Of a DNA stretch of 64,000 bases, positions 1-64,000 are shown in pieces. The notes beneath the pieces were generated by a model. That model made no database searches. It saw nothing but the letters and a program-made list of their open reading frames with translations, and was not told the origin of the DNA. The stretch spans positions 62,001-126,000 of the forward strand of contig NZ_VUMI01000011.1 of assembly GCF_009696275.1 (NCBI RefSeq). Reading direction: 5' to 3'. The position numbers were made by a program, and so were the translations under genes. The stretch is from Eisenbergiella porci (GTDB taxonomy: Bacteria > Bacillota > Clostridia > Lachnospirales > Lachnospiraceae). Position 1 is the first letter of the stretch; each line of letters opens with the position of its first letter.

Positions 1-328
1 AACGGGGAACGGAAACATATTCCACATTAATATTATACAGTTCCTTTACCTGCTCCTGGATCCACTGAGTCAGAGCGTTATTCTCCGTGGTTGTTCCGGG
101 CGCCGCATTTCCTCTGTCCCATGCCATCACGCGGATGGTAACCTCTTTCCCTTTTTCCGCAGTATCTGTTCCGGCTGCCGCCTCTGTGCCGGAAGCGGCT
201 GTCTGGGCGCTGCCTCCGTCCGCCGTGCCGGCTCCTGTCTCTTTTCCGCCGCAGCCTGCCATTGCCAAAGTCATTGCAGCGGCAAGGGCAACTGCCAGTG
301 TCTTCTTAAAAATACCTTTTCTCTTCAT
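1..328 (-). CDS. ABC transporter solute-binding lipoprotein, N-terminal part (cut by window edge)
   Basis: This is the start of an extracellular sugar-binding lipoprotein. It begins at an ATG with GGAGGT six bases upstream and reads open to the left edge, giving about 109 residues. A basic N-terminus (MKRKGIFKK) is followed by a hydrophobic stretch and the lipobox LAMAGC, so Cys26 should be lipidated. Next comes a Gly/Thr/Ala-rich linker, then VTIRVMAWDRG, the usual first strand of family 1 sugar-binding proteins. It follows two LplB/YtcP-type permeases in the same direction after a 120-base gap, which fits the order permease-permease-binding protein of these polysaccharide importers. The ligand is inferred from the locus: an oligosaccharide, probably from rhamnogalacturonan, since a GH105 enzyme heads the operon. 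Confidence 0.85.
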   Translation of the reverse strand, partial: MKRKGIFKKTLAVALAAAMTLAMAGCGGKETGAGTADGGSAQTAASGTEAAAGTDTAEKGKEVTIRVMAWDRGNAAPGTTTENNALTQWIQEQVKELYNINVEYVSVPR

Positions 329-363
329 AGCTGTACCTCCATTTAAAATTATATTTCTTAAAA

Positions 364-387
364 ATATCCGGATTTTCCGCCGGATAT
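364..387 (-). other. Stem-loop between permease and binding-protein genes
   Basis: A perfect 8-bp stem (ATATCCGG / CCGGATAT, 8-base loop) lies in the 120-base gap between the permease stop and the binding-protein start. There is no clean T-run, so it is more likely an mRNA-stabilising or processing hairpin than a full terminator. Such hairpins often go with higher expression of the binding protein than of the permeases; that role is inferred. Confidence 0.45.
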
Positions 388-448
388 AGTTTAACAAAAC
401 CATATCACCTCTCCGGAGCCGTACATCGGTTTTTCCGGACCTTACCGG

Positions 449-1318
449 TTACCCCTTTACAGCCCCGATCATGATGCCTTTAGTGAAGAATTTCTGTACA
501 AACGGATATACCACCAACATGGGAAGCATGGAAATCACAATACTTGCCGCCTTGATATTTTCCGCTATCAGGTTTGTAGTCATACCTTCCTCTACGGATA
601 CGTTCACCGCCTCCACAAACTGCTTCAATACCATCTGAACGGTATAAAGCGAAGAAGAGTTTATGTAGTACAATACATCACTGATCCCGTTCCACCGGCC
701 CACCGCATAGAACAGGCCCAGGGTCGCCATTGTGGGGTATACCAGCGGAAGCGCCACTTTTGTCAGCGTGGTAAGCTGGCTGCAGCCGTCTATCTTTGCC
801 GCGTCATAGATGGCGGAATCAATCCCGCGGAAGGAATTGCACATGATAATCATGTTGTAGGCACTCAGCGCTCCCGGAATTATCAAAGCCCATACCGTAT
901 CGATCATGCCAAAGCTTCTTACGTTCAAATATTCAGGGATGATTCCCGGATTCAGATACATGGTCAGTACAAACAGGGTCATGATGAGGCCGCCGCCCTT
1001 TAAGCCTTTCTTGGAGAGCGGATATGCCGCCAGCACAGTCATCAGAAGGTTCACTGCCGTAGAACCCAGCATCAGTACGATGGAATAGCCAAATGCACGT
1101 ACGAAGCTTCCGCTCTGTAACGCCTTGGTATAGGCTTCCGTATTAAAGCCTACCGGGAATACAAAAACCCTGCCTGCCGTAATCGCATCCTTGGAGCTGA
1201 AGGATACGGAGATAACCCGCAGAATTGGAATCATCGCGATTACCGTTATCAGGATAAAAAATGCCGTCCAGAAGAACTGGAATAATTTTTCTGTTCTGCT
1301 GTTAATTCCGCTGTTCAT
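449..1318 (-). CDS. Carbohydrate ABC transporter permease, YtcP/LplC type (MalG family)
   Basis: Inner-membrane permease of 289 residues, the usual length for this family, with about six hydrophobic segments. The EAA loop that contacts the ATPase is present around residues 165-190 (YDAAKIDGCS...LPLVYP). The gene starts in the TAATG overlap with the stop of the upstream permease and has AGGAGG before it, so translation is probably coupled. With the upstream permease and the downstream lipoprotein it forms a type I sugar importer. As in most LplB/YtcP systems no ATPase gene is adjacent; a shared MsmX-like ATPase elsewhere in the genome is expected. Confidence 0.92.
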   Translation of the reverse strand: MNSGINSRTEKLFQFFWTAFFILITVIAMIPILRVISVSFSSKDAITAGRVFVFPVGFNTEAYTKALQSGSFVRAFGYSIVLMLGSTAVNLLMTVLAAYPLSKKGLKGGGLIMTLFVLTMYLNPGIIPEYLNVRSFGMIDTVWALIIPGALSAYNMIIMCNSFRGIDSAIYDAAKIDGCSQLTTLTKVALPLVYPTMATLGLFYAVGRWNGISDVLYYINSSSLYTVQMVLKQFVEAVNVSVEEGMTTNLIAENIKAASIVISMLPMLVVYPFVQKFFTKGIMIGAVKG

Positions 1319-2259
1319 TACACAATCCCCTCCTGTCCCATCTTCTTAATCACCCAGTTGGCCGACAGTACCAGCACGACTCCTACCACCGTCTGGAAAA
1401 GTCCCACCGCCGTAGCAAAGTCAAACCGCCCTGATGCCAGACCAATGGAATATACATAAGTGCTGATTACACTGGATGCATCACGCACCATGGTATTTCC
1501 CATCAGATAAGGCCTGTCAAAGCTGATGGACACCAGCTTGCCAATCTGCATAATCAGCAGGACGGTTATCGTGGAAGAAATCTGCGGCAGCGTCACATAC
1601 CAGATTCGCTGCAGGCGTGTAGCGCCGTCTATGTAAGCAGCCTCTCCCAGGGAAGCATCCGTAGCCATCAAAGCCGCCAGGTAAACGATAAGAGAATAGC
1701 CTGCGCCCTGCCATACGCCGGAAAACCAGTACACAAACCGCCATATTCCGCTGTTGCTCAAAAACGGGATACTTTCAGCGCCCAGGGCGTTTGCGATGTT
1801 GTTCACCATACCGGTATTGGCAAACAGCTGGGTAACGATACCTGAAATAATAACCCAGGACAGGAAATTCGGCAGGTACAGCAATGTCTGCGTCACCTTA
1901 CGCACCCTGCCGCTACTCAGCTCATTCAGGAAAACTGCCAGAAATATAGGGATGGGAAAGCCGATAATCAAGTCTCCCATATTCAGTATCAGGGTGTTTT
2001 TCAAGGCATCCCAGAAATCACGGGAAGTAAAGGCTTCCTTAAAATGTGCCAGTCCAATCCACGGACTGTTCCAGATACCCTGGAAAATATTGAACTTTTT
2101 AAACGCTACGACCACGCCCAACATGGGTTTGTACTTAAACAAAATCATGTAGATGACGGGAATCAGCAGCATGGCATACAGCTGCCAGTTATTTCTCAGG
2201 TAGAGTTTTGCATTTGTTTTTTTCCTGTCCGCCCGGGACGGTGTGTTCTTCCCTTTCAT
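1318..2259 (-). CDS. Carbohydrate ABC transporter permease, LplB type (MalF family)
   Basis: Permease subunit of 313 residues paired with the MalG-type protein downstream. The N-terminus is basic, the first membrane helix is near residues 27-45 (LYAMLLIPVIYMILF), and the segment KPMLGVVVAFKKFNIFQGI is characteristic of LplB proteins. The EAA loop is EAAYIDGATRLQ...LPQI near residues 215-240. The start has AGGAGG six bases upstream. It follows the GH105 gene by 32 bases in the same direction and ends in a TAATG overlap with the next permease, so all four genes probably form one transcript. Confidence 0.92.
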   Translation of the reverse strand: MKGKNTPSRADRKKTNAKLYLRNNWQLYAMLLIPVIYMILFKYKPMLGVVVAFKKFNIFQGIWNSPWIGLAHFKEAFTSRDFWDALKNTLILNMGDLIIGFPIPIFLAVFLNELSSGRVRKVTQTLLYLPNFLSWVIISGIVTQLFANTGMVNNIANALGAESIPFLSNSGIWRFVYWFSGVWQGAGYSLIVYLAALMATDASLGEAAYIDGATRLQRIWYVTLPQISSTITVLLIMQIGKLVSISFDRPYLMGNTMVRDASSVISTYVYSIGLASGRFDFATAVGLFQTVVGVVLVLSANWVIKKMGQEGIV

Positions 2260-2291
2260 ATGTCCTCCTGTTGTTTTGATAAATCCGGTAA

Positions 2292-3401
2292 CTATTCAGT
2301 CACTTCGTCATCTGCTCTTAATTTTTTCCATTCCACCAGGAATAAAATAGCCAGCGCCTGTCCGTAAGGCATGGGCTTCAACGGAATTTCTTTGTAGAAA
2401 TCCCTGTTTTCCCTTCCCATAGGTGTTCCATAGGATACCTGTCCCAGAACTCCCTCCTCCGATATCAGGGATAAAACAGGCTTCAGCGCCCGTTCCGCCG
2501 TCCCCAGCCACTTTTCCTCCAGAAGCCCGCAGTGCACTCCCCGCAGGATTCCGTAAGCAAAGCCACAGGTTGCGCTGGCCTCCTCGTAGGATTCCGGATC
2601 ATCCAGCAGCGTGTGCCACATACCGCTGTCCGACTGATACCCCGCCAGAGCTTCCACCTGATTTCTGAGGGCCTCCTGTAAAATACGCGCCACAGGCTCG
2701 GAACAGGTTATGCTGTCAAGCAGCTCCGGAATTGCAATTGTAATCCAGCAGTTCCCCCGCCCCCAGAAAGCCCCTGCAAAGTGGTTTCTTTCCAGAAAGG
2801 TCCATCCATGGTACCAGAAGCCGCTGACCGGATCCTGCAGGTATTTCATATGCAGCAGAAACTGATACTGGGCCTCGTTCCTGTAGTCCTCCCGATCCAG
2901 GATTCTTCCCATATTGGCCAGGAAAAGTACGGTCATCACCAGGGTATCGTCCCAAAGCTCCTGCTCATTGACATCATCGGAGGTCATATGCTGTATCCCG
3001 CCTTCCGAGGTTCTGGGCATTTCGTACATGATCCATTCCGCGGCTTCCCGGCAGGGCTGCAGGTAAGTCTCACTCTGCAGGTATTCCGCCAGATAGGAGA
3101 GGGTCAGATAAGGAGCGGCCGTATTCACATTGCACTGCGGAAAGCCTACCTGCAGCTGTCTGTCATAATACCGGGTCAGCATTTCCAGATATTTTTTCTC
3201 GCCGGAAGCGGCAAACAATTTCCAGATGCCGTAAAGTCCTACTCCCTGTGTCCATTCCCAGTGCGCGTATTTTTGCAGTTCTTCCTCAGGAAGGTTCTTT
3301 TTCCGGCGCATATTCTCCATGAATATTTCATCATCCTCATATAAGATCTCCGAAAAGGCTCCTATCAGCTGCTGAAGCTTTTTGTCAACTTCCTGTAACA
3401 T
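2292..3401 (-). CDS. Glycoside hydrolase family 105/88, unsaturated rhamnogalacturonyl hydrolase
   Basis: A 369-residue protein of the (alpha/alpha)6-barrel family that removes unsaturated galacturonic acid from rhamnogalacturonan or related oligosaccharides in the cytoplasm. Visible family features are HWEWTQGVGLYGIWK near the N-terminus, WDDTLVMTVLFLA near the centre, where the second Asp is the expected general acid, and WGRGNCWITIAIPELL, a substrate-cleft motif. No signal peptide is present, consistent with action on imported oligosaccharides. It is first in an operon with two permeases and a binding protein, and divergent from an AraC regulator. The exact glycan is inferred from family precedent; GH88-like activity on other uronates cannot be excluded. 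Confidence 0.88.
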   Translation of the reverse strand: MLQEVDKKLQQLIGAFSEILYEDDEIFMENMRRKKNLPEEELQKYAHWEWTQGVGLYGIWKLFAASGEKKYLEMLTRYYDRQLQVGFPQCNVNTAAPYLTLSYLAEYLQSETYLQPCREAAEWIMYEMPRTSEGGIQHMTSDDVNEQELWDDTLVMTVLFLANMGRILDREDYRNEAQYQFLLHMKYLQDPVSGFWYHGWTFLERNHFAGAFWGRGNCWITIAIPELLDSITCSEPVARILQEALRNQVEALAGYQSDSGMWHTLLDDPESYEEASATCGFAYGILRGVHCGLLEEKWLGTAERALKPVLSLISEEGVLGQVSYGTPMGRENRDFYKEIPLKPMPYGQALAILFLVEWKKLRADDEVTE

Positions 3402-3456
3402 TCCTTTATCCTCCTGCCTTTATCTGAACAATAACCTGCTGTATTTTTCATATTAC

Positions 3457-3485
3457 TTGCCATTTGGCATTTGCCCTGCTATAAT
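3457..3485 (+). promoter_or_regulatory. Promoter of the AraC-type gene with an overlapping palindrome
   Basis: TTGCCA and TATAAT are separated by exactly 17 bases, a near-consensus sigma-A promoter about 55 bases before the AraC-type start. A perfect palindrome TGCCA-TT-TGGCA (3458-3469) lies over the -35 box, and related TGGC/GCC half sites recur near 3502-3514. This could be an operator for the AraC protein itself, or a site shared with the divergent GH105 operon. Confidence 0.7.
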
Positions 3486-3541
3486 ATAATTGTGAAAAAA
3501 TTGGCTAAATGCCGGCGCGGCAGAAAGAAGGTACGTTATCC

Positions 3542-4474
3542 ATGCCTCAGACAATTGAATATGAAGAAAAACATTTTATCATTGTCAACGATATTGAAAA
3601 TTCTCTATTTTATTTTTTTGATTTCGACGTCCGTTCTACGGAAAAGAACATGGAATTTGAGCATCTTCATTCCTATTACGAAATCCATATACTGTTAAGC
3701 CCAATGGCCACACATTTCATCGAGGGCATCCCCTACAGAATCCGAACTAATGATTTCGTTCTGCTGGAGCCTTCCCGCCTGCATAAGTCCTTTTATCCCA
3801 GTGAAACGCCCTCCAAGAGACTGGTCATCACCTTTATGTACCGCGACGATGGCTATGGTTTCAAAGACACCTACGAAAATCTTTTAACGCCTTTTCATGA
3901 GCCCGTACCTATCTTCCGTTTTCCGGAAGCCCAACAGGAGGTTCTGGTTCGGATCCTGAATGAAATCGTAGCGTTGTCCCACCAGGCCGGCTCCCAGGAA
4001 ATGACCGGTGCCTATGAGCTCATGGTACACAGCCTGTTTACCCAGTTTCTGTATTACCTGAAGGACTTCCAGGACTGCAATATCTACAAGACAGAGAACC
4101 CGGAGGATCGTCTGTCCGAACGGATATATACCGTAGCCAATTATATCCATACCCATTACATGGACAACCTCACCCTGGAGGAACTTGCCAAAAGCATCTA
4201 CATGGATCCTTTTTATCTGTCCCATCAATTTAAGGAAGTCACCGGCTATACCATTACCCAATACATCCACCTGGTACGCATCCGCAACTGTCAGTTCCTG
4301 CTGCTCAATACGGAAGACAAGATTACAGATATTTCTTCCGCCTGCGGCTTCACCAGCTTTTCACAATTCAACCGGGTCTTCCATAAGTTCTGCAACGAGT
4401 CTCCTTCGGAATACCGTAAAAGCCAGTCAACCGGCCGGCTTCTTACAGAACGGCCTAAGATTTTACATAACTGA
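3542..4474 (+). CDS. AraC-family transcriptional regulator of the sugar locus
   Basis: DNA-binding regulator of about 310 residues. The N-terminal half is a cupin-type sensor domain (HLHSYYEIHILL..., then IRTNDFVLLEPSRLHK), and the C-terminal 100 residues hold two helix-turn-helix motifs: LTLEELAKSIYMDPFYLSHQFK and ITDISSACGFTSFSQFNRVF followed by SPSEYR. I chose the second in-frame ATG because AAGAAGG lies ten bases before it; the ATG 33 bases earlier has no ribosome site. It is divergent from the GH105/importer operon and most likely activates it in response to the imported sugar. That target is inferred from position. Confidence 0.88.
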   Translation: MPQTIEYEEKHFIIVNDIENSLFYFFDFDVRSTEKNMEFEHLHSYYEIHILLSPMATHFIEGIPYRIRTNDFVLLEPSRLHKSFYPSETPSKRLVITFMYRDDGYGFKDTYENLLTPFHEPVPIFRFPEAQQEVLVRILNEIVALSHQAGSQEMTGAYELMVHSLFTQFLYYLKDFQDCNIYKTENPEDRLSERIYTVANYIHTHYMDNLTLEELAKSIYMDPFYLSHQFKEVTGYTITQYIHLVRIRNCQFLLLNTEDKITDISSACGFTSFSQFNRVFHKFCNESPSEYRKSQSTGRLLTERPKILHN

Positions 4475-4553
4475 TCGTTTCTTTACTTTTCTGAGTATAA
4501 CGTAATTAAATCGCATAGTCTATGTATTAATTGTGTTTTAGGAGGTAAAAACA

Positions 4554-4706
4554 TTGCATATTTTGCGTTCGTTTGGTGATCGCAAGACCGATTGGTTCAT
4601 AGACAGCTGTAAAAAACGCCGCCTGGTATTCCTCTTTAACTCCATGGCGGCGTTCTCCTTTGCCGGCGGCTTTCTCTTTTGCCGGCGGCTTTCTCTTTTG
4701 CCGTAA
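4554..4706 (+). CDS. Possible small protein of 50 residues with TTG start
   Basis: A TTG codon with AGGAGG eight bases upstream opens a 50-codon frame ending at TAA. The peptide has a charged first half (DRKTDWFIDSCKKRRL) and a hydrophobic, Phe-rich second half (VFLFNSMAAFSFAGGFLF). Part of it overlaps a terminator hairpin for the opposite strand and two tandem copies of a 19-base unit (about 4669-4703), so coding potential is weak. The ribosome site is the only strong evidence. I do not recognise a family. Confidence 0.2.
   Translation: MHILRSFGDRKTDWFIDSCKKRRLVFLFNSMAAFSFAGGFLFCRRLSLLP
4609..4656 (-). terminator. Rho-independent terminator of the lysoplasmalogenase-like gene
   Basis: On the minus strand AACGCCGCC and GGCGGCGTT form a 9-bp GC-rich stem with a 22-base loop, followed by a run of Ts. 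It lies about 75 bases after the stop of the minus-strand membrane protein gene. Confidence 0.75.
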
Positions 4707-4730
4707 GCACCTCTCTTTTCCTCCCGCTGC

Positions 4731-5393
4731 TCACAGAAAATACATTGCGGCTGCAATCAGATATACCGCCGAATAATACAGCGTCAGAAGCACCCCGCTC
4801 AAAACACGGGATTTCGTTTCGTGCAGCAGGCGGAAGCCCAGAATATTATCGGATATATAAAAACAGATTCCTCCTGCCGCCGTCAGATACCCGGCCGGGC
4901 TGCCCAGCTGAACCGCCGCCGTCACAGCCATCGCTGACATGGCGGAAAGAAGCGCCGCATAACCTATCATAAGTATCATCTGCCAGCCGGGCTGCGGCAG
5001 AAATTTCCCATGAAGCAAAAGCATGAGCAAAAAGAACAGCAGAAATACCAGCACCGTGTATCCGCGAAACTGTGTCAGATGCATATAAGCCGCGATAAAA
5101 CAGACATGCCCCAGCCCAAAGGAGACAACTCCCGAAAGGAAATAAAGCTCCAGCAGCACATCCGCCGTCATGCACAGGAAAGCCCCTGCCAAAATCATCA
5201 GGGAAAGCGTCCTGTGCACCTCCTGCGCTGTCAGGGCATACAAAAATGCCAGCATAACCGGCATGGCCGTAGCCAGCGCCTTGAATACCAGCACCTGTTT
5301 TTCTTTTTTTGTATTATTCCGAAAATAATGCTGACCGAAAGCAGCCATCAGCACCGCCGCTGCTGCAAGCAACAAGAACTTCTGTAAATTCAT
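4731..5393 (-). CDS. Lysoplasmalogenase-type integral membrane protein (YhhN/TMEM86 family)
   Basis: About 220 residues, nearly all hydrophobic, with roughly eight membrane helices, matching the YhhN family length. Family-like features are the acidic residue in CMTADVLLELYF, the GLGHVCFIAAY segment and the C-terminal SDNILGFRLLHET motif. Known members hydrolyse the vinyl-ether bond of lysoplasmalogens; plasmalogens are common in anaerobic clostridia. A GTG nine codons earlier is an alternative start with a GGAGGG site about 14 bases upstream; I prefer the ATG because its residues MNLQKFLL begin directly with the first helix. It is monocistronic, with its own terminator. Confidence 0.75.
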   Translation of the reverse strand: MNLQKFLLLAAAAVLMAAFGQHYFRNNTKKEKQVLVFKALATAMPVMLAFLYALTAQEVHRTLSLMILAGAFLCMTADVLLELYFLSGVVSFGLGHVCFIAAYMHLTQFRGYTVLVFLLFFLLMLLLHGKFLPQPGWQMILMIGYAALLSAMSAMAVTAAVQLGSPAGYLTAAGGICFYISDNILGFRLLHETKSRVLSGVLLTLYYSAVYLIAAAMYFL

Positions 5394-5691
5394 AGGCAGC
5401 CACCATCTATTCCGGAGCACCGGCCGCGGTCCGTCCCTCCTCCGCAGCTTAAGCTCCTCTTTTTATCATCATACCTCATATGAACGTATATTTCTATCCC
5501 GGGAACAAATTCTGATAAATTTAATAGGGTGTGGCCTAAAAGCCGCTATTCATTCCATGCGCAGTAACAACGGTGGAGCTGCCGCTGAATTATCGCAATA
5601 CTGGAGATTTAGGAATACGCAATATAGTGGCTTCTGCAATATGGCAATACAGCAGCTTACATAATACGGCAGATGTCAATAATACGGCAGA

Positions 5692-5721
5692 TTGACAGCA
5701 GGAAAAAAGTACGCGTATACT
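5692..5721 (+). promoter_or_regulatory. Promoter-like sequence before the C39-like remnant
   Basis: TTGACA and TATACT are separated by 18 bases. Downstream, a 6-bp hairpin (CGTTCC / GGAACG) follows near 5750-5773, and no ribosome site is visible. The surrounding 5520-5760 stretch contains no gene that I can see. It has a 12-base direct repeat (AATACGGCAGAT) near 5662 and 5681. Confidence 0.45.
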
Positions 5722-5747
5722 GAATATACTTTATTCATAAAGAATAA

Positions 5748-6182
5748 GCCGTTCCTGCCCTGTGCGGAACGAAAAATCAAACGGAAAGCAATAGCAAACA
5801 GCAATTTGACGAGACAATAACAGGCGCCGCGGACAGTATCGATCCGGGCGCCTTAAATATGTTCTTATCCAAAGAGCAGGTGTATGATAATGAAGGCAAT
5901 ATCCAATGGGAGCCGCTGGAAAACGCCCTGAACGTCACAGCCGTAAGGCAGGGCACAGACGGCATCACCGGAAAAACGCTGGAAAAGCTTCTGGCAAAAC
6001 GCATATTCCCCATCGTACGGGTCCGCGTAAACGGTTCCGGCAGCTTTCATTATGTACTTATCGTAAACAGTAACGGAAAAGAATTCCGGTGCATGGATCC
6101 CATGAACCCTTCGGACTCGCTTGTACCGTTGTCTGACTTTGGTAACCGCATCTATGCGGTCAGATATGTTTACCGGGAATGA
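5748..6182 (+). pseudogene. C39-like cysteine peptidase fragment lacking its N-terminus
   Basis: The open frame carries the second half of a C39-like (papain-fold) peptidase domain. Recognisable parts are DPGALNMFLS...GNIQWEPLENAL, the strand SFHYVLIVN with the catalytic His, and DPMNPSDSLVPLSDF, the usual Asp-Pro and tail. The nucleophile Cys region, the signal peptide and any ribosome site are missing; the frame is closed by a stop at 5745. Intact relatives are secreted proteins of 250 or more residues, so I read this as a decayed gene. An ATG at 5859 could produce 107 residues but has no good ribosome site. Confidence 0.6.
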
Positions 6183-6221
6183 TGTGAACTTCCGGCTCCT
6201 CACATCATATCTGCCAGCCTG

Positions 6222-7076
6222 CTAATTCTGTGCTTTTGTCAAAACAGAATTTTCCGCTGCTATCAAATCCTCCAGCAGCTTTTTCCCCATCAGAATATCC
6301 TTCTTCTGTTCCTCACCGGATATTTCCCGCTCTATCGTGATATCGCCTTCATAGCCGATTTCCTTCAGCTTTCTGATAAAGGCCGGGTAATTCACCCTTC
6401 CCTGGCCCAAGGGCATCTCCGCCCCCAGCTCATGGCCGTCCGTGGGATAGCAGCCGTCCTTGCCGTGGATGCCAAGGACATACTCTCCGAACACATCCAG
6501 CGCATCTACCGGATTTCCTTTACCGTACATGAGCAGATTGGCCGGATCCAGATTCACGCCCACGTTATCAAGGCCGATATCCTGAATTGCCCTTTTCAGC
6601 GTGACAGGAGTTTCCTGGCCGGTTTCAAACAGAAAATTCTGTCCGTTTTCCCTGCATTTTGCAGCAAGCTCCTTCAGACATATGATCACGCCCTGATAAT
6701 TCGGATCATATGGATTTTCCGGCATATATCCCACATGCGTTACCAGATTCTTCACACCGATCAGCTTTGCAAAATCAGAGCCCTCCATCAGCATCTGCAG
6801 CCTCTGGAACCGGAATGCCGCAGGCACCAGGCCGAGCGTTTCCTGCCCTTCATAAAAATTCCAGGTCCTGGGGCCTTCCCAGCCGCACCAGAAAGCTGTG
6901 ATGTCAATCTTTTCTTCCTCAACCGCCTGTTTTACAAGGGCTGCCGTCTCCTCATTCAGAAGCGTCCTGTCCCAGCACACAAGCTGGCAGCTTTCCATTC
7001 CCATTTCCCCCAGTTCGCTGAACTTTTCCTTTAAATCCGTATCCTTATGTAAACCTACCACCACGCCTACACGCAT
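6222..7076 (-). CDS. Sugar phosphate isomerase/epimerase (xylose-isomerase-like TIM barrel)
   Basis: A 284-residue AP-endonuclease-2/xylose-isomerase-like barrel. The expected metal-binding residues are visible: Glu in FLFETGQE, Asp in VNLDPANLL, His in LGIHGKDG and Glu in ITIEREISG. The start has AGGAGG upstream, and the gene follows the Gfo/Idh stop by four bases, so the two are one operon. Proteins of this pairing convert keto or inositol-type sugar intermediates; the precise substrate is not visible. It is probably controlled by the nearby ROK repressor. Confidence 0.85.
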   Translation of the reverse strand: MRVGVVVGLHKDTDLKEKFSELGEMGMESCQLVCWDRTLLNEETAALVKQAVEEEKIDITAFWCGWEGPRTWNFYEGQETLGLVPAAFRFQRLQMLMEGSDFAKLIGVKNLVTHVGYMPENPYDPNYQGVIICLKELAAKCRENGQNFLFETGQETPVTLKRAIQDIGLDNVGVNLDPANLLMYGKGNPVDALDVFGEYVLGIHGKDGCYPTDGHELGAEMPLGQGRVNYPAFIRKLKEIGYEGDITIEREISGEEQKKDILMGKKLLEDLIAAENSVLTKAQN

Positions 7077-7080
7077 TTGC

Positions 7081-8118
7081 CTATGCCCTCCTTCTGTTTT
7101 CCTCCAGATATTTTTTAGCCGCCTTCAGTTCCTCCAGCCCCAGCAGCACAGATTTTATGCCCTCCGAAAGCGGCGCCCTTTCGATCTCTTTTTCCTGCTT
7201 CAGGCAGTCATAAAAGTATTTAATTTCCGTATAGTAAGGCCCCAAGTCAGATATATTGATTCCGGCTGAGGTATCATGCATGGTAAACTCAGGCGCAAGC
7301 TGCGGGTGGTTGACCTCCCCGCCTTTGTGCCAGACCGTCAGGGAAGGATTGCTCCTGCCCTGGAATATTACCGTTGCTTCTTCAAAGCAGGCACGGAAGG
7401 ACGGATCGAAGGGAAGCTGTGTACATACATCCCATATACCCTCCGCCGTGGCAAAAACATCCCCGAACTGGTAGGAAACAAGCACCTGGTTTACCATGCC
7501 GCTGTCAAAAGCAGTTGCCTTTACCTCAAAGGAATCCGGCTCTCCCAGCATATACCGTAGAAAATCCAGATCATGGATATGCAGATCCAGTATCACGCTG
7601 CCGCTCTTTTTCTCATCATGGAACCAGTCCTCAAAGCCCCACTTCGTATCGCCGCTGATACGCTGCATCACGATGGATTTTAATTTCCCGTAGGTTTTGT
7701 TGTCATATACATCCTTCAGATAACGGTATTCATCAAAGGAGCGCACCACCTGCCCTACCATCACGCTGACACCGGTTTTCTTCTGCACCTCAAGCAGCCG
7801 CCTGCCCTCCTCCGCCGTAAGGCAGACCGGCTTTTCGCAAAAAACATGCATGCCCTTTTCCATGGCTAAAACGGCATGTTCCGCATGAAGATAGCTGGGA
7901 AGACATATATGTACCGCATCCAGTTCCTCATTTTCCAGCAGCTCCCTGCCTGTGACATAGGTCTTTGCCTGCGGCCACTGCTTTGCGGCCCGCTCCAGAA
8001 ATTCCTGCCTGCAGTCGGCAAGCGCCGTTACCTCCACATCCATTTTCCCGGATAATGCTTTCAGGGACAGATTATGTGTGGTTCCCATGCCCCCGCAACC
8101 AATTAATCCAATTTTCAT
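7081..8118 (-). CDS. Gfo/Idh/MocA family NAD(P)-dependent oxidoreductase
   Basis: Cytoplasmic dehydrogenase of 345 residues. The N-terminal Rossmann motif is GLIGCGGMGTTH, and CEKPVCLTAEEG carries the catalytic Lys of the EKP motif. The C-terminal alpha/beta domain has DLHIHDLDFLRYMLG, with the conserved histidines. I took the ATG preceded by GGAGGAG five bases upstream; a frame extending 20 codons earlier lacks a site. It is the first gene of an operon with the sugar isomerase, and its promoter region contains a candidate ROK operator at 8220-8244. Substrate is unknown, likely a sugar or inositol derivative. Confidence 0.88.
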   Translation of the reverse strand: MKIGLIGCGGMGTTHNLSLKALSGKMDVEVTALADCRQEFLERAAKQWPQAKTYVTGRELLENEELDAVHICLPSYLHAEHAVLAMEKGMHVFCEKPVCLTAEEGRRLLEVQKKTGVSVMVGQVVRSFDEYRYLKDVYDNKTYGKLKSIVMQRISGDTKWGFEDWFHDEKKSGSVILDLHIHDLDFLRYMLGEPDSFEVKATAFDSGMVNQVLVSYQFGDVFATAEGIWDVCTQLPFDPSFRACFEEATVIFQGRSNPSLTVWHKGGEVNHPQLAPEFTMHDTSAGINISDLGPYYTEIKYFYDCLKQEKEIERAPLSEGIKSVLLGLEELKAAKKYLEENRRRA

Positions 8119-8219
8119 GACTCCTCCTGTCTGCGCGAATTGATGCCCCTGCCTGTTACACAGACTGGCAGTACGCATCCTTCGGCTTCTCTTTTTTCCC
8201 TTCCCTGTTTTGCAGTCTC

Positions 8220-8244
8220 AATTAGTAATATCATCTTACAAATT
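8220..8244. promoter_or_regulatory. Candidate ROK-repressor operator upstream of the dehydrogenase operon
   Basis: Imperfect palindrome AATTAGTAA / TTACAAATT with a 7-base spacer, about 100 bases before the minus-strand Gfo/Idh start. It shares the pattern GTAATATnAnnTnACAA with the site at 8571-8593, giving 13 identities over 17 aligned bases. Both sites sit in the intergenic region flanked by the ROK gene and the operon. Confidence 0.5.
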
Positions 8245-8298
8245 CAAGATAGCATTCTGCAATGTACTTGTCAATCCCTTTTGCATGCCTAAATTTTT

Positions 8299-8462
8299 CT
8301 CTCCACTACACTCGTTACTGTTCACTCCGTGACCAGTAACTGCATAAATCCATTAAAAATCGCCTGCGGCAATGGGATTTATGCACTCTTGAATCACTTT
8401 CTTACGTACTGTGCAGTAAATGCACAGTACTGAGTGAACAGTAACCTACACTCTCCACTACA
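8299..8462. repeat. Composite palindromic intergenic repeat flanked by 12-bp direct repeats
   Basis: A 12-bp perfect direct repeat, CTCTCCACTACA, at 8299-8310 and 8451-8462 bounds a 140-base unit. The unit has 14-bp perfect terminal inverted repeats (GTTACTGTTCACTC at 8314-8327, complement at 8432-8445). Inside are three further hairpins: GTTACTG/CAGTAAC (8314-8340), a 13-bp stem with one bulge containing GCATAAATC (8342-8384), and TACTGTGCA/TGCACAGTA (8408-8430). No coding frame is present. This is the layout of a small non-autonomous mobile element or a family of structured repeats. Confidence 0.7.
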
Positions 8463-8570
8463 ATTAAAACAGTTCTGACAATTAAACCGCTGCAGGCATC
8501 CAGCCATTTAAAATCACTGCGCAATGAGAACGTATCCGTTGCCTTTCTTTGTTGTCTGTGTTAAAATTCC

Positions 8571-8593
8571 AATTGTAATATGAGATAACAATT
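8571..8593. promoter_or_regulatory. Candidate ROK-repressor operator upstream of its own gene
   Basis: Imperfect palindrome AATTGTAAT / ATAACAATT, about 100 bases before the ROK start, matching the 8220-8244 site in its core. It suggests autoregulation. The remainder of 8463-8570 shows nothing else I can support. Confidence 0.5.
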
Positions 8594-8695
8594 ATGCTTA
8601 TCCATAAACAATTATATGCTTTGTGTCATCACAGCTACTGCCATAATATACTGCCCGCCATGCCGGCATGGCCGCAATTCACCAAAGAGGTGCCC

Positions 8696-9904
8696 ATGAA
8701 ATTAGTCAATCAACAGCTCATTAAAAATACCAACCTGAAGCTGCTCTACAACTCCATTTTTGAAAACCGCGGAATCTCCAGGGCCGCCCTTGCAAAGAAA
8801 ACAGGATTGAGCCGCACTGCCGTTTCAGCGCTTATCGATGAGCTGACGGAAAGCGGCTTCCTGTATGATTCCGGCACCGGAGACAGCGCCGGCGTGGGCA
8901 GAAAGCCCAACTGCCTGGAGCTTTGCTCCGGGAACCACTATATCGCTGTTTTTGGCTGGGAGGAAAAAAGGGTGCACGCCCAGCTCATTGATATCTGTGG
9001 TTCCCCCCTCCTGCAGCAGGAGCTTTACAGAACGCCCGGGGACTCCTATACGGAGCTTTGCCATGCCTTTTTGGAGGAAAGGATGCTGAAGCTCATCCGC
9101 AGTACGCAGCTTCTCGGGATTTGCTTCGTGCTGCCCGCCATGATTGATCCGGAAAAAGAAACGGTTTTCTCCACTACCATTTCTTTGGAACAGGATCAGG
9201 GGGAGACCGGCGTGATTCCTCTTCTTCGGGAAACCTTTTCCTCCTACGCGGCAGCAGTTCTCAACGACACCGCCTGCGCCGCTTATGCGGAAAAGGTTTA
9301 CACTGCAATCCTGGAAAAGGACTATGCCTTCATCCGCTTCAGCCGCGGAATCGGCGCGGCGCTCTTTATCCAGGACAGGCTTCTGGGAAGGGCCTGCGCC
9401 TCCTATACACAATTCGGCCATTTCAGCATCTCCCCGCAGGGTCCGCACTTCCCCTGCGGGAATAACGGCTGCCTGGAGCTGGTCCTCTCGGAAGAAGCCC
9501 TGCCCGGACGGCTTCATGCCGAAGGAACCTCCTCCTCCCTTCTTTCCCTGCCCTCCATCAGCTATGCCGACCTGGGGAGATCCGCCCTTTATGGGGACCA
9601 GACAGCGATTCAGGTGATACGGAAAATGGCCCGGGAATTTTCCTTTGCCCTGTCCAACCTGATTTGCCTCGTCCATCCGCGCCTGATTGTCCTTGGCGGC
9701 AATGCCTGTACCCTCGGCCCCGTTTTTTTAGAGGAAATCCGTCTGTCCCTGCAGGAAACCGGATTTCGCCGCATGACGGAAAACGTGCGCATCCGCTACA
9801 GCGGGCTGGATGCCTACGCCTGCTATAACGGCGCCATGAAGTACTTTTTTGACATTCACTATCAGTTTACGGGATCAATGAAAGGCAGCTTTTTTATCGG
9901 ATAA
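8696..9904 (+). CDS. ROK family transcriptional repressor (NagC/XylR type)
   Basis: Regulator of about 402 residues. The N-terminal winged helix is typical: MKLVNQQLIKNTNLK, then ISRAALAKKTGLSRTAVSALIDELTESG. The ROK sugar-kinase-like domain follows, with the zinc motif CGNNGCLE near residue 255-262 and a C-terminal LIVLGG segment. I chose the internal ATG with AAGAGG before it, because ROK regulators start at exactly this motif; the longer frame starting at 8594 adds unrelated residues. It is divergent from the isomerase/dehydrogenase operon, and a second Gfo/Idh gene follows it. It likely represses both until a sugar ligand binds. Confidence 0.88.
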   Translation: MKLVNQQLIKNTNLKLLYNSIFENRGISRAALAKKTGLSRTAVSALIDELTESGFLYDSGTGDSAGVGRKPNCLELCSGNHYIAVFGWEEKRVHAQLIDICGSPLLQQELYRTPGDSYTELCHAFLEERMLKLIRSTQLLGICFVLPAMIDPEKETVFSTTISLEQDQGETGVIPLLRETFSSYAAAVLNDTACAAYAEKVYTAILEKDYAFIRFSRGIGAALFIQDRLLGRACASYTQFGHFSISPQGPHFPCGNNGCLELVLSEEALPGRLHAEGTSSSLLSLPSISYADLGRSALYGDQTAIQVIRKMAREFSFALSNLICLVHPRLIVLGGNACTLGPVFLEEIRLSLQETGFRRMTENVRIRYSGLDAYACYNGAMKYFFDIHYQFTGSMKGSFFIG

Positions 9905-10029
9905 TTTGGGAGTACTGCCGGCCCGGCCGCAGGCCGGAACCCCTTCCATCCAAAAGCAAAAAAATAAAGGCGGGAACGCACCTTCCGCCTCATTAAAACA
10001 CGTGCTTCGCCACGCAGACAGGAGTCCTT

Positions 10030-11106
10030 ATGAAAAAACTTCGAATTGCCCTGATAGGCTGCGGAAGAATTTCCGCCTGCTATGCAAACGCATTTCCGAA
10101 ATTATCGGATATCGCAGAATTCGTCTGTGCCATAGACACAGATATTGAAAAGGCTCGGGCCTTTGCCGCCCCCTTCGGCGCCGCTTACGGAACCGGCTTC
10201 GAGGATCTACAGGAAAAAGGAATTGATGTGGTCCACCTGTGCCTGCCCCATTACCTGCATGCCCCCATGGCAGTCCGCGCCCTGCAGGCAGGAATGCATG
10301 TCCTTACGGAAAAACCGGTGGCCATCACGCTTCAGGACGCGGATCTTATGAAAGCAGCAGAAGCGGCTTCCGGTAAAAAACTGGGCGTCATTTTTCAGAC
10401 CCGTTATGAAAAAGGCGTACAGCAGCTCCGTCAGATGATAGGGGAAGGCCGCTTCGGCCGCATCCTCAGCGCCCGCTCCTATCTCACCTGGTCACGTCCC
10501 TATTCCTATTATGAAGGAAGCGACTGGAAAGGAACCTGGGACAAGGAAGGCGGCGGCGTGCTCATCGACCAGGCAATCCACAGCATTGACCGCATCAGGT
10601 ATATACTGGACAGCGACGTGGAGTGGATAGACGGCAGCGTGCATAACCATTATCACGACAAAATTTTTGTAGAGGATACCGCGGAAGCGGCCATCCGTTT
10701 TAAGAACGGCTGTATTTACAGCCTCTACGCCTGCAATTCCTACGCAGCGGACGCCCCCATTTACCTGGAATTCCAGGGGGAAAAAGGACGCTGCGGCCTG
10801 AAGCAGGACACCGGTTTTTATGAAACAGACGGGGTTTACCAGGAAATCCTTCCCACTGCCGATGCCAACGGCAGTACCCCTGCCTACTGGGGAAGCGGCC
10901 ACCTGTCCCAGATCCGTGATTTCTATCTTTCCATAATCAACGACGAGCCTGTCAGGGTGGATGTCACCGAGGGACGGAAAACGCTGGAAATCGTAAAGGG
11001 AATTTATCTTTCCTCCCTGCAGGGAAAACGCATTTATCTCCCCTTTGAGGACAGGATGTATATCGGTGTGGACAAAGCGGCCCCCGGCTGCCCTGATGCC
11101 TGTTAG
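10030..11106 (+). CDS. Second Gfo/Idh/MocA family oxidoreductase
   Basis: NAD(P)-dependent dehydrogenase of 358 residues, start preceded by AGGAG. The Rossmann motif is ALIGCGRISACY, the catalytic motif is TEKPVAITLQDA, and the C-terminal domain has GGVLIDQAIHSIDRIRYIL with its conserved His. Its sequence differs clearly from the dehydrogenase at 7081-8118, so it is not a recent duplicate. It lies 125 bases after the ROK gene on the same strand; that gap contains a GC-rich hairpin near 9921-9940. It probably oxidises a related sugar or inositol in the same pathway. Confidence 0.87.
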   Translation: MKKLRIALIGCGRISACYANAFPKLSDIAEFVCAIDTDIEKARAFAAPFGAAYGTGFEDLQEKGIDVVHLCLPHYLHAPMAVRALQAGMHVLTEKPVAITLQDADLMKAAEAASGKKLGVIFQTRYEKGVQQLRQMIGEGRFGRILSARSYLTWSRPYSYYEGSDWKGTWDKEGGGVLIDQAIHSIDRIRYILDSDVEWIDGSVHNHYHDKIFVEDTAEAAIRFKNGCIYSLYACNSYAADAPIYLEFQGEKGRCGLKQDTGFYETDGVYQEILPTADANGSTPAYWGSGHLSQIRDFYLSIINDEPVRVDVTEGRKTLEIVKGIYLSSLQGKRIYLPFEDRMYIGVDKAAPGCPDAC

Positions 11107-11146
11107 AGCGATTTCGAAAATTGCTCCGGCCTCCATATAAAAAATA

Positions 11147-11216
11147 AAAGCGGCGCAGGTTTTTCCGATATTTGGAGCATATCACTTCTCTCCCGGAAAC
11201 CCTGCAGCCGCTTTTT
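11147..11216. terminator. Bidirectional terminator between Gfo/Idh and spoVT
   Basis: AAAAGCGGC-G-CAGG pairs with CCTGC-A-GCCGCTTTTT, with further GGTTTTTCC/GGAAACC pairing, around a central loop. Runs of A and T on the two sides suit both convergent genes. Confidence 0.7.
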
Positions 11217-11250
11217 GTCTGCCTTGTTGTTTTTTTCAGCTTTCTTTTTC

Positions 11251-11796
11251 CTACTGCTCCATCTGCCTGCCGAGAAAACCGGCTGCGGACAGAATCAGCT
11301 TCTGCTCCACTTCTCCCATTTTTAACTTGGGATCGTTATTCAGAAGAAGCACCGCGCCGATTACATCGCCTTCACAGATAATAGGGCTGATGGCTTCATG
11401 TATAAATTCCGGTTCTCCTTCCTCAGTAACCTGAATAAAATTCTTATCTCCCTTTGCAGCGAGAATGCTTTCCCTGTTCTCAATGTATTCCTCCAGCGCT
11501 TTGCTGATGGATTTTCCCATAAGCGCCTTGCAGCCGCCTGCTGCCGCTATAAACTGGTCACGATCCGCAATCAGCGTCATCTGCCCGGATACCTGTGCCA
11601 GACTTTCCGCATACTGTTTTGCAAATGTACTCATTTCACCGATAGGGGAATATTTCTTCAGTATAATCTCTCCCTCCCTGTCGGTAAAAATTTCAAGGGG
11701 ATCGCTTTCCCGGATCCTCAGTGTTCTCCTGATTTCCTTGGGGATGACAATTCTACCCAGATCATCTATTCTCCGCACAATTCCTGTCGCTTTCAT
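11251..11796 (-). CDS. spoVT: Stage V sporulation protein T, AbrB-family regulator
   Basis: 181 residues, close to the 178 of Bacillus SpoVT. The N-terminal AbrB-type swapped-hairpin domain is intact (MKATGIVRRIDDLGRIVIPKEIRRTLRI), and residues about 55-180 form the GAF-like domain that separates SpoVT from AbrB. It is a forespore regulator of late sporulation genes in Bacillus and clostridia. The start has AGGAGG six bases upstream. It is monocistronic and supports the view that the host forms spores. Confidence 0.93.
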   Translation of the reverse strand: MKATGIVRRIDDLGRIVIPKEIRRTLRIRESDPLEIFTDREGEIILKKYSPIGEMSTFAKQYAESLAQVSGQMTLIADRDQFIAAAGGCKALMGKSISKALEEYIENRESILAAKGDKNFIQVTEEGEPEFIHEAISPIICEGDVIGAVLLLNNDPKLKMGEVEQKLILSAAGFLGRQMEQ

Positions 11797-12144
11797 ATTT
11801 CCTCCTTCTGCATGGTCTTTGGCTGTGCGCCTCTTAACCTCTTTTTACATTTATTTTATTCCCGCAGGCAACGGCCGGCCGGACATACCCGCATGTCCAT
11901 CCTGTGACTGCCGCGAGGCCAGATACCCCGGAACTTGTCCACCGCGCTTGCTGTAAGGTATTTGACTTCATTGGTTTGGTAAATGTAGTATTTGTAAAAT
12001 TGAGGAAAATATTCACTGTTTTTATTACTTAAAAATCATTAACAGGATTCATGCTTTTTTATGAATATCACACGCCTATAACCGTAACTGTTCAGCCTCC
12101 TTACAGTTACTGCCGAAAGTTGACTCATTTTACAGCATATAAAC
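11797..12144. other. Gene-free stretch upstream of spoVT
   Basis: No gene is visible. The stretch holds a 7-bp hairpin, GTAACTG / CAGTTAC, at 12084-12110, whose arms resemble the termini of the 8.3 kb repeat and may be a relic of it. The spoVT promoter must be here, but I could not assign a convincing sigma-A or sigma-G pair. Confidence 0.5.
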
Positions 12145-12174
12145 TAAAAAGAGGCTTCCCTTACGGAAACCTCA
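12145..12174 (-). terminator. Terminator after lrgB
   Basis: On the minus strand GAGGTTTCC-GTAA-GGGAAGCCTC forms a stem with one mismatch or bulge followed by TTTTT, 45 bases after the lrgB stop. Confidence 0.8.
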
Positions 12175-12218
12175 CATTTTACTCAGAGTATTTACTCCAT
12201 GCCTGAACAAAGCAGGAA

Positions 12219-12899
12219 CTAAATCAAAAACAAAGAAAATACAACGGTAAGTATCCCGCAGATACCGATGGCCAGCCCGCTCATGGCCCCTTCCGTCTCC
12301 CCCAGCTCAATTGCTTTGAAGGTTCCCACCGCATGGCTGCACGCGCCGATAGAAAGGCCTGCCGTCATGGAATCCTTCACCCGGAAGATACGTATCAGCC
12401 ACGGCGCCAGAATGCTACCCATAATGCCCGTGATAATAACCGCCACCACCGTTACCGGCACAAGCCCGCCGTGGCTCTCGGAAATTCCCACCGCAATAGG
12501 CGTGGTAACGGACTTGGGGAGCAGGGAATTCGTCATCGCTTCATCCAGGCCGAACAGCCTGCACAGCAGGAAAACACTCCCCATGGAGGTGAGCGATCCC
12601 ACAGTACAGCCCACCAGAATAGGAAGCCAGTTCTTCTTCAGAAGCTCCACCCTTGTATAGATGGAAACCGCCAGACAGCTGGTGGCCGGAGCAAGGAACA
12701 TATTGATAATGCTTCCGCCCTCATTGTAAGCCTCATAAGGAATATGAAACAGCAGCAGCACCCCGATAACCAGCACAATGGCAATAATCAGGGGATTGCA
12801 GACCACAAGCCCTGTTTTCTTCTGAATCCATACCCCGATGGAAAAGGCAATAATGCTCAGGGCAATGCCGAAAAAGGGAGAAGATGTCAGCTCAGCCAT
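12219..12899 (-). CDS. lrgB: LrgB/CidB family membrane protein
   Basis: 226 residues with about seven membrane helices, the partner of LrgA. Family motifs include LLPKSVTTPIAVGISE near the centre and SIGACSHAVGTFKAIELGETEGAMSGLA near the end. LrgAB/CidAB systems act in murein hydrolase control or as pyruvate and glycolate transporters; the role in clostridia is not settled. The start overlaps the lrgA end by eight bases, showing translational coupling. Confidence 0.9.
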   Translation of the reverse strand: MAELTSSPFFGIALSIIAFSIGVWIQKKTGLVVCNPLIIAIVLVIGVLLLFHIPYEAYNEGGSIINMFLAPATSCLAVSIYTRVELLKKNWLPILVGCTVGSLTSMGSVFLLCRLFGLDEAMTNSLLPKSVTTPIAVGISESHGGLVPVTVVAVIITGIMGSILAPWLIRIFRVKDSMTAGLSIGACSHAVGTFKAIELGETEGAMSGLAIGICGILTVVFSLFLI

Positions 12900-13266
12900 T
12901 TTCCTGCCCTCCCTTTCTGCGGTTCATCAGCTTCAGCGTCAGCCGTATGCTCCCTGCCGTAGCCGCAAAGGTAAGCACGGTAGTGAACAGGCATATCAGA
13001 AGAAGCTGTACCACGCTGCTCTTTAAAACATCAAAATAATTGATAATGCTCACTCCCGCAGGCACAAAAAAGAAAGCCATATTTGCCAGCAGGAAATCCG
13101 ACTTTTCCCGGATATGCTCCACCTTCAACACCCGGAATACGAGCAGGGCAAACAACAGAATCATCCCGATAACACTGGCGGGAAAGTCAATGGGAAGCAG
13201 CGCCTCCACAATCTGGCTCACCCAGCACAGGGAAAAAATGATACCTATCTGATATATGATTTTCAT
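12892..13266 (-). CDS. lrgA: LrgA/CidA family holin-like protein
   Basis: About 124 residues with four membrane helices. DFPASVIGMILLFALL and the later NMAFFFVPAGVSII are characteristic LrgA segments. The ATG overlaps the stop of the upstream nicotinamidase-type gene in an ATGA, with AGGA six bases before it; a frame 11 codons longer inside the previous gene is unlikely. It is followed by lrgB with an 8-base overlap. Confidence 0.88.
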   Translation of the reverse strand: MKIIYQIGIIFSLCWVSQIVEALLPIDFPASVIGMILLFALLVFRVLKVEHIREKSDFLLANMAFFFVPAGVSIINYFDVLKSSVVQLLLICLFTTVLTFAATAGSIRLTLKLMNRRKGGQENG

Positions 13267-13799
13267 GCCTGTTCCTGCCCTTCCATGGCTATCTGGCACA
13301 TTTTCATGGTGAGCAGGGCCGCCTCATGGCTCTTTGGCGTCACTCCCGCACAGCATGCAGGATCCACTGCGATCCGGTTGTCCGGCATAAAGCTCTTAAG
13401 AAGAAGCGCGTTGGACACCACACAAATATCGGTGCACAGCCCCACCAGTTCAATTTCCAGCGTTTCTTTTTTATTTTCCTCAAAAAGAAGCTCTGCCAGC
13501 GCCGTGGAACCGAAGGTGGGCTTATCCACAATGACTGCATCCGGCATGGCCCTGGCAATTTCCGGACGGATCTGCCAGCCATCGGTGCCGCGCACACAAT
13601 GAACCACCGGAAGGCTCTTTCCTTCCGGCGTTTCCAGATAATTCTCACCGTGCGTATCCCTGGTGGCGTAAATCCGGTCCGCAGGATAGGCCTTTATTTT
13701 CTCAAGCACTTTTCCCACAATGGCCTGCGCCTCCGCAGTTCCCAAAGAACCGTCAATAAAATCATTCTGCATGTCAATCACTACAAGAACCTTTTTCAT
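13263..13799 (-). CDS. Isochorismatase-fold amidohydrolase, nicotinamidase-like
   Basis: 178 residues. The catalytic triad is visible: Asp in VVIDMQNDF, Lys in VDKPTFGS and Cys in LVGLCTDICV. The segment RDTHGENYLETPEGKSLPVVHC, with its His, is typical of nicotinamidase-like members that bind a metal. Nicotinamidases convert nicotinamide to nicotinate for NAD salvage; substrate is not proven here. AGGAGG precedes the ATG. It is first in an overlapping three-gene operon with lrgA and lrgB, an unusual partnership. Confidence 0.82.
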   Translation of the reverse strand: MKKVLVVIDMQNDFIDGSLGTAEAQAIVGKVLEKIKAYPADRIYATRDTHGENYLETPEGKSLPVVHCVRGTDGWQIRPEIARAMPDAVIVDKPTFGSTALAELLFEENKKETLEIELVGLCTDICVVSNALLLKSFMPDNRIAVDPACCAGVTPKSHEAALLTMKMCQIAMEGQEQA

Positions 13800-13925
13800 T
13801 TGTTTACCTCCTGTCTATCGCAGACCTGCCTGCGATACCGCATCAATCAGCAATTTGAAAGGAACCTTCCGGCTGTTACCGCCCCTTTTTTACAGGGAGC
13901 AATTCAGGCAATCGGGCCGCCGTTC

Positions 13926-14375
13926 TTATTCCCCGGGTATTGCCGCATACACATTCTTCACTTCCTTCAGCGCAAAATGCGTCCTGGTGGCCGAAACTCC
14001 GGGAATAGATTTGATTTTCCTGTGGATTTGCTCCAGCTCATCCGAGGACGCGCAGGTCACCTTCAGGTTAAAGTCAAAATCCCCCGTCAGATAATAACAG
14101 TCCACAACAGCGTCAATCCCCCTCACCGTCTCCGTAAATTCATCATAAAAACGGGGATGCTCCAGGCTGACCTCCATCAGGGCGATCACATCATTGCCCA
14201 GCTTTGACGAATCCACCAGAATCGTATAGCTTTTTATCACACCGGAATCCTCCAGCTTTTTTATCCGGTCCAGTACTGCCGACACGGACAGATGAATTTC
14301 CTTTCCGATATCAGAGGCGGACTCCCGGCCGTTTTCCTTCAATATCCGTAAAATCCTGTAGTCTGTTTTATCCAT
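13926..14375 (-). CDS. Lrp/AsnC family transcriptional regulator
   Basis: 149 residues. The N-terminal winged helix (MDKTDYRILRILKENGRES..., LSVSAVLDRIKKLEDSGVI) is followed by a RAM effector domain with YYLTGDFDFNLKV, where amino acids bind in this family. It has its own GGAG site and lies 34 bases after the mfd stop on the same strand, so it may be read from the mfd transcript. Targets are unknown. Confidence 0.9.
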   Translation of the reverse strand: MDKTDYRILRILKENGRESASDIGKEIHLSVSAVLDRIKKLEDSGVIKSYTILVDSSKLGNDVIALMEVSLEHPRFYDEFTETVRGIDAVVDCYYLTGDFDFNLKVTCASSDELEQIHRKIKSIPGVSATRTHFALKEVKNVYAAIPGE

Positions 14376-14409
14376 TGCTGTCTCCTATCCTTACGGCAAA
14401 AACGCCGTC

Positions 14410-17400
14410 CTAATTCCCCGCCAGTATCTCTTTCATGTCGGCAAGCAGTCCCTCCGTCAGACGGATCAGGTTTTCCGCATCCTTTTCCACAACGCCGCAT
14501 TTCTTATAACGGTAAAAAAATACCGGCGTCCCCTTGGCGCTGAAGGTCAGCTTGTTTTTATGCTTCTCCAGAATTACAGGGAGATTTTCCACCCGCACAT
14601 TGGCATCCGGCCGCATGGTGATTTTCAGTTCCCCATTCCGCCCCTTCACTTCCGTAATATACAGCTCATGCGCCAATACACGGATCAGCGCAATCCGGAG
14701 CAGGTTATCCACAGATTTCGGAACCTCCCCGAACCGGTCAAGCAGCTCCTCCTTCATATCCTCGCTTTCCGCATGAGTTTCCACCCCGGCAATACGCTTG
14801 TAAATATCCAGCTTCTGCTGCTCGTTGACGATATAAGAGGGCGGGATAAACGCATCCGCCTCCAGCTCCACCGTGGTGGTAAAATCCACAATCGTAAGCT
14901 CGCCCTTCAGATTCTTCACCGCTTCATTGAGCATTTTGCAATAAAGATCGTAGCCTACCGCTTCCATATGGCCATGCTGCTTCCGTCCCAAAAGATTGCC
15001 TGCACCCCTGATTTCCAGATCCCGCATGGCAATTTTAAACCCGCTTCCAAGATCCGTAAATTCCCGGATGGCGGAAAGACGTTTTTCCGCGATTTCCTTG
15101 AGCATCTTATCCCGTTTATACATCAAAAAGGCATAGGCGGTCCGGTTGGAACGCCCCACGCGCCCGCGCAGCTGATAGAGCTGGGAAAGCCCCAGCTGAT
15201 CGGAGTCATGTATGATCATGGTATTCACATTGGAAATATCCAGCCCGGTTTCAATAATCGTGGTGGCAACCAGAACGTCTATTTCCCCGTTAATGAAATC
15301 ATACATAATCCGCTCCAGCTCATGCTCCTTCATCTGCCCGTGGGCAAAGGCCACGACAGCCTCCGGCACCAGCTGCTGCAGCGCGGCCGCCACATCAGCT
15401 ATATTGTTGACCCGGTTATACACATAATAAACCTGGCCGCCCCTGGTCAGCTCCCTGACAATGGCCTCCCGTACCATCTCCTCATTATACTCACATACAA
15501 ACGTCTGGATCGGCAGCCTGTCGTTGGGCGGCTCCTCCAGCACGCTCATATCCCGGATGCCCACCAGCGACATATGGAGGGTTCTGGGGATAGGCGTCGC
15601 CGTCAGCGTCAGCACATCCACATTGTCCTTGATTTTCTTGATTTTTTCCTTGTGGGTCACCCCGAAACGCTGTTCCTCGTCGATGATCAGAAGCCCCAGA
15701 TCCTTGAACTGGATATCCGAAGAAAGGATGCGGTGCGTCCCGATGACAATATCCACCTGCCCTTTCCGCAGATCCTCCACCGTTTTTTTCTGCTCCGACG
15801 GCGTCCGGAAACGGGACATCAGATCAATCCGCACCGGGAAATCCTTCATTCTCTGGACAAAGGTATTATAATGCTGCTGGGCAAGGATCGTGGTAGGCAC
15901 TAAAAACGCCACCTGTTTTCCATCCTGAATGGCCTTGAACGCGGCCCGAATGGCGATTTCCGTCTTACCGTAGCCCACGTCGCCGCATATCAGGCGGTCC
16001 ATAATCCGGTAGCTTTCCATATCCTCCTTGGTAGCTGCAATCGCCGCCAGCTGATCCTCCGTCTCCTCAAATGGGAAGCACTCCTCAAACTCCTTTTGCC
16101 ATACCGTATCCCTGGAATAAGGATACCCCTCCTTCTGCTGTCTGACGGCATAAAGCTCCACCAAATCCTTTGCCACCTCATCCACAGCGCTGCGCACCTT
16201 GGATTTGGTCCGGCTCCATTCCTGGGTGCCCAGCTTGTTAAGCTTGGGCGTTTTGGCCGCATCGGAGGACGCATACTTCTGAATCACATCCAGCCCCGTG
16301 GCAAGCACATACAGATTTCCTCCGTCCCGGTAGGAAATCTTGATGTAATCCTTTACAACCTTATCCACCTCAACCTTTTCAATCCCCTGATAGATGCCCA
16401 GACCATGACTCTCATGCACCACATAATCGCCGATCTTCAGTTCGGCAAAATCATTGATTTTCTGGCCTTCAAACTTCTTTTTCTTCTTCTTTTTCTTCTG
16501 CTGCGAACCGAAAATATCACTCTCCGTGATCACCACGAATTTCAGCAGCGGATACTCAAACCCCCGCTTCACATGCCCGTAATACAGCATGACCTCTCCG
16601 GATTTTACCTCACGATCCCCATCCTCGCTGTAAAAGCTTGATAGCCCCTGCTCCTGCAGATCCTCCGCAAGCCGCTTCGCCCTGGTCCGCGAGCCTGAAA
16701 GCAGAAGCACCCGGAAGCCGTTTTTCTTATACCGCTTCAAATCCGAAACCAGCGCTTCAAAGCTGCTGTTATAGGAGGACATGCCTTTTACATTCACATC
16801 AAACTTCTTCTGCGGCTTCAGCAGCGCATTTTTACTGTCCATGGAAGAAAGCAGCACACACCTTAAATTCTGCAGAAACCCGGCCGTTTCCTCAAAGCCA
16901 TACAACAGATCCGCTTGTCCCGGCAAAATATAGCCCTTCTCCAGCCTGTGCCCCATGCTCTCCCTGAATTCCATCTCAACCGCTGAAGCATGCTCCTTTA
17001 CCCGCAGCGCCTCATCAATAAAAACACAGGTCTCCCCCACCGGGAAAAACTTCAGGAACGAAACCGTCTCCTCATAAAAATACCGGATATAGCTTTCCAG
17101 GTTCGTAATCTGGGAAAACTCCTGCACCTGCTCCCGCAGTTCTTTCACCTGCGTCCTGACCCGGTGCGCCTCCTCCGTCTGGAACGACTCCTGAAGCTTC
17201 CCGGCAAAGGCCTTCGCCTCCTTCTCAATTTTCCGAAGCCCTTCCTCCTTCTGCTGCCCGGAAAGCATCATTTCCGTCGCCGGATAAATATCCACGTTAG
17301 CCAGCTTCTCCACACTGCGCTGGCTGAGCAGGTCAAAGCTGCGGATGGACTCCACTTCCTCCCCCCACAGCTCGATACGGTATGGATTTTCCTCCGTCAG

Positions 17401-17946
17401 ATCAAAAATATCAATGATCCCGCCCCGGATGGAAAACTGCCCCGGCGCGTCCACCTGATAATTTTTTTCATATCCCATCTGCGTCAGGCTGCGGGCGAGA
17501 CTGCCCTCGTCCAGCCTGCTGTCGCCGTCAATATGGATGACCGACGCAGCGATTTCCTCCAAAGGCACCTGGGGGGACATCAACGCCGCAAAGGTGGTGA
17601 TCACCGTCAGCGGCTTCCCCTCAATAATTTTACGCAGCGCCTTCATCCGATCCGTCACCAGCTGGTTCCCATGGATATCCGCCTGGTAAAAAATCAGATC
17701 CTTCGCAGGATACAGGGTCACATCCCTGTCATAAAACTGATAATCCTCATAAATTTCCCGCGCCTTCAAATCACTGAAAGTAACGATGATTTTATACCGG
17801 AAACCATCGCTGAGTCCATACGCCATATGAAGCTTCTGGGAATCCACACATCCGGTAAAGCCGATACAGGCCCTCTCCTTTTTCAGAAGCGCCTGACCCT
17901 CTTCAAATTCCGCCAGTTTCCGTAACGGTGCTGTTATCGCATTCAT
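14410..17946 (-). CDS. mfd: Transcription-repair coupling factor Mfd
   Basis: 1178 residues, the usual Mfd length. It removes RNA polymerase stalled at lesions and recruits UvrA. The N-terminal UvrB-like module covers about 1-350, and the RNA-polymerase-interaction domain is near 505-570 (IGDYVVHESHGLGIYQGI). The helicase motor follows with Walker A GDVGYGKT near 657 and DEEQRFG near 755, then the C-terminal TRCF domain. A run of eight lysines sits near residue 490 just before the interaction domain. The start overlaps the pth stop in an ATGA, so pth and mfd are co-translated. Confidence 0.97.
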   Translation of the reverse strand: MNAITAPLRKLAEFEEGQALLKKERACIGFTGCVDSQKLHMAYGLSDGFRYKIIVTFSDLKAREIYEDYQFYDRDVTLYPAKDLIFYQADIHGNQLVTDRMKALRKIIEGKPLTVITTFAALMSPQVPLEEIAASVIHIDGDSRLDEGSLARSLTQMGYEKNYQVDAPGQFSIRGGIIDIFDLTEENPYRIELWGEEVESIRSFDLLSQRSVEKLANVDIYPATEMMLSGQQKEEGLRKIEKEAKAFAGKLQESFQTEEAHRVRTQVKELREQVQEFSQITNLESYIRYFYEETVSFLKFFPVGETCVFIDEALRVKEHASAVEMEFRESMGHRLEKGYILPGQADLLYGFEETAGFLQNLRCVLLSSMDSKNALLKPQKKFDVNVKGMSSYNSSFEALVSDLKRYKKNGFRVLLLSGSRTRAKRLAEDLQEQGLSSFYSEDGDREVKSGEVMLYYGHVKRGFEYPLLKFVVITESDIFGSQQKKKKKKKKFEGQKINDFAELKIGDYVVHESHGLGIYQGIEKVEVDKVVKDYIKISYRDGGNLYVLATGLDVIQKYASSDAAKTPKLNKLGTQEWSRTKSKVRSAVDEVAKDLVELYAVRQQKEGYPYSRDTVWQKEFEECFPFEETEDQLAAIAATKEDMESYRIMDRLICGDVGYGKTEIAIRAAFKAIQDGKQVAFLVPTTILAQQHYNTFVQRMKDFPVRIDLMSRFRTPSEQKKTVEDLRKGQVDIVIGTHRILSSDIQFKDLGLLIIDEEQRFGVTHKEKIKKIKDNVDVLTLTATPIPRTLHMSLVGIRDMSVLEEPPNDRLPIQTFVCEYNEEMVREAIVRELTRGGQVYYVYNRVNNIADVAAALQQLVPEAVVAFAHGQMKEHELERIMYDFINGEIDVLVATTIIETGLDISNVNTMIIHDSDQLGLSQLYQLRGRVGRSNRTAYAFLMYKRDKMLKEIAEKRLSAIREFTDLGSGFKIAMRDLEIRGAGNLLGRKQHGHMEAVGYDLYCKMLNEAVKNLKGELTIVDFTTTVELEADAFIPPSYIVNEQQKLDIYKRIAGVETHAESEDMKEELLDRFGEVPKSVDNLLRIALIRVLAHELYITEVKGRNGELKITMRPDANVRVENLPVILEKHKNKLTFSAKGTPVFFYRYKKCGVVEKDAENLIRLTEGLLADMKEILAGN

Positions 17947-18530
17947 TTACCTTCCCCGCCTGCCCGCTTTCCATTGAATCTGTTCATGGCCTCGTCCGGC
18001 CCCTTCTCCAGCATGGTCACGGCAGCATCCACCGCATACCCAATGCTTTCATCCATGATTTTGCGCTCCGCGCCGGTAAAATGTCCGAGCACATAATCCG
18101 CCAGATCATATCCCTCCGGCTTATTGCCCACGCCCATTTTAATCCGCGCAAAGCCGTCCGTCCCCAACTGGGCAATAATATTTTTCAATCCGTTATGCCC
18201 GCCTGCGCTTCCTTTTTTCCGGATACGCAGCTGTCCCAGCTCCAGGCTGATATCATCGCACACCACCACCAGCTCCGACTGAGGATCTACCTTATAATAG
18301 TCTATGATTTCCCGGATGCTTTCACCACTCAGATTCATAAAAGTCTGCGGTTTTGCAAGCACCACCTTCATTCCGTCAATATAGCCCCTGCCCACAAGGG
18401 CCTTATGCTTCCTCTCAATCACCCTGATTCCATATTTGGAAGCAATGGCATCTATCACATCAAATCCCACATTATGCCGGGTATTCTCATACTCCCGCTT
18501 CGGATTACCAAGCCCAGCTATCACGTACAT
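17943..18530 (-). CDS. pth: Peptidyl-tRNA hydrolase
   Basis: 195 residues. It frees tRNA from prematurely released peptidyl-tRNA. Conserved features are GLGNPKREYENTRHNVGF with catalytic His, QTFMNLSGES, VVCDDISLELG with the essential Asp, and GSAGGHNGLKNI. It precedes mfd with a 4-base overlap, a gene order common in Firmicutes. The promoter 65 bases upstream is good. Confidence 0.95.
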   Translation of the reverse strand: MYVIAGLGNPKREYENTRHNVGFDVIDAIASKYGIRVIERKHKALVGRGYIDGMKVVLAKPQTFMNLSGESIREIIDYYKVDPQSELVVVCDDISLELGQLRIRKKGSAGGHNGLKNIIAQLGTDGFARIKMGVGNKPEGYDLADYVLGHFTGAERKIMDESIGYAVDAAVTMLEKGPDEAMNRFNGKRAGGEGK

Positions 18531-18594
18531 CTCAATCCATTTCCTTTCCTGTTTCTAACGTTTCAGCCACCCGAACCGCTGTTCCTCATTCTTT

Positions 18595-18623
18595 AGTTTA
18601 ATGCCAGATCCTCCCCCTGTCAA
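18595..18623 (-). promoter_or_regulatory. Promoter of pth-mfd
   Basis: On the minus strand TTGACA and TAAACT are separated by 17 bases, about 65 bases before the pth start. Confidence 0.65.
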
Positions 18624-18726
18624 ATAGCGCGCTCATCCGCCCTCCCCGCAATTCCAGGTACAGGCCGACAAAGAGGCCGGTGAGCAGACCGTTACAGCAG
18701 AAAGCCAAGGGGGATACGGACCGCAC

Positions 18727-19512
18727 CTAATCCTTCTTTTTTACAAACACCAGCTGACTTTCCGAGGAATACTCCTCCCTGAATTCATATCCCAGCCTGT
18801 TAAAGCCCTTCAGCTCCCTCCAGTCCCTGATATCCTGCTGCGCCGCAAACCGTACCATTTCCCCTCTCGCCATCTTCGCCTGCGTCCCCTTCTGCACCAC
18901 CGGCGGCCACCCCTTTTTCCCCGGTACGCTCTTATCATCTCTTATCTTTTCTTCCCCAAAAACACAGCTTATATACCTCACATCCCCCGTCAGCCAATCC
19001 TCCACGCACCGCGAATACTCCTTGGAAGCCAGATTCACAATACAATCCGTCTCCTCCCGCAGCTTCCCATAGATCGCATCCTTCCAGAAATCATACAAAT
19101 TTCCCTTTCCCTCCGGATTCCCCTTCGCCTGCATCTCCAGCCGATACGGCACCACCCCGTCAAGCGGCCGCAGTATCCCATAAAACCCCGATAAAATCCT
19201 CACATACTCCTCCACATACTCCCACTCACCCGCCTCAAACACCCGGGGCGCCATATACTGATACTGAATCCCCTCATAAGCCAGCACCGCCGGAGTCACC
19301 CCCTTCTCTAAATCCATCCCCCGCAGCCTCTCATAATTCAACTCCGCAATTTTTTCATTACACCCCCAAAGCCTCTGCAGCTCCTCCTTAGACTGCCCCT
19401 GCAGCCATCCCTTAAGCACCTCCGCCCTCTCCAAAAAAACCGGCCTCCCAACAGCCTCCATCGTATCCCCGTCCACATTCATCTTTTTAGCCGGTGAAAT
19501 AATAAATCTCAT
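18727..19512 (-). CDS. yaaA: Peroxide stress protein YaaA (DUF328/UPF0246)
   Basis: 261 residues, matching the family. Conserved segments are MRFIISPAKKM at the N-terminus, ILSGFYGILRPLDGVVPYRLEM, IVNLASKEYS and a basic C-terminal region. YaaA limits free intracellular iron during peroxide stress in E. coli and binds DNA. I start at the ATG eight bases after GGAGG; a slightly earlier ATG lies over that site. Nothing else is in its transcript, and a very large palindrome begins 28 bases upstream of it. Confidence 0.9.
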   Translation of the reverse strand: MRFIISPAKKMNVDGDTMEAVGRPVFLERAEVLKGWLQGQSKEELQRLWGCNEKIAELNYERLRGMDLEKGVTPAVLAYEGIQYQYMAPRVFEAGEWEYVEEYVRILSGFYGILRPLDGVVPYRLEMQAKGNPEGKGNLYDFWKDAIYGKLREETDCIVNLASKEYSRCVEDWLTGDVRYISCVFGEEKIRDDKSVPGKKGWPPVVQKGTQAKMARGEMVRFAAQQDIRDWRELKGFNRLGYEFREEYSSESQLVFVKKKD

Positions 19513-19540
19513 CCCTTCATCCTCCATTGGTTTCCCGTCC

Positions 19541-19920
19541 GTGCGGGGAGCAAAGATTTGGGGCCGCTTCCGGGGGATGGGGGCGGTTCTGCTTTCGGGT
19601 GTCCCTGGGGCGGGGCCGGTGGGGGTATTTTCCTTGCCAACCTCAAAAATGGGGGATTTCTAACTGTTCCCTGCGGCCGGTCCCCGGCTAATACGGCTGA
19701 ACTCCTCGCTGTTAACGTTTTCTTATTAATGTCAGATGTTTCCTGCGCTCGTCAAACAAGCCGTTAAGGGCAGCCGGGAACCGGCCGCAGGGAACAGTTA
19801 GAAATCCCCCATTTTTGAGGTTGGCAAGGAAAATACCCCCACCGGCCCCGCCCCAGGGACACCCGAAAGCAGAACCGCCCCCATCCCCCGGAAACAGCCC
19901 CAAATCTTTGCTCCCCACAC
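19541..19920. repeat. Giant inverted repeat A: 149-bp arms, 82-base loop
   Basis: Positions 19541-19689 are the reverse complement of 19772-19920 with about four mismatches over 149 bases. The arms are GC-rich and include GATTTGGGGC, GGGTGTCCCTG and a CTGTTCCCTGCGGCCGG end near the loop. The 82-base loop retains a little extra complementarity (ACGGC-type). No convincing protein is encoded and I see no target-site duplication. A transcript from either strand would fold into one long, nearly perfect duplex. Confidence 0.9.
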
Positions 19921-20100
19921 TCACTTTATCTCTGTCTCTTCTGCACAAAATATGCTATACTAACCACCAACACTAACTCCGCCCAACATTTACACAATAA
20001 ACTGCCAAAGTATACAACACTCATACCAATTCAAAAAAATACAAAAACGTATTCCCTCAGTTCATTACCTACAGGAACAAAACGCCCTTACAACCTGCGC

Positions 20101-20466
20101 GCAGTTCCGGGGAAGCCGGACGGCTTTATGCTTTGCCGTTGTCCTGTCCCGTCCCCGCCGGGGTGTCCCTGCTGTGTCTGTCCGGGGGAGCGGGTGTTTT
20201 CAGATGCCTTTGAAGATTTGGAGCCGTTTCTTAAAGCGGAAGGAAACCGCTTATCCCGCCAATGCAGCATTGTCTGAGGAGCCTGCGACGAGTTCATGCT
20301 GCAATCAGGGACGTCCAAGCGGTTTCCTTCCGCTTTTAGAAACGGCCCAAATCTGAAAGGCAGCAGAAAACACCCGCCCCCCGGACAGACACAGCAGGGA
20401 CACCCCGGCGGGGACGGGACAGGACAACGACGAAGCCATAAAGCCGTCCGGCTTCCCCGGAACTGC
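20101..20466. repeat. Giant inverted repeat B: about 150-bp arms, 64-base loop
   Basis: Positions 20101-20252 pair with 20317-20466 with scattered mismatches and small indels. The loop holds a further GCAGCAT/ATGCTGC pairing. B shares GGGTGTCCCTG (11 of 11) and AAGATTTGGRGCCGYTTC (16 of 18 identical) with repeat A, but in the opposite order: what is outermost in A is innermost in B. The two repeats are 180 bases apart. That spacer is AT-rich with an extended -10-like TGCTATACT at 19953-19961, without gene content. Confidence 0.88.
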
Positions 20467-20503
20467 CCACTACCTAAATTTTTAACATTTTTTTTAATGA
20501 AAC

Positions 20504-20533
20504 GCAAACTTTTTTGTTCCCCGGGCAGTCTAA
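20504..20533 (+). promoter_or_regulatory. Likely ECF-type autoregulatory promoter of the sigma gene
   Basis: GCAAACTTTT and GTCTAA are 18 bases apart (from AAC to GTC), the pattern AAC-Tn ... GTCTAA seen in promoters read by Firmicute ECF sigma factors such as SigM and SigV. It lies about 50 bases before the sigma start. No good sigma-A promoter is visible nearby. Confidence 0.5.
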
Positions 20534-20581
20534 CAGATGTAAAGGGACGAAAACAAGACTTTTAGAAAGAAGGTGGGGCAC

Positions 20582-21067
20582 ATGAGCCAACATTTAAGCA
20601 AGAAACAATTCGCACAGCATATGGAAAACAACAAGGCAAAATTTTACCGTCTCGCTTTCTGTTATGTCAAAAACGAGCACGATGCCCTGGAAATTATATC
20701 AGAGGCTACCTACAAAGGCTTTATAAACCTGGGCAAACTGGAAAATCCTGAATTTTTTGATACCTGGATGAGCCGTATCATCATCAATTGTGCTTATGAT
20801 CTTTTGAAAAAACAGAAAAAATACGAATTCATCATACCGGATGATACCCTTCCTGCCCGGGAAGAGGATTTATCCGTTGACGACCGCCTTGATCTTTACC
20901 AGGCGCTGAACACTTTGCAGCCGGATGAAAGAACGCTGATTATCCTGAAGTACTTCGAAGACCGGAGCTTCCGTGAAATCGCCGAAACCCTGAAGCTGCC
21001 TGAAAGCACCGTGAAAACACGTCTGTACCGCATCATCGGCAAGCTGAAAAGCGCCGTATCGGTCTGA
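20582..21067 (+). CDS. ECF-type RNA polymerase sigma factor
   Basis: About 161 residues with both ECF regions. Region 2 is in FYRLAFCYVKNEHDALEIISEATYKGF...FDTWMSRIIINCAYDLLKK, and region 4 is in LQPDERTLIILKYFEDRSFREIAETLKLPESTVKTRLYRII. I start at the ATG six bases after AAGGTGG; a GTG three codons earlier lies within that site. A membrane protein of anti-sigma type follows 25 bases later. It is likely held inactive by that protein and released by an envelope signal, then boosts its own transcription. Confidence 0.92.
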   Translation: MSQHLSKKQFAQHMENNKAKFYRLAFCYVKNEHDALEIISEATYKGFINLGKLENPEFFDTWMSRIIINCAYDLLKKQKKYEFIIPDDTLPAREEDLSVDDRLDLYQALNTLQPDERTLIILKYFEDRSFREIAETLKLPESTVKTRLYRIIGKLKSAVSV

Positions 21068-21092
21068 CACATTTAAGAAAGGAGATGCTGTT

Positions 21093-22508
21093 ATGAATAA
21101 AGGAAAAGAAAGCTACAACAATATACCCCTTCCCGATTCCCTTTCCGCTTCCATTCAGAAGGGGCTAGACCGGGGAAAGAGATATACGGAAAAAAAATGG
21201 ATTACAGGCTTCGGTTCTCTGGCGGCCGCCTGCCTGTGTATCGTGGTTCTCTTCCGCATACTTCCGTTTTCCGGAAGCAATAATACCCAGACACCCGACA
21301 CGCCTATGGCCGCACGTTCCCAAGACACCCCGGTGACTCCCCAGGCCTTTTCCGATGAGAAGCCCGTGGAGACCCAGGCAGCGGAAGTCTATCGGATTCC
21401 CTGCCGCCAGACAACAGACGCCGATACACAGGTTCCCGTCTATAAAATGGAAGAAAAGCTGGCCCCCCACCGTCTTGTTTTCACCCTGTATGATGTGCGT
21501 GATTTTGACTTTGATGCCCTCAGTGAAGAATTAATGGACTCCTCTCTGGTAAAAGATGTTTACCGCAGCATCCTGCTGGATGATTCCGCAGTCAGCTTTG
21601 TGGTGGAGCTTTCCATTAATACGGCCTTTCAGCTGACGGAGCAAACGGCGGACGGCTATCTGGAGCTGAGCCTTTCTCCTGCAGATACTGCCGATGAAAT
21701 CCGCGAGGTCTTCTATCTGTCCTCCGACGCGATGCACGGCGGAGAGGAAACCGCGCTGCTGCAGGAATCCCTCGGCACACTGGACAGCAGTCTGGTGAAG
21801 GCCCAGGACGGAAGCTTCTGTATTGTTTCCGGAGAATTTGAAACCAGTCAGGAGGCTGAAGAAATGCTTGAAAAGCTGGAAAAAGAAGGTCTGGAACCTG
21901 GTCTGCTCCATGTGGCGTCCGGAATGAGCGACGAAGCTCCTGTGGGGAATGCTGCCGGCGATACGTCCCCCCTGCCTGAAGCCACCATGCCTTCCTCCAT
22001 CCAGGTATACGGCACAGTTACGGAAATCAACGGCAATCAGGTTATGCTGGAAAATGACAATCAGAACGATCCCTATTCCAGCATCGTCCTGAATATCAAT
22101 GAGGATACCCTGATACTCACAGCCACAGACTGTATTCCTAAGAAGCTGAAGGATCTGAAGGTAGGCGAAACCCTTTACGCCTATGTCAGCCCTATGATGA
22201 CAAGAAGCCTTCCTCCCATTTCCAATGCGGAGCTGGTTATCTGTCAGGTCCCTGAAGATATGGCTGCACCGACCTATGCCACCATCACCGAAATTACCTC
22301 CATGAATGACGGCACTCCCGCATATGTTACCGACCGGGACATCATCTACTTTATTGGTGAAAATACCGTCATTAAAACCCTGGACGGCAAAAAAGAACTG
22401 ACAGCCGCCGACCTGACACCCGGCGCCAAAGTCCTGGCCTGGTATCAGATAATGACCATGAGCATCCCTGCGCAGACCACACCGGATGAAATCCGGGTTC
22501 TGCAGTAA
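21093..22508 (+). CDS. Membrane-anchored anti-sigma-type protein
   Basis: 471 residues with AAGGAG before the ATG. A short cytoplasmic segment with a basic patch (GLDRGKRYTEKKW) precedes one membrane helix at about residues 36-57. The remaining 410 residues are extracellular: an acidic Pro/Thr linker, then a mixed alpha/beta region and a C-terminal part with two beta-rich repeats (YGTVTEINGNQVML... and YATITEITSMNDG...). Position and topology mark it as the anti-sigma partner of the ECF factor upstream. I see no zinc-binding HxxxCxxC motif, so it is not a ZAS-type protein. Confidence 0.75.
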   Translation: MNKGKESYNNIPLPDSLSASIQKGLDRGKRYTEKKWITGFGSLAAACLCIVVLFRILPFSGSNNTQTPDTPMAARSQDTPVTPQAFSDEKPVETQAAEVYRIPCRQTTDADTQVPVYKMEEKLAPHRLVFTLYDVRDFDFDALSEELMDSSLVKDVYRSILLDDSAVSFVVELSINTAFQLTEQTADGYLELSLSPADTADEIREVFYLSSDAMHGGEETALLQESLGTLDSSLVKAQDGSFCIVSGEFETSQEAEEMLEKLEKEGLEPGLLHVASGMSDEAPVGNAAGDTSPLPEATMPSSIQVYGTVTEINGNQVMLENDNQNDPYSSIVLNINEDTLILTATDCIPKKLKDLKVGETLYAYVSPMMTRSLPPISNAELVICQVPEDMAAPTYATITEITSMNDGTPAYVTDRDIIYFIGENTVIKTLDGKKELTAADLTPGAKVLAWYQIMTMSIPAQTTPDEIRVLQ

Positions 22509-22519
22509 TCATTTAAGCA

Positions 22520-22559
22520 AATACCCGGGGCATCTGCATCACCGCCCCGGGTATTTTTT
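22520..22559 (+). terminator. Terminator of the sigma/anti-sigma operon
   Basis: AATACCCGGGG pairs with CCCCGGGTATT, followed by TTTTT, directly after the anti-sigma gene. The A-rich left flank may also serve the convergent thrS. Confidence 0.88.
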
Positions 22560-22577
22560 CATTGTATAAAGATTATA

Positions 22578-24335
22578 TTATTCTTCAGCCTCTTTTGCCG
22601 CCTTCCTTACAAAATCCTCCAGAGCGAAGCTTCCCAAATCCCCATCCTCTCTGCTTCTTACGGATACCGTCTGGCTCTCCTCCTCCTTCTGGCCGACAAT
22701 CAGCATATAAGGCACCTTTTCCATCTGTGCGCTCCTGATTTTATAGCCGATTTTTTCATCCCTGTTATCCATCTCACAGCGGATTCCCGCTGCCTTGAGC
22801 GACTGCAGGATATCTCCCGCATAACCGAAGAATTTCTCGGAAATCGGCAGTACCTTCACCTGCACCGGCGCCAGCCATAACGGGAATTTACCCGCATAAT
22901 GCTCGATCAAAATACCGATGAAACGTTCAATGGAGCCATACACTACCCTGTGAATCATGATAGGACGATGCTTTTCCCCGTCCGCTCCCATATACCCCGC
23001 CTCAAAACGCATGGGCAGCTGGAAATCAAGCTGAATCGTACCACACTGCCAGGTTCTCCCCAGAGAATCCTCCAGATGGAAATCGATCTTGGGTCCGTAG
23101 AAAGCGCCGTCCCCCTCATTCACCACATATTCCATCCCGATTTCCTCCAGAGCCTTGCGCAGCCCTTGTGTTGCAAGCTCCCAGTCCTCGTCGCTGCCGA
23201 TGCTGTTTTCCGGACGTGTGGAAAGCTCTACGTGATAGATAAAGCCGAATTTGCTGTATACTTCATTGATCAGCCGCATAACGCCCTTGATTTCATCCGT
23301 AATCTGCTCCTGCGTCATAAAAATATGGGCATCATCCTGCGTAAAGCAGCGGACACGCATCAGGCCATGGAGCTGCCCTGATTTTTCATGCCTGTGCACA
23401 AGCCCCAGCTCGCCGATCCGCAGCGGCAAATCCCGATAGGATCTGGGCTGGGATTTGTATACCAGCATACCTCCCGGACAATTCATGGGCTTTACCGCAA
23501 ACTCTTCCTCATCAATCTCGGTTGTATACATATTTTCCCGATAATGATCCCAATGCCCGGAAGTCTCCCAAAGCTTCTTATTCAAAAGAATGGGCGTTGA
23601 TATCTCCTGATACCCTTCTCTTTCATGCAGCTTTCGCCAGTAATCAATCAGCGTATTCTTCAAAATCATGCCCTTGGGCAGGAAAAACGGGAAGCCCGGG
23701 CCTTCTTCCATTAAAGTGAAGAGTCCCAGCTCTTTTCCCAGCTTCCTGTGATCCCTCTTCTTTGCTTCCTCAATTCTTGCCAGATGCGCTTCCAGCTGCT
23801 CCTTATCCGGGAAAGAGGTTCCATAAATACGCGTAAGCATCTTATTTTTCTCATTGCCTCTCCAGTAAGCGCCCGCCAGGCTGGTCAGCCGGAAGGCCTT
23901 CACATAGCCGGTATTGGAAAGATGAGGCCCTGCGCACAGATCCACAAAATCACCCTGCCTGAAAAAGCTGATGACTGCATCCTCCGGCAGATCCTCAATC
24001 AGCTCCACCTTGTAGCTTTCATTTCTCTCCTTCATCAGCGCAATCGCCTCTTCCCTGGGAAGGGTAAAACGTTCCATTGGCAGCCGTTCCTTCACAATCT
24101 TCTTCATTTCCTTTTCAATTGCCTTGAAATCGTCACTGGAAATAGGGCTGCTGAATTCAAAATCATAATAAAATCCGTCATCAATCGCAGGTCCGATTGC
24201 CAGCTTTGCATCCGGATACAGCTTCTTTACGGCCTGCGCCAATATGTGAGAAGTCGTATGACGGAAGGTCCTTGCCCCATCCCTGTCTTCAAAGCTCTGT
24301 TCGCCTAAGCTTCCATCCTTTAAAATAACATCCAT
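22578..24335 (-). CDS. thrS: Threonyl-tRNA synthetase lacking the TGS domain
   Basis: 585 residues against about 640 for the common form. The usual 60-residue N-terminal TGS domain is missing; the protein goes straight from MDVILKDGSL into the editing domain (HTTSHILAQAVKKLYPDAKLAIGP, CAGPHLSNT). The class II catalytic core has NCPGGMLVYKSQPRSYRDLP with the zinc Cys, QDDAHIF, and a C-terminal anticodon-binding domain. I start at the ATG eight bases after AAGGAG. Expression is controlled by the T-box leader upstream. Confidence 0.95.
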   Translation of the reverse strand: MDVILKDGSLGEQSFEDRDGARTFRHTTSHILAQAVKKLYPDAKLAIGPAIDDGFYYDFEFSSPISSDDFKAIEKEMKKIVKERLPMERFTLPREEAIALMKERNESYKVELIEDLPEDAVISFFRQGDFVDLCAGPHLSNTGYVKAFRLTSLAGAYWRGNEKNKMLTRIYGTSFPDKEQLEAHLARIEEAKKRDHRKLGKELGLFTLMEEGPGFPFFLPKGMILKNTLIDYWRKLHEREGYQEISTPILLNKKLWETSGHWDHYRENMYTTEIDEEEFAVKPMNCPGGMLVYKSQPRSYRDLPLRIGELGLVHRHEKSGQLHGLMRVRCFTQDDAHIFMTQEQITDEIKGVMRLINEVYSKFGFIYHVELSTRPENSIGSDEDWELATQGLRKALEEIGMEYVVNEGDGAFYGPKIDFHLEDSLGRTWQCGTIQLDFQLPMRFEAGYMGADGEKHRPIMIHRVVYGSIERFIGILIEHYAGKFPLWLAPVQVKVLPISEKFFGYAGDILQSLKAAGIRCEMDNRDEKIGYKIRSAQMEKVPYMLIVGQKEEESQTVSVRSREDGDLGSFALEDFVRKAAKEAEE

Positions 24336-24365
24336 TTTTCTCTTCTCCTTTTCTTTTATCTGCAT

Positions 24366-24731
24366 TAAAAAACACCCTCAGAAAAAACAGCCATCGCTGC
24401 TTTTCCTAAGGGTGCAATAATTTTTCTGTTCCTAACGGCCACGGCCCGCATATCCTGAAGCACTTACTGAATATGCCTCCGCCGGTTCCGTTTCCCACTA
24501 TCCTGCACGGTTCCACCTTAATTTTTCACTTCAGATTCTTTCAAACCCTAATCCTTAACGCGGATATACGTCCATATTTATCTCTGACCGGCATCTGCCC
24601 GGACAGCCTTCACATGGCGGCTCCGGAATGGTCTTCACCTTCTTCATTCGCAAAAGGGCTTTCAGCTGATGCCCTTCTCTCTGGTTACGCTGATGCAAGG
24701 CTACTCTTTCCTTCATTGCTTTTGTCTGTTT
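24366..24731 (-). promoter_or_regulatory. Threonine T-box riboswitch leader of thrS
   Basis: The minus-strand leader has the T-box element AAGGTGGAACCGTGC at 24502-24519, whose TGGA bulge would pair with the UCCA end of tRNA-Thr. The specifier in GTGAAGACCATTCC is ACC (Thr) at 24630-24632. A terminator, CACCCT / AGGGTG with a GCTG inner stem and TTTTTT, lies at 24366-24414 just before the gene. Uncharged tRNA-Thr should pair with both sites and allow readthrough. Confidence 0.9.
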
Positions 24732-24737
24732 ACCTGT

Positions 24738-24766
24738 ATCTTAGCATTGTGTTTTTTCAAAGTCAA
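24738..24766 (-). promoter_or_regulatory. Promoter of the thrS leader
   Basis: TTGACT and TAAGAT with a 17-base spacer and TGC before the -10. The -35 box touches the last codon of the DUF885 remnant. Confidence 0.75.
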
Positions 24767-25348
24767 CCACTTTTTTGGGCCGTTTTCAGCCATTCATCAA
24801 AATAATCCCGTATAATGGTAAACGGCGCCGGTCCCATATCCAGTATAAAGGTATGGAATGCCTTCTCATCAAATGCGGCTCCCAGCTTCTCCTCCGCCTC
24901 CGCGCGCATCCTCTCTATTTCCAGGCATCCCGCATAATACTGCAGATAATTGCCGGGATTGGCAATCAGGGCATCGTAGATTTCATTGACCGTATCCTCG
25001 TCCAGATTATAAATCTGCTGCAGAAAAGAAGCCGTTATTTTCCAGTGAATAACTGCCGAAAACCGATTTTGCTTCCGTAATCCCATAGGCCGAAGGATCC
25101 GCCAGCGTATAATTCAACGTAAGCTCGTCCTGGGAAGCCAAATCAATAAACAGATCCCATGTAAAGCTGTCAAATACGGCCGCCGTATCAGAACCGGCAT
25201 CCCCGCCAATACCCACCGCCAGCGTATCGCACCCCGGCACCAGACATAAAATTAATAATACAAGGGAGAGAAACAAGGCTATATGCCTGTTTCCAAAATC
25301 TCTGTTTCCCTTTTGCCTCTTTCTTTGCATCTGCCTACTCCTTTTCAA
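24763..25348 (-). pseudogene. DUF885 lipoprotein pseudogene with a large internal deletion
   Basis: Two frames make up the two ends of a DUF885 (peptidase-like) lipoprotein. The front part (25348 to about 25070) has a signal peptide with the lipobox-like LCLVPGC, then FDSFTWDLFIDLASQDELTLNYTL and DPSAYGI. The rear part (about 25086 to 24763) has LIANPGNYLQYYAG, the EKLGAAFDEKAFHTFILD segment and GPAPFTIIRDYFDEWL, the usual C-terminus. Intact members have some 550-600 residues, so about 400 central residues including the metal site are gone and the frame changes at the join. The gene cannot be functional. Confidence 0.8.
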
Positions 25349-25496
25349 GCTTTCCTTCCGATGAGCTTTTATACACAGCCATTCAGGCCCTTCATGGCCG
25401 CCTTCCTCTTCTGTAGCAGCTGTTCAGTCCCCTCACTACTGCCTTCTGTATTACTATACCGCCTTCTCTATGAAATGTATACCGCCAGGTAAAAAA

Positions 25497-25622
25497 GAAT
25501 CTCGCTTGCGTGATTCTCCGCCTGCGGCGGGTCGCTTTAGCGGCATGATTCCTTTCCGCCGCAGTGCGATCCTCGCGGAGCGTTTTTTATTCCATAGGAG
25601 CACTTTCCTATGGAATAAAAAA
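25497..25622. repeat. Hairpin-rich intergenic repeat
   Basis: A chain of palindromes lies between the DUF885 pseudogene and spoVG: AGAATC...GATTCT, GC-rich CCGCCTGCGGCGG, and a perfect 17-bp inverted repeat at 25583-25599 / 25606-25622 with T-runs leaving on both strands. The last can act as a bidirectional terminator. 25349-25496 has no gene that I can support. Confidence 0.6.
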
Positions 25623-25624
25623 AA

Positions 25625-25647
25625 CGGGAATGCTTTCCGCATTCCCG
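25625..25647 (-). terminator. Terminator of spoVG
   Basis: On the minus strand CGGGAATGC and GCATTCCCG form a perfect 9-bp stem with a 5-base loop, followed by eight Ts, twelve bases after the spoVG stop. Confidence 0.88.
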
Positions 25648-25659
25648 CCTTAGTAAGAA

Positions 25660-25935
25660 TCAAATTCCATCATCCGGTTCCAGCAGCGCCGCTTCATATC
25701 TTTCCAGGATAATCCTCTGGATATTCTCTCTCGTAGCCTGGTTAATCGGATGCGCAATGTCCCGGTACTCTCCATCGGTAGCCTTCTTGCTGGGCATCGC
25801 TATAAACAACCCCTTCTCTCCTTCAATTACTTTTATATCGTGAACGACAAACTCATCATCAATTGTAATAGATACGATGGCTTTCATCTTTCCCTCTTTA
25901 GTGATTTTCCGCACACGCACGTCTGTAATCTTCAT
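25660..25935 (-). CDS. spoVG: SpoVG family regulator
   Basis: 91 residues, nearly collinear with known SpoVG ([11 protein letters not shown]..., [39 protein letters not shown]). SpoVG is a site-specific nucleic-acid-binding protein affecting septation, sporulation and, in other Firmicutes, virulence genes. The start has GGGGG upstream. It has its own terminator and follows glgD by 21 bases on the same strand. Confidence 0.96.
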
Positions 25936-25956
25936 TTGAGATTCCCCCTTTTATCT

Positions 25957-27075
25957 TTAGATGACATACCTCTCGTTCTTCTCAACCACAATCTTAATTC
26001 CGTCTTCTCCTTTGTAGAAGGTATTTGCACGGATCGTATCCCTGCTCTCTACGATGCAGTTCTCAATGTGTGTGTTGTCTCCTATATAAACGTCATTTAA
26101 GATAATGGAGTTCTTAATATAGCAGTTATTGCCCACAAAGGACTTCTTGAATATCACAGAATCCTCCACCGTACCATTTACGATACAGCCGCTGGAAATC
26201 AGGCTGTTGCTGACCTTGGCGCCCACATTGTACTTTGCGGGAGGCAGGTCGTCCACCTTGGAATAAACATCAGGATACTGCTTGAAAAAGTAATCCCTGA
26301 TTTCCGGCTTCAGGAAATCCATATTCGTGGAAAAATAATCTTCTACGGACGCAATATTGCGCCAGTATTCCTTGATCTTATAACCGTAAATTCTCTTCTG
26401 GTTCTTATAACGGATCAGAATGTCTTTCACGAAATCGTATCTGTCTTCCATGGCGCAGCGCTCAATCATTTCAATGAGCAGGCGGCGCCTGATTACATAG
26501 ATGCCGCAGGAAATTGTGTTGGATTTCGCCACAATGGGCTTTTCCTCGAATTCCTCAATCCTGCTGTCCTCGTTCATCTTGATGGTACCGTAACGTTCCA
26601 CATTCGCGCCGATTGGCATGTCCTTGCACACCACCGTGATGTCGGCCTTCTTCTCAATATGGTATTCCAGTACCTTATTATAATCCATTTTATAAACACA
26701 GTCACCGGATGCAATCACTACATAAGGCTCATGGCTGCTCTTCAGGAAGGAAAGATTCTGATAAATGGCATCCGCAGTCCCTCTGTACCAGTAGCTGTTG
26801 TCCGCAGTTACCGTAGGAGTGAACACGAACAGCCCTCCCTGCTTACGGCCGAAATCCCACCATTTGGAGGAATTCAGATGCTCATTCAGACTTCTGGCAT
26901 TATACTGGGTAAAAACGCCTATTTTCTGGATGTGGGAATTGGACATATTGCTGAGGGCGAAGTCGATGCTTCTGTAGCTGCCTGCGATAGGCATTGCCCC
27001 GATAGCTCTCTTCTGGGATAATTCCTTCATCCTGTGGTTATTGCCGCCTGCTAAAATAATTCCTATCGCTCTCAC
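25957..27075 (-). CDS. glgD: GlgD, glucose-1-phosphate adenylyltransferase subunit
   Basis: 372 residues, nucleotidyltransferase fold with a C-terminal left-handed beta-helix. It lacks the GGQGSRL triphosphate loop of GlgC ([16 protein letters not shown] instead), so it is the non-catalytic, regulatory partner in Firmicute ADP-glucose pyrophosphorylase. The GTG start overlaps the glgC stop (GTGA), with CAGGTGA upstream. It works in glycogen synthesis with GlgC. Confidence 0.93.
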
Positions 27076-28346
27076 TGTTCGTCACCTGCCTTAATCAAAG
27101 ATTTCCCGCTTGCAAGAGTGCCGCCTTCATAGTCCTCAGCCGCCGTCTCACCGAACACAACCGTATTCTTTCCGATAGTAATTCCCTTTGGTATCGTACT
27201 CTTTTCTCCAATGGTAACAATACCGCTGTTATAGATGTGGGGAGCGATATCATTCTCAGCTTCCTCTCCCACGCCCATCTTCACGCCTTCTCCTACCTGT
27301 ACATTTTCGGCAATAATCGCCTTGTTCAGCTCACAGCCGCTTCCGATAACCGTATTATTCATGATGATGGAATCGCGCACTACCGAATCCTTGCCGATAG
27401 TAACGCCGCAGCCGATAACGGAGTTGTATACCTTTCCGTAAACCTCTGAGCCTTCGCCGATAATACTTCTCTCAATAACCCCCTCCGGAGCAATATACTG
27501 CGGCGGGAGAATCTCGCTCTTCGTATAGATTTTCCAATATTCCTCATACAGATTGAATTCGGGAACGATATCAATCAGTTCCATATTCGCTTCCCAGTAT
27601 GAGTTCAGGGTTCCTACATCCTTCCAGTAACCATTGAATTCATAGGCATACATCGGAGCGCCTTTTTCATGACAATAAGGAATGACATGTTTTCCGAAAT
27701 CCAGATTGGGCTGATCGGATCTGGCAATGAGAGCTTCCTTCAGAGTTTTCCAGTTGAATATGTAGATTCCCATAGAGGCCAGGTTGCTTCTGGGATTCTC
27801 GGGTTTTTCTTCAAAGTCTGTTATCTTGCTGTTTTCGTCCGTGATGACAATACCAAAGCGCTTCGCTTCGTCGATCGGTACAGGCATTACCGCAATCGTG
27901 CACTCTGCGCCGTTCTGCTTATGGAAATCAAGCATTACCTCATAATCCATTTTATAAATATGATCCCCTGACAGGATCAATACATAGTCCGGATTATAAC
28001 TGTCCATGTAATCAATGTTCTGATAGATGGCATTGGCCGTTCCGGTATACCACTCGCTGTTCTCACTCTTTTCATAAGGAGGAAGAACCGTTACGCCGCC
28101 TATATTTCTGTCCAAATCCCACGGAATACCGATCCCGATATGGGTATTCAATCTAAGTGGCTGATACTGTGTCAGTACACCTACCGTATCCACGCCTGAA
28201 TTAATACAGTTGCTTAATGGGAAATCAATAATCCGGTACTTGCCGCCGAAGGACACGGCAGGTTTCGCCACTTTGGAGGTCAGCACACCCAGCCTGCTTC
28301 CCTGACCGCCAGCAAGCAGCATAGCAATCATTTCTTTCTTAATCAT
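27072..28346 (-). CDS. glgC: Glucose-1-phosphate adenylyltransferase, catalytic subunit
   Basis: 424 residues. It makes ADP-glucose from ATP and glucose-1-phosphate, the committed step of bacterial glycogen synthesis. Motifs are [43 protein letters not shown] with the metal Asp, and FEEKPENP; the C-terminal third is a hexapeptide-repeat beta-helix. A good promoter lies 60-90 bases upstream, and glgD is translationally coupled. Confidence 0.95.
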
Positions 28347-28407
28347 GTCATCACCTCATGTTTCTGCATCCATATTCTGCATAGATTTACGTATATAACG
28401 TAATAAG

Positions 28408-28436
28408 ATTATACCACATGCTTGTACAAAAGTGAA
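28408..28436 (-). promoter_or_regulatory. Promoter of glgC-glgD
   Basis: On the minus strand TTCACT and TATAAT are separated by 17 bases, about 60 bases before the glgC start. Confidence 0.65.
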
Positions 28437-28638
28437 TAATCTTTTACAATTTCTTTCTGTTATATTTTTTTAAATATTGTGTATATTTTACATATTTCAA
28501 ACCTTTCATTTTGCTGTATTATGTATTTTACATAAGATATTACTCCTCACAGCCATGCATCTTTCTTCTATTTTCCACAAAATGTGCGCTTTTTCGCGCA
28601 AAAATCCTTTTCCGGTCTTTTCTTTTTGTAATTGCCTA

Positions 28639-28667
28639 TTGGTTTTTTTTTCATGAATGCGTATAAT
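28639..28667 (+). promoter_or_regulatory. Promoter of murC
   Basis: TTGGTT and TATAAT are 17 bases apart, giving a leader of roughly 130 bases. The region 28437-28638 between the divergent promoters is AT-rich and has one GCGC hairpin near 28587; I see no gene in it. Confidence 0.65.
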
Positions 28668-28807
28668 ACATATCAGAATGAACAAAGACTGCTTACTTTG
28701 CGTACACTGTCAGTGGAGGGTATCAATGGCTGACTGATAATTGCGGCTTTTTACCTTCATAGTTCCTGCCAGGCTTTGTCCAAATAAAAAACAGGAAGGG
28801 TATCCTT

Positions 28808-30187
28808 ATGTATCAAGTAGATTTTAATCATCCGGTTCACGTTTACTTCATCGGCATAGGCGGCATCAGCATGAGCGGCCTTGCAGAGATTCTTCTCTCC
28901 GAAGGCTTCCGTGTATCCGGCTCCGACATGAAAAAATCGTCACTTACCGAACTTCTGGAGAAAGAAGGCGCCGTCATCCACTACGGGCAGCGTCGTGAAA
29001 ATATAACCGATGATATCGATCTGGTGGTATATACCGCCGCTATCCACAAAGACAACCCGGAATACGCCGCCATGGAAGAGCTGGGGCTTCCCAGCCTGAC
29101 CCGCGCACAGCTTCTGGGACAGATGATGCGCAACTACAAAACCCCCGTGGCGGTCAGCGGAACTCACGGTAAAACCACCACCACCTCCATGATTACGGAA
29201 ATACTTCTGGAGGCCAAAGCAGATCCCACCATTTCCGTTGGCGGAATCCTGAAGGCTATCCATGGAAATATCAGGGTTGGCAAGTCCGACCTTTTTGTTA
29301 CGGAGGCCTGCGAATATACTAACAGCTTTCTCAGCTTCTATCCCCGTATCGGGATCATACTTAATATAGAAGAGGATCATCTGGACTTCTTCCGGGATCT
29401 GGCGGATATCCGTTCCTCCTTCCGCAGATTCGCCCGGCTTCTTCCGGAAGACGGGGTTCTGATTATCAACGGCGATATTCCAGACTACCGTGAAATTACA
29501 GAGGGCCTGGCCTGCTCCGTAATCACCTTTGGCTCTTTGGAGACCTCCGATTATTACCCGACCGATATCAGCCATGATGAGCTGGCCCATGCCGAATTTA
29601 CGCTCAACCGAAGGAACGGCTCACCCGTTCCCGTATCTCTGGGAGTTCCCGGGGAACATAATATCCTGAATGCCCTGGCGGCGCTTGCGCTTGCAGATTA
29701 TCTGCAGCTTGACATGGGAACCGCTTCCTGCGCCCTGAAGAATTTTGTGGGCACGGATCGCCGCTTTGAGTATAAAGGCAGCCTGGACGGCATCACCATA
29801 GTAGATGATTATGCGCATCATCCCACAGAAATTACAGCAACTCTCAAGGCTGCTGTGAATTATCCCCATAAAACCCTCTGGTGCGTATTCCAGCCCCATA
29901 CCTATACCAGGACAAAAGCCTTCCTTTCTGATTTTGCAGACGCGCTGTCCCTGGCGGATAAGGTCATTCTCGCCGAAATTTATGCCGCCCGCGAAACGGA
30001 TACCCTGGGAATCAGCTCCCGCGATCTGCAAGAAGAAATCGGTAAAAAAGGAACGGAATGCCATTATTTCCCATCCTTTGAAGAAATACAAAACTTTATT
30101 TTAGAAAATTGCACTGCCGGTGACCTGTTGATAACTATGGGGGCCGGAGACGTTGTAAATATCGGAGAAAACCTTCTGAAACGATAG
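28808..30187 (+). CDS. murC: UDP-N-acetylmuramate-L-alanine ligase
   Basis: 459 residues. It adds L-alanine to UDP-MurNAc in peptidoglycan synthesis. The N-terminal GIGGISMSGLAEIL motif, the ATP loop SGTHGKTTTTSMI near 117, NIEEDHLDFF and VDDYAHHPTEI are all conserved Mur ligase features. AGGAAGG precedes the start. It stands outside a mur cluster, as often in Lachnospiraceae. A stem-loop (30196-30236) follows its stop. Confidence 0.96.
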   Translation: MYQVDFNHPVHVYFIGIGGISMSGLAEILLSEGFRVSGSDMKKSSLTELLEKEGAVIHYGQRRENITDDIDLVVYTAAIHKDNPEYAAMEELGLPSLTRAQLLGQMMRNYKTPVAVSGTHGKTTTTSMITEILLEAKADPTISVGGILKAIHGNIRVGKSDLFVTEACEYTNSFLSFYPRIGIILNIEEDHLDFFRDLADIRSSFRRFARLLPEDGVLIINGDIPDYREITEGLACSVITFGSLETSDYYPTDISHDELAHAEFTLNRRNGSPVPVSLGVPGEHNILNALAALALADYLQLDMGTASCALKNFVGTDRRFEYKGSLDGITIVDDYAHHPTEITATLKAAVNYPHKTLWCVFQPHTYTRTKAFLSDFADALSLADKVILAEIYAARETDTLGISSRDLQEEIGKKGTECHYFPSFEEIQNFILENCTAGDLLITMGAGDVVNIGENLLKR

Positions 30188-30362
30188 TTATCCACAATAT
30201 CCACATTTTTCATGTGTATGAAAAGTGTGGATATTTTACTTTCTCCTTCCTTGATTTTGCGTCATATTCACAGATTCATCCACACTTTCCACATTATCCA
30301 CAATTTCCGCAAACCCAGTATTTACAAGGTTTTTCGGCAATTTGACTGTTTCTTTTTCCACA
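30188..30362. promoter_or_regulatory. DnaA-box cluster between murC and the dnaD-like gene
   Basis: Two perfect DnaA boxes, TTATCCACA, lie at 30188-30196 and 30294-30302. Four one-mismatch boxes are at 30197-30205 (ATATCCACA), 30226-30234 (complement strand), 30276-30284 (TCATCCACA) and 30354-30362 (TTTTCCACA). The second and third form the arms of the murC terminator hairpin. The last lies near the -10-like TATGAT/TATAAT (30367-30377) ahead of the dnaD-like gene, so DnaA could regulate initiation there. A GCACAAA/TTTTGTGC hairpin follows at about 30400-30424. Confidence 0.6.
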
Positions 30363-30493
30363 TTCGTATGATATAATGCATTTGCTTAAAATATGAAATG
30401 CACAAAGCCGCCCGGCTTTTGTGCGGTTTGATGTAGCTGTGAAGATATTGAACGGTTACGTCTTGGTTAATAATAGAAGAAATAGGTGAGATT

Positions 30494-31645
30494 ATGAGTT
30501 GTCTGAGGATTTACCAGGATAACTATATTGACGCGACCATCGTATCCAATCGCTTTATTGATGAATATATGGCGGACGCCAATGATGCGCAGCTGAAGAT
30601 CTATCTTTTTATCCTGCGCATGATGAATACAGGGCGTGCTTTCAGCATTTCTGAAATTGCCGACACCTTCAACCACACGGAAAAGGATGTCATGCGCGCT
30701 CTCAAATACTGGGAGAAATGCAGGGTTTTTTCCCTGGAATACGACAGTGACAGGAATTTAAGCGGCATTCATCTCCTTGCGCTGGAAGCCAGGGAAGCCG
30801 CAGAAGCTCCCAAGGCTCCTGTTGTTTCTCTCGTATCCAGGCAGGACGATAAGGCAGAGCCGCAGCCGTCCGTGCAGAAGCCTGTCCAGGCCGAAGCCGT
30901 GAAAACACCGGCGCCGGTTCCCTCTGCAAAGAATGCGCCTGCTTCTGAAGAGGACAAGCCCACTGCAGCAGCCTCCCCCGCTTTCGTCAAACCCGCCTAT
31001 TCACTGGACGAGCTGAAGGCCTTTCAGGAAAAAGATTCCACGGCACAGCTCCTTTTTATTGCGGAACAGTACCTGGGAAGAACGCTGAGCCCCGCCGATA
31101 TGAAATCCATTCTTTTCTTTTCGGACGGCCTGCACTTTTCAGACGATCTGATTGATTATCTTCTGCAGTACTGCGTGGAACGCGGTAAGAAGGATTTCCG
31201 TTATATCGAAAAGGTGGCTATCAGCTGGGCTGAAGCCCATGTATCCACTCCTGTTGAAGCGGAAGGCCATGCCAGCCGTTACGATAAATGTGTTTATACC
31301 ATCATGAACGCCCTGGGCAAGACAAATGCCCCCACCAGGCGTGAAGCGGAATATATCTGCCGCTGGCGCGAGGAATATACCTTCGAAACAGATATTATTA
31401 TAGAGGCCTGTGAAAGAACCGTACTGGCTACCGACAGGCACCGTTTTGAGTATGCGGATAAGATTTTACTTTCCTGGAAAGAGGCTGGCGTGCGGCATCT
31501 GGCCGACATTGCCAAGCTGGATGAAGGCTTCCAGAAGACCAAGCCTGCAAAGCAGACGTCCGACCGTTCCATAGATAAGTACAATCGTTTTATGCAGAAC
31601 AATTATGATTACGACGCCCTGGAGCAGGAGCTTCTGCGCAACTGA
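30494..31645 (+). CDS. DnaD-domain replication protein (primosome DnaB/DnaD type)
   Basis: 383 residues. An N-terminal winged-helix region (about 1-95) is followed by an Ala/Pro-rich linker and two DnaD-like C-terminal domains: YSLDELKAFQ...FRYIEKVAISWAEAHV and CVYTIMNALGK...FEYADKILLSWKEAGV, each ending in the conserved YxxxIxxSW pattern. Such proteins remodel DNA and help load the helicase in Firmicutes. It has GGTGA before the ATG and is followed by the helicase loader gene. The DnaA-box cluster upstream suggests replication-linked control. Confidence 0.88.
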   Translation: MSCLRIYQDNYIDATIVSNRFIDEYMADANDAQLKIYLFILRMMNTGRAFSISEIADTFNHTEKDVMRALKYWEKCRVFSLEYDSDRNLSGIHLLALEAREAAEAPKAPVVSLVSRQDDKAEPQPSVQKPVQAEAVKTPAPVPSAKNAPASEEDKPTAAASPAFVKPAYSLDELKAFQEKDSTAQLLFIAEQYLGRTLSPADMKSILFFSDGLHFSDDLIDYLLQYCVERGKKDFRYIEKVAISWAEAHVSTPVEAEGHASRYDKCVYTIMNALGKTNAPTRREAEYICRWREEYTFETDIIIEACERTVLATDRHRFEYADKILLSWKEAGVRHLADIAKLDEGFQKTKPAKQTSDRSIDKYNRFMQNNYDYDALEQELLRN

Positions 31646-31684
31646 GTCCGACCGTCAGTATCCGTGATTTGAAGGAGAACAGCC

Positions 31685-32656
31685 GTGGCTTTAACCAATA
31701 CCCAATACAATTCCATTATGAGGCTGTATGAGCAGAGACAGACCAAAAACCGCCATCTGCGTGACGAACGGATTCATTATGTCTATACCCATGTAAGCGG
31801 GTATCAGAAGCTGGACGAATCCGTGGCAACCCTCTCCGTTGCCCAGGGAAAGAAGATGCTTAACGGTGATCCCAACGCCCTGTCCGAGCTGAAAGAGTGC
31901 CTGCATAAACTGACCAAAGACAAACAGCGGCTGCTGGATGCTGCGGGTCTTCCTGCCGATTTTCTGGAGCCGGTTTTTGACTGCCCTGACTGCCGGGATA
32001 CCGGATATGTGGACGGGAAGAAATGCCACTGCTTCCGCCAGGCGGAAATAGAGCTTCTTTATCAGCAGTCCAAATTAAAGGATGTGCTGGAAAAAGAAAA
32101 TTTTGACACCCTTTCCTACGATTTTTTTGAAGGAGAACAGCTGGCCGCATTTCAGACGGCCGTCAATAAATGCCGGGATTTTGCCCGCAGCTTTTCCCGT
32201 CTGGGAAGCAATCTTTTCTTTTACGGGACCGTAGGAACCGGAAAGACATTTTTAAGTAACTGCATTGCAAGGGAAAGCATAGAAAGCGGACATTCCGTTA
32301 TTTATTTCAGCGCTTCCAGCCTTTTTGACACCCTTTCCCGCAACGCTTTTGATTATAAGAACCAGGAATCCCTGGATTACTTATATAATGACTTGTATAA
32401 CTGTGATCTGCTGGTCATCGACGACCTTGGGACGGAGCAAAGCACGCCATTTACCCTGTCTCACCTTTTTACATGCCTGAACGAACGGCTGATCCGCAGA
32501 AAGTCCATGATTATTTCCACCAACCTTTCCCTTCCTGAGCTGAAGGAACGTTATCAGGACCGTATTTTTTCAAGAATCACAAGCAATTTTGAATTCTGCA
32601 AGCTCACAGGACCGGATATACGAATGTGTAAAAAAAGACTAACGAACAGAAAGTGA
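31685..32656 (+). CDS. dnaI: Helicase loader, DnaI/DnaC family AAA+ ATPase
   Basis: 323 residues, GTG start with AAGGAG nine bases upstream. The N-terminal zinc-binding part has DCPDC and CHC (about residues 98-118), as in DnaI. The AAA+ part has Walker A GTVGTGKT near 180, Walker B LLVIDDLGTE near 242 and sensor ISTNL. It should load the replicative helicase together with the DnaD-like protein encoded just before it. The prs frame begins right at its stop. Confidence 0.92.
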   Translation: MALTNTQYNSIMRLYEQRQTKNRHLRDERIHYVYTHVSGYQKLDESVATLSVAQGKKMLNGDPNALSELKECLHKLTKDKQRLLDAAGLPADFLEPVFDCPDCRDTGYVDGKKCHCFRQAEIELLYQQSKLKDVLEKENFDTLSYDFFEGEQLAAFQTAVNKCRDFARSFSRLGSNLFFYGTVGTGKTFLSNCIARESIESGHSVIYFSASSLFDTLSRNAFDYKNQESLDYLYNDLYNCDLLVIDDLGTEQSTPFTLSHLFTCLNERLIRRKSMIISTNLSLPELKERYQDRIFSRITSNFEFCKLTGPDIRMCKKRLTNRK

Positions 32657-32667
32657 GGACTCATTCC

Positions 32668-33846
32668 ATGGCGGAAGAAAAAAGAAACCTAGAAACAATC
32701 CCTGCAGGCTCTCTTGGTATTATCACTCTGGCCGGCTGCCAGACGCTGGGAGAACAGGTAGACCATTACCTGGTTAATTGGCGTCAGGAAAGAGAAAGCG
32801 AGCACAAAAACAGCCTTGCTTTTTCCGGCTATCAGCGCGATTCCTACATCCTGAAAAGCAAAGTGCCGCGTTTCGGCACCGGTGAAGGAAAGGGTGTCAT
32901 TCTGGAGTCCGTGCGCGGTATGGACCTTTATCTTCTTGTGGATGTGGTTAACTACAGTCTGACCTATTCTTTATGCGGGCATGAAAATCATATGTCCCCT
33001 GATGATCATTTCCAGGATCTGAAAAGAATCATCTCCGCCGTAGGCGGCAAAGCCAGAAGAATCAATGTAATTATGCCCTTCCTCTATGAAAGCAGGCAGC
33101 ACAAGCGCTCCAGCCGTGAATCCCTGGACTGCGCCATTGCACTGCAGGAGCTGGTAAAAATGGGCGTGGACAACATCATCACCTTTGACGCACACGATCC
33201 GAGGGTACAGAATGCCATCCCCCTGCACGGCTTTGAAACCGTACAGCCTGCATACCAGTTCATTAAGAACCTGCTGCGCGATCAGAAGGATCTGCAGATT
33301 GATTCCGATCATATGATGGTAATCAGCCCCGATGAAGGCGGTATGGGACGCGCAATCTATATTGCCAACGTACTCGGCCTGGATATGGGTATGTTCTACA
33401 AGCGCAGGGACTATACGCGCGTTGTAAACGGCCGCAATCCTATTGTTGCCCACGAATTCCTGGGTTCCGACGTGGACAGCAAGGATGTGATCGTGATTGA
33501 CGATATGATTTCTTCCGGTGAAAGCGTTCTGGAAGTGGCAGCCGCCCTGAAGAAAAGAAAAGCCCGCAAGATTTTCATCTGCTCTACCTTCGGTCTTTTC
33601 ACCAACGGCCTGGAAGGCTTCGATAAAGCCTATGAGGACGGAAACATCGACCGTGTCCTGACCACCAACCTTATTTACCAGACACCCGAGCTGCTGGAAC
33701 GGGAATGGTATATCAACTGCAATATGAGCAAATATGTCGCCTACTTAATCGACACGCTGAATCACGATACCTCCATCAGCGATTTGCTGGATCCCAATGA
33801 AAAGATTCAGAAGCTGCTTGCAAAATATCGTGCAAATCAGCTGTAA
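32668..33846 (+). CDS. prs: Ribose-phosphate pyrophosphokinase, long form
   Basis: 392 residues against about 315 for the classical enzyme. It makes PRPP from ribose-5-phosphate and ATP. The PRPP-binding loop VIVIDDMISSGES is near residue 280, and MPFLYESRQHKRSSRE and FDAHDPRVQNAIP are recognisable catalytic-loop segments. The extra length lies in the N-terminal 60 residues and C-terminal tail. I start at the ATG nine bases after GAGG; a GTG overlapping the dnaI stop is the alternative. It is third in a replication-linked operon and ends at a strong terminator. Confidence 0.92.
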   Translation: MAEEKRNLETIPAGSLGIITLAGCQTLGEQVDHYLVNWRQERESEHKNSLAFSGYQRDSYILKSKVPRFGTGEGKGVILESVRGMDLYLLVDVVNYSLTYSLCGHENHMSPDDHFQDLKRIISAVGGKARRINVIMPFLYESRQHKRSSRESLDCAIALQELVKMGVDNIITFDAHDPRVQNAIPLHGFETVQPAYQFIKNLLRDQKDLQIDSDHMMVISPDEGGMGRAIYIANVLGLDMGMFYKRRDYTRVVNGRNPIVAHEFLGSDVDSKDVIVIDDMISSGESVLEVAAALKKRKARKIFICSTFGLFTNGLEGFDKAYEDGNIDRVLTTNLIYQTPELLEREWYINCNMSKYVAYLIDTLNHDTSISDLLDPNEKIQKLLAKYRANQL

Positions 33847-33880
33847 TATGTATTTTTATAACTGGCCGATTTCATAATAA

Positions 33881-33920
33881 AACAGACCCGCATGCTTCTG
33901 CAGTGTGCGGGCCTGTTTTT
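33881..33920 (+). terminator. Terminator of the dnaD-like/dnaI/prs operon
   Basis: AACAG-A-CCCGCA pairs with TG-T-GCGGG-C-CTGTT, followed by TTTTGTTTG. Confidence 0.88.
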
Positions 33921-34079
33921 GTTTGTTTCGTAATCAGGGTTCCTTCCGGAGAGTTTTCTTTCCGGGTTCTCTTTCAGGTTCTTCTTTCAGGGTTTTCCTT
34001 ATCAGAAAATTAATTACACTTTATGAAAGTAATCTGCTATAATAGCTTTATGCGTAATGGCTGAACTAAATTATGGGTA

Positions 34080-34520
34080 TCATTAAGCTGAGAAAGAAAG
34101 CGGGCGGGGCGCCTCGCAAAAGCTGGTTAAGCTGGAACTGGCGCACGAGCCAAACGACGAATTCATAAACTATCTTGACGAAATTCTTGGGGAACTTCTG
34201 ACCGGAAACGGCCCTTATGATCTTCCTTTGGTTAAAGACGGCGATTACCGACTGGATTTGGGTACGTCTATGGGGACAGCATTCTTTCCCGTTATGGAGA
34301 AATTCTCCGCACCGGCCTGCAGGAGGACGAGATCTGCGGCAGGGTTACCGCCGATAATTTTGTGCTCCTTCTCCATTACAGTGATAAAGAAGAGGTCGCC
34401 TCGAGACAGCGACGGGCGGACAAGCAGATTACCGAATATATGAACAGTTCTCCTTCCAGCCAGTCCATTGCCACAAACTGCGGTGGCTCCTCCATATGCT
34501 TTATTGTTCCTCAAAAATAA
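34080..34520 (+). pseudogene. GGDEF-domain remnant with broken frames
   Basis: From 34269 one frame reads YGDSILSRYGEILRTG, EDEICGRVTADNFVLLLHY and so on to a stop at 34520, which resembles the middle of a degenerate GGDEF (diguanylate-cyclase-like) domain. Upstream, from about 34110, a different frame reads LELAHEPNDEFINYLDEILG and GDYRLDLG without a start or ribosome site. No intact gene is present; frames are switched near 34265. I read the stretch as a decayed signalling gene. 33921-34079 shows nothing further. Confidence 0.5.
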
Positions 34521-34548
34521 GTCAAAAGGCAAAAAAATGGTTCAGCCC

Positions 34549-34576
34549 TTGACATTCCTATTTTTCCTGCTATACT
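34549..34576 (+). promoter_or_regulatory. Promoter of the queT leader
   Basis: TTGACA and TATACT with a 16-base spacer and TGC directly before the -10 box, a strong sigma-A promoter about 210 bases before the queT start. Confidence 0.75.
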
Positions 34577-34582
34577 AAAAAA

Positions 34583-34787
34583 GCCGTAAATCCTTATAAA
34601 CAAAGCCTTTTCAAACAATGTTTCAAGGATTCATGGCTAATAACCAGTCAGTTCGAGACCTTCCTGACATCAGTGTGCAAATAAATTTGCACGCTGTCGC
34701 AGGGCTCGTCGGATTTTCGCTCATGCAAGCATGACGAAAGTTTTCCCCACAGCCTGCGCAAAAACAAAACTAAAGGAGAACAGAATA
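34583..34787 (+). ncRNA. Long structured leader of queT, candidate riboswitch
   Basis: About 205 untranslated bases separate the promoter and queT. They can fold into an AGCC...ATCCTT / AAGGAT...GGCT stem (34582-34639), a GTCAG/CTGAC stem, a GTGCAAA/TTTGCAC hairpin near 34676-34693 and a CGCAGG...CCTGCG closing stem reaching about 34760 with a CATGC/GCATG hairpin inside. queT genes often carry preQ1 sensors, but I cannot fit this RNA to preQ1-I or preQ1-II. Confidence 0.5.
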
Positions 34788-35276
34788 ATGCAAAAGAAGA
34801 ACATTCACTTCCTGACCCAGGCGGCAATGATTGCCGCTCTCTACGTTGTGCTTACCTTTATAGCCAACGCCTTCGGCCTTGCCAACTATGCAGTGCAGGT
34901 CCGCTTTTCAGAGGCACTTACCATTCTGCCGATTTTCACCACAGCGGGTATTCCCGGCTTATTTATTGGCTGTATTATCAGCAACGTGCTCACAGGCTGC
35001 GCCCTGCCGGATATCATTTTCGGTTCCATTGCCACACTCATCGGCGCGTTTGGCACTTATAAGCTGAAATCCAACCGTTTCCTGGCTGTGCTCCCTCCCA
35101 TTATTGCCAACGCTGTTATTGTACCTCTGGTACTGAAATACGCTTACGGAATCGAACCTCTATGGTTCTCATTCGTAACTGTTACAGCCGGCGAGATAAT
35201 TTCCTGTGGGGTGTTTGGCCTCATACTTGCCGCGGTGCTGAATAAATATAAAACGCAGATTTTCGGCACAGTATAA
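34788..35276 (+). CDS. queT: QueT family queuosine-precursor ECF transporter S component
   Basis: 162 residues with about five membrane helices. The N-terminal LTQAAMIAALYVVLTFIANAFGLANYAVQVRFSEALTILP and GIPGLFIGCIISN segments fit QueT. The S component binds a 7-deazaguanine precursor (preQ0 or preQ1) and works with a shared EcfAA'T module encoded elsewhere. I start at the ATG ten bases after AAGGAG. A frame extending 19 codons earlier would run through the leader RNA and is unlikely. It is monocistronic. Confidence 0.88.
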   Translation: MQKKNIHFLTQAAMIAALYVVLTFIANAFGLANYAVQVRFSEALTILPIFTTAGIPGLFIGCIISNVLTGCALPDIIFGSIATLIGAFGTYKLKSNRFLAVLPPIIANAVIVPLVLKYAYGIEPLWFSFVTVTAGEIISCGVFGLILAAVLNKYKTQIFGTV

Positions 35277-35348
35277 TAAGGGAATGCAGTATCGGCGGCT
35301 TATGTCAGCTATATTCCAAAAGCTATAAACAAAGGGACTATAACCCCG

Positions 35349-35406
35349 AAGGCACTGCCGATTGAACACACTTCTCGCTCAGCTTTGTGTGTCGCGGCAG
35401 CGCCTT
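35349..35406. terminator. Bidirectional terminator after queT
   Basis: AAGGC-A-CTGCCG pairs with CGGCAG-C-GCCTT, with an inner ACACAC/GTGTGT stem, between the convergent queT and hydrolase genes. Confidence 0.65.
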
Positions 35407-35444
35407 TGTCTTACATTCATTTTATAGATTTCTGCTGCAGATCC

Positions 35445-36365
35445 CTATTCCAGGAACTTTCGTATTTCGCTGACTATTTCCTCCGCCTTAAAATGATGGA
35501 TATAATGGCCGCAGGGAAGCTCGATCAGCTCTGCCTGCAGCTTCTGAGCGCATTCCCGCTGAAGCTCCACCCAGAAATCAGCCACTTCCTTCCCATCGGA
35601 GCAAAACAGTAAAAAAGGGACCTCCGGCAATCCGCTTTTTCCAACCAAGGCAGCATTTTCATACACAATATCCGTTTCCGCCGCTATGCACCTGTTCATG
35701 AAATTCCGTTTTGCCAGCAGCTTTGCCTGCGCGTATTCTTCTTCCGTCAGTCCATCGTCAGCCGCTAACGAGAAAAGCGGCAGCCTGTGCAATCCGAACA
35801 TCGCTGCCAGCCTCAGCAGACCGATCCCCTTCCCTGCATTTTCCGCTTTTTCGTATGCCTCCGGAAATGCCATATCCAACCCGATAATCGCCTTGATCTC
35901 CTGCGGATACTTCCGCGCCCAGTATATGGCTTCCAGTCCGGACATGGAATGCGGCAAAAGCACATAAGGCCCTCTTTCCCCCGCAAGGATCAGCGCCCGG
36001 CGCGTTTCCTCCAGCATGACATCCAGCCTTCGGTTTTTTGCCGAGATTTCCGAATATCCATATCCGGCCTTTTCCACCACAACACATCTGTAATAAGGAG
36101 AAAGCCGTCTGTACAAAGGCCTGAAATCATAGACCGGCGCAATCGTCCCTCCGCCGGATAAAAATACACATGTCTCCTTCGTCCGCACGCCTTCCCCATA
36201 TACATGCATTTTATGGCCGTTCACCTCAACTATTTTCCCGGGAGGTGTCAAATGTCTTTCCTCTTGCCGGGCAAGCGCTTTATTCACCGCTGCTGCCGCT
36301 GCCATGCCCCCTGTTATACATCCCGCAATACCGGCCGCCCCTGAAATTAGTTTTTTCACCTTCAT
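35445..36365 (-). CDS. Alpha/beta hydrolase with N-terminal membrane anchor
   Basis: About 306 residues. The N-terminus has one hydrophobic segment (ISGAAGIAGCITGGMAAAAAV), probably an anchor or signal. The hydrolase domain has an oxyanion-type FLSGGG, the nucleophile in PHSMSGLEAIYWA and the likely catalytic His in LPCGHYIHHF. I start at the ATG after AAGGAG. It follows the sensor kinase gene by about 30 bases in the same direction and may be the last gene of that operon. Substrate unknown. Confidence 0.8.
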   Translation of the reverse strand: MKVKKLISGAAGIAGCITGGMAAAAAVNKALARQEERHLTPPGKIVEVNGHKMHVYGEGVRTKETCVFLSGGGTIAPVYDFRPLYRRLSPYYRCVVVEKAGYGYSEISAKNRRLDVMLEETRRALILAGERGPYVLLPHSMSGLEAIYWARKYPQEIKAIIGLDMAFPEAYEKAENAGKGIGLLRLAAMFGLHRLPLFSLAADDGLTEEEYAQAKLLAKRNFMNRCIAAETDIVYENAALVGKSGLPEVPFLLFCSDGKEVADFWVELQRECAQKLQAELIELPCGHYIHHFKAEEIVSEIRKFLE

Positions 36366-36397
36366 CTCTTCTCCTTCTCTTTTACCCATTTACCATT

Positions 36398-37747
36398 TCA
36401 TTCCGACCGGATGCACAAGCTTACCCGGCCATGCCCTTCCTCCGTGTTTGACAGCCGCACGCTTCCCCCATGAAGCCTGGCCGTCTCCTGGGCAAAAGCA
36501 AGGCCAATGCCCATATGTCCGTTCTGGGGACGGCTCTCCGCCTCTGTGTACATTGGCTCCAGGCCATGCCGCAGCGCCTTTTGGGTAAATCCCGGTCCTT
36601 CGTCAGTGACCAGTATTTCCAGCCAGGGCGCCGTCCATATAAACTGCAGGTATATTTGCCCGCCCCGGGGCGTATGCTCCGCCGCGTTGCGGACAATGTT
36701 CAGCACGGCTCTTTTTATATCCTGCCAAACCGCCTCCAGCTCCGGCAGCTCTGTCTTATCCCCCTTCACAGTAAGCCCATATACCCTGCAAAGCTCCTCA
36801 GTCTCCCGGAGCAGTTCTGCCTGTACATGCTCCCCGGACATTGCTGTCTTCCTCGCTGCGCCCTCTGCCGGACTGCGGGCAATTTTTTTCAGCCGTTCCA
36901 GGTATTCCCCCGCCGCCGCCGTATTTTTCAGAACAGCATCCACGTATTCCCGCTGCTCCTCTGTCAGCTCAGTCTCCGCCAAAAGCTGGGTGTTCCCGTC
37001 AATCACTGTCAAAGGTGTTTTCAAATCATGGATCAGGGCGCTTGTCTGGGCGATTCTGCTGTGTTCCATTTTCCACTGCTCCTGCAGAGACTGGCGCAGC
37101 GCCGCCTGCAGCTGTTCCATGGCCCTCATCACCTCGTTATATTCCCGGATCCCCGGATTCCCAAGCGGACGCTCCAGTTCTCCTCTGGCCAGGTTGACCG
37201 CAGCCTCCTGCAGCACCCTCAGCCTGGCCTTAATCACCTTTACATAATGAAATGTAAGCAGTACCAGGGAGCCGATAAAAAACGCGCCCCAGAAAGTCAT
37301 ATAAAGCCCTTCAAAGCCTGGTATCCGTTTTCTCCATGCTGGATCGGCAAGCTGCATATGGAAGGTATACTGCAGTACCGCCTCTTTCTCCCCATTTTTG
37401 ACCGAAATATGAAACCGGCCGGCTGCGTTTTTTCCGTTTTCCCGATAGTTCCCGGCAGCACGCAGCGCTTTGCCGTTCAGGTCACTATCCACAAGACTCC
37501 CCTTTTCCCATATCACATATCCACATAAATCCGGCACCAGCTCCTTTGTTATCCCCTCCTGTTCCATCCGCGCCGCGGCCTCCTGAGCCATACGCTCCCC
37601 GGCGTTGGCGGCGTACAGCGCACCGGAACCCAGCAGCAGGCTCATCCCCGCCCAGAAGCCAAGGAAAGCAGCGCCTGCCGCCAGGATGCACAGAATCATG
37701 TATTTTACAAGAATCCAAATTAAGCTTATGCTTTTTCGCTGTTCCAT
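36398..37747 (-). CDS. Sensor histidine kinase
   Basis: 449 residues. There are two membrane helices, at about residues 13-38 and 148-170, with an extracytoplasmic domain of some 110 residues between them, then a HAMP-like linker. The H-box is ALIHDLKTPLTVI with His near 238, the N-box is NIVRNAAEHTPRG near 355, and the G-box is VTDEGPGF near 383. The gene overlaps the response regulator by 22 bases, giving a coupled two-component pair. The signal is unknown; the VanS-like layout suggests cell-envelope sensing. Confidence 0.9.
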   Translation of the reverse strand: MEQRKSISLIWILVKYMILCILAAGAAFLGFWAGMSLLLGSGALYAANAGERMAQEAAARMEQEGITKELVPDLCGYVIWEKGSLVDSDLNGKALRAAGNYRENGKNAAGRFHISVKNGEKEAVLQYTFHMQLADPAWRKRIPGFEGLYMTFWGAFFIGSLVLLTFHYVKVIKARLRVLQEAAVNLARGELERPLGNPGIREYNEVMRAMEQLQAALRQSLQEQWKMEHSRIAQTSALIHDLKTPLTVIDGNTQLLAETELTEEQREYVDAVLKNTAAAGEYLERLKKIARSPAEGAARKTAMSGEHVQAELLRETEELCRVYGLTVKGDKTELPELEAVWQDIKRAVLNIVRNAAEHTPRGGQIYLQFIWTAPWLEILVTDEGPGFTQKALRHGLEPMYTEAESRPQNGHMGIGLAFAQETARLHGGSVRLSNTEEGHGRVSLCIRSE

Positions 37748-38397
37748 CGGTATCCCATTCCCCAGACCGTTTCTATCGGTGCGCTGCCGCAGGAGGCCAG
37801 CTTCCCGCGCAGGTTCTTAATATGCTCCGTCACCGACGCCTCCCCGGAATCGCTATCAAATCCGAAGACCTCCTCCAATAGCTGCTCCCGCGTGTATACC
37901 AGCCCCGGATGCCTGGCCAGCGTCTCGCAGAGCAAATATTCGCTTCTGGTCAGACTCAGCTCCCGTTCCCCGGCATATACCTTTTTCGCCTGCAGGTCAA
38001 AGCGCAGTCCACCGGAAACAAACCGGTAAGAAGGCACCCGGCGTTCCCGGCGCAGATGCGCCTCCACCCTTGCCCGGAGCTGTAAAATACTGAAGGGCTT
38101 GGTCAGATAATCATCCCCGCCCGCACCCAGCCCGTTCAGCACATCCTCATCCTCTCCCCTGGCCGTAAGAAACAGAATCGGACAGTCTGTAAATGCGCGT
38201 ATCCGCCCGCAGGCAGCCACGCCGTCCTCTCCCGGCATCATTACGTCCAGCAAAATCAGATCCGCCGCTTTGCACAGCTTCTCATCCAGCTCCTGCGTAT
38301 CAGGCAGCGCCGTTACAGAATGCCCATCCTTTTCCAGGGCTCTTTTTAATAAACGGCAGATATCCTCCGAATCATCCACCACAATTATTCTTGCCAT
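37726..38397 (-). CDS. OmpR/VanR-type response regulator
   Basis: 223 residues. The receiver domain has the DD pair in VVDDSEDICRLL, the phosphorylated Asp in LILLDVMMPGEDG near residue 51 and Lys in DDYLTKPF. The C-terminal winged helix (LTRSEYLLCETLARHPG, VTEHIKNLRGKL) is of the OmpR class. It is the first gene of the two-component operon and starts 21 bases after the TraX-like gene stop. Confidence 0.93.
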   Translation of the reverse strand: MARIIVVDDSEDICRLLKRALEKDGHSVTALPDTQELDEKLCKAADLILLDVMMPGEDGVAACGRIRAFTDCPILFLTARGEDEDVLNGLGAGGDDYLTKPFSILQLRARVEAHLRRERRVPSYRFVSGGLRFDLQAKKVYAGERELSLTRSEYLLCETLARHPGLVYTREQLLEEVFGFDSDSGEASVTEHIKNLRGKLASCGSAPIETVWGMGYRWNSEKA

Positions 38398-38418
38398 CGC
38401 TTTTCACTCCTGCTGCCA

Positions 38419-39249
38419 TTAGAAAATCTGCATCACCCAGGATATCCCGTACAGTACATATACATGGGCCGGATAAAACCAGTAAAACAGCTTTTTGTTC
38501 CCTCTTCCCCGCTTTCCATTATACAGATACATCGGTATGGCGGCAAAACCGCTCATCCATCCATACATCTGCGTAAAAAGCATCCGGAATTCCGCTCCCG
38601 GAGTAAGCAGGAAGGGCGCCAGCCCCTCCAGCAGCAGCGCCGCCGCAAAAAAGGCGGCAGCCTGCAGAGCCCTGTTTTTCCTCAATCCATAAAGAAGAAG
38701 GCCTTCCAGGATAAAATATGTTCCGCCATCCATAATTGCCGTGTGCATGGGGAGGACCGTATAGTGCAGAATCAGCACCACAGGCGTGGAAGCGGGAACC
38801 TGATATATAAGCCCCATTCCAAGCACCGGCCACAACAACGGCAGCAATACCGCGCACAGCCCCTTCAGCCATTGTTTTTGTCTGCACCATTCAATCCCCT
38901 GCAGGATGACCAGCAGAATGGAAAAGGTGGCCAGCATCTGATTCTGCGGCACAAACCCATCCGGCCGTCTCACAAAGCTGAGAAATACATATTGCAGCGC
39001 TCCCATGCCCACGGCAATGGCATAAATCCGCAGAAAATATTTTTTCCGGTTCCGCGTATGCGCAAAGCCTTCCAGCAGACAGAACAAAAACAGCGGTGCC
39101 GACACCCTGCCCAGCATGGAAAACCATTCCGGAACCTTTCCCGTAAACTCAAAAAAATAGTGTATATGGTCAAATACCATCAATACCAATGCCAGCCACT
39201 TCAGCTGAAAATCCGTGAGACCCTTCCATTGCTTTCTTTTTTCCATCAT
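38419..39249 (-). CDS. TraX family membrane protein
   Basis: 276 residues with eight or nine membrane helices. The family signature is visible at both ends: LTDFQLKWLALVLMVFDHIHYFF with the conserved DH pair, and KLFYWFYPAHVYVLYGIS. TraX of the F plasmid acetylates pilin, but chromosomal Firmicute homologues are usually not linked to conjugation and probably modify an envelope component. GGAGG precedes the ATG. It is followed by the two-component genes on the same strand. Confidence 0.85.
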   Translation of the reverse strand: MMEKRKQWKGLTDFQLKWLALVLMVFDHIHYFFEFTGKVPEWFSMLGRVSAPLFLFCLLEGFAHTRNRKKYFLRIYAIAVGMGALQYVFLSFVRRPDGFVPQNQMLATFSILLVILQGIEWCRQKQWLKGLCAVLLPLLWPVLGMGLIYQVPASTPVVLILHYTVLPMHTAIMDGGTYFILEGLLLYGLRKNRALQAAAFFAAALLLEGLAPFLLTPGAEFRMLFTQMYGWMSGFAAIPMYLYNGKRGRGNKKLFYWFYPAHVYVLYGISWVMQIF

Positions 39250-39340
39250 ACCTGCCTCCTGAATCCGGGGAATGCAAACTCTCCGTCATACATTCCCCTT
39301 ATTTTTTCAATTCAAAGGATAGCAGGAAATTCTAAGGATT

Positions 39341-40201
39341 TTATAAGGAAGAATCCTCTTCTTTATAATTTTCCCCCTGGTTATCTTCTTTCGTCCTTTC
39401 TTTCTTCAATCTTCTGAAATAATCTGCAACGGCATAGTACACCGGTATTGCCAGAAATACCAGCCATCCCGGATGCCACAGCCCCTTGAAGATGCCAAGG
39501 AGCAGAAAAATAAGGAAGGTCAGCAAAGGAAAGGCAAACCTCATCATATCCCTTTTCCGGAAAGCTTCCAGACAGGTATGCCACAGAGGAATCGTAAGGA
39601 GGATTACCCAGGCCAGATGCCACGCCCCGGTAAGGACGCCAATAACGATAAAGGCTGCAATTACCAGAACCGCAAAGGGGAACTCCGGCCTGGCCAGCTC
39701 CCAGAGATATCTGCCGTCATATTTTTCACCATTGACATAGACACCGTTGGAATCCACGTGCACTTCATCCTCCGTATCCACCACATGGATCCCCTTCCAG
39801 CCCACATGCACCTCGCTGTCCTTATCCTTACAGTGGATTCCGTCCAGGCCGATATGTACATATTCCGGTGTGTTCCACCGTCCATCCGATGCAGTCCCCG
39901 CAGCGTCTCCCGAAAAAGGGCCGCCATCCCCGGCCGGTACCGGCGATGCTTCCTCCTCCTTCTCCGGCATTTCCTCATTTTCCGGCATGGGGATCTCATC
40001 CTCCGTCCGCAGCAGCTCATCCATGGAAATTCCGTAAATCCGTGAAAGCAGAATCAGGTTATCCGTATCCGGCGATGCTTCAGCTCTTTCCCATTTACTT
40101 ACCGCCTGACGGCTGATGCCCAGCTTTTCCGCCAGCGCCTCCTGAGACAGACTGTTCTGTTTCCTTAAATTTACAAGCCTGTTGGCGATCTCAATATTCA
40201 T
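39341..40201 (-). CDS. XRE-family regulator fused to a membrane domain
   Basis: 286 residues. The N-terminal helix-turn-helix (about 1-65) is LVNLRKQNSLSQEALAEKLGISRQAVSKWE. A Pro/Glu-rich linker and repeated beta segments (VHIGLDGIHCKDKDSE, VHVGWKGIHVVDTEDE) follow, then three or four membrane helices at about 180-265. Such proteins are membrane-bound transcription factors of unknown stimulus. A strong AGGAGG lies before the ATG. The upstream 260 bases hold a GCAAC/GTTGC hairpin near 40303-40313 and a -10-like TATAAT (40249-40254, minus strand) without a clear -35. Confidence 0.85.
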   Translation of the reverse strand: MNIEIANRLVNLRKQNSLSQEALAEKLGISRQAVSKWERAEASPDTDNLILLSRIYGISMDELLRTEDEIPMPENEEMPEKEEEASPVPAGDGGPFSGDAAGTASDGRWNTPEYVHIGLDGIHCKDKDSEVHVGWKGIHVVDTEDEVHVDSNGVYVNGEKYDGRYLWELARPEFPFAVLVIAAFIVIGVLTGAWHLAWVILLTIPLWHTCLEAFRKRDMMRFAFPLLTFLIFLLLGIFKGLWHPGWLVFLAIPVYYAVADYFRRLKKERTKEDNQGENYKEEDSSL

Positions 40202-40463
40202 AACATAACCTCCTGCTGTGTTAAAATTTATCGTTTCCGTTGGCTTGCATTATAAGGGATTTAGCCAAAGTTGCACTACCAATTCTGCTTTTCATCACCG
40301 CAACTATCGGTTGCATTGCCCGGAAACAGCCATTTTATGCGTACTCCCGGAATATACTTGCAGCCGGCTTCCCGCAGGGCAGTCTGTTCCGTACACCCTT
40401 AATCTTAAGAAAATAATCTAAAGAAAAAAGTGCACGGACCGGGCCGCCCGCAGGCGCCGGCTG

Positions 40464-42992
40464 TTATTTTTTCACATAGGATATAAAGTGGCAGCCATTT
40501 TCCGTAAACCAGTCTGCCGCATCGTTCATGCCCATTTTGTATACCTTATCCGTCTCCGGATTCATCAGCACCACATTCTTTTCATTGAAACCGATAATCA
40601 GCACTGCATTGCCGTCGCCCAGCATGGCCAGTACGGGAATCTCTCTGTCCGGATAATAAAGCACGCTGTCCAGTGTGCAGCCGGACAGATCCAGCACCTG
40701 CACATTCTCCAGGTTTTCCTGAAGCACCTCCTGCACCGTCTTGCCCTGGGTAAGCATATATTCCGAGTTTCTCATAATTCCTTCATATGCCAGAATCGTA
40801 TCCAGACAGACTGCCAGGCTGTTTTTGTCCTCCGTTACCGGCGAAGCTTCAATGGCCATAATCTGGTTCTTGGTATTGATTTTGTCCTTCCGCCATACAT
40901 AAGCGCCGCTTTCCCCGGTCACTGTGCCGCTGATTTCATAGGCAAGGCTGATGGCTTCTCCCGCAGTGGAAAGGATGGCCACCTCCCCGTCAGGCCCATA
41001 TACATAATAGCTTTCCATAGGCTGCTCCGCCTGCGGCAGCTGAATTTCCCTGCTGCCCTCGTACAGAACCTCCTTAGGCGTAAGCCGCTTCAGCTTCTTG
41101 CTGTCAGGAGCCGATTTCATCTGTATTTCGGTTATGGTTTCACAATCATCCACCGGAATGGTGATAACCTTATTGCTCTTGACTACCTCTGCCGCCCCGC
41201 TCACAATCTGATCATTGGGCGCGGCCGCATAATTACCTTCCCCATCTTTCTCCACACGGCTCAGATTAATTTGATTTCCGTTAATACTGCAGTCCGTGGT
41301 ATAGAAGCCGTCTTTTTCATAGGTTTTCAGCACTTTTCCGTTCTCATCCTGTATTCTCACCTGGAACATGGGAAAAATCATGGTTCCCGTATCATCAAGA
41401 ATCACGTCCGACTGCCTCGCCACGCCATATATCACATCCTCACCCATAAAGCCAAGAGGCATGATATAATTGCCGCTTCCCGCTTCTATCTTCATCTGCT
41501 CCCCGCTGTTTAAGTTCATCAGGGTCAGGCTGCTGCTGGCATATTTTTTCCCCTCATTCTGCCACACAATCATACGGTTGCTGTCCGATACCTGGTAGGT
41601 ATCCCCGCTCATATTCTCCGCGATCACATCCACCGTCTGCCGATCCAGATTCACACAGTTAATCTGGTTATTCATCAGCAGATACAATTCGTTCTTACCG
41701 TTGATATAGGCCAGGCGTTCCAGCTCCGCCTCAAAGATTTCCGGGGATTTGGTGCTGGGGATAAATGCCAGCTCCTCCACCGTGTTCAGGGAATTATTGT
41801 ACAGATAGATTTCCGCTCCGGTATAACCTTCCCTGCGGCCCCGGCTGATATAGCCGTATACCATAAAAAATACATTTCCCGCTTCATCCACCTGAAGGAT
41901 TTTAAAATCATGTCCGCTGTAGAAGGTTCTTTCATCCCTTCCCTCAGAATCGTAAAAGGAAAAAAGCTTGGAAAGCCTGTTGTCCGTCACATTCACGCTG
42001 TAAAGCACGCCGGCCTGGGCAAACGCAAGTATTTTGCCCCCGTCGCTCTCCATCATTTCCACATGCGGATCCGTAATGCCCAGCACGATCTTATCTCCCA
42101 CAAAGGCAGAATTATCCTCCGCAAAAATTTCACTCATCTGCCGTTCATAATCCAGCAGATACATCCGGTCCGTTCCCTGGCGGACACGGTAAACCTCTTC
42201 CACGGAGGCGTAGGTTTCCCTGCCCTGCCGGATGTAGTTTACCAGATATTCCACCGTAATGGATGCGGTCTCCTCCGAAATCTCCCGGATGGTGAAAACC
42301 GGCTCCGTTATCTGCTCCACCTCCAGCCCGGCCCAGCCAATCTGGGATGCGGTGTTGTTTATCGTTACCCGGCTGAGCGTAGTATTATCGGCGTCGCTTT
42401 TCGGCTCCAGATTCTTGCCAAACTCGCCCGGCCATCCGTCACTGAAGGTAGCCGCATTAAAATTCCTCACAAATTCCAGCTTTTCCTCCACGCCGTAGCC
42501 GTCCGCCTGAATAATCCGCATATAATAACGGACGCACCTGCCATCCTCCAGATTCACGAGAAAGGTCAGCCCGTATTCTGTTTTTTCCTCAATGAGATCC
42601 TTCAGGACGATATCCGCCGTCAGCGTATCCCCCAACGTCCGGTAATTGGTGATTTCCGTATTTTCCACCAGACGGCTGCCGTCCACGCTGCGCACCTCAA
42701 AGGCGAGGGATTCCACGGACTGCCCGTACTTTTTTACGCTGAAGGACAGCCTTCTGTCCGACTCAATGGGCATAATGCTTTCCTTCATATACTGTTCATC
42801 CATAGCGTTTAAAAAGCCGCGCATCATATTCACATGCTGCTCTCCCACGTTTACATAGACAAGAGGCAGCTCCGGCAGCTTCATTTCCGCCGTCATATCC
42901 GTATTCCCTCTGTTCAGAAACAGGCTGCTGACAATCAGCACCACGATAAATGTCGCCGCAAACACGCAGCCCTTAATAATTGTTTTCTTCAT
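40464..42992 (-). CDS. Large membrane-anchored surface protein with inactive-looking C39-like C-terminus
   Basis: 842 residues. One N-terminal membrane helix at about 7-27 (VFAATFIVVLIVSSLFL) anchors a long extracellular part. The middle, about residues 290-560, has repeated beta-strand segments that read like a propeller (VLYSVNVTDNRLSKLF, IYLYNNSLNTVEELAF, LTLMNLNSGEQ). The last 120 residues resemble a C39-like peptidase: Cys in LAVCLDTILAYEG is present, but the His strand reads DGNAVLIIGF and the Asp-Pro reads LMNPETD, so His and Asp are both Asn. It lies 10 bases after the methyltransferase gene. Function is unknown; a binding rather than cleaving role is inferred. Confidence 0.72.
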   Translation of the reverse strand: MKKTIIKGCVFAATFIVVLIVSSLFLNRGNTDMTAEMKLPELPLVYVNVGEQHVNMMRGFLNAMDEQYMKESIMPIESDRRLSFSVKKYGQSVESLAFEVRSVDGSRLVENTEITNYRTLGDTLTADIVLKDLIEEKTEYGLTFLVNLEDGRCVRYYMRIIQADGYGVEEKLEFVRNFNAATFSDGWPGEFGKNLEPKSDADNTTLSRVTINNTASQIGWAGLEVEQITEPVFTIREISEETASITVEYLVNYIRQGRETYASVEEVYRVRQGTDRMYLLDYERQMSEIFAEDNSAFVGDKIVLGITDPHVEMMESDGGKILAFAQAGVLYSVNVTDNRLSKLFSFYDSEGRDERTFYSGHDFKILQVDEAGNVFFMVYGYISRGRREGYTGAEIYLYNNSLNTVEELAFIPSTKSPEIFEAELERLAYINGKNELYLLMNNQINCVNLDRQTVDVIAENMSGDTYQVSDSNRMIVWQNEGKKYASSSLTLMNLNSGEQMKIEAGSGNYIMPLGFMGEDVIYGVARQSDVILDDTGTMIFPMFQVRIQDENGKVLKTYEKDGFYTTDCSINGNQINLSRVEKDGEGNYAAAPNDQIVSGAAEVVKSNKVITIPVDDCETITEIQMKSAPDSKKLKRLTPKEVLYEGSREIQLPQAEQPMESYYVYGPDGEVAILSTAGEAISLAYEISGTVTGESGAYVWRKDKINTKNQIMAIEASPVTEDKNSLAVCLDTILAYEGIMRNSEYMLTQGKTVQEVLQENLENVQVLDLSGCTLDSVLYYPDREIPVLAMLGDGNAVLIIGFNEKNVVLMNPETDKVYKMGMNDAADWFTENGCHFISYVKK

Positions 42993-43002
42993 TCCGCTTC
43001 CT

Positions 43003-44148
43003 TTACTGCTTCAAAAGTTCCTGCAGGCAGGTATGTACGTGCAGGAAGTCCGTCATTTCCTGTATGCCGGTATCCGCCGGCTTTGTCCCCTTCCTTTTCA
43101 CCGCCCTGATAAGAATATTCTTCGGCGTATGCTCCATATCAATGAACTCCAGCAGATGCGTGTCATAGCCTGCCTCCTCCAGCAGGTTTCCGCGCAGCGC
43201 GTCCGTCAGAAGGGCCGACATCCGTTCTTTTACCAGTCCGTATTTGAGGGCGGGCTTAAGAATATCACATGCGATCTGCCTGTTCATCTCATGCTGACAG
43301 CAGGGAACGGACAGGATAACCTCCGCATTCCAGCACACGGCCTTATACAAAGCATAATCCGTAGCCGTATCACAGGCATGCAGCGTGACCACCATATCCA
43401 CCTTTTCTTCCCCGGAATAATCCGCAATATCACCCTGCAAAAATTCCAGGCCTTCATACCCGTATTTATCCGCCAGCTCCTGACAATGCCGGATGACCTC
43501 CTTTTTCAAATCCAGCCCCGTAACGCGGATATCCAGGCCGCAAAGCTCATGCAGATAATAATACATGACAAAGGTCAGATAGCTTTTGCCGCAGCCGAAA
43601 TCTATGATGCGCACACATCTGTCTTTAGGAAGTATAGGCATAATATCCGCAATAAATTCCAGAAATCTGTTAATCTGCCTGAATTTATCATAACGGCTCT
43701 TCACAATCCTGCCGTCCTGAGTCTGCACACCCAGATCCACAAGAAAAGGAACCGGCTTTCCTTCCTCCAGAATATATTTTTTTGCTCTGTTATGGGAAAG
43801 GGAAAGCTCCTTCGCTTTTTCCCCTCCGCTTTTTTTCTTTTTTATTGTTATTTTCCCTTTCTTACTGACAAGGGCCACCGCCTGGAAATCCATGGTTTCC
43901 ACATCAAGCTGCCGGAAGCTGTCTTCCATGGCCTTTCCCATTTCTTCCATGGCTTCGGCAGCGCTTACATTGTGGTGAAATACCTGGTTTCCCCGGTAAC
44001 TCTCCATCTGAAAGCACAGCTCGTCCTTTATCATGACAGGCCGCAGCTTCAGCCTGACAGCTCCATCCTTTTTTCTGGGGCCTCCCGCCGTTATCTGATA
44101 CAGCCTTTCATTCAGGCTCTCTTGCAAAAGCTTGTATAATTCTTCCAT
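43003..44148 (-). CDS. Class I SAM-dependent methyltransferase (Methyltransf_32 type)
   Basis: 381 residues. A long N-terminal region ends with HNRAKKYIL and FLVDLGVQTQDGRIV, and the Rossmann methyltransferase core has the SAM loop IIDFGCGKSYLTF near residue 200. An acidic VTGLDLKKEVI strand, VTLHACDTATDYAL and SVPCCQHEMNRQI follow. The CCQHE motif and layout match the family also found in a glutathione-S-transferase C-terminal-like group. The substrate is unknown, possibly RNA or a protein. It has CAGGT before the ATG and precedes the large surface protein gene. Confidence 0.8.
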   Translation of the reverse strand: MEELYKLLQESLNERLYQITAGGPRKKDGAVRLKLRPVMIKDELCFQMESYRGNQVFHHNVSAAEAMEEMGKAMEDSFRQLDVETMDFQAVALVSKKGKITIKKKKSGGEKAKELSLSHNRAKKYILEEGKPVPFLVDLGVQTQDGRIVKSRYDKFRQINRFLEFIADIMPILPKDRCVRIIDFGCGKSYLTFVMYYYLHELCGLDIRVTGLDLKKEVIRHCQELADKYGYEGLEFLQGDIADYSGEEKVDMVVTLHACDTATDYALYKAVCWNAEVILSVPCCQHEMNRQIACDILKPALKYGLVKERMSALLTDALRGNLLEEAGYDTHLLEFIDMEHTPKNILIRAVKRKGTKPADTGIQEMTDFLHVHTCLQELLKQ

Positions 44149-44302
44149 AACAATACCTGCTGTTTCTCCGTATTTTCCGCCAACATCCGCAGTGGCTTCA
44201 CTCCGGCTGCGCCGCCGGCCTGCCCTGATACCACAGCAGGCCCGGTGCGCGGCGCCGTCAAAAGTCTGAATCTATTTTAATTCCTTTGTCTGAAATGCAC
44301 AA

Positions 44303-45097
44303 CTAGAATTTATAAAATCCCTTATTTCCCCCAAAAACCGAAAAACCGCCATAGGATGCGCTCCTGATCCGGTTTCCTCTTCCGTGTCTTCTGCGGAATA
44401 TTTCGTAAAAAAGGAGGGCCTGAATCAGATCTCTTCTATGATTCCATTCCTCTTCCCTGTGGGAAGTGATTTGCATCTGCTGCGGCCCCGGGATGACAGC
44501 CGCCGTTTCAGATACTGCCGCGGCCTCCTCCGGCGCAGCTTCCTCTCCGTCCGGCACACGTGCCTGGATTTCCTCTCCGTCCTTTTTTCTTGCGGAAGCT
44601 CCGGCGGCAAGCTCTCTTTCCACCGCCGCCCGGCCCTCATCAGCCTGCTCCTCTTCCCTTCTTATCTTGTTATAAATATCCTCTCCCAGACGGTAAAGCG
44701 CCATCCGGTCAGGATATTCATCATAAATCATGCTGCCGTTGTAATCCATGGTATCCAGGATATCACTGATTTTTTTCTGATAACGCTGGGCATCCTGGGG
44801 ATAGAGCTGAAGAAAATATTCCAGATCACGAATTGCATCGTCCTCTTCCTCCCAGTACATGGGCATGGGATAGGTCATATAAAAAGGAAGGGGGCTCCCC
44901 GGTGCGCCGCAGTTTCCATAAGGGCAGCCATAATTCATATTCGCTCCCCCGTTCCTCCACTCCTCCGGAGTTCCCTCCATATTGTACTCTCTGTAACTTC
45001 GCTGTTTTCCTCTGTAACCGGGCATTCTCCGTCCTTCGCTTTCTTCGCGGTAGGGTTCTTCCGGAAATCGGCCCGGGAATTTTCTGATATCGTCCAT
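44303..45097 (-). CDS. Conserved hypothetical protein, Tyr/Met-rich with acidic linker
   Basis: About 264 residues, no membrane helix and no domain that I recognise. The N-terminal 60 residues are charged and Arg/Glu/Pro-rich. Then come a small CPYGNC motif, PFYMTYPMPMYWEE, and the best conserved-looking block, DLEYFLQLYPQDAQRYQKKI...LYRLGEDIYNKIRREEE. An Ala/Glu-rich low-complexity stretch follows, and the C-terminus is basic (FRRRHGRGNRIRS) with Gly-rich ends. I start at the ATG after AAAGGAAAA. The Met/Tyr-rich N-terminus is reminiscent of spore-coat-associated proteins, but that is speculation. Confidence 0.6.
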   Translation of the reverse strand: MDDIRKFPGRFPEEPYREESEGRRMPGYRGKQRSYREYNMEGTPEEWRNGGANMNYGCPYGNCGAPGSPLPFYMTYPMPMYWEEEDDAIRDLEYFLQLYPQDAQRYQKKISDILDTMDYNGSMIYDEYPDRMALYRLGEDIYNKIRREEEQADEGRAAVERELAAGASARKKDGEEIQARVPDGEEAAPEEAAAVSETAAVIPGPQQMQITSHREEEWNHRRDLIQALLFYEIFRRRHGRGNRIRSASYGGFSVFGGNKGFYKF

Positions 45098-45132
45098 TCC
45101 ATTTTCCTTTCCGGACACTCCGCCCCTGAAGC

Positions 45133-45208
45133 CCGGTATCTTATCTCATTGATATTCGGCGCGGCAGGCTGCGCCGCAAGACGGAATATGAATGAGATAA
45201 GACACCGG
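45133..45208. repeat. Cruciform-forming inverted repeat with 25-bp arms
   Basis: Positions 45133-45157 and 45184-45208 are complementary at 23 of 25 bases (arms begin CCGGTATCTTATCTCATT). Within the 26-base centre GGCGC pairs with GCGCC. It lies between the DUF4129-like gene and the hypothetical gene, 35 bases before the latter, and could be a terminator or attenuator; no T-run follows on either strand. Confidence 0.7.
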
Positions 45209-45269
45209 CTCAGACGCTTCACATCCAATCAGCCTTTATCTTATGTTATGCGCCCTGAAAGGAAAGGGT

Positions 45270-46661
45270 TTATGCCATTTTTTTCTTTTCTGTAATTCTG
45301 TCTGCCGCCTGCCCTGCTCTTGCGGCCTCTTCCTTCGTGCAGCCGCCGCAGTATCTGGCCTTTTCATACAGCCCAAGCAGCTCCTGAGCCGCCTTCAGGT
45401 TTTCTGTTTCGGTAAAGCAGCCGGCCTCCAGGATTTCCCTGGCTGTCTGCGTGTGGATCCTGCCGTCCGTCATGCTTTCTTCCTCTTTTTTCCATGAACC
45501 CCGGCCGCAGCGTCCTGTCTCCGGCGCCGGCAAAAGCCCCAGCTTCTTAACGGTTTTAACAAAAATCTTCCTGATCTTCTCCTCCGGGCTTCTGGCCAGG
45601 AGAGGGAGAGCTTTTTCCCTGTCCCGTTTTCTTTTGTCCCGTTCCAGGGATTCCCGGATTTCCGTCGTCCTGCCTTCCTCCACCTCCACCGCATTCCCCT
45701 TTTCATAGAAACGCCGGATTGCGGCAAGGACCAGCTTATATACCAGGAAACAAAGCAGCGCCGCCACTGCTGCCGCCATCAGATATTCCGTGATTTTAAT
45801 CAACAGTTCCAGCCAGGCTGGCTGGGCTGCCGCCTCGCCAACACCCATATCCATTTGCCGCTGCTGTACAATCTCCGTCACAGGCTCCTGCTCCTTGCCG
45901 GAAAAAAGCTGCAGTAAAAAGCTGGCAGCTATGGCAATGGCCCTGGCAATATAATAGCCGAGCTTTTTTACCAGATCCATCATTCCCTGCACCAGCCGGT
46001 TATTCGTGCCCGCACCCAGGATTATCACCGTGAACAGACCGAAAAGCCCCGCCATTGTCCCGCCTCTTACGAGCATTTTCTTCACCGGGATATGGGCATT
46101 GCTACTGCGGTTAAACTGTACGAACCGATCCAGATGCTCCAGATAGGAGTATACAAAAAAGAGAAAGGTATACAGCAGCGCTGTATTAATAATCCGGCCG
46201 CAGCCGGCCTCCATCCCCATATAGGCGCATAGCAGGAAAGAAGCGCCGGCACCGATTCCCGCAGCCACCGCCCCCAGCTGTCCTTCCCCGATTCTCTGCT
46301 TTGAAATCCGGAGCATAAAGGAAAGCATCAGATAAATCGACACAAAACCCCCGAAGCAGACCCTCTGCGCCGTGCCCTGTCCCAGCAGAAGTACCGCCCC
46401 CGCAGCAACAGCGCCATGCAGCGCCACAAAGCTCATAAAATGGGCCGCCTTCGCCCGGATCAGCAAAAACAGAAACGGAACTGCCATAAGCAGGATCTGC
46501 CGGAACAGACCGGGAGCGCCGAACTGCCCGTTTTCAGCCTCCAATATCTTTTCCATATCGGGAAATGAAACAAATATTACCGTCTCCAGGCAGAAAATCA
46601 CAAGGAAATTCATCAAAACCTCAAGACACATCATGCAGCGATCAATCCATTTATTTTCCAT
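45270..46661 (-). CDS. Polytopic membrane protein with C-terminal DUF4129-like region
   Basis: 463 residues. About nine membrane helices occupy residues 10-330, and the last 120 residues are a charged cytoplasmic domain (KIRKIFVKTVKKLGLL..., TQTAREILEAGCF, LLGLYEKARYCGG) with the pattern of DUF4129. The start overlaps the DUF58 gene by 11 bases. In related clusters this domain is fused to a transglutaminase core; here I see no transglutaminase Cys-His-Asp motif. It probably works with the MoxR and DUF58 proteins on an envelope or cofactor-insertion task. Confidence 0.75.
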   Translation of the reverse strand: MENKWIDRCMMCLEVLMNFLVIFCLETVIFVSFPDMEKILEAENGQFGAPGLFRQILLMAVPFLFLLIRAKAAHFMSFVALHGAVAAGAVLLLGQGTAQRVCFGGFVSIYLMLSFMLRISKQRIGEGQLGAVAAGIGAGASFLLCAYMGMEAGCGRIINTALLYTFLFFVYSYLEHLDRFVQFNRSSNAHIPVKKMLVRGGTMAGLFGLFTVIILGAGTNNRLVQGMMDLVKKLGYYIARAIAIAASFLLQLFSGKEQEPVTEIVQQRQMDMGVGEAAAQPAWLELLIKITEYLMAAAVAALLCFLVYKLVLAAIRRFYEKGNAVEVEEGRTTEIRESLERDKRKRDREKALPLLARSPEEKIRKIFVKTVKKLGLLPAPETGRCGRGSWKKEEESMTDGRIHTQTAREILEAGCFTETENLKAAQELLGLYEKARYCGGCTKEEAARAGQAADRITEKKKMA

Positions 46662-47784
46662 TCAGCATTTTCTCCGCATTCAGCCTGATAAAATGCAGTT
46701 CGGCGTCCTCCACCAGGCCCTCCATCCTTGGAAACAACGGGCACATCCAGCTAAAATCCGCGCCGCTTCCTGCAAAATGCCGTATAAGTTCCTGGAACGC
46801 CGCACTCCGATCCACCGAAAGGAACAGTGTGGCAATATCCTTTCCCTCTTCCTCCAGCTCCCGTTCAAACACCTCGCCGAACGGGTATACTTCCTTCTCC
46901 AAATCCAGCCTGGCAAAAGCCCGGTTAATGCTTTCCATATGCCCCGGCGCCGCGCTTGGCTGCATTTTCATGGGTTCCCCGGTCAGCACATCCCTGCCGT
47001 TGGCATATACCGCCACGCGGATTCCCTGCCCCAGCAGCTCTCCTGCAAACCGGACCGCAATGGAAACACACAGCTCCACCAGCCTGTCGTTTTTCAGGAT
47101 GCCGGAATCCTCCAGATTCAGGAAAATACGCACCGCCCGCAGGGAGGTGAAATTACGCATATTCACCATCAGCTCTCCCATCCGGGCCGTGGCCTTCCAG
47201 TTGATGGTTTTCATTTCATCAAAAGCCGCATATTCCCTGATTCCCCGGTATTCAAAAGGATCCTCCAGCATGTGTCTCTTTGCCAGGATTTCCCCGTTCA
47301 GCTTCTGCAGCGCCGTATCCAGCTCCACCCCCGCCGCAGGTCTTGGGTAAACATACAGCGTGGTGTCCGCCTCCGTCTCCGCAATCATCTCTCTTGTCAG
47401 GAACAGATCCGCCGCCACCAGATCCAGCCCCCGGATACGGTAATAGCCCCTGGCTCCGCAGAGGAAGGGTATTTTCCTCGTCACACGCTGTCTCGGCCCC
47501 AATGACAGAATATCGTTCCTGTAATATTTATCGGTGACCGCGCCGTCCCCTTCGTCGGAAAACCGCAGGTTCCTGGAAACCTGGAATTTTACCTTCAGCA
47601 TGGGAAGGGGAAGGAGCTTCCGGTTTTCCACCCGCTCCAGCAGAAGGCATTCCTCCCCCTCCACCGCACTCTCCCTGGAAAAAAGCAACTCCGCGGACAA
47701 GCCCTTTTCCCAATAGTGGCTGTATATCCACGCCTGTGCCGCAAACAGCAGCACAGCGCCCAGTCCAATCCAAATAATCAGCAT
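46651..47784 (-). CDS. DUF58 domain protein (MoxR-associated)
   Basis: About 377 residues. Two N-terminal hydrophobic segments (LIIWIGLGAVLLFAAQAWIYSHYW) are followed by a beta-rich domain and the DUF58 core: YRGIREYAAFDEMKTINWKATARMGELMV, then a von Willebrand A-like region, where FLNLEDSG replaces a full MIDAS DxSxS. I start at the ATG after GGGGAG; a frame 21 codons longer lacks a site. It lies between MoxR and the DUF4129-like gene. Confidence 0.85.
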   Translation of the reverse strand: MLIIWIGLGAVLLFAAQAWIYSHYWEKGLSAELLFSRESAVEGEECLLLERVENRKLLPLPMLKVKFQVSRNLRFSDEGDGAVTDKYYRNDILSLGPRQRVTRKIPFLCGARGYYRIRGLDLVAADLFLTREMIAETEADTTLYVYPRPAAGVELDTALQKLNGEILAKRHMLEDPFEYRGIREYAAFDEMKTINWKATARMGELMVNMRNFTSLRAVRIFLNLEDSGILKNDRLVELCVSIAVRFAGELLGQGIRVAVYANGRDVLTGEPMKMQPSAAPGHMESINRAFARLDLEKEVYPFGEVFERELEEEGKDIATLFLSVDRSAAFQELIRHFAGSGADFSWMCPLFPRMEGLVEDAELHFIRLNAEKMLNGK

Positions 47785-47855
47785 AATTTCTCCCCTGAAG
47801 CCGCCGCCGTATCCAGCTATCCTGCAAAAAACGGCTGAAAACGGCAACCTGCAAG

Positions 47856-48797
47856 CTATCTCCTGCTAAAATCCTCCACCGGCACCGGCACGCTTTTCAG
47901 AATTTCTTCCATCAGCTTCACCGCTTCCTCCTGCCGGCTCCTTCCGAAGGAAAACACCAGCCTGTGGGCCAATACCGCAGGAGCCAGCTTTTTCACATCA
48001 TCAGGGGTCACATAATCCCTTCCCTCCATACAGGCCAGCGCCTTGCAGCACCGCATCAGGGCCAGTGTTCCTCTGGGGCTTACTCCCATTACCACCTTTT
48101 CCTGCTTTCTGGTGGCAAGGACAATATCCGCCAGATAACCGTTTATCAGCGGATGCACATATGTTTTCTCCGCCTGTCTCTTTACCGCAATCAGCTCTTC
48201 GCATGTCATGACGGCGTTAAGCTCCAGGAGAGGATCCTTTTCCCGGTAGGTTTCCAGAATCCGGATTTCCTCTTCCCTGTCCGGCAGCCCCATGGAAAGT
48301 TTCATCATAAAACGGTCCGTCTGTGCCTCAGGAAGAGGGAAGGTTCCCGCAGTTTCCACCGGGTTCTGTGTGGCGATTACAAAAAAAGGCTCAGCCAGCT
48401 TCCGTGTCTCTCCGTCCACCGTCACCTGGCGCTCCTCCATACATTCCAGCAGTCCGGCCTGAGTCCTGGGCGTGGCCCTGTTGATTTCATCCGCCAGCAG
48501 GATATTGGTGAACACCGGCCCTTCCTTCCATTCAAACTGTTCCGTTTCCCTGCTGTAAATATGCATACCCGTGATATCCGCAGGCAGCATATCCGGCGTG
48601 AACTGGATTCTGCCGAAATCCACGCCCAGTGAGGCTGACAGGGCCTTTGCCAGCTTCGTCTTCCCTGTCCCCGGCACATCCTCAAGAAGCACATGCCCGT
48701 CCGCCAGCAGTCCGGCCAGCAGTTTTTCCAGCACATCCTTCTTTCCGATAATTACCTTTCCCACATTTTCCAATACCTTGTTAATATCTTCATGCAT
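47856..48797 (-). CDS. MoxR family AAA+ ATPase
   Basis: 313 residues. Walker A is EDVPGTGKTKLAKAL near residue 40, Walker B is NILLADEINRATPRTQ near 105, and sensor-1 is FVIATQNPVETAGTFPLPEAQTDRFMM, all typical of MoxR. These ATPases act as chaperones that insert metals or assemble complexes with vWA-type partners, here presumably the DUF58 protein encoded 70 bases downstream. Confidence 0.93.
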   Translation of the reverse strand: MHEDINKVLENVGKVIIGKKDVLEKLLAGLLADGHVLLEDVPGTGKTKLAKALSASLGVDFGRIQFTPDMLPADITGMHIYSRETEQFEWKEGPVFTNILLADEINRATPRTQAGLLECMEERQVTVDGETRKLAEPFFVIATQNPVETAGTFPLPEAQTDRFMMKLSMGLPDREEEIRILETYREKDPLLELNAVMTCEELIAVKRQAEKTYVHPLINGYLADIVLATRKQEKVVMGVSPRGTLALMRCCKALACMEGRDYVTPDDVKKLAPAVLAHRLVFSFGRSRQEEAVKLMEEILKSVPVPVEDFSRR

Positions 48798-48909
48798 CGT
48801 CTTTCCTCCCGCCCCGGAACATTATGGCTGCAAACGGCCGCAGTACCGTAAACAGCAGTCCTGTTCCATGTAAACTGTTATGCAATGTACGCCGCCGGGA
48901 ATACTTAAG

Positions 48910-48946
48910 AAAAAGCAGGCATATCCTTAAAGATTACACCTGCTTT
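48910..48946 (-). terminator. Terminator of the atp operon
   Basis: On the minus strand AAAGCAGG and CCTGCTTT form an 8-bp stem followed by TTC, about 10 bases after atpC. Confidence 0.75.
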
Positions 48947-48956
48947 CTCCTCCCTT

Positions 48957-49361
48957 TTATTTTAAAACGTTAATACGTGCCATGGCTCTGTCCAATGCAG
49001 TTTCCGCCCTTGCCAGATCCGTATTCGGTTCATGGCGCCTGATGCGTTCCTCTGCCCTTTCCAACGCTGCCTTTGCACGGTTTGCATCAATTTCCTCAGG
49101 CCATTCCACCACTTCAGCAAGCACGGTCACCTGTGTCTGCAGTATTTCCACAAATCCCGCATGCAGCGCCGCTTCTCTTTTGCCCTCATCCGTAGTAATG
49201 GTGAGAATGCCCGGTTTAATCATAACGGTCATGGGAATATGGCCCTTATAGATACCAATTGCCCCTTCCGTTGTATTGAACTCCACCATAGACACCGGCC
49301 CTTCATAAAAAACCCGTTCCGGCGTGATGATTTTCAATGTAAAATTCCTGTCCTCTGCCAT
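48957..49361 (-). CDS. atpC: F1 ATP synthase epsilon subunit
   Basis: 134 residues. The N-terminal beta-sandwich (LKIITPERVFYEGPVSMVEFNTTEGAIGIYKGH) is followed by the C-terminal helical hairpin (ANRAKAALERAEERI). It belongs to the F1 stalk and inhibits rotation. Last gene of the operon, ten bases after atpD, followed by the terminator. Confidence 0.95.
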   Translation of the reverse strand: MAEDRNFTLKIITPERVFYEGPVSMVEFNTTEGAIGIYKGHIPMTVMIKPGILTITTDEGKREAALHAGFVEILQTQVTVLAEVVEWPEEIDANRAKAALERAEERIRRHEPNTDLARAETALDRAMARINVLK

Positions 49362-49371
49362 AAATGCACCT

Positions 49372-50814
<1,443 letters not shown>

Positions 50815-50880
50815 AGCCAGTCACTGCGCCCGCAGCCATAAGCAGCTTACAGGCAATGATTAGCTGATCGCAGACAATCA

Positions 50881-51789
50881 TTAACTGATTGCCTGGGCGC
50901 CTGCAATAATCTCCGTCAGCTCCTGCGTAATGGAGCCCTGACGCGCCCTGTTGTACAGCAGCGTCAGCTCCTCAATGATATCCTCCGCATTGCTCGTTGC
51001 GGAATCCATAGCCTGCATTCTCGCGCCGTTCTCACTGGCGGAAGCCTCCAGAAGGCCTCCGTAAATCATACTGGTAATATATTTGGGTATCAGCAGATCC
51101 AGCGCATCCACCTCTTCCATTTCAAAATTCATGGGCGCTGTGGGTCCCTGCTGTTCTTCCGGCGTTTCCGCCTCAGAGCCCGAAAGGCTCCCGCGGCAGT
51201 ACTTTTCTCCGGCGAAGTCATCCGTACATACGGGGAGCAGCTTCACCAGAACCGGAATGTGCACCACTGTATTTTTGAAAATTGTATAGGCCAGGTAGAT
51301 TTCTCCAATCTCACCCTTTTCAAAAGCCTCAAGAACACGCCTTCCGATATGCATGGCATCATGGTAGGAAGGTTCCTCCATCACCTCCGAATAATCGGCG
51401 GCGATATGGTAGCCGTTTCTTTCCAGCGTATCCCTGCCCTTCTTACCCACAGCATAGATTTCCAGGTCCTCCTTGGAAAAGTCCCCTTTGGTAATCAGCT
51501 TGGTAATATTGGAATTGTAGCCGCCGGCCAGCCCCCTGTTGGAGGTAATGACGATTACCCCTTTCTTACTGCCGGCTCCGCCGTCCAGATACGGGTGGCT
51601 GATGTTCTCCGACATGCTCAGAATGGAACGGACCGTCTGGTACATGGTGTCAAAATAAGGCTTGGATTCCTCGGCTTTTGTCTTGGCCTTCTGCAGCTTG
51701 ACGGTAGAGACCAGCTTCATGGCTTTCGTAATCTGCTGGGTACTTTGGATACTCCCCTTCCGCCTTTTTATATCTCTCATGGAAGCCAT
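50881..51789 (-). CDS. atpG: F1 ATP synthase gamma subunit
   Basis: 302 residues. The central rotor shaft: N-terminal helix MASMRDIKRRKGSIQSTQQITKAMKLVSTVKLQKA and C-terminal SENGARMQAMDSATSNAEDII are both conserved. There is a small Gly/Glu/Pro-rich insertion near residue 205-220 (SGSEAETPEEQQGP). AGGTGA precedes the ATG, 19 bases after atpA. Confidence 0.97.
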   Translation of the reverse strand: MASMRDIKRRKGSIQSTQQITKAMKLVSTVKLQKAKTKAEESKPYFDTMYQTVRSILSMSENISHPYLDGGAGSKKGVIVITSNRGLAGGYNSNITKLITKGDFSKEDLEIYAVGKKGRDTLERNGYHIAADYSEVMEEPSYHDAMHIGRRVLEAFEKGEIGEIYLAYTIFKNTVVHIPVLVKLLPVCTDDFAGEKYCRGSLSGSEAETPEEQQGPTAPMNFEMEEVDALDLLIPKYITSMIYGGLLEASASENGARMQAMDSATSNAEDIIEELTLLYNRARQGSITQELTEIIAGAQAIS

Positions 51790-51808
51790 ACAAATTCACC
51801 TGTTCTTT

Positions 51809-53320
<1,512 letters not shown>

Positions 53321-53344
53321 TCAACCTTCCTCATTTTCTTGTTG

Positions 53345-53893
53345 TTACGAAAGCTGTACCTTCATCAGCTGCCTCTGCAGCCCTTCCAGCTTTGTACGGA
53401 TGCTTGAATCCACCACCCTGTCGCCAATCCGGATAACAAGCCCGCCAATCAGCTCCTCATCCAGGCTGAAATGCAGCTCCATTTTATCGAACTGCGTGGT
53501 CTCAAGCAGGCGCTTCTCAATCTTGGACTTCTGCGCCCCGGTCAGCTCCACCGCACTTGTGACAAAAGCCACCCCTATCCTGTGATAGGCCTTATATCTG
53601 TCCGTATAGTAAGTAAAAATATCTTCTGCAGCGCCGTAACGGCCCTTGTGAATCAGCACCTCCAGAAAACCGTACATGGTATCCGAAAGCTTCCCTTCAA
53701 AAACCTTCTGAAGGACCTCCAGCTTCTCGTCCCTGCCGATGTCCGGATGGTTCATCAGCCTGGAAAAGCCGGGATTTTCTTCCAGTATTCCGCGGAGGGC
53801 ATCGATCTCCTCCATAAGGCTGTCCACAATTCCCTTTTCCAGCCCCAGGCTAAACAGCGCTTCTCCGTAAGTTTCCGAAACTAGCTTAGCCAT
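53345..53893 (-). CDS. atpH: F1 ATP synthase delta subunit
   Basis: 182 residues. The N-terminal six-helix bundle (SETYGEALFSLGLEKG...) and the conserved C-terminal LIGGLVIRIGDRVVDSSIRTKLEGLQRQL are present. It links F1 to the b-subunit stalk. The start overlaps atpF by 13 bases, indicating coupled translation. Confidence 0.95.
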   Translation of the reverse strand: MAKLVSETYGEALFSLGLEKGIVDSLMEEIDALRGILEENPGFSRLMNHPDIGRDEKLEVLQKVFEGKLSDTMYGFLEVLIHKGRYGAAEDIFTYYTDRYKAYHRIGVAFVTSAVELTGAQKSKIEKRLLETTQFDKMELHFSLDEELIGGLVIRIGDRVVDSSIRTKLEGLQRQLMKVQLS

Positions 53894-54444
53894 GTGCTAT
53901 CACCTATTTCCTTCAGAGTCTCATCAATCAGGCCATCCTGTGCGGATGCATCGATTGTGGTGCCGATTACCTTGCCCGCAAGTACGGAAGCGAGGGAAAC
54001 CATTTCCTTTTTCACCTCGTCCGCAACCTTCTTCTTCTCAAGCTCCGCCTCAATCTTGGCTCTCGCCACGATTCTGGCCGCTTCATCCCTGGCCTCCGTA
54101 ATAATACGGGTTTCGTTGGCCATGGCTTTCTTTCTGGTTGCACTCAGGATATCATCGGCTTCCTTATTGATATTTGCCAGCTTGTCCTCATACTTCTTTT
54201 TCAAAGCGGCAGCTTCTTCCTGGCTGACTCTTGCTTCTTCCAGTTCATTCCGGATTTTGTCCTGTCTCTTCTTTAAGAACTCCCTTGCGGGATTAAACAG
54301 GAAATAGGACAGGGCCAGGAACAGAACGAATACTGCAATAATGGAAAGCACTGCGTCCGCCAGCAGCTGGAAATCCAGGTCAAACAGGCGGGGTGTCATT
54401 CCGTCAGCAGTCAAAAGCGCTGCCATCGCTAATTTTGTCGTCAA
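53881..54444 (-). CDS. atpF: F0 ATP synthase b subunit
   Basis: 187 residues beginning at TTG, which has AGGAGG eight bases upstream; an ATG six codons later has no site. One membrane helix at about 28-50 (AVLSIIAVFVLFLALSYFLF) is followed by a long charged coiled coil (FLKKRQDKIRNELEEARVSQ onward), the peripheral stalk. It overlaps atpH. Confidence 0.95.
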   Translation of the reverse strand: MTTKLAMAALLTADGMTPRLFDLDFQLLADAVLSIIAVFVLFLALSYFLFNPAREFLKKRQDKIRNELEEARVSQEEAAALKKKYEDKLANINKEADDILSATRKKAMANETRIITEARDEAARIVARAKIEAELEKKKVADEVKKEMVSLASVLAGKVIGTTIDASAQDGLIDETLKEIGDSTWLS

Positions 54445-54488
54445 GATGCAAGCCTCCTTTCATTCTTTTTTCCGGTCGGGGCCGCACC

Positions 54489-54788
<300 letters not shown>

Positions 54789-54833
54789 TTATGAACAATT
54801 GCGCCGGCTTGCCGGGCGCTGTTGTTTCCATGT

Positions 54834-55553
54834 TTAGTCATCACCGATGGCATCCGATATATATGTCATCGTAAGCATACAGAACACATAGGTCTGTATT
54901 GCGCCTGAGAAAAGGTCAAAATACACATGCAGCGCCGCTGGCCAGATCACCGCAAACCACTTCAGCAGCCCGTACACAAGCGCCATCATAACGGTGCCTG
55001 AAAGCACGTTGGCAAACAAACGCAGCGACAATGAGATAGGCACTGCCACATCACCGATAATATTAATCGGCGCCCAGATAGGCCATGGCTCACATAGTCC
55101 TTTTAATACGCCTGACAGCTTCTGGTGCTTCAGTTTGTTGTAATGGATCAGCGTAAACGTAAGCAGACCCAGGGGAAGCGTCACACCGTAGTCCGCCGTG
55201 GGCGGCCTCAGGCCGAACAGTCCGGAAATATTGCTTATCAGAATAAAAATAAATATCGTTCCGATATAGTTCGCAAACTTCACGGCATTCTTTCCCATTA
55301 CATTGTGAATCATGCCGTCCAGCTTCTCGACAATCATCTCCACAACATTCTGGAAGCCTCCGGGCACTTCTGAGGCATGCTTCATCGCACGGTTGGCGGC
55401 AATGGCAAACCCGATAATCACAAGCATAACGATCAGCAGGCATACGTGTGTCGTTGTAATCCACACCTCGTGTCCGAAGAAATTATAGGAAAAGATTCCA
55501 TGTATCATGAAATCCACTCCCGAATCCGCGGACATCAGAATTCCAGTATTCAT
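54834..55553 (-). CDS. atpB: F0 ATP synthase a subunit
   Basis: 239 residues with five or six membrane helices. The essential Arg is in SLRLFANVLSGTVMMAL near residue 177, and the N-terminal FGHEVWITTTHVCLL fits. It forms the ion channel against the c ring. The ATG overlaps the stop of the upstream gene, and AGGAGG lies before it. Confidence 0.96.
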   Translation of the reverse strand: MNTGILMSADSGVDFMIHGIFSYNFFGHEVWITTTHVCLLIVMLVIIGFAIAANRAMKHASEVPGGFQNVVEMIVEKLDGMIHNVMGKNAVKFANYIGTIFIFILISNISGLFGLRPPTADYGVTLPLGLLTFTLIHYNKLKHQKLSGVLKGLCEPWPIWAPINIIGDVAVPISLSLRLFANVLSGTVMMALVYGLLKWFAVIWPAALHVYFDLFSGAIQTYVFCMLTMTYISDAIGDD

Positions 55554-56050
55554 CCTAGGTTCACCTCCTTCTTTTCTTCATTTTCAGATCCCGTATGTGC
55601 GCCGCCGCACATACTCAAATCAGGCGGGGACGAAAGCAGGGAAGCATCAGCCTGCCCCTCCGTATCCGGATGCCGCCGCTTATGGATAAAGGGCTGCATG
55701 TAAGCCGCCGCCTTAAGTCCCATAATTCCCAGGAAAGCGGCCAGCGGATTGGCGGCACCGGTCAGCATTACCACCGCAAATACCGCAACTATCACGGCAT
55801 ACCTGATGAAGGCATGCTTTCTGATAAAGCCCTGGGCGGCGCCCTCCCGGTCCAGGCCGCGGTCAAGGGACCACCACATATGAAAGGCCGCAGCTGACGC
55901 AAGGATCACTCCGATCCACAGGCCGAGGCTGTAGCCTCCCTTATCCTTTATAAACCATATGGGAATTAACTGACAGGCAGCCCCCCATATCAGGATGCCT
56001 GTCCACAGTTCCAGAACTGTCTCATTTACTTTTTCCAGAAGATTTCTCAT
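55550..56050 (-). CDS. AtpI-like membrane protein of the atp operon
   Basis: About 166 residues with four membrane helices (first near 14-32, last near 105-120) and a hydrophilic C-terminal tail. The position, directly before atpB and after a small AtpZ-like gene, is that of AtpI, the c-ring assembly factor; sequence similarity is low by eye. It overlaps the preceding gene by about 30 bases and atpB by four. The GTG one codon earlier is an alternative start. Confidence 0.65.
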   Translation of the reverse strand: MRNLLEKVNETVLELWTGILIWGAACQLIPIWFIKDKGGYSLGLWIGVILASAAAFHMWWSLDRGLDREGAAQGFIRKHAFIRYAVIVAVFAVVMLTGAANPLAAFLGIMGLKAAAYMQPFIHKRRHPDTEGQADASLLSSPPDLSMCGGAHTGSENEEKKEVNLG

Positions 56051-56279
56051 CACGGCAACCTTTACTCTTGTCCCTGGTTAATTTCTGTGCCAATACATAT
56101 ATGTTCCTGAAACCGGCAAGGGCTCCGATAAAGAACAGTATGACCATAAAAAAAGAAGTGCCAAGCTTTTTATCTAAAAACATGCCTGCAAAGGAGCATA
56201 AAAAGATCGGAACAAGCATATAGATACCGAACTGCGTAATCAGCGTTAAATATCTGAAAACATTTTTATCCAGTTTCAT
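56022..56279 (-). CDS. AtpZ/AtpQ-like small membrane protein
   Basis: 85 residues with two membrane helices (about 12-33 and 40-62) and a basic C-terminus. The pattern YLTLITQFGIYMLVPIFLCSFAGMFLDKKLGTS resembles the AtpZ family (F0F1-ATPase subunit) that heads many atp operons and may act with AtpI in ion uptake or assembly. First gene of the operon, with its promoter about 120 bases upstream. Confidence 0.78.
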   Translation of the reverse strand: MKLDKNVFRYLTLITQFGIYMLVPIFLCSFAGMFLDKKLGTSFFMVILFFIGALAGFRNIYVLAQKLTRDKSKGCRDEKSSGKSK

Positions 56280-56394
56280 CGGCTTCCCTTTCCCCGTCTG
56301 TTATCCTGCGGGACATCGCACATTTGAGAACTGCCTGCCCCGGCCATAACGGGTACAATTAATTTTCAGGCTTACCCTAAAACGCTCATTTATG

Positions 56395-56423
56395 ATTATA
56401 CCCATTTTCCCGTAATATGTCTA
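56395..56423 (-). promoter_or_regulatory. Promoter of the atp operon
   Basis: On the minus strand TAGACA and TATAAT are 17 bases apart, about 115 bases before the first atp-operon gene. 56280-56394 shows no gene. Confidence 0.75.
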
Positions 56424-56444
56424 CCAAAACAGTGGTTTTTTTCA

Positions 56445-56473
56445 TTGACATTTTGTCCCGGTAAGTGTAGTAT
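56445..56473 (+). promoter_or_regulatory. Promoter of the DUF402 gene
   Basis: TTGACA and TAGTAT are 17 bases apart, about 130 bases before the DUF402 start. The stretch between has no further gene. Confidence 0.6.
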
Positions 56474-56605
56474 TTTGGACAAATACATACTTCGTTTTTA
56501 AATGCTGCGTTCCTTCACATTTATCTTCGTTTTCCTAATATTTGGCGCACCCTGCACGGCAGGCTTTGCACTGCGTATTCCGGCCGGCAGGAGAGGGAGG
56601 CTCTT

Positions 56606-57088
56606 ATGAAAGACCCCGTTCTGTACAGAAGACGTCTGATACCGGAAGAATGCATTCTTCTCAAAAACGACCGGATTCTTCTGAACGAAGCCGGGATTCT
56701 GGTAACCGGCTGGCAGACAATCAGACCAAGAAAGGATCTCCACCATGGCTTTTCCTGTTATTATTTCAGGGAGGGCTACAAAGTAAGCAAATTCTATGCG
56801 GCCGATTACAGGCTGCTCTACTACTACTGCGACATTATTTCCCATGACTTTGATGAACAAAAGAATACGCTTGTTGTCACCGATCTCCTTGCGGATGTAA
56901 TCGTCTACCCGGACGGTTTTGTCAAGGTGGTGGACATCGGTGAAATGGCCCAGGCCCTGGAAGAAAACCTGATCACCGTGTCGCAGCTTAAATCGGCGCT
57001 GCATTCCCTGAACTCGCTTCTGGAACGCGTATATGCCGGGGATATGCCCTCGCTCACGGCTCCCATCGACAGGTTCGACTTCCCCTGA
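56606..57088 (+). CDS. DUF402 domain protein
   Basis: 160 residues with AGGAGAGGGAGG upstream. The core KFYAADYRLLYYYCDII, LVVTDLLADVIVYPDGFVKVVDIGEMAQALE matches DUF402, which in characterised members (YgaC, FAU-1-like) is a nucleoside phosphatase or RNA-binding fold with acidic metal ligands. It is monocistronic and diverges from the atp operon. Function in this host is unknown. Confidence 0.82.
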   Translation: MKDPVLYRRRLIPEECILLKNDRILLNEAGILVTGWQTIRPRKDLHHGFSCYYFREGYKVSKFYAADYRLLYYYCDIISHDFDEQKNTLVVTDLLADVIVYPDGFVKVVDIGEMAQALEENLITVSQLKSALHSLNSLLERVYAGDMPSLTAPIDRFDFP

Positions 57089-57244
57089 ACGCCAGGCCCA
57101 TACGAAACCGGCGGCACAGGCATAAGGCCAGCGGCCGCTGCGATTTGCAGGCCGGCCCTGTATTCAACAAAAGGCGGACCATTTGGCGGACGCCGATAAG
57201 GAAGTATCAAAAACATATAAACTTAACGGCTGACAAACAGGTGC

Positions 57245-57281
57245 AAAAAGGGTATCGCTCATAATACAGCGATACCCTTTT
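57245..57281. terminator. Bidirectional terminator between DUF402 and the AAA+ gene
   Basis: AAAAAGGGTATCGC pairs perfectly with GCGATACCCTTTT around a 10-base loop, with A and T runs on both sides. It ends the AT-rich two-gene island on one side. Confidence 0.88.
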
Positions 57282-57285
57282 CCTT

Positions 57286-58863
57286 TTATTCGCTCGTTCC
57301 ATCTACATAAATATCTAGAAAAGCATTAAACACTCTATCCTCAACTGCTTTCTTGATATTTCTTAGATTGTTATATTGAGATAATTCAGATAGTTCTAAA
57401 CTAATATCTTGAATATTGACTTTTTTCCCAAAGTTCTTTTCCAACTTTTCAATTAAGCGAAGTGCCGTAACTTGTATGTATTGCTGTTTTTCTTCTATAG
57501 GCAAATCAACAAAATAATAAACCATATCAAACCTAGACTTTAAGGAATCTGGAATTTTCTTTGAATATTCACTTTGGGTCATATTTGAGGTGAAAACCAT
57601 AATGTACCCATTAAGATTGTGCTCAACGCCGTGTCGATCCGTAAATATACCATCTTCCAACAATTCATAAAAGAAATTGTAGACACTTGGAGTTGCTTTC
57701 TCAAATTCATCAATGAGGATAATTTTTGTTTTAGATGTAGTTATCTTGTTGATTAGCTCTCCACCTTCTTCGCTTCCAACATACCCAAGCGGAGAACCTA
57801 TTAGACTATTTAAAACTCCTTCTGTGGAATAATTGCCAAAATTGATTTTTATTAGTGGTTCTCTTGGAAACATTGTTTCTGACATAAACTTAGCGAATTG
57901 CGTCTTTCCAATTCCTGAATTTCCACATAACATAATTGATAATATTTTCTGTTCGCCCATTCTGTTAAGGAAAAAGAATTTGAGCAGATTTTTGTGGAAA
58001 TCTTTTTTAAACTCATCGTGTCCTCTGAGCTTTTCACAAATTTTTTGAGAGAGTAAGGATACCTCTCCAACATCAATTTGCGGAGGTTCTTTTATGAAAT
58101 CATTCTCATCTTTTTCCTCGTTGATAGGCTCTTTTTCAATGATCCAAAAAGGAAATAGTGCGGTTGCGTCTGCTACAAGAGATTGTTCTATGCAATATTG
58201 AATATTCCCGTTTAATAAGATTCGTTGTATGAGAATTTCAAATGGGAAAATGAGATCCTGTCGCAATCTAAACATTCTTATTACAGAGGAAATGTCAACA
58301 TATTTAATATTCTGAGATTCTAGTGTTTTACGTATATTATCAATATTGTACCGAAAAGAAATTCCTTCACATTCATCGATTAAATTGGATAGTGAAATTA
58401 TCTCTCCAGACTTATAGTGTTCTTTTATCTTTTCGGTATTTGTATATGTATTAAGTATTAAAGTGTTGGCTATATTTGCACTCAATGATTCCGGTTTTAA
58501 TATTTCCTTTTCGAAATTTTTTTGAAATTCATAATTGATATTCTCATTATCAAATAAATACGGGAATTGTTCTGTCAATTTCTCAAGCCAATCATAATTA
58601 ATGCAAAAATGGATTTCTTCAATACTACTGCATAACGTTAAAATATACCGTTCAGAAAAAATCTTATAGAAATTATTATCTTTAACTAAGTTAGTCAGAT
58701 CAACAACACTTTTTTCGAATCGTTCAAAACCTATTTCATAGAGATTATCTAAAGTGTCGCCTATATTAAAAAAATAAGCGATACTATAAAATTTGTAATC
58801 GTTAAGTTTGTTTCTTAAATTACTCAAACTAGTTGTGTCATATACATACAAAATAGAATCCAT
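57286..58863 (-). CDS. ClpB-like AAA+ ATPase, partner of the membrane protein upstream
   Basis: About 525 residues in AT-rich DNA. The first 300 residues match nothing I recognise: helical, rich in Asn/Ile/Glu. The C-terminal part is an AAA_2 module like the second ring of ClpB: Walker A LCGNSGIGKTQFAK near 316, GSPLGYVGSEEGGEL near 360, Walker B IILIDEFEKATPSVYNFFYELLE near 383, sensor FTSNMTQ near 424 and an arginine finger in LKSRFDMV near 444. I start at the ATG one base after the upstream stop, with AGGA seven bases before it. The pair is one operon. A defence role is inferred from architecture, AT-content and its border with mobile DNA. Confidence 0.8.
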   Translation of the reverse strand: MDSILYVYDTTSLSNLRNKLNDYKFYSIAYFFNIGDTLDNLYEIGFERFEKSVVDLTNLVKDNNFYKIFSERYILTLCSSIEEIHFCINYDWLEKLTEQFPYLFDNENINYEFQKNFEKEILKPESLSANIANTLILNTYTNTEKIKEHYKSGEIISLSNLIDECEGISFRYNIDNIRKTLESQNIKYVDISSVIRMFRLRQDLIFPFEILIQRILLNGNIQYCIEQSLVADATALFPFWIIEKEPINEEKDENDFIKEPPQIDVGEVSLLSQKICEKLRGHDEFKKDFHKNLLKFFFLNRMGEQKILSIMLCGNSGIGKTQFAKFMSETMFPREPLIKINFGNYSTEGVLNSLIGSPLGYVGSEEGGELINKITTSKTKIILIDEFEKATPSVYNFFYELLEDGIFTDRHGVEHNLNGYIMVFTSNMTQSEYSKKIPDSLKSRFDMVYYFVDLPIEEKQQYIQVTALRLIEKLEKNFGKKVNIQDISLELSELSQYNNLRNIKKAVEDRVFNAFLDIYVDGTSE

Positions 58864-58864
58864 A

Positions 58865-60163
58865 TTACTCATTCCTATCAAAATTTAACTCTTGGATAAT
58901 TGCAATTACATCGATCAGGTTTATCTTTTCTGTGAGTTTTTGGTGATTAAAGTCAAATGGATTACTATTATTCTGAGTTGAACGAGAACTCATTCTCATT
59001 TCGACAATAGGCTCACTACTCGTGGAACAATTTTGATTATATGACATTGAGACCATTTCTAAAAACTTTGACGAAATGCTTTCTCTTTGTGAAAAATCTA
59101 TATTGCCACGGTATATTCCGATTATGCTAAGTTTTCCCAATTGAAGATCATTATGATGATAACCATTTTCAAAATTATTTGCCGCTTTATATGGAATTTG
59201 TATAATAAATTGATCCGTTAACGCGTCGGCGTTCGTCCCGTGACAAGGATATGCAAAAGTATAGTCTATAGTAAAATCATCTAACATCTTTTCCATCATT
59301 TTGCTAATATTGATCTCTACATCTTCGTTTCCTTGATTTTTAAATTTGCTATCTTGCAATATATTTAAAATCATGACTGTATCGTCAAGATTTCTTTGCT
59401 GCAATTCTATATTTTTAAAAAGAACCAAATCGCCGATTTTAAGTCCCGTATCACTAATGCTTTTTTTCTGTGCCGTTTCATATATTGTGCGAAGCATAAT
59501 TGACTTTGTTATCTTAACATCAAAATTTTCATAGACACGTTTTTTGGAGTTATCCTCTATGGAATACCCCACATCTGCAGAAACTATCTCTTTGGGACCT
59601 AGCATAGTTGCAACATTATACTTCAGTAGCTCTTCCGAAATTTGCTCTCTTTCGATAGTTTTCATTATTTTATTATCAATTAGCATTGCAATCTCATGAG
59701 CCTTGGAAGTATTCAAGTAAAATAAGTTAAATAGTTGTGTGATAGGTGTTGTGCTAATATTATCTGTTACATTTCTTCCTTGAATTTTGGAAACATAGAA
59801 ATTCAAGAATAAAGCAAGTAGTATTATTATCGAGATGTTTTCATAGTGTCTACTAATAAAAGAGGAAATCCAAACATTTCGGATGCTACCAACAAAAAGC
59901 AAGAAAGAAAAAATGTTGCTCAACTCAAGCGAAACACTTATAACTCGAATTACATGAAAACTCTTTGCAAGTATAGCAAAGATAATGTATATGCCAATAG
60001 GAAGTAGCAACCAATATTGCTCCAAACAAAATTGAACTAATATGCTATACAAAGCAATCTCAATTAAGGACAGGAATAGAGAAAATGAAAATAAACAATA
60101 CATTTTCTTTACACCTATTTTTTTGAAAAAAAACGTCTTTATATTATCTATTTTGTTACCCAT
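58865..60163 (-). CDS. Four-helix membrane protein with C-terminal DUF6414-like domain
   Basis: About 432 residues. I start at the ATG seven bases after AGGGG; a frame 35 codons longer has no site. Four membrane helices lie at about 22-45, 51-69, 75-94 and 109-126. The cytoplasmic 300 residues begin TPITQLFNLFYLNTSKAHEIAMLIDNKI and continue with GLKIGDLVLFKNIELQQRNLDDTVMIL and GKLSIIGIYRG. By eye this layout (a YLNTSK start helix, a central IGDLV barrel, a closing G-K-hydrophobic strand) resembles DUF6414, the DolA-type domain. The AT-rich composition differs from the flanking genes. First gene of the pair. Confidence 0.62.
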   Translation of the reverse strand: MGNKIDNIKTFFFKKIGVKKMYCLFSFSLFLSLIEIALYSILVQFCLEQYWLLLPIGIYIIFAILAKSFHVIRVISVSLELSNIFSFLLFVGSIRNVWISSFISRHYENISIIILLALFLNFYVSKIQGRNVTDNISTTPITQLFNLFYLNTSKAHEIAMLIDNKIMKTIEREQISEELLKYNVATMLGPKEIVSADVGYSIEDNSKKRVYENFDVKITKSIMLRTIYETAQKKSISDTGLKIGDLVLFKNIELQQRNLDDTVMILNILQDSKFKNQGNEDVEINISKMMEKMLDDFTIDYTFAYPCHGTNADALTDQFIIQIPYKAANNFENGYHHNDLQLGKLSIIGIYRGNIDFSQRESISSKFLEMVSMSYNQNCSTSSEPIVEMRMSSRSTQNNSNPFDFNHQKLTEKINLIDVIAIIQELNFDRNE

Positions 60164-60193
60164 CTCTTTACCCCTAAAAGTGATATTTATTAT

Positions 60194-60222
60194 ATTATAA
60201 ATGATTTCACCTGATTTCTCAA
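60194..60222 (-). promoter_or_regulatory. Promoter of the two-gene AT-rich island
   Basis: On the minus strand TTGAGA and TATAAT are 17 bases apart, about 30 bases before the membrane-protein start. An 11-bp inverted repeat (ACGCATTTAGA at 60263-60273, complement at 60360-60370) lies further upstream and could be a junction relic or operator. The rest of 60223-60436 has no gene. Confidence 0.65.
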
Positions 60223-60438
60223 TTGTTCTGCTCAATAAGTACCTCAGACAGCTTTCGGGTTTACGCATTTAGAATAGCATTTCAATAGGTAGTAAATAAA
60301 TTTGCCTCCCGTTCATTGACACATGCTTGAAAGCATTGCAAAAGCGCACTGTCTAACCATCTAAATGCGTAGATATAAACGCTATAATGGAAGCGGATTT
60401 CTGCTTGCGCCCGCTTGATTGCCACACAGCAAAGACGG

Positions 60439-60489
60439 AGGAAGCCGTCAAGGGCGCGGAGCGTTTATCTCGACCCTTGACGGCTTCCT
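60439..60489. terminator. Hairpin after the HTH gene of the conjugative-element module
   Basis: AGGAAGCCGTCAAGGG and its perfect complement form a 16-bp stem with a 19-base loop, ten bases after the HTH gene stop. The T-run is weak. Confidence 0.6.
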
Positions 60490-60498
60490 TTGGCTTTG

Positions 60499-60735
60499 CT
60501 ATTTCCTAACTACGATGGCTTCCACCAATTTTGCCTGTAAGCGATGCTTCATGTACTCATCAATGCCGATGTGTGGCAAACCATCTTTGTCATAAAGCGT
60601 TCGCGTACAAAGCTTGTTGATATAGCGGTCGTAGTACCGCAAGATGCGTTCCAATGCCAACGGCTCACCAGCACGGGCGGCTTCGATCACGTCCATTGGC
60701 AAAAGCACTCTGCCGTTAAAAGTTGGCTGCTTCAT
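60499..60735 (-). CDS. Conjugative-element helix-turn-helix protein
   Basis: 78 residues: MKQPTFNGRVLLPMDVIEAA, then EPLALERILRYYDRYINKLC and DEYMKHRLQAKLVEAIV. This is the small HTH protein that follows the sigma-like gene in Tn916/Tn1549-type integrative elements. GGAGTG precedes the ATG, and the gene begins one base after the sigma-like stop. It marks 60.4-64 kb as element-derived. Confidence 0.82.
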   Translation of the reverse strand: MKQPTFNGRVLLPMDVIEAARAGEPLALERILRYYDRYINKLCTRTLYDKDGLPHIGIDEYMKHRLQAKLVEAIVVRK

Positions 60736-60736
60736 A

Positions 60737-61164
60737 TCAATTTTTCACTCCTTTGGATTGTAAGTCTTTTCGCAACTCGTTCAGCACCTTTGTTCTGTGC
60801 CGTTGGACGGCGCTGCGGGACATTCCTGCAATACGACCAATCTCACCGTCTGTCAGCTCCAACACACAATACAGGATCAAAATGCTTTGCTCCCGTTCCG
60901 GCAGGCTGGCAAAGGCATCGGCCACCAGTTCGTCCCGGATATGCAGGGTATAGCCATAGGCTGTGAACATAATGCTGCCGCTTGGGTATTCGGCCACCGT
61001 ACAGAGCTTGTCCATTTCATGCTGCGACAGGCACTGAACTCGGTTTCCCGTTTTCTCTGGCGGCGCAAATCCCGCAGATAGGTTCTGGCCGCGTTGCGGA
61101 GAACGGTTTTGCAGAAAGCGTCAAACCGGCAACGTTCTCCATAATCGTCAGGGATGTATTTCAT
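60737..61164 (-). pseudogene. Conjugative-element sigma-like factor broken by a frameshift
   Basis: The front frame reads MKYIPDDYGERCRFDAFCKTV...DLRRQRKRETEFSA and the rear frame LSQHEMDKLCTVAEYPSG...LPEREQSILILYCVLELTDGEIGRIAGMSRSAVQRHRTK. Adding one base near 61040 restores a single protein of about 142 residues with region-4-like HTH. The single-base loss is either a true mutation or a sequencing error. GGGGGTGA precedes the start. 61165-61499 has no gene that I can support. Confidence 0.75.
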
Positions 61165-61499
61165 TTTCTCACCCCCGATCTGCGGGAGAGTGAGAAACAG
61201 AGGCCGGTTCCACCGCCCCCTGTGTCTATGTTGCTGCGGAAATTTCGGCCCGCACCGAAAGGCCGCAGGAAACGACAAAATTCACCCGTCAAGTCGTAGA
61301 CCGACCGCGCGAAGATGAAAGCGATATGAAGTTTTCTTACATGGTATAGTTCATACTGTTGGCCGGAGCTGCCCCCTGTTGGGTACAGGCTTTTTTTTAA
61401 GAAATTACGCTTTTGGAAAACGGGACATATCAGCATGGCGGCTCCCTCCGTAGGCCGCCGATCCTGCGCCGGACAAAGAAAAGCGGCGGCCTTGATTAT

Positions 61500-61838
61500 T
61501 CAAAGCCGCCGCATGGATATGTAGAGTAGGCGCACCAAATCAACCTGCCCGGCAACGGCTTTTTTTCTTTCCCCGTCGGGCGGGGGCAGGTTTCCATCAT
61601 GTGTTATAAGACAAATAGAGCCGACAACTGCAAGGAACATCCTTGCTTGTTGTCGGCTCTGCGTCTGTGCGTCTGGCTCTTTGATAATAGAAATATTCAG
61701 TTGTCGTACTTCAATTAGCGTTTCATGTTTGCATTTTGGACAGTACAGCGGGAAATTTTCAAGAACCGTATCTTCCCGGATTTTCAACCGGGTTTTGCAG
61801 CCACAGACGGGACATAAAATCCATTGTTCATGTTTCAT
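61500..61838 (-). CDS. Cysteine-rich KTR protein with an unusual C-terminal extension
   Basis: About 112 residues. The N-terminal 55 residues are a zinc-ribbon-like CPVCGCKTRLKI...YCPKCKHETLIEV, typical of the cysteine-rich KTR proteins of clostridial conjugative elements. Such proteins usually end after KEPDAQTQSR; here the frame continues 50 residues through a terminator hairpin, so the tail looks like stop-codon loss. The ATG overlaps the glycosyltransferase stop (ATGA) and has AGAGGA upstream. Confidence 0.7.
   Translation of the reverse strand: MKHEQWILCPVCGCKTRLKIREDTVLENFPLYCPKCKHETLIEVRQLNISIIKEPDAQTQSRQQARMFLAVVGSICLITHDGNLPPPDGERKKAVAGQVDLVRLLYISMRRL
61618..61659 (-). terminator. 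Terminator-like hairpin inside the KTR frame
   Basis: GAGCCGACAAC and GTTGTCGGCTC form a perfect 11-bp stem with an inner CAAGG/CCTTG stem, followed on the minus strand by TATTTGTCTT. It lies where the normal KTR gene should end. Confidence 0.7.
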
Positions 61839-63013
61839 GCTTTTTCCTCTATGTGGCATAGTTCCGATAAAACCATCTCTGCGATTGCAGCATTCCCGCC
61901 CGCTGCTTGCGATTTTTGCTGAAATGGAATGATATTTTCCTCATAGGACGTATCCTGCAAAATCATTTTTGCATTGTCTTTGAGTATGGACGGGGTTAAT
62001 GTTTTCCTTTTGAGATATTTCCCCAAATGCAAATCTTCAATCTGCTGCGCTACCCGCGGCTGATCGTTGCCGACAGGGATAACCAGCATCGGTGTCCCAT
62101 AATATAAGGCTTCATTTACGCTGTTCATCCCGCCGTGAGTGATAAAGAGAGAAGCCCTTTTCAGTATTTTTAACTGCGGGACAAAAGGATAGATAAAAAT
62201 GTTATCTGGTATTTCTCCGAGCTGTTCTTTCTTAACCGTTTTTCCAATGGAAATTATCACGGAAACAGGTTCATCACGGAAAGCGTTTATACATTTCCGA
62301 AAGAACGCTGCGGAAGTATTCAACAGGGTTCCGAGAGAAATGTAAATAATGGGCTTTGTCATTTTTGAAAAATCAAAGTCCTGTTCTACGCGATCACCGA
62401 TTGCTGGGCCAACGTACTTATAGTTAGCATCAGGAAACTCATTGGGATATATCTGAAAATCTCTAACCGTATAGGTGAAATTCAAATTAGGCGCATTATT
62501 TACCATTTCCTTTGCAATATCTCCATAACGCAAGCCAAACTTTTTTTGGATCACTTTAGAAAACAGCCTGCACAGTCTTGGGTAACGAAAGATTGCGGTC
62601 ATATACCAGCCGCCGGTTCTTCCGAAATCCCACAACACTTTTTCATTCAGAGTAAAGGTTGAGAACAGGCGGAAAGCCGGGATGCCCAACTGATCGGCCA
62701 AAGCCTTTCCCGGAAGAAATAGCATTTCATAAATCAGGCAATCAAAATTAGCGCCTATCCTCTGAACAGTTTGGTAGGCAGCAGACCAGCTTTTGATTTC
62801 CTTTTGAGAGGGGGAAAGTGTTTCCGGGTAATCATCGTATGGAATAAATGTAGCGCCGGTTCTTTCAATTTTTTCTTTCCAGTCAGGTGCATTGATATAG
62901 GACACATGATGCCCCAAATCTACCAATACTTTTGCCAGCCCCAGTGTAGGATTTGTATGGCCGGAGAATGGCAAATTCACCATTAAAATATTCCATTTTC
63001 TAAAATCATTCAT
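61835..63013 (-). CDS. Macrolide-family (MGT) UDP-glycosyltransferase
   Basis: 392 residues, GT-B fold of family GT1. The N-terminal acceptor half begins LMVNLPFSGHTNPTLGLAKVLVDLGHHV, and the C-terminal donor half has YISLGTLLNTS and the signature FITHGGMNSVNEALYYGTPMLVIPVGNDQ. MGT enzymes glucosylate macrolides or other hydrophobic acceptors; here it is encoded directly after a TetR regulator with an 8-base overlap, the arrangement of an inducible drug-inactivation unit. The acceptor is not known. Confidence 0.88.
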   Translation of the reverse strand: MNDFRKWNILMVNLPFSGHTNPTLGLAKVLVDLGHHVSYINAPDWKEKIERTGATFIPYDDYPETLSPSQKEIKSWSAAYQTVQRIGANFDCLIYEMLFLPGKALADQLGIPAFRLFSTFTLNEKVLWDFGRTGGWYMTAIFRYPRLCRLFSKVIQKKFGLRYGDIAKEMVNNAPNLNFTYTVRDFQIYPNEFPDANYKYVGPAIGDRVEQDFDFSKMTKPIIYISLGTLLNTSAAFFRKCINAFRDEPVSVIISIGKTVKKEQLGEIPDNIFIYPFVPQLKILKRASLFITHGGMNSVNEALYYGTPMLVIPVGNDQPRVAQQIEDLHLGKYLKRKTLTPSILKDNAKMILQDTSYEENIIPFQQKSQAAGGNAAIAEMVLSELCHIEEKA

Positions 63014-63644
63014 AATAGCGCCGCAGACCCTCCTTTACCTGTGCGGTTAATTCCGAAGTGAAAACCGGCGTATCAAACTTGGCAGCCAGAAGCGCGATAA
63101 AGTCAACCTTTTCGCACATTTCTTGATAGTCGCTTTCAACAATAATCGGATCAAGCCAAATATCAACCAGAAGTATCAGCACACCGGCCAGCTCCTTGGG
63201 ATATTTACAATCAAATTCCTTGTTTGCTGTACCTTGCCGCAAAATTTCTTCTAAGTAGCCGGAAAGAACATTTAGAGAGTTTCGCAGAGTGTCCAACAAC
63301 GCAAAAGGAACTTTTTCTGCCCATTTTTCTTTTGTGAGTGTAGAGAGGGTGTCATTGGAAAAGAGGTGAACAACAATCTGTCTGATTTTTTGCTGTGCTG
63401 TCATTCCCGGATGTGCTACCAATTCTTTGAGGCGGCTGGTAAATTGCTTCTTTTCATAATCGGATAGATAAGCAACAATTTCCTGTTTGCTCTTAAAGTA
63501 ATGGTATATGGCCCCTTTTGACATTCCGCTGGCCTCAACAATGTCCTGCATAGTGGTGTTTTCACACCCTTTTTCTAAAAATAGCTTCATTGCAGCGTCA
63601 ATGATTTTACCTTTAGAAAGCAGAGATTTTTCTTCCTGTTTCAT
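63006..63644 (-). CDS. TetR family transcriptional regulator
   Basis: 212 residues. The N-terminal HTH is KIIDAAMKLFLEKGCENTTMQDIVEASGMSKGAIYHYFKSKQEIV; the rest is a helical ligand domain. AGGTGA lies before the ATG. It overlaps the glycosyltransferase gene by eight bases, and its promoter carries a palindromic operator, so it should repress itself and the glycosyltransferase until a drug-like ligand binds. Confidence 0.92.
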   Translation of the reverse strand: MKQEEKSLLSKGKIIDAAMKLFLEKGCENTTMQDIVEASGMSKGAIYHYFKSKQEIVAYLSDYEKKQFTSRLKELVAHPGMTAQQKIRQIVVHLFSNDTLSTLTKEKWAEKVPFALLDTLRNSLNVLSGYLEEILRQGTANKEFDCKYPKELAGVLILLVDIWLDPIIVESDYQEMCEKVDFIALLAAKFDTPVFTSELTAQVKEGLRRYYE

Positions 63645-63662
63645 TTGTCACCTCCATAAAAT

Positions 63663-63679
63663 AAACCGTCGGTCGGTTT
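63663..63679. promoter_or_regulatory. TetR operator
   Basis: AAACCG-TCGGT-CGGTTT is a palindrome of the ACCGACCGACGGT type bound by TetR-family repressors. It lies between the promoter and the TetR start. Confidence 0.7.
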
Positions 63680-63685
63680 TGTTTA

Positions 63686-63714
63686 AGAATAGCATATTCA
63701 CGGAAGATTGTCAA
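63686..63714 (-). promoter_or_regulatory. Promoter of tetR-glycosyltransferase-KTR
   Basis: On the minus strand TTGACA and TATTCT are 17 bases apart. The operator begins seven bases downstream, where it would block initiation. Confidence 0.8.
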
Positions 63715-63819
63715 CTTCACCGCGCTGGTGAAATATGAATTATAAAGTTTAACATACCGGCATATACCAACATTCCATCGAGATACTATGAACTATACAA
63801 TGTAAATGGGTGATGTTAT

Positions 63820-64000
63820 ATGGCGAAAGTTGAAGATTGCCCGGCTTTGAAACTTTCGGCGCGGATGTGAAAGCTGCGCGGAAAGCAAAGCACCTGACGC
63901 GCAAGGTGCTGGCCGAAATAGTGGGAATTGAATGGCGCTATCTTGCCGATATAGAAAATAAAGGCACGATCCCCAGCCTCCCGGTTGTGATCCAGCTTAT
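63820..64000 (+). pseudogene. XRE-type regulator of the conjugative element, frameshifted and cut by the window edge
   Basis: ATG with GGGTGA upstream opens MAKVEDCPALKL and stops after 16 codons. From about 63850 another frame reads GFETFGADVKAARKAKHLTRKVLAEIVGIEWRYLADIENKGTIPSLPVVIQ up to the edge, a classic helix-turn-helix of conjugative elements. One inserted base near 63852 would join them. Like the sigma-like gene, it looks recently inactivated, unless these are sequencing errors. Confidence 0.65.

Follow-up and report, generated by a model that had tools for sequence, protein, structure and literature searches.

Two described systems lie closest to the gene pair examined here: Dodola, in which dolA (encoding a DUF6414 protein) is followed by dolB (encoding a ClpB-like ATPase), and PDC-M37, a candidate catalogued in PADLOC-DB (models PDLC04601-04606). 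According to the available part of a 2025 study, Dodola acts by an unknown mechanism; the system is described there as giving wide protection against streptococcal phages and as delaying growth when inserted into the chromosome (PMC12322248). The available part of one Streptococcus study describes a minimal effect only (PMC11514479). PDC systems are described as unpublished candidates in the available part of a further paper, in which one locus was called both Dodola and PDC-M37, a duplicate call (PMC11811056). Of the literature searched, that paper alone names PDC-M37; neither phage nor toxicity data for a PDC-M37 system came up in our search, and the PADLOC-DB entry gives neither an architecture nor a mechanism.

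We analyzed a window of 64,000 nt (the whole stretch of DNA under study), in which an operon of two genes, A and B, was verified on the minus strand (Table 1). The ATG given in Table 1 is the best reading of the start of gene A; an alternative frame of 467 aa from position 60268 spans the promoter. Two starts are candidates for gene B: 58872, which overlaps the stop of A, and 58863, the ATG that comes next and lies a single base beyond that stop. The family alignment favours the latter, and with this start the description given by the first-pass annotation, a two-gene operon with one base between stop and start, holds. The same annotation had called a single promoter and a terminator. We found a promoter-like site upstream of gene A, predicted by consensus only, and a terminator-like stem of 14 pairs beyond gene B, which is symmetrical with T runs on both strands. 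The region contained 18 promoter-like sites (15.3 ± 4.1 in shuffles) and three terminator-like sites (1.5 ± 1.3 in shuffles). Such sites are thus no rarity in the region; the promoter and terminator calls for the pair rest on their place and score. The pair is also AT-rich compared with its surroundings, as had been noted: its GC content was 0.308, whereas the other stretches of the same length in the window that do not overlap the pair (n = 55,368) averaged 0.502 and went no lower than 0.433. Further, the pair was correctly placed between DUF402 and a degraded conjugative element, whose HTH_16, Cys_rich_KTR and split sigma-like genes lie to the right; the sigma-like gene is broken across two frames, as judged by eye.

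Table 1. Features of the gene pair and its surroundings (positions in the window)
Feature	Position	Strand	Remarks
Gene A (PDC-M37A)	58865..60163	-	432 aa, ATG at 60163 (P0001)
Gene B (PDC-M37B)	57286..58872	-	528 aa (P0002), or 525 aa if the start is 58863
Promoter-like site TTGAGA-17-TATAAT, 5' of gene A	60194..60222	-	11/12 consensus matches; consensus only
Terminator-like stem-loop, 14 pairs, between gene B and DUF402, which converge	57246..57281	-	listed by the scan on the + strand
DUF402 chromosomal gene, left edge of insertion	56606..57088	+	present in 13/13 same-genus genomes, own included
Conjugative/mobilizable element remnant with cargo	60499..63644	-	HTH_16, split sigma-like gene, Cys_rich_KTR, UDP-glycosyltransferase-like, TetR
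Large serine recombinase	window-equivalent 64714-65988		beyond the window end, after the element remnant

Protein A matched the PADLOC model of PDC-M37A (PDLC04601) with an E value of 5.9e-124, residues 58-430 of P0001 aligning with positions 7-373 of the 374 in the model, which takes in roughly helices two to four of A plus the soluble part. Protein B matched the model of PDC-M37B (PDLC04605, 518 positions) with an E value of 1.9e-150 over residues 4-518, that is, 515 of its 528 residues. PDLC04601 and PDLC04605 represent the long forms. Because A and B both match PDC-M37 models, and adjacently so, the pair is, judged by its sequence, a member of this already catalogued candidate rather than a new system. 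The suggestion that a membrane version would be new was consequently dropped, since PADLOC-DB already lists such a pair as PDC-M37. New for PDC-M37 is the description of the membrane helices, the duplication in B and the pore loop.

PDC-M37A proteins have either a membrane form or a soluble form, the latter being shorter. The membrane form was sampled in 12 loci from genome contigs, in L024 and in the window, and the soluble form in L026, in L068 and in three plasmid records read out of four. Profile comparison of the membrane and soluble forms (E = 5e-33) argues that they clearly are one family. Gene A was followed by gene B in all 14 membrane-type loci, the window included (the genes were adjacent in each of the 13 others), as well as in all five soluble-type loci. 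B was apparently disrupted in two of the 14 (L010 and L014) and was truncated by the locus end in L024. Further, the distances among A proteins correlated with those among B proteins (r = 0.93; 36 pairs from nine loci).

Four membrane helices had been noticed in the product of gene A, and hydropathy and AlphaFold2 agreed on this point. Hydrophobic segments were found at residues 29-47, 51-69, 74-92 and 109-127, and AlphaFold2 placed helices at residues 16-44, 53-68, 79-95 and 107-133, mostly with pLDDT above 80. The model of the whole protein had a mean pLDDT of 49.2; it was confident in the membrane bundle only, the soluble domain lying mostly below 50. A is thus predicted to cross the membrane with four helices near its N terminus, at about residues 21-128, and residues of about 141-432 are probably a conserved alpha/beta domain in the cytosol. 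From the basic residues we infer an N-in topology with the soluble domain on the cytosolic side. A simple hydropathy rule gave four N-terminal segments in seven of the 14 membrane-type A proteins (window included), three in six, and two in that of L011, the start of which is uncertain.

The mean identity among A proteins was 24% in the membrane part and 62% in the soluble part (55 pairs of 11 proteins, aligned without L010, L011 and L017), and the soluble part was the more conserved in all 55 pairs. A constant soluble domain with a drifting membrane bundle would fit a conserved B-binding domain joined to a changeable membrane part, and fast drift of the membrane part would be in keeping with an anchor, or with an effector engaged in an arms race. 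A sequence search of solved structures gave no significant match for the soluble domain, nor for DolA; A had nothing above the cut-off in Pfam and zero matches in NCBIfam. Weak matches of A in Pfam and PADLOC, to NLPC_P60 (0.016), Acyl_transf_3 (0.0025), SLATT_4 (0.049) and a 2TM effector (0.01), were set aside as below the cut-off or inconsistent among relatives. Because the soluble domain is modelled with low confidence and has no solved sequence relative, a role of A as effector, rather than as sensor or anchor, is a guess.

The ClpB-type AAA_2 domain annotated in the downstream product was recovered with an E value of 5.4e-27 in Pfam. B starts with two domains in tandem (residues 1-112 and 135-248) and ends with an AAA part (270-528), which contains Walker A (GNSGIGKT), GYVG (residues 363-366 of P0002), Walker B, sensor 1 and SRFD. 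The GYVG, which in Hsp100 proteins is the pore loop, aligns in register with those of ClpB and ClpC. Walker A, Walker B, sensor 1 and SRFD were kept in all nine aligned B proteins (alignment without L010, L011, L014, L017 and L024), as was GY(V/I)G (seven GYVG and two GYIG), and the mean identity of the AAA part was 65%. These motifs make ATP-driven remodelling by B likely.

In a profile comparison, the two halves of the front part of B matched each other across 100 columns with an E value of 5.2e-11; the score was 63.0, whereas 40 shuffles reached 20.2 at most. By this comparison, most of the sequence ahead of the AAA part is a domain of about 110 residues that occurs twice in tandem, and each copy also matched the single N-terminal domain of four short soluble-type B proteins (E = 2.2e-7 and 5.7e-8). 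The front of B had earlier been described as a 300-residue unknown, sensor-like part; it consists largely of this duplication. Among soluble-type loci, the front part of B was short in four of five and long in one, L068. There, A has no strong hydrophobic segment, Walker A of B lies at residue 304, and the two N-terminal parts of B matched the domain profiles with best E values of 3.6e-6 and 2.2e-4. The idea that the duplicated N domain is tied to the membrane anchor was rejected, as L068 pairs a long-front B with a helix-less A. Since B of the soluble branch pairs with A proteins lacking N-terminal helices, the membrane is not essential to the whole family.

The best NCBIfam matches of B were Clp-type, namely ClpB (6.7e-26) and TssH/ClpV (3.2e-25), then ClpA (3.7e-23), ClpK (4e-23) and ClpG (2e-20). 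Together with the intact pore loop, these matches speak for an accessory stress module, a membrane-tethered remodeller or disaggregase that, like mobile ClpK and ClpG, would promote survival of heat or envelope stress. However, they span one AAA domain, with the first AAA ring and the Clp N domain absent from them; B reached 90.9 bits for ClpB against a curated cut-off of 1232.1 and was far under every other curated cut-off as well; and B accompanies A in all 14 membrane-type loci. Neither a first ring nor a ClpB N domain or middle domain was detected in B. We therefore consider a stress module distinctly unlikely.

The first-pass annotation had also linked the pair to Dodola, the upstream product being thought to resemble DUF6414. 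In the profile check, A (P0001) gave no match at E values up to 10 to PF19952/DUF6414 in Pfam or to the DolA model PDLC03837 in PADLOC, and a profile search found no PF19952 in four soluble PDC-M37A relatives; DolA of genome G092 matched PF19952 with an E value of 4.2e-45. A was accordingly rejected as a DUF6414 protein, its similarity being distant at best. In comparisons of profiles, soluble PDC-M37A matched the DolA profile with an E value of 1.3e-4 over 74 columns (score 37.7, shuffle maximum 23.0) and the merged PDC-M37A profile with 1.3e-3 over 73 columns (31.8, shuffle maximum 20.6), both scores exceeding those of 30 column shuffles and of the reversed profile, whereas membrane PDC-M37A stayed within the shuffle range (E = 0.12; 19.4, maximum 23.4). 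Against other Pfam DUF6414 proteins, the soluble profile was at chance level (E = 0.2) and the merged profile gave an E value of 0.023 (score 23.6, shuffle maximum 16.2); as a calibration, DolA matched these proteins with an E value of 3.3e-5, or 6.7e-5 after realignment. A distant kinship of PDC-M37A with DolA is likely from these profiles; speaking against it are the chance-level result of the soluble profile with the other DUF6414 proteins, the membrane profile staying within its shuffles, and the shortness of the significant local match, at about 74 columns. By eye, PDC-M37A and DolA have short start and end segments in common in the same order, which is not independent proof.

B matched DolB with an E value of 1.3e-35 in the AAA part only (residues 261-519), and a DolB matched PDC-M37B with 2.1e-35. 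The N-terminal part of DolB compared with the front domain of B gave an E value of 0.14, inside the shuffle range, and GY(V/I)G was present in none of the six DolB proteins (aligned without that of L042, which is annotated as two shorter genes). Because the match is confined to the AAA part and the GY(V/I)G of B is absent from DolB, B is, on these alignments, a protein that shares its motor core with DolB without a detectably related front end and that, unlike DolB, looks able to thread protein. The Dodola link stands by way of B; A has no direct DolA match. A stricter version holds that the pair is a true Dodola, with A as DolA, B as DolB and a membrane anchor added. The reciprocal matches of B and DolB, the identical gene order, the 74-column similarity of soluble PDC-M37A to DolA and the locus reported under both names in the available part of PMC11811056 agree with this version; the failure of A to match DolA or DUF6414, an N-terminal domain of DolB no closer to B than shuffles are, and the loop missing from all six DolB proteins do not, and we regard it as very improbable.

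The surroundings of the pair suggest an insertion. In five same-genus relatives inspected (L045, L046, L047, L050 and L053), a PcsB-like cell-wall hydrolase gene directly follows the DUF402 gene (identified by Hydrolase_2, 4.1e-23, in L045 and by eye in the other four, with a shorter frame in L046). In the genome of the window, the hydrolase gene (87% identical) lies at base 136 of contig C99 in a compatible orientation, and contig C13, which holds the window, continues through conjugative-element genes and the large serine recombinase. Most simply, this arrangement would reflect insertion of both pair and element at a site between the DUF402 and hydrolase genes, the far junction lying outside the assembly.

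A search of 98 genomes returned the own copy, one other true match (G340) and one weak match of 58 residues; the 12 other genomes of the genus gave no true match. Among 391 genomes of the class, a membrane-type match was found in the own genome only; of nine class-wide matches, one was the own copy, one was a soluble relative, and seven weak partial ones (18-23 bits) were discarded. Neither a search of 50,697 phage records nor two scans of viral contigs gave a relative of A. The element of the window (60170-64000), compared with 55 loci from other sources, gave one DNA match (105 bases at 72%, in L012), and this near-absence of element DNA at the other loci indicates that the pair travels on different carriers. 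Further, the AT content of the pair exceeded that of the flanking DNA in 10 of 11 loci, and soluble PDC-M37 forms were found on four plasmid records.

Element genes were found near the pair in several loci. In L009 and L011, and in L010 by its near-identity to L009, the pair has a large serine recombinase gene immediately upstream; an integrase with MobA/MobL or Mob_Pre lies near the pair in L014 and L015, and ParB with a relaxase in L019. These neighbours, the element in the window itself and the soluble forms on plasmids are what would be expected if the pair were an element-borne module for competition or maintenance, which would exclude or kill recipients of rival elements and would not be directed mainly at phages. 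However, L012, L016 and L017 look chromosomal by eye, and in L020 (Clostridium ragsdalei) the BREX genes pglZ and brxL (PglZ, BrxL) are found upstream, at a distance of about 2 kb from the pair. Because defence systems are also commonly cargo of elements, location does not discriminate between such a module and defence; we hold the module to be unlikely.

Defence genes were found near some copies. In addition to BREX, L020 has the candidates PDC-S23-like and PDC-S47 nearby; in L014 an AbiD-like gene directly follows the pair, with PDC-S02 further on; and the candidate PDC-M13 lies nearby in L017. Thus, experimentally known defence families were near the pair in two of the 11 longer loci (L014 and L020), plus the PDC-M13 candidate in L017, and the remaining longer loci had no clear defence neighbour among the ORFs scanned singly. 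The PADLOC scan of neighbours covered 126 ORFs of at least 110 aa (some surely spurious) from 10 loci and gave 98 families at E values up to 1e-6; among the 25 of these 98 listed, many were several models on one protein or housekeeping look-alikes. As 20 of the 126 ORFs were scanned singly, the list of defence genes may be incomplete. Weaker matches, to DpdH (1.2e-14, L009), mad2 (2.1e-13, L012), and HTH_VI and RmrA (about 1e-7, L016), were not counted as defence. The neighbourhoods of DolAB are similar: L039 contains an Abi gene, and L040 encodes a TIR protein. The earlier view of the pair as a mobile cassette is borne out by this survey, in which the pair was sporadic, its position was not conserved, and its neighbours were mobile and sometimes defensive.

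We give about an even chance to the reading that the pair is a membrane-anchored PDC-M37, a mobile anti-phage candidate distantly related to Dodola, in which a ring of B remodels protein and A acts on the membrane in abortive infection. In this mechanism, A would sit in the cytoplasmic membrane by its fast-evolving four-helix bundle, with the conserved domain facing the cytosol, and B would form an AAA+ ring, a hexamer by analogy with ClpB and ClpC. The tandem N-terminal domains of B would dock on A or on a trigger made by the phage, and B would thread or remodel protein through its intact pore loop. Infection would alter the complex of A and B; A would then open or damage the membrane, or block a membrane-bound step of the phage, and the cell would halt before phage release. 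We favour such an abortive, membrane-directed outcome. Speaking against this reading as a whole are the failure to find a relative of A in the phage records and viral contigs, the small number of longer loci with experimentally known defence families nearby, the helix-less A proteins of the soluble branch, and the minimal effect described for Dodola in one study. The growth delay described for Dodola would be compatible with a toxic effector that is kept under restraint.

Compared with known systems, the pair has no feature that speaks against membership in PDC-M37. B resembles the second AAA domain of ClpB/ClpC-type Hsp100 proteins in its Walker A and B motifs, GYVG pore loop, sensor 1 and SRFD; unlike these proteins, it has a single AAA domain and other, tandem N-terminal domains. 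With Dodola, the pair has in common the two-gene order, relatedness of the AAA domain, occurrence on plasmids or elements and, through soluble PDC-M37A, a distant local similarity to DolA. In contrast to Dodola, A is not detected as DUF6414 and carries four membrane helices, the front domain of B is different and duplicated, and B keeps the GYVG that DolB lacks. It is conceivable, if rather doubtful, that PDC-M37 and Dodola are deep branches of one immune superfamily of a DolA-like protein with a Clp-type motor. Here, a threading Hsp100 motor with tandem sensor domains would directly gate a four-helix membrane effector, so that remodelling leads to killing at the membrane, and the motor of Dodola would have become a switch after loss of the pore loop. 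The pair is of value for working out Dodola-like immunity, in that the family offers natural variants, A proteins with or without a membrane anchor and motors that either have the pore loop or lack it, with which the roles of the membrane and of threading can be probed.

The remnant of a conjugative element that lies upstream of PDC-M37A in the window includes a sigma-factor-like gene, which appears split, in keeping with decay of the element. Cargo genes of the element are listed with the other features in the table.

Coordinates and strands of the features discussed
Feature	Location	Strand	Remark
Sigma-factor-like gene, conjugative element	window 60737-61278	minus	split over two frames, by eye
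UDP-glycosyltransferase-like gene and TetR regulator, element cargo	window 61835-63644	minus	
Soluble-type PDC-M37A	L068 1459-2418		Trp/Arg-rich C-terminal tail, by eye
DolA/DUF6414-like frame	L023, own genome, contig C64, 84592-84870		100 aa, TAA at end

The model of soluble PDC-M37A, the shorter form lacking the N-terminal helices, also matched Methanocaldococcus jannaschii among the control genomes of the genome searches. On this sequence match, therefore, the soluble branch extends to archaea. The tail of the soluble-type protein at L068, a locus with a long-fronted PDC-M37B, might provide another kind of membrane contact.

In the phylum sample, an AAA neighbour was absent from the 3.7-3.9 kb around each of five DUF6414 genes (L029-L033), and we concluded therefore that DUF6414 is often no part of Dodola. 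At L029, the DUF6414 gene adjoins a gene for a DUF1016/YhcG-type PDDEXK nuclease. The genome that carries the PDC-M37 pair also contains the DolA-like frame of L023, with no AAA partner seen within the 3.3 kb examined; this frame may be either a relic or a solo DolA.

With regard to Dodola itself, PMC11514479 assigns the likeness to Clp ATPases to 'DolA', not to 'DolB', which is opposite to the PADLOC and Pfam matches in the present analysis. The two names look swapped in the structural part of that paper.
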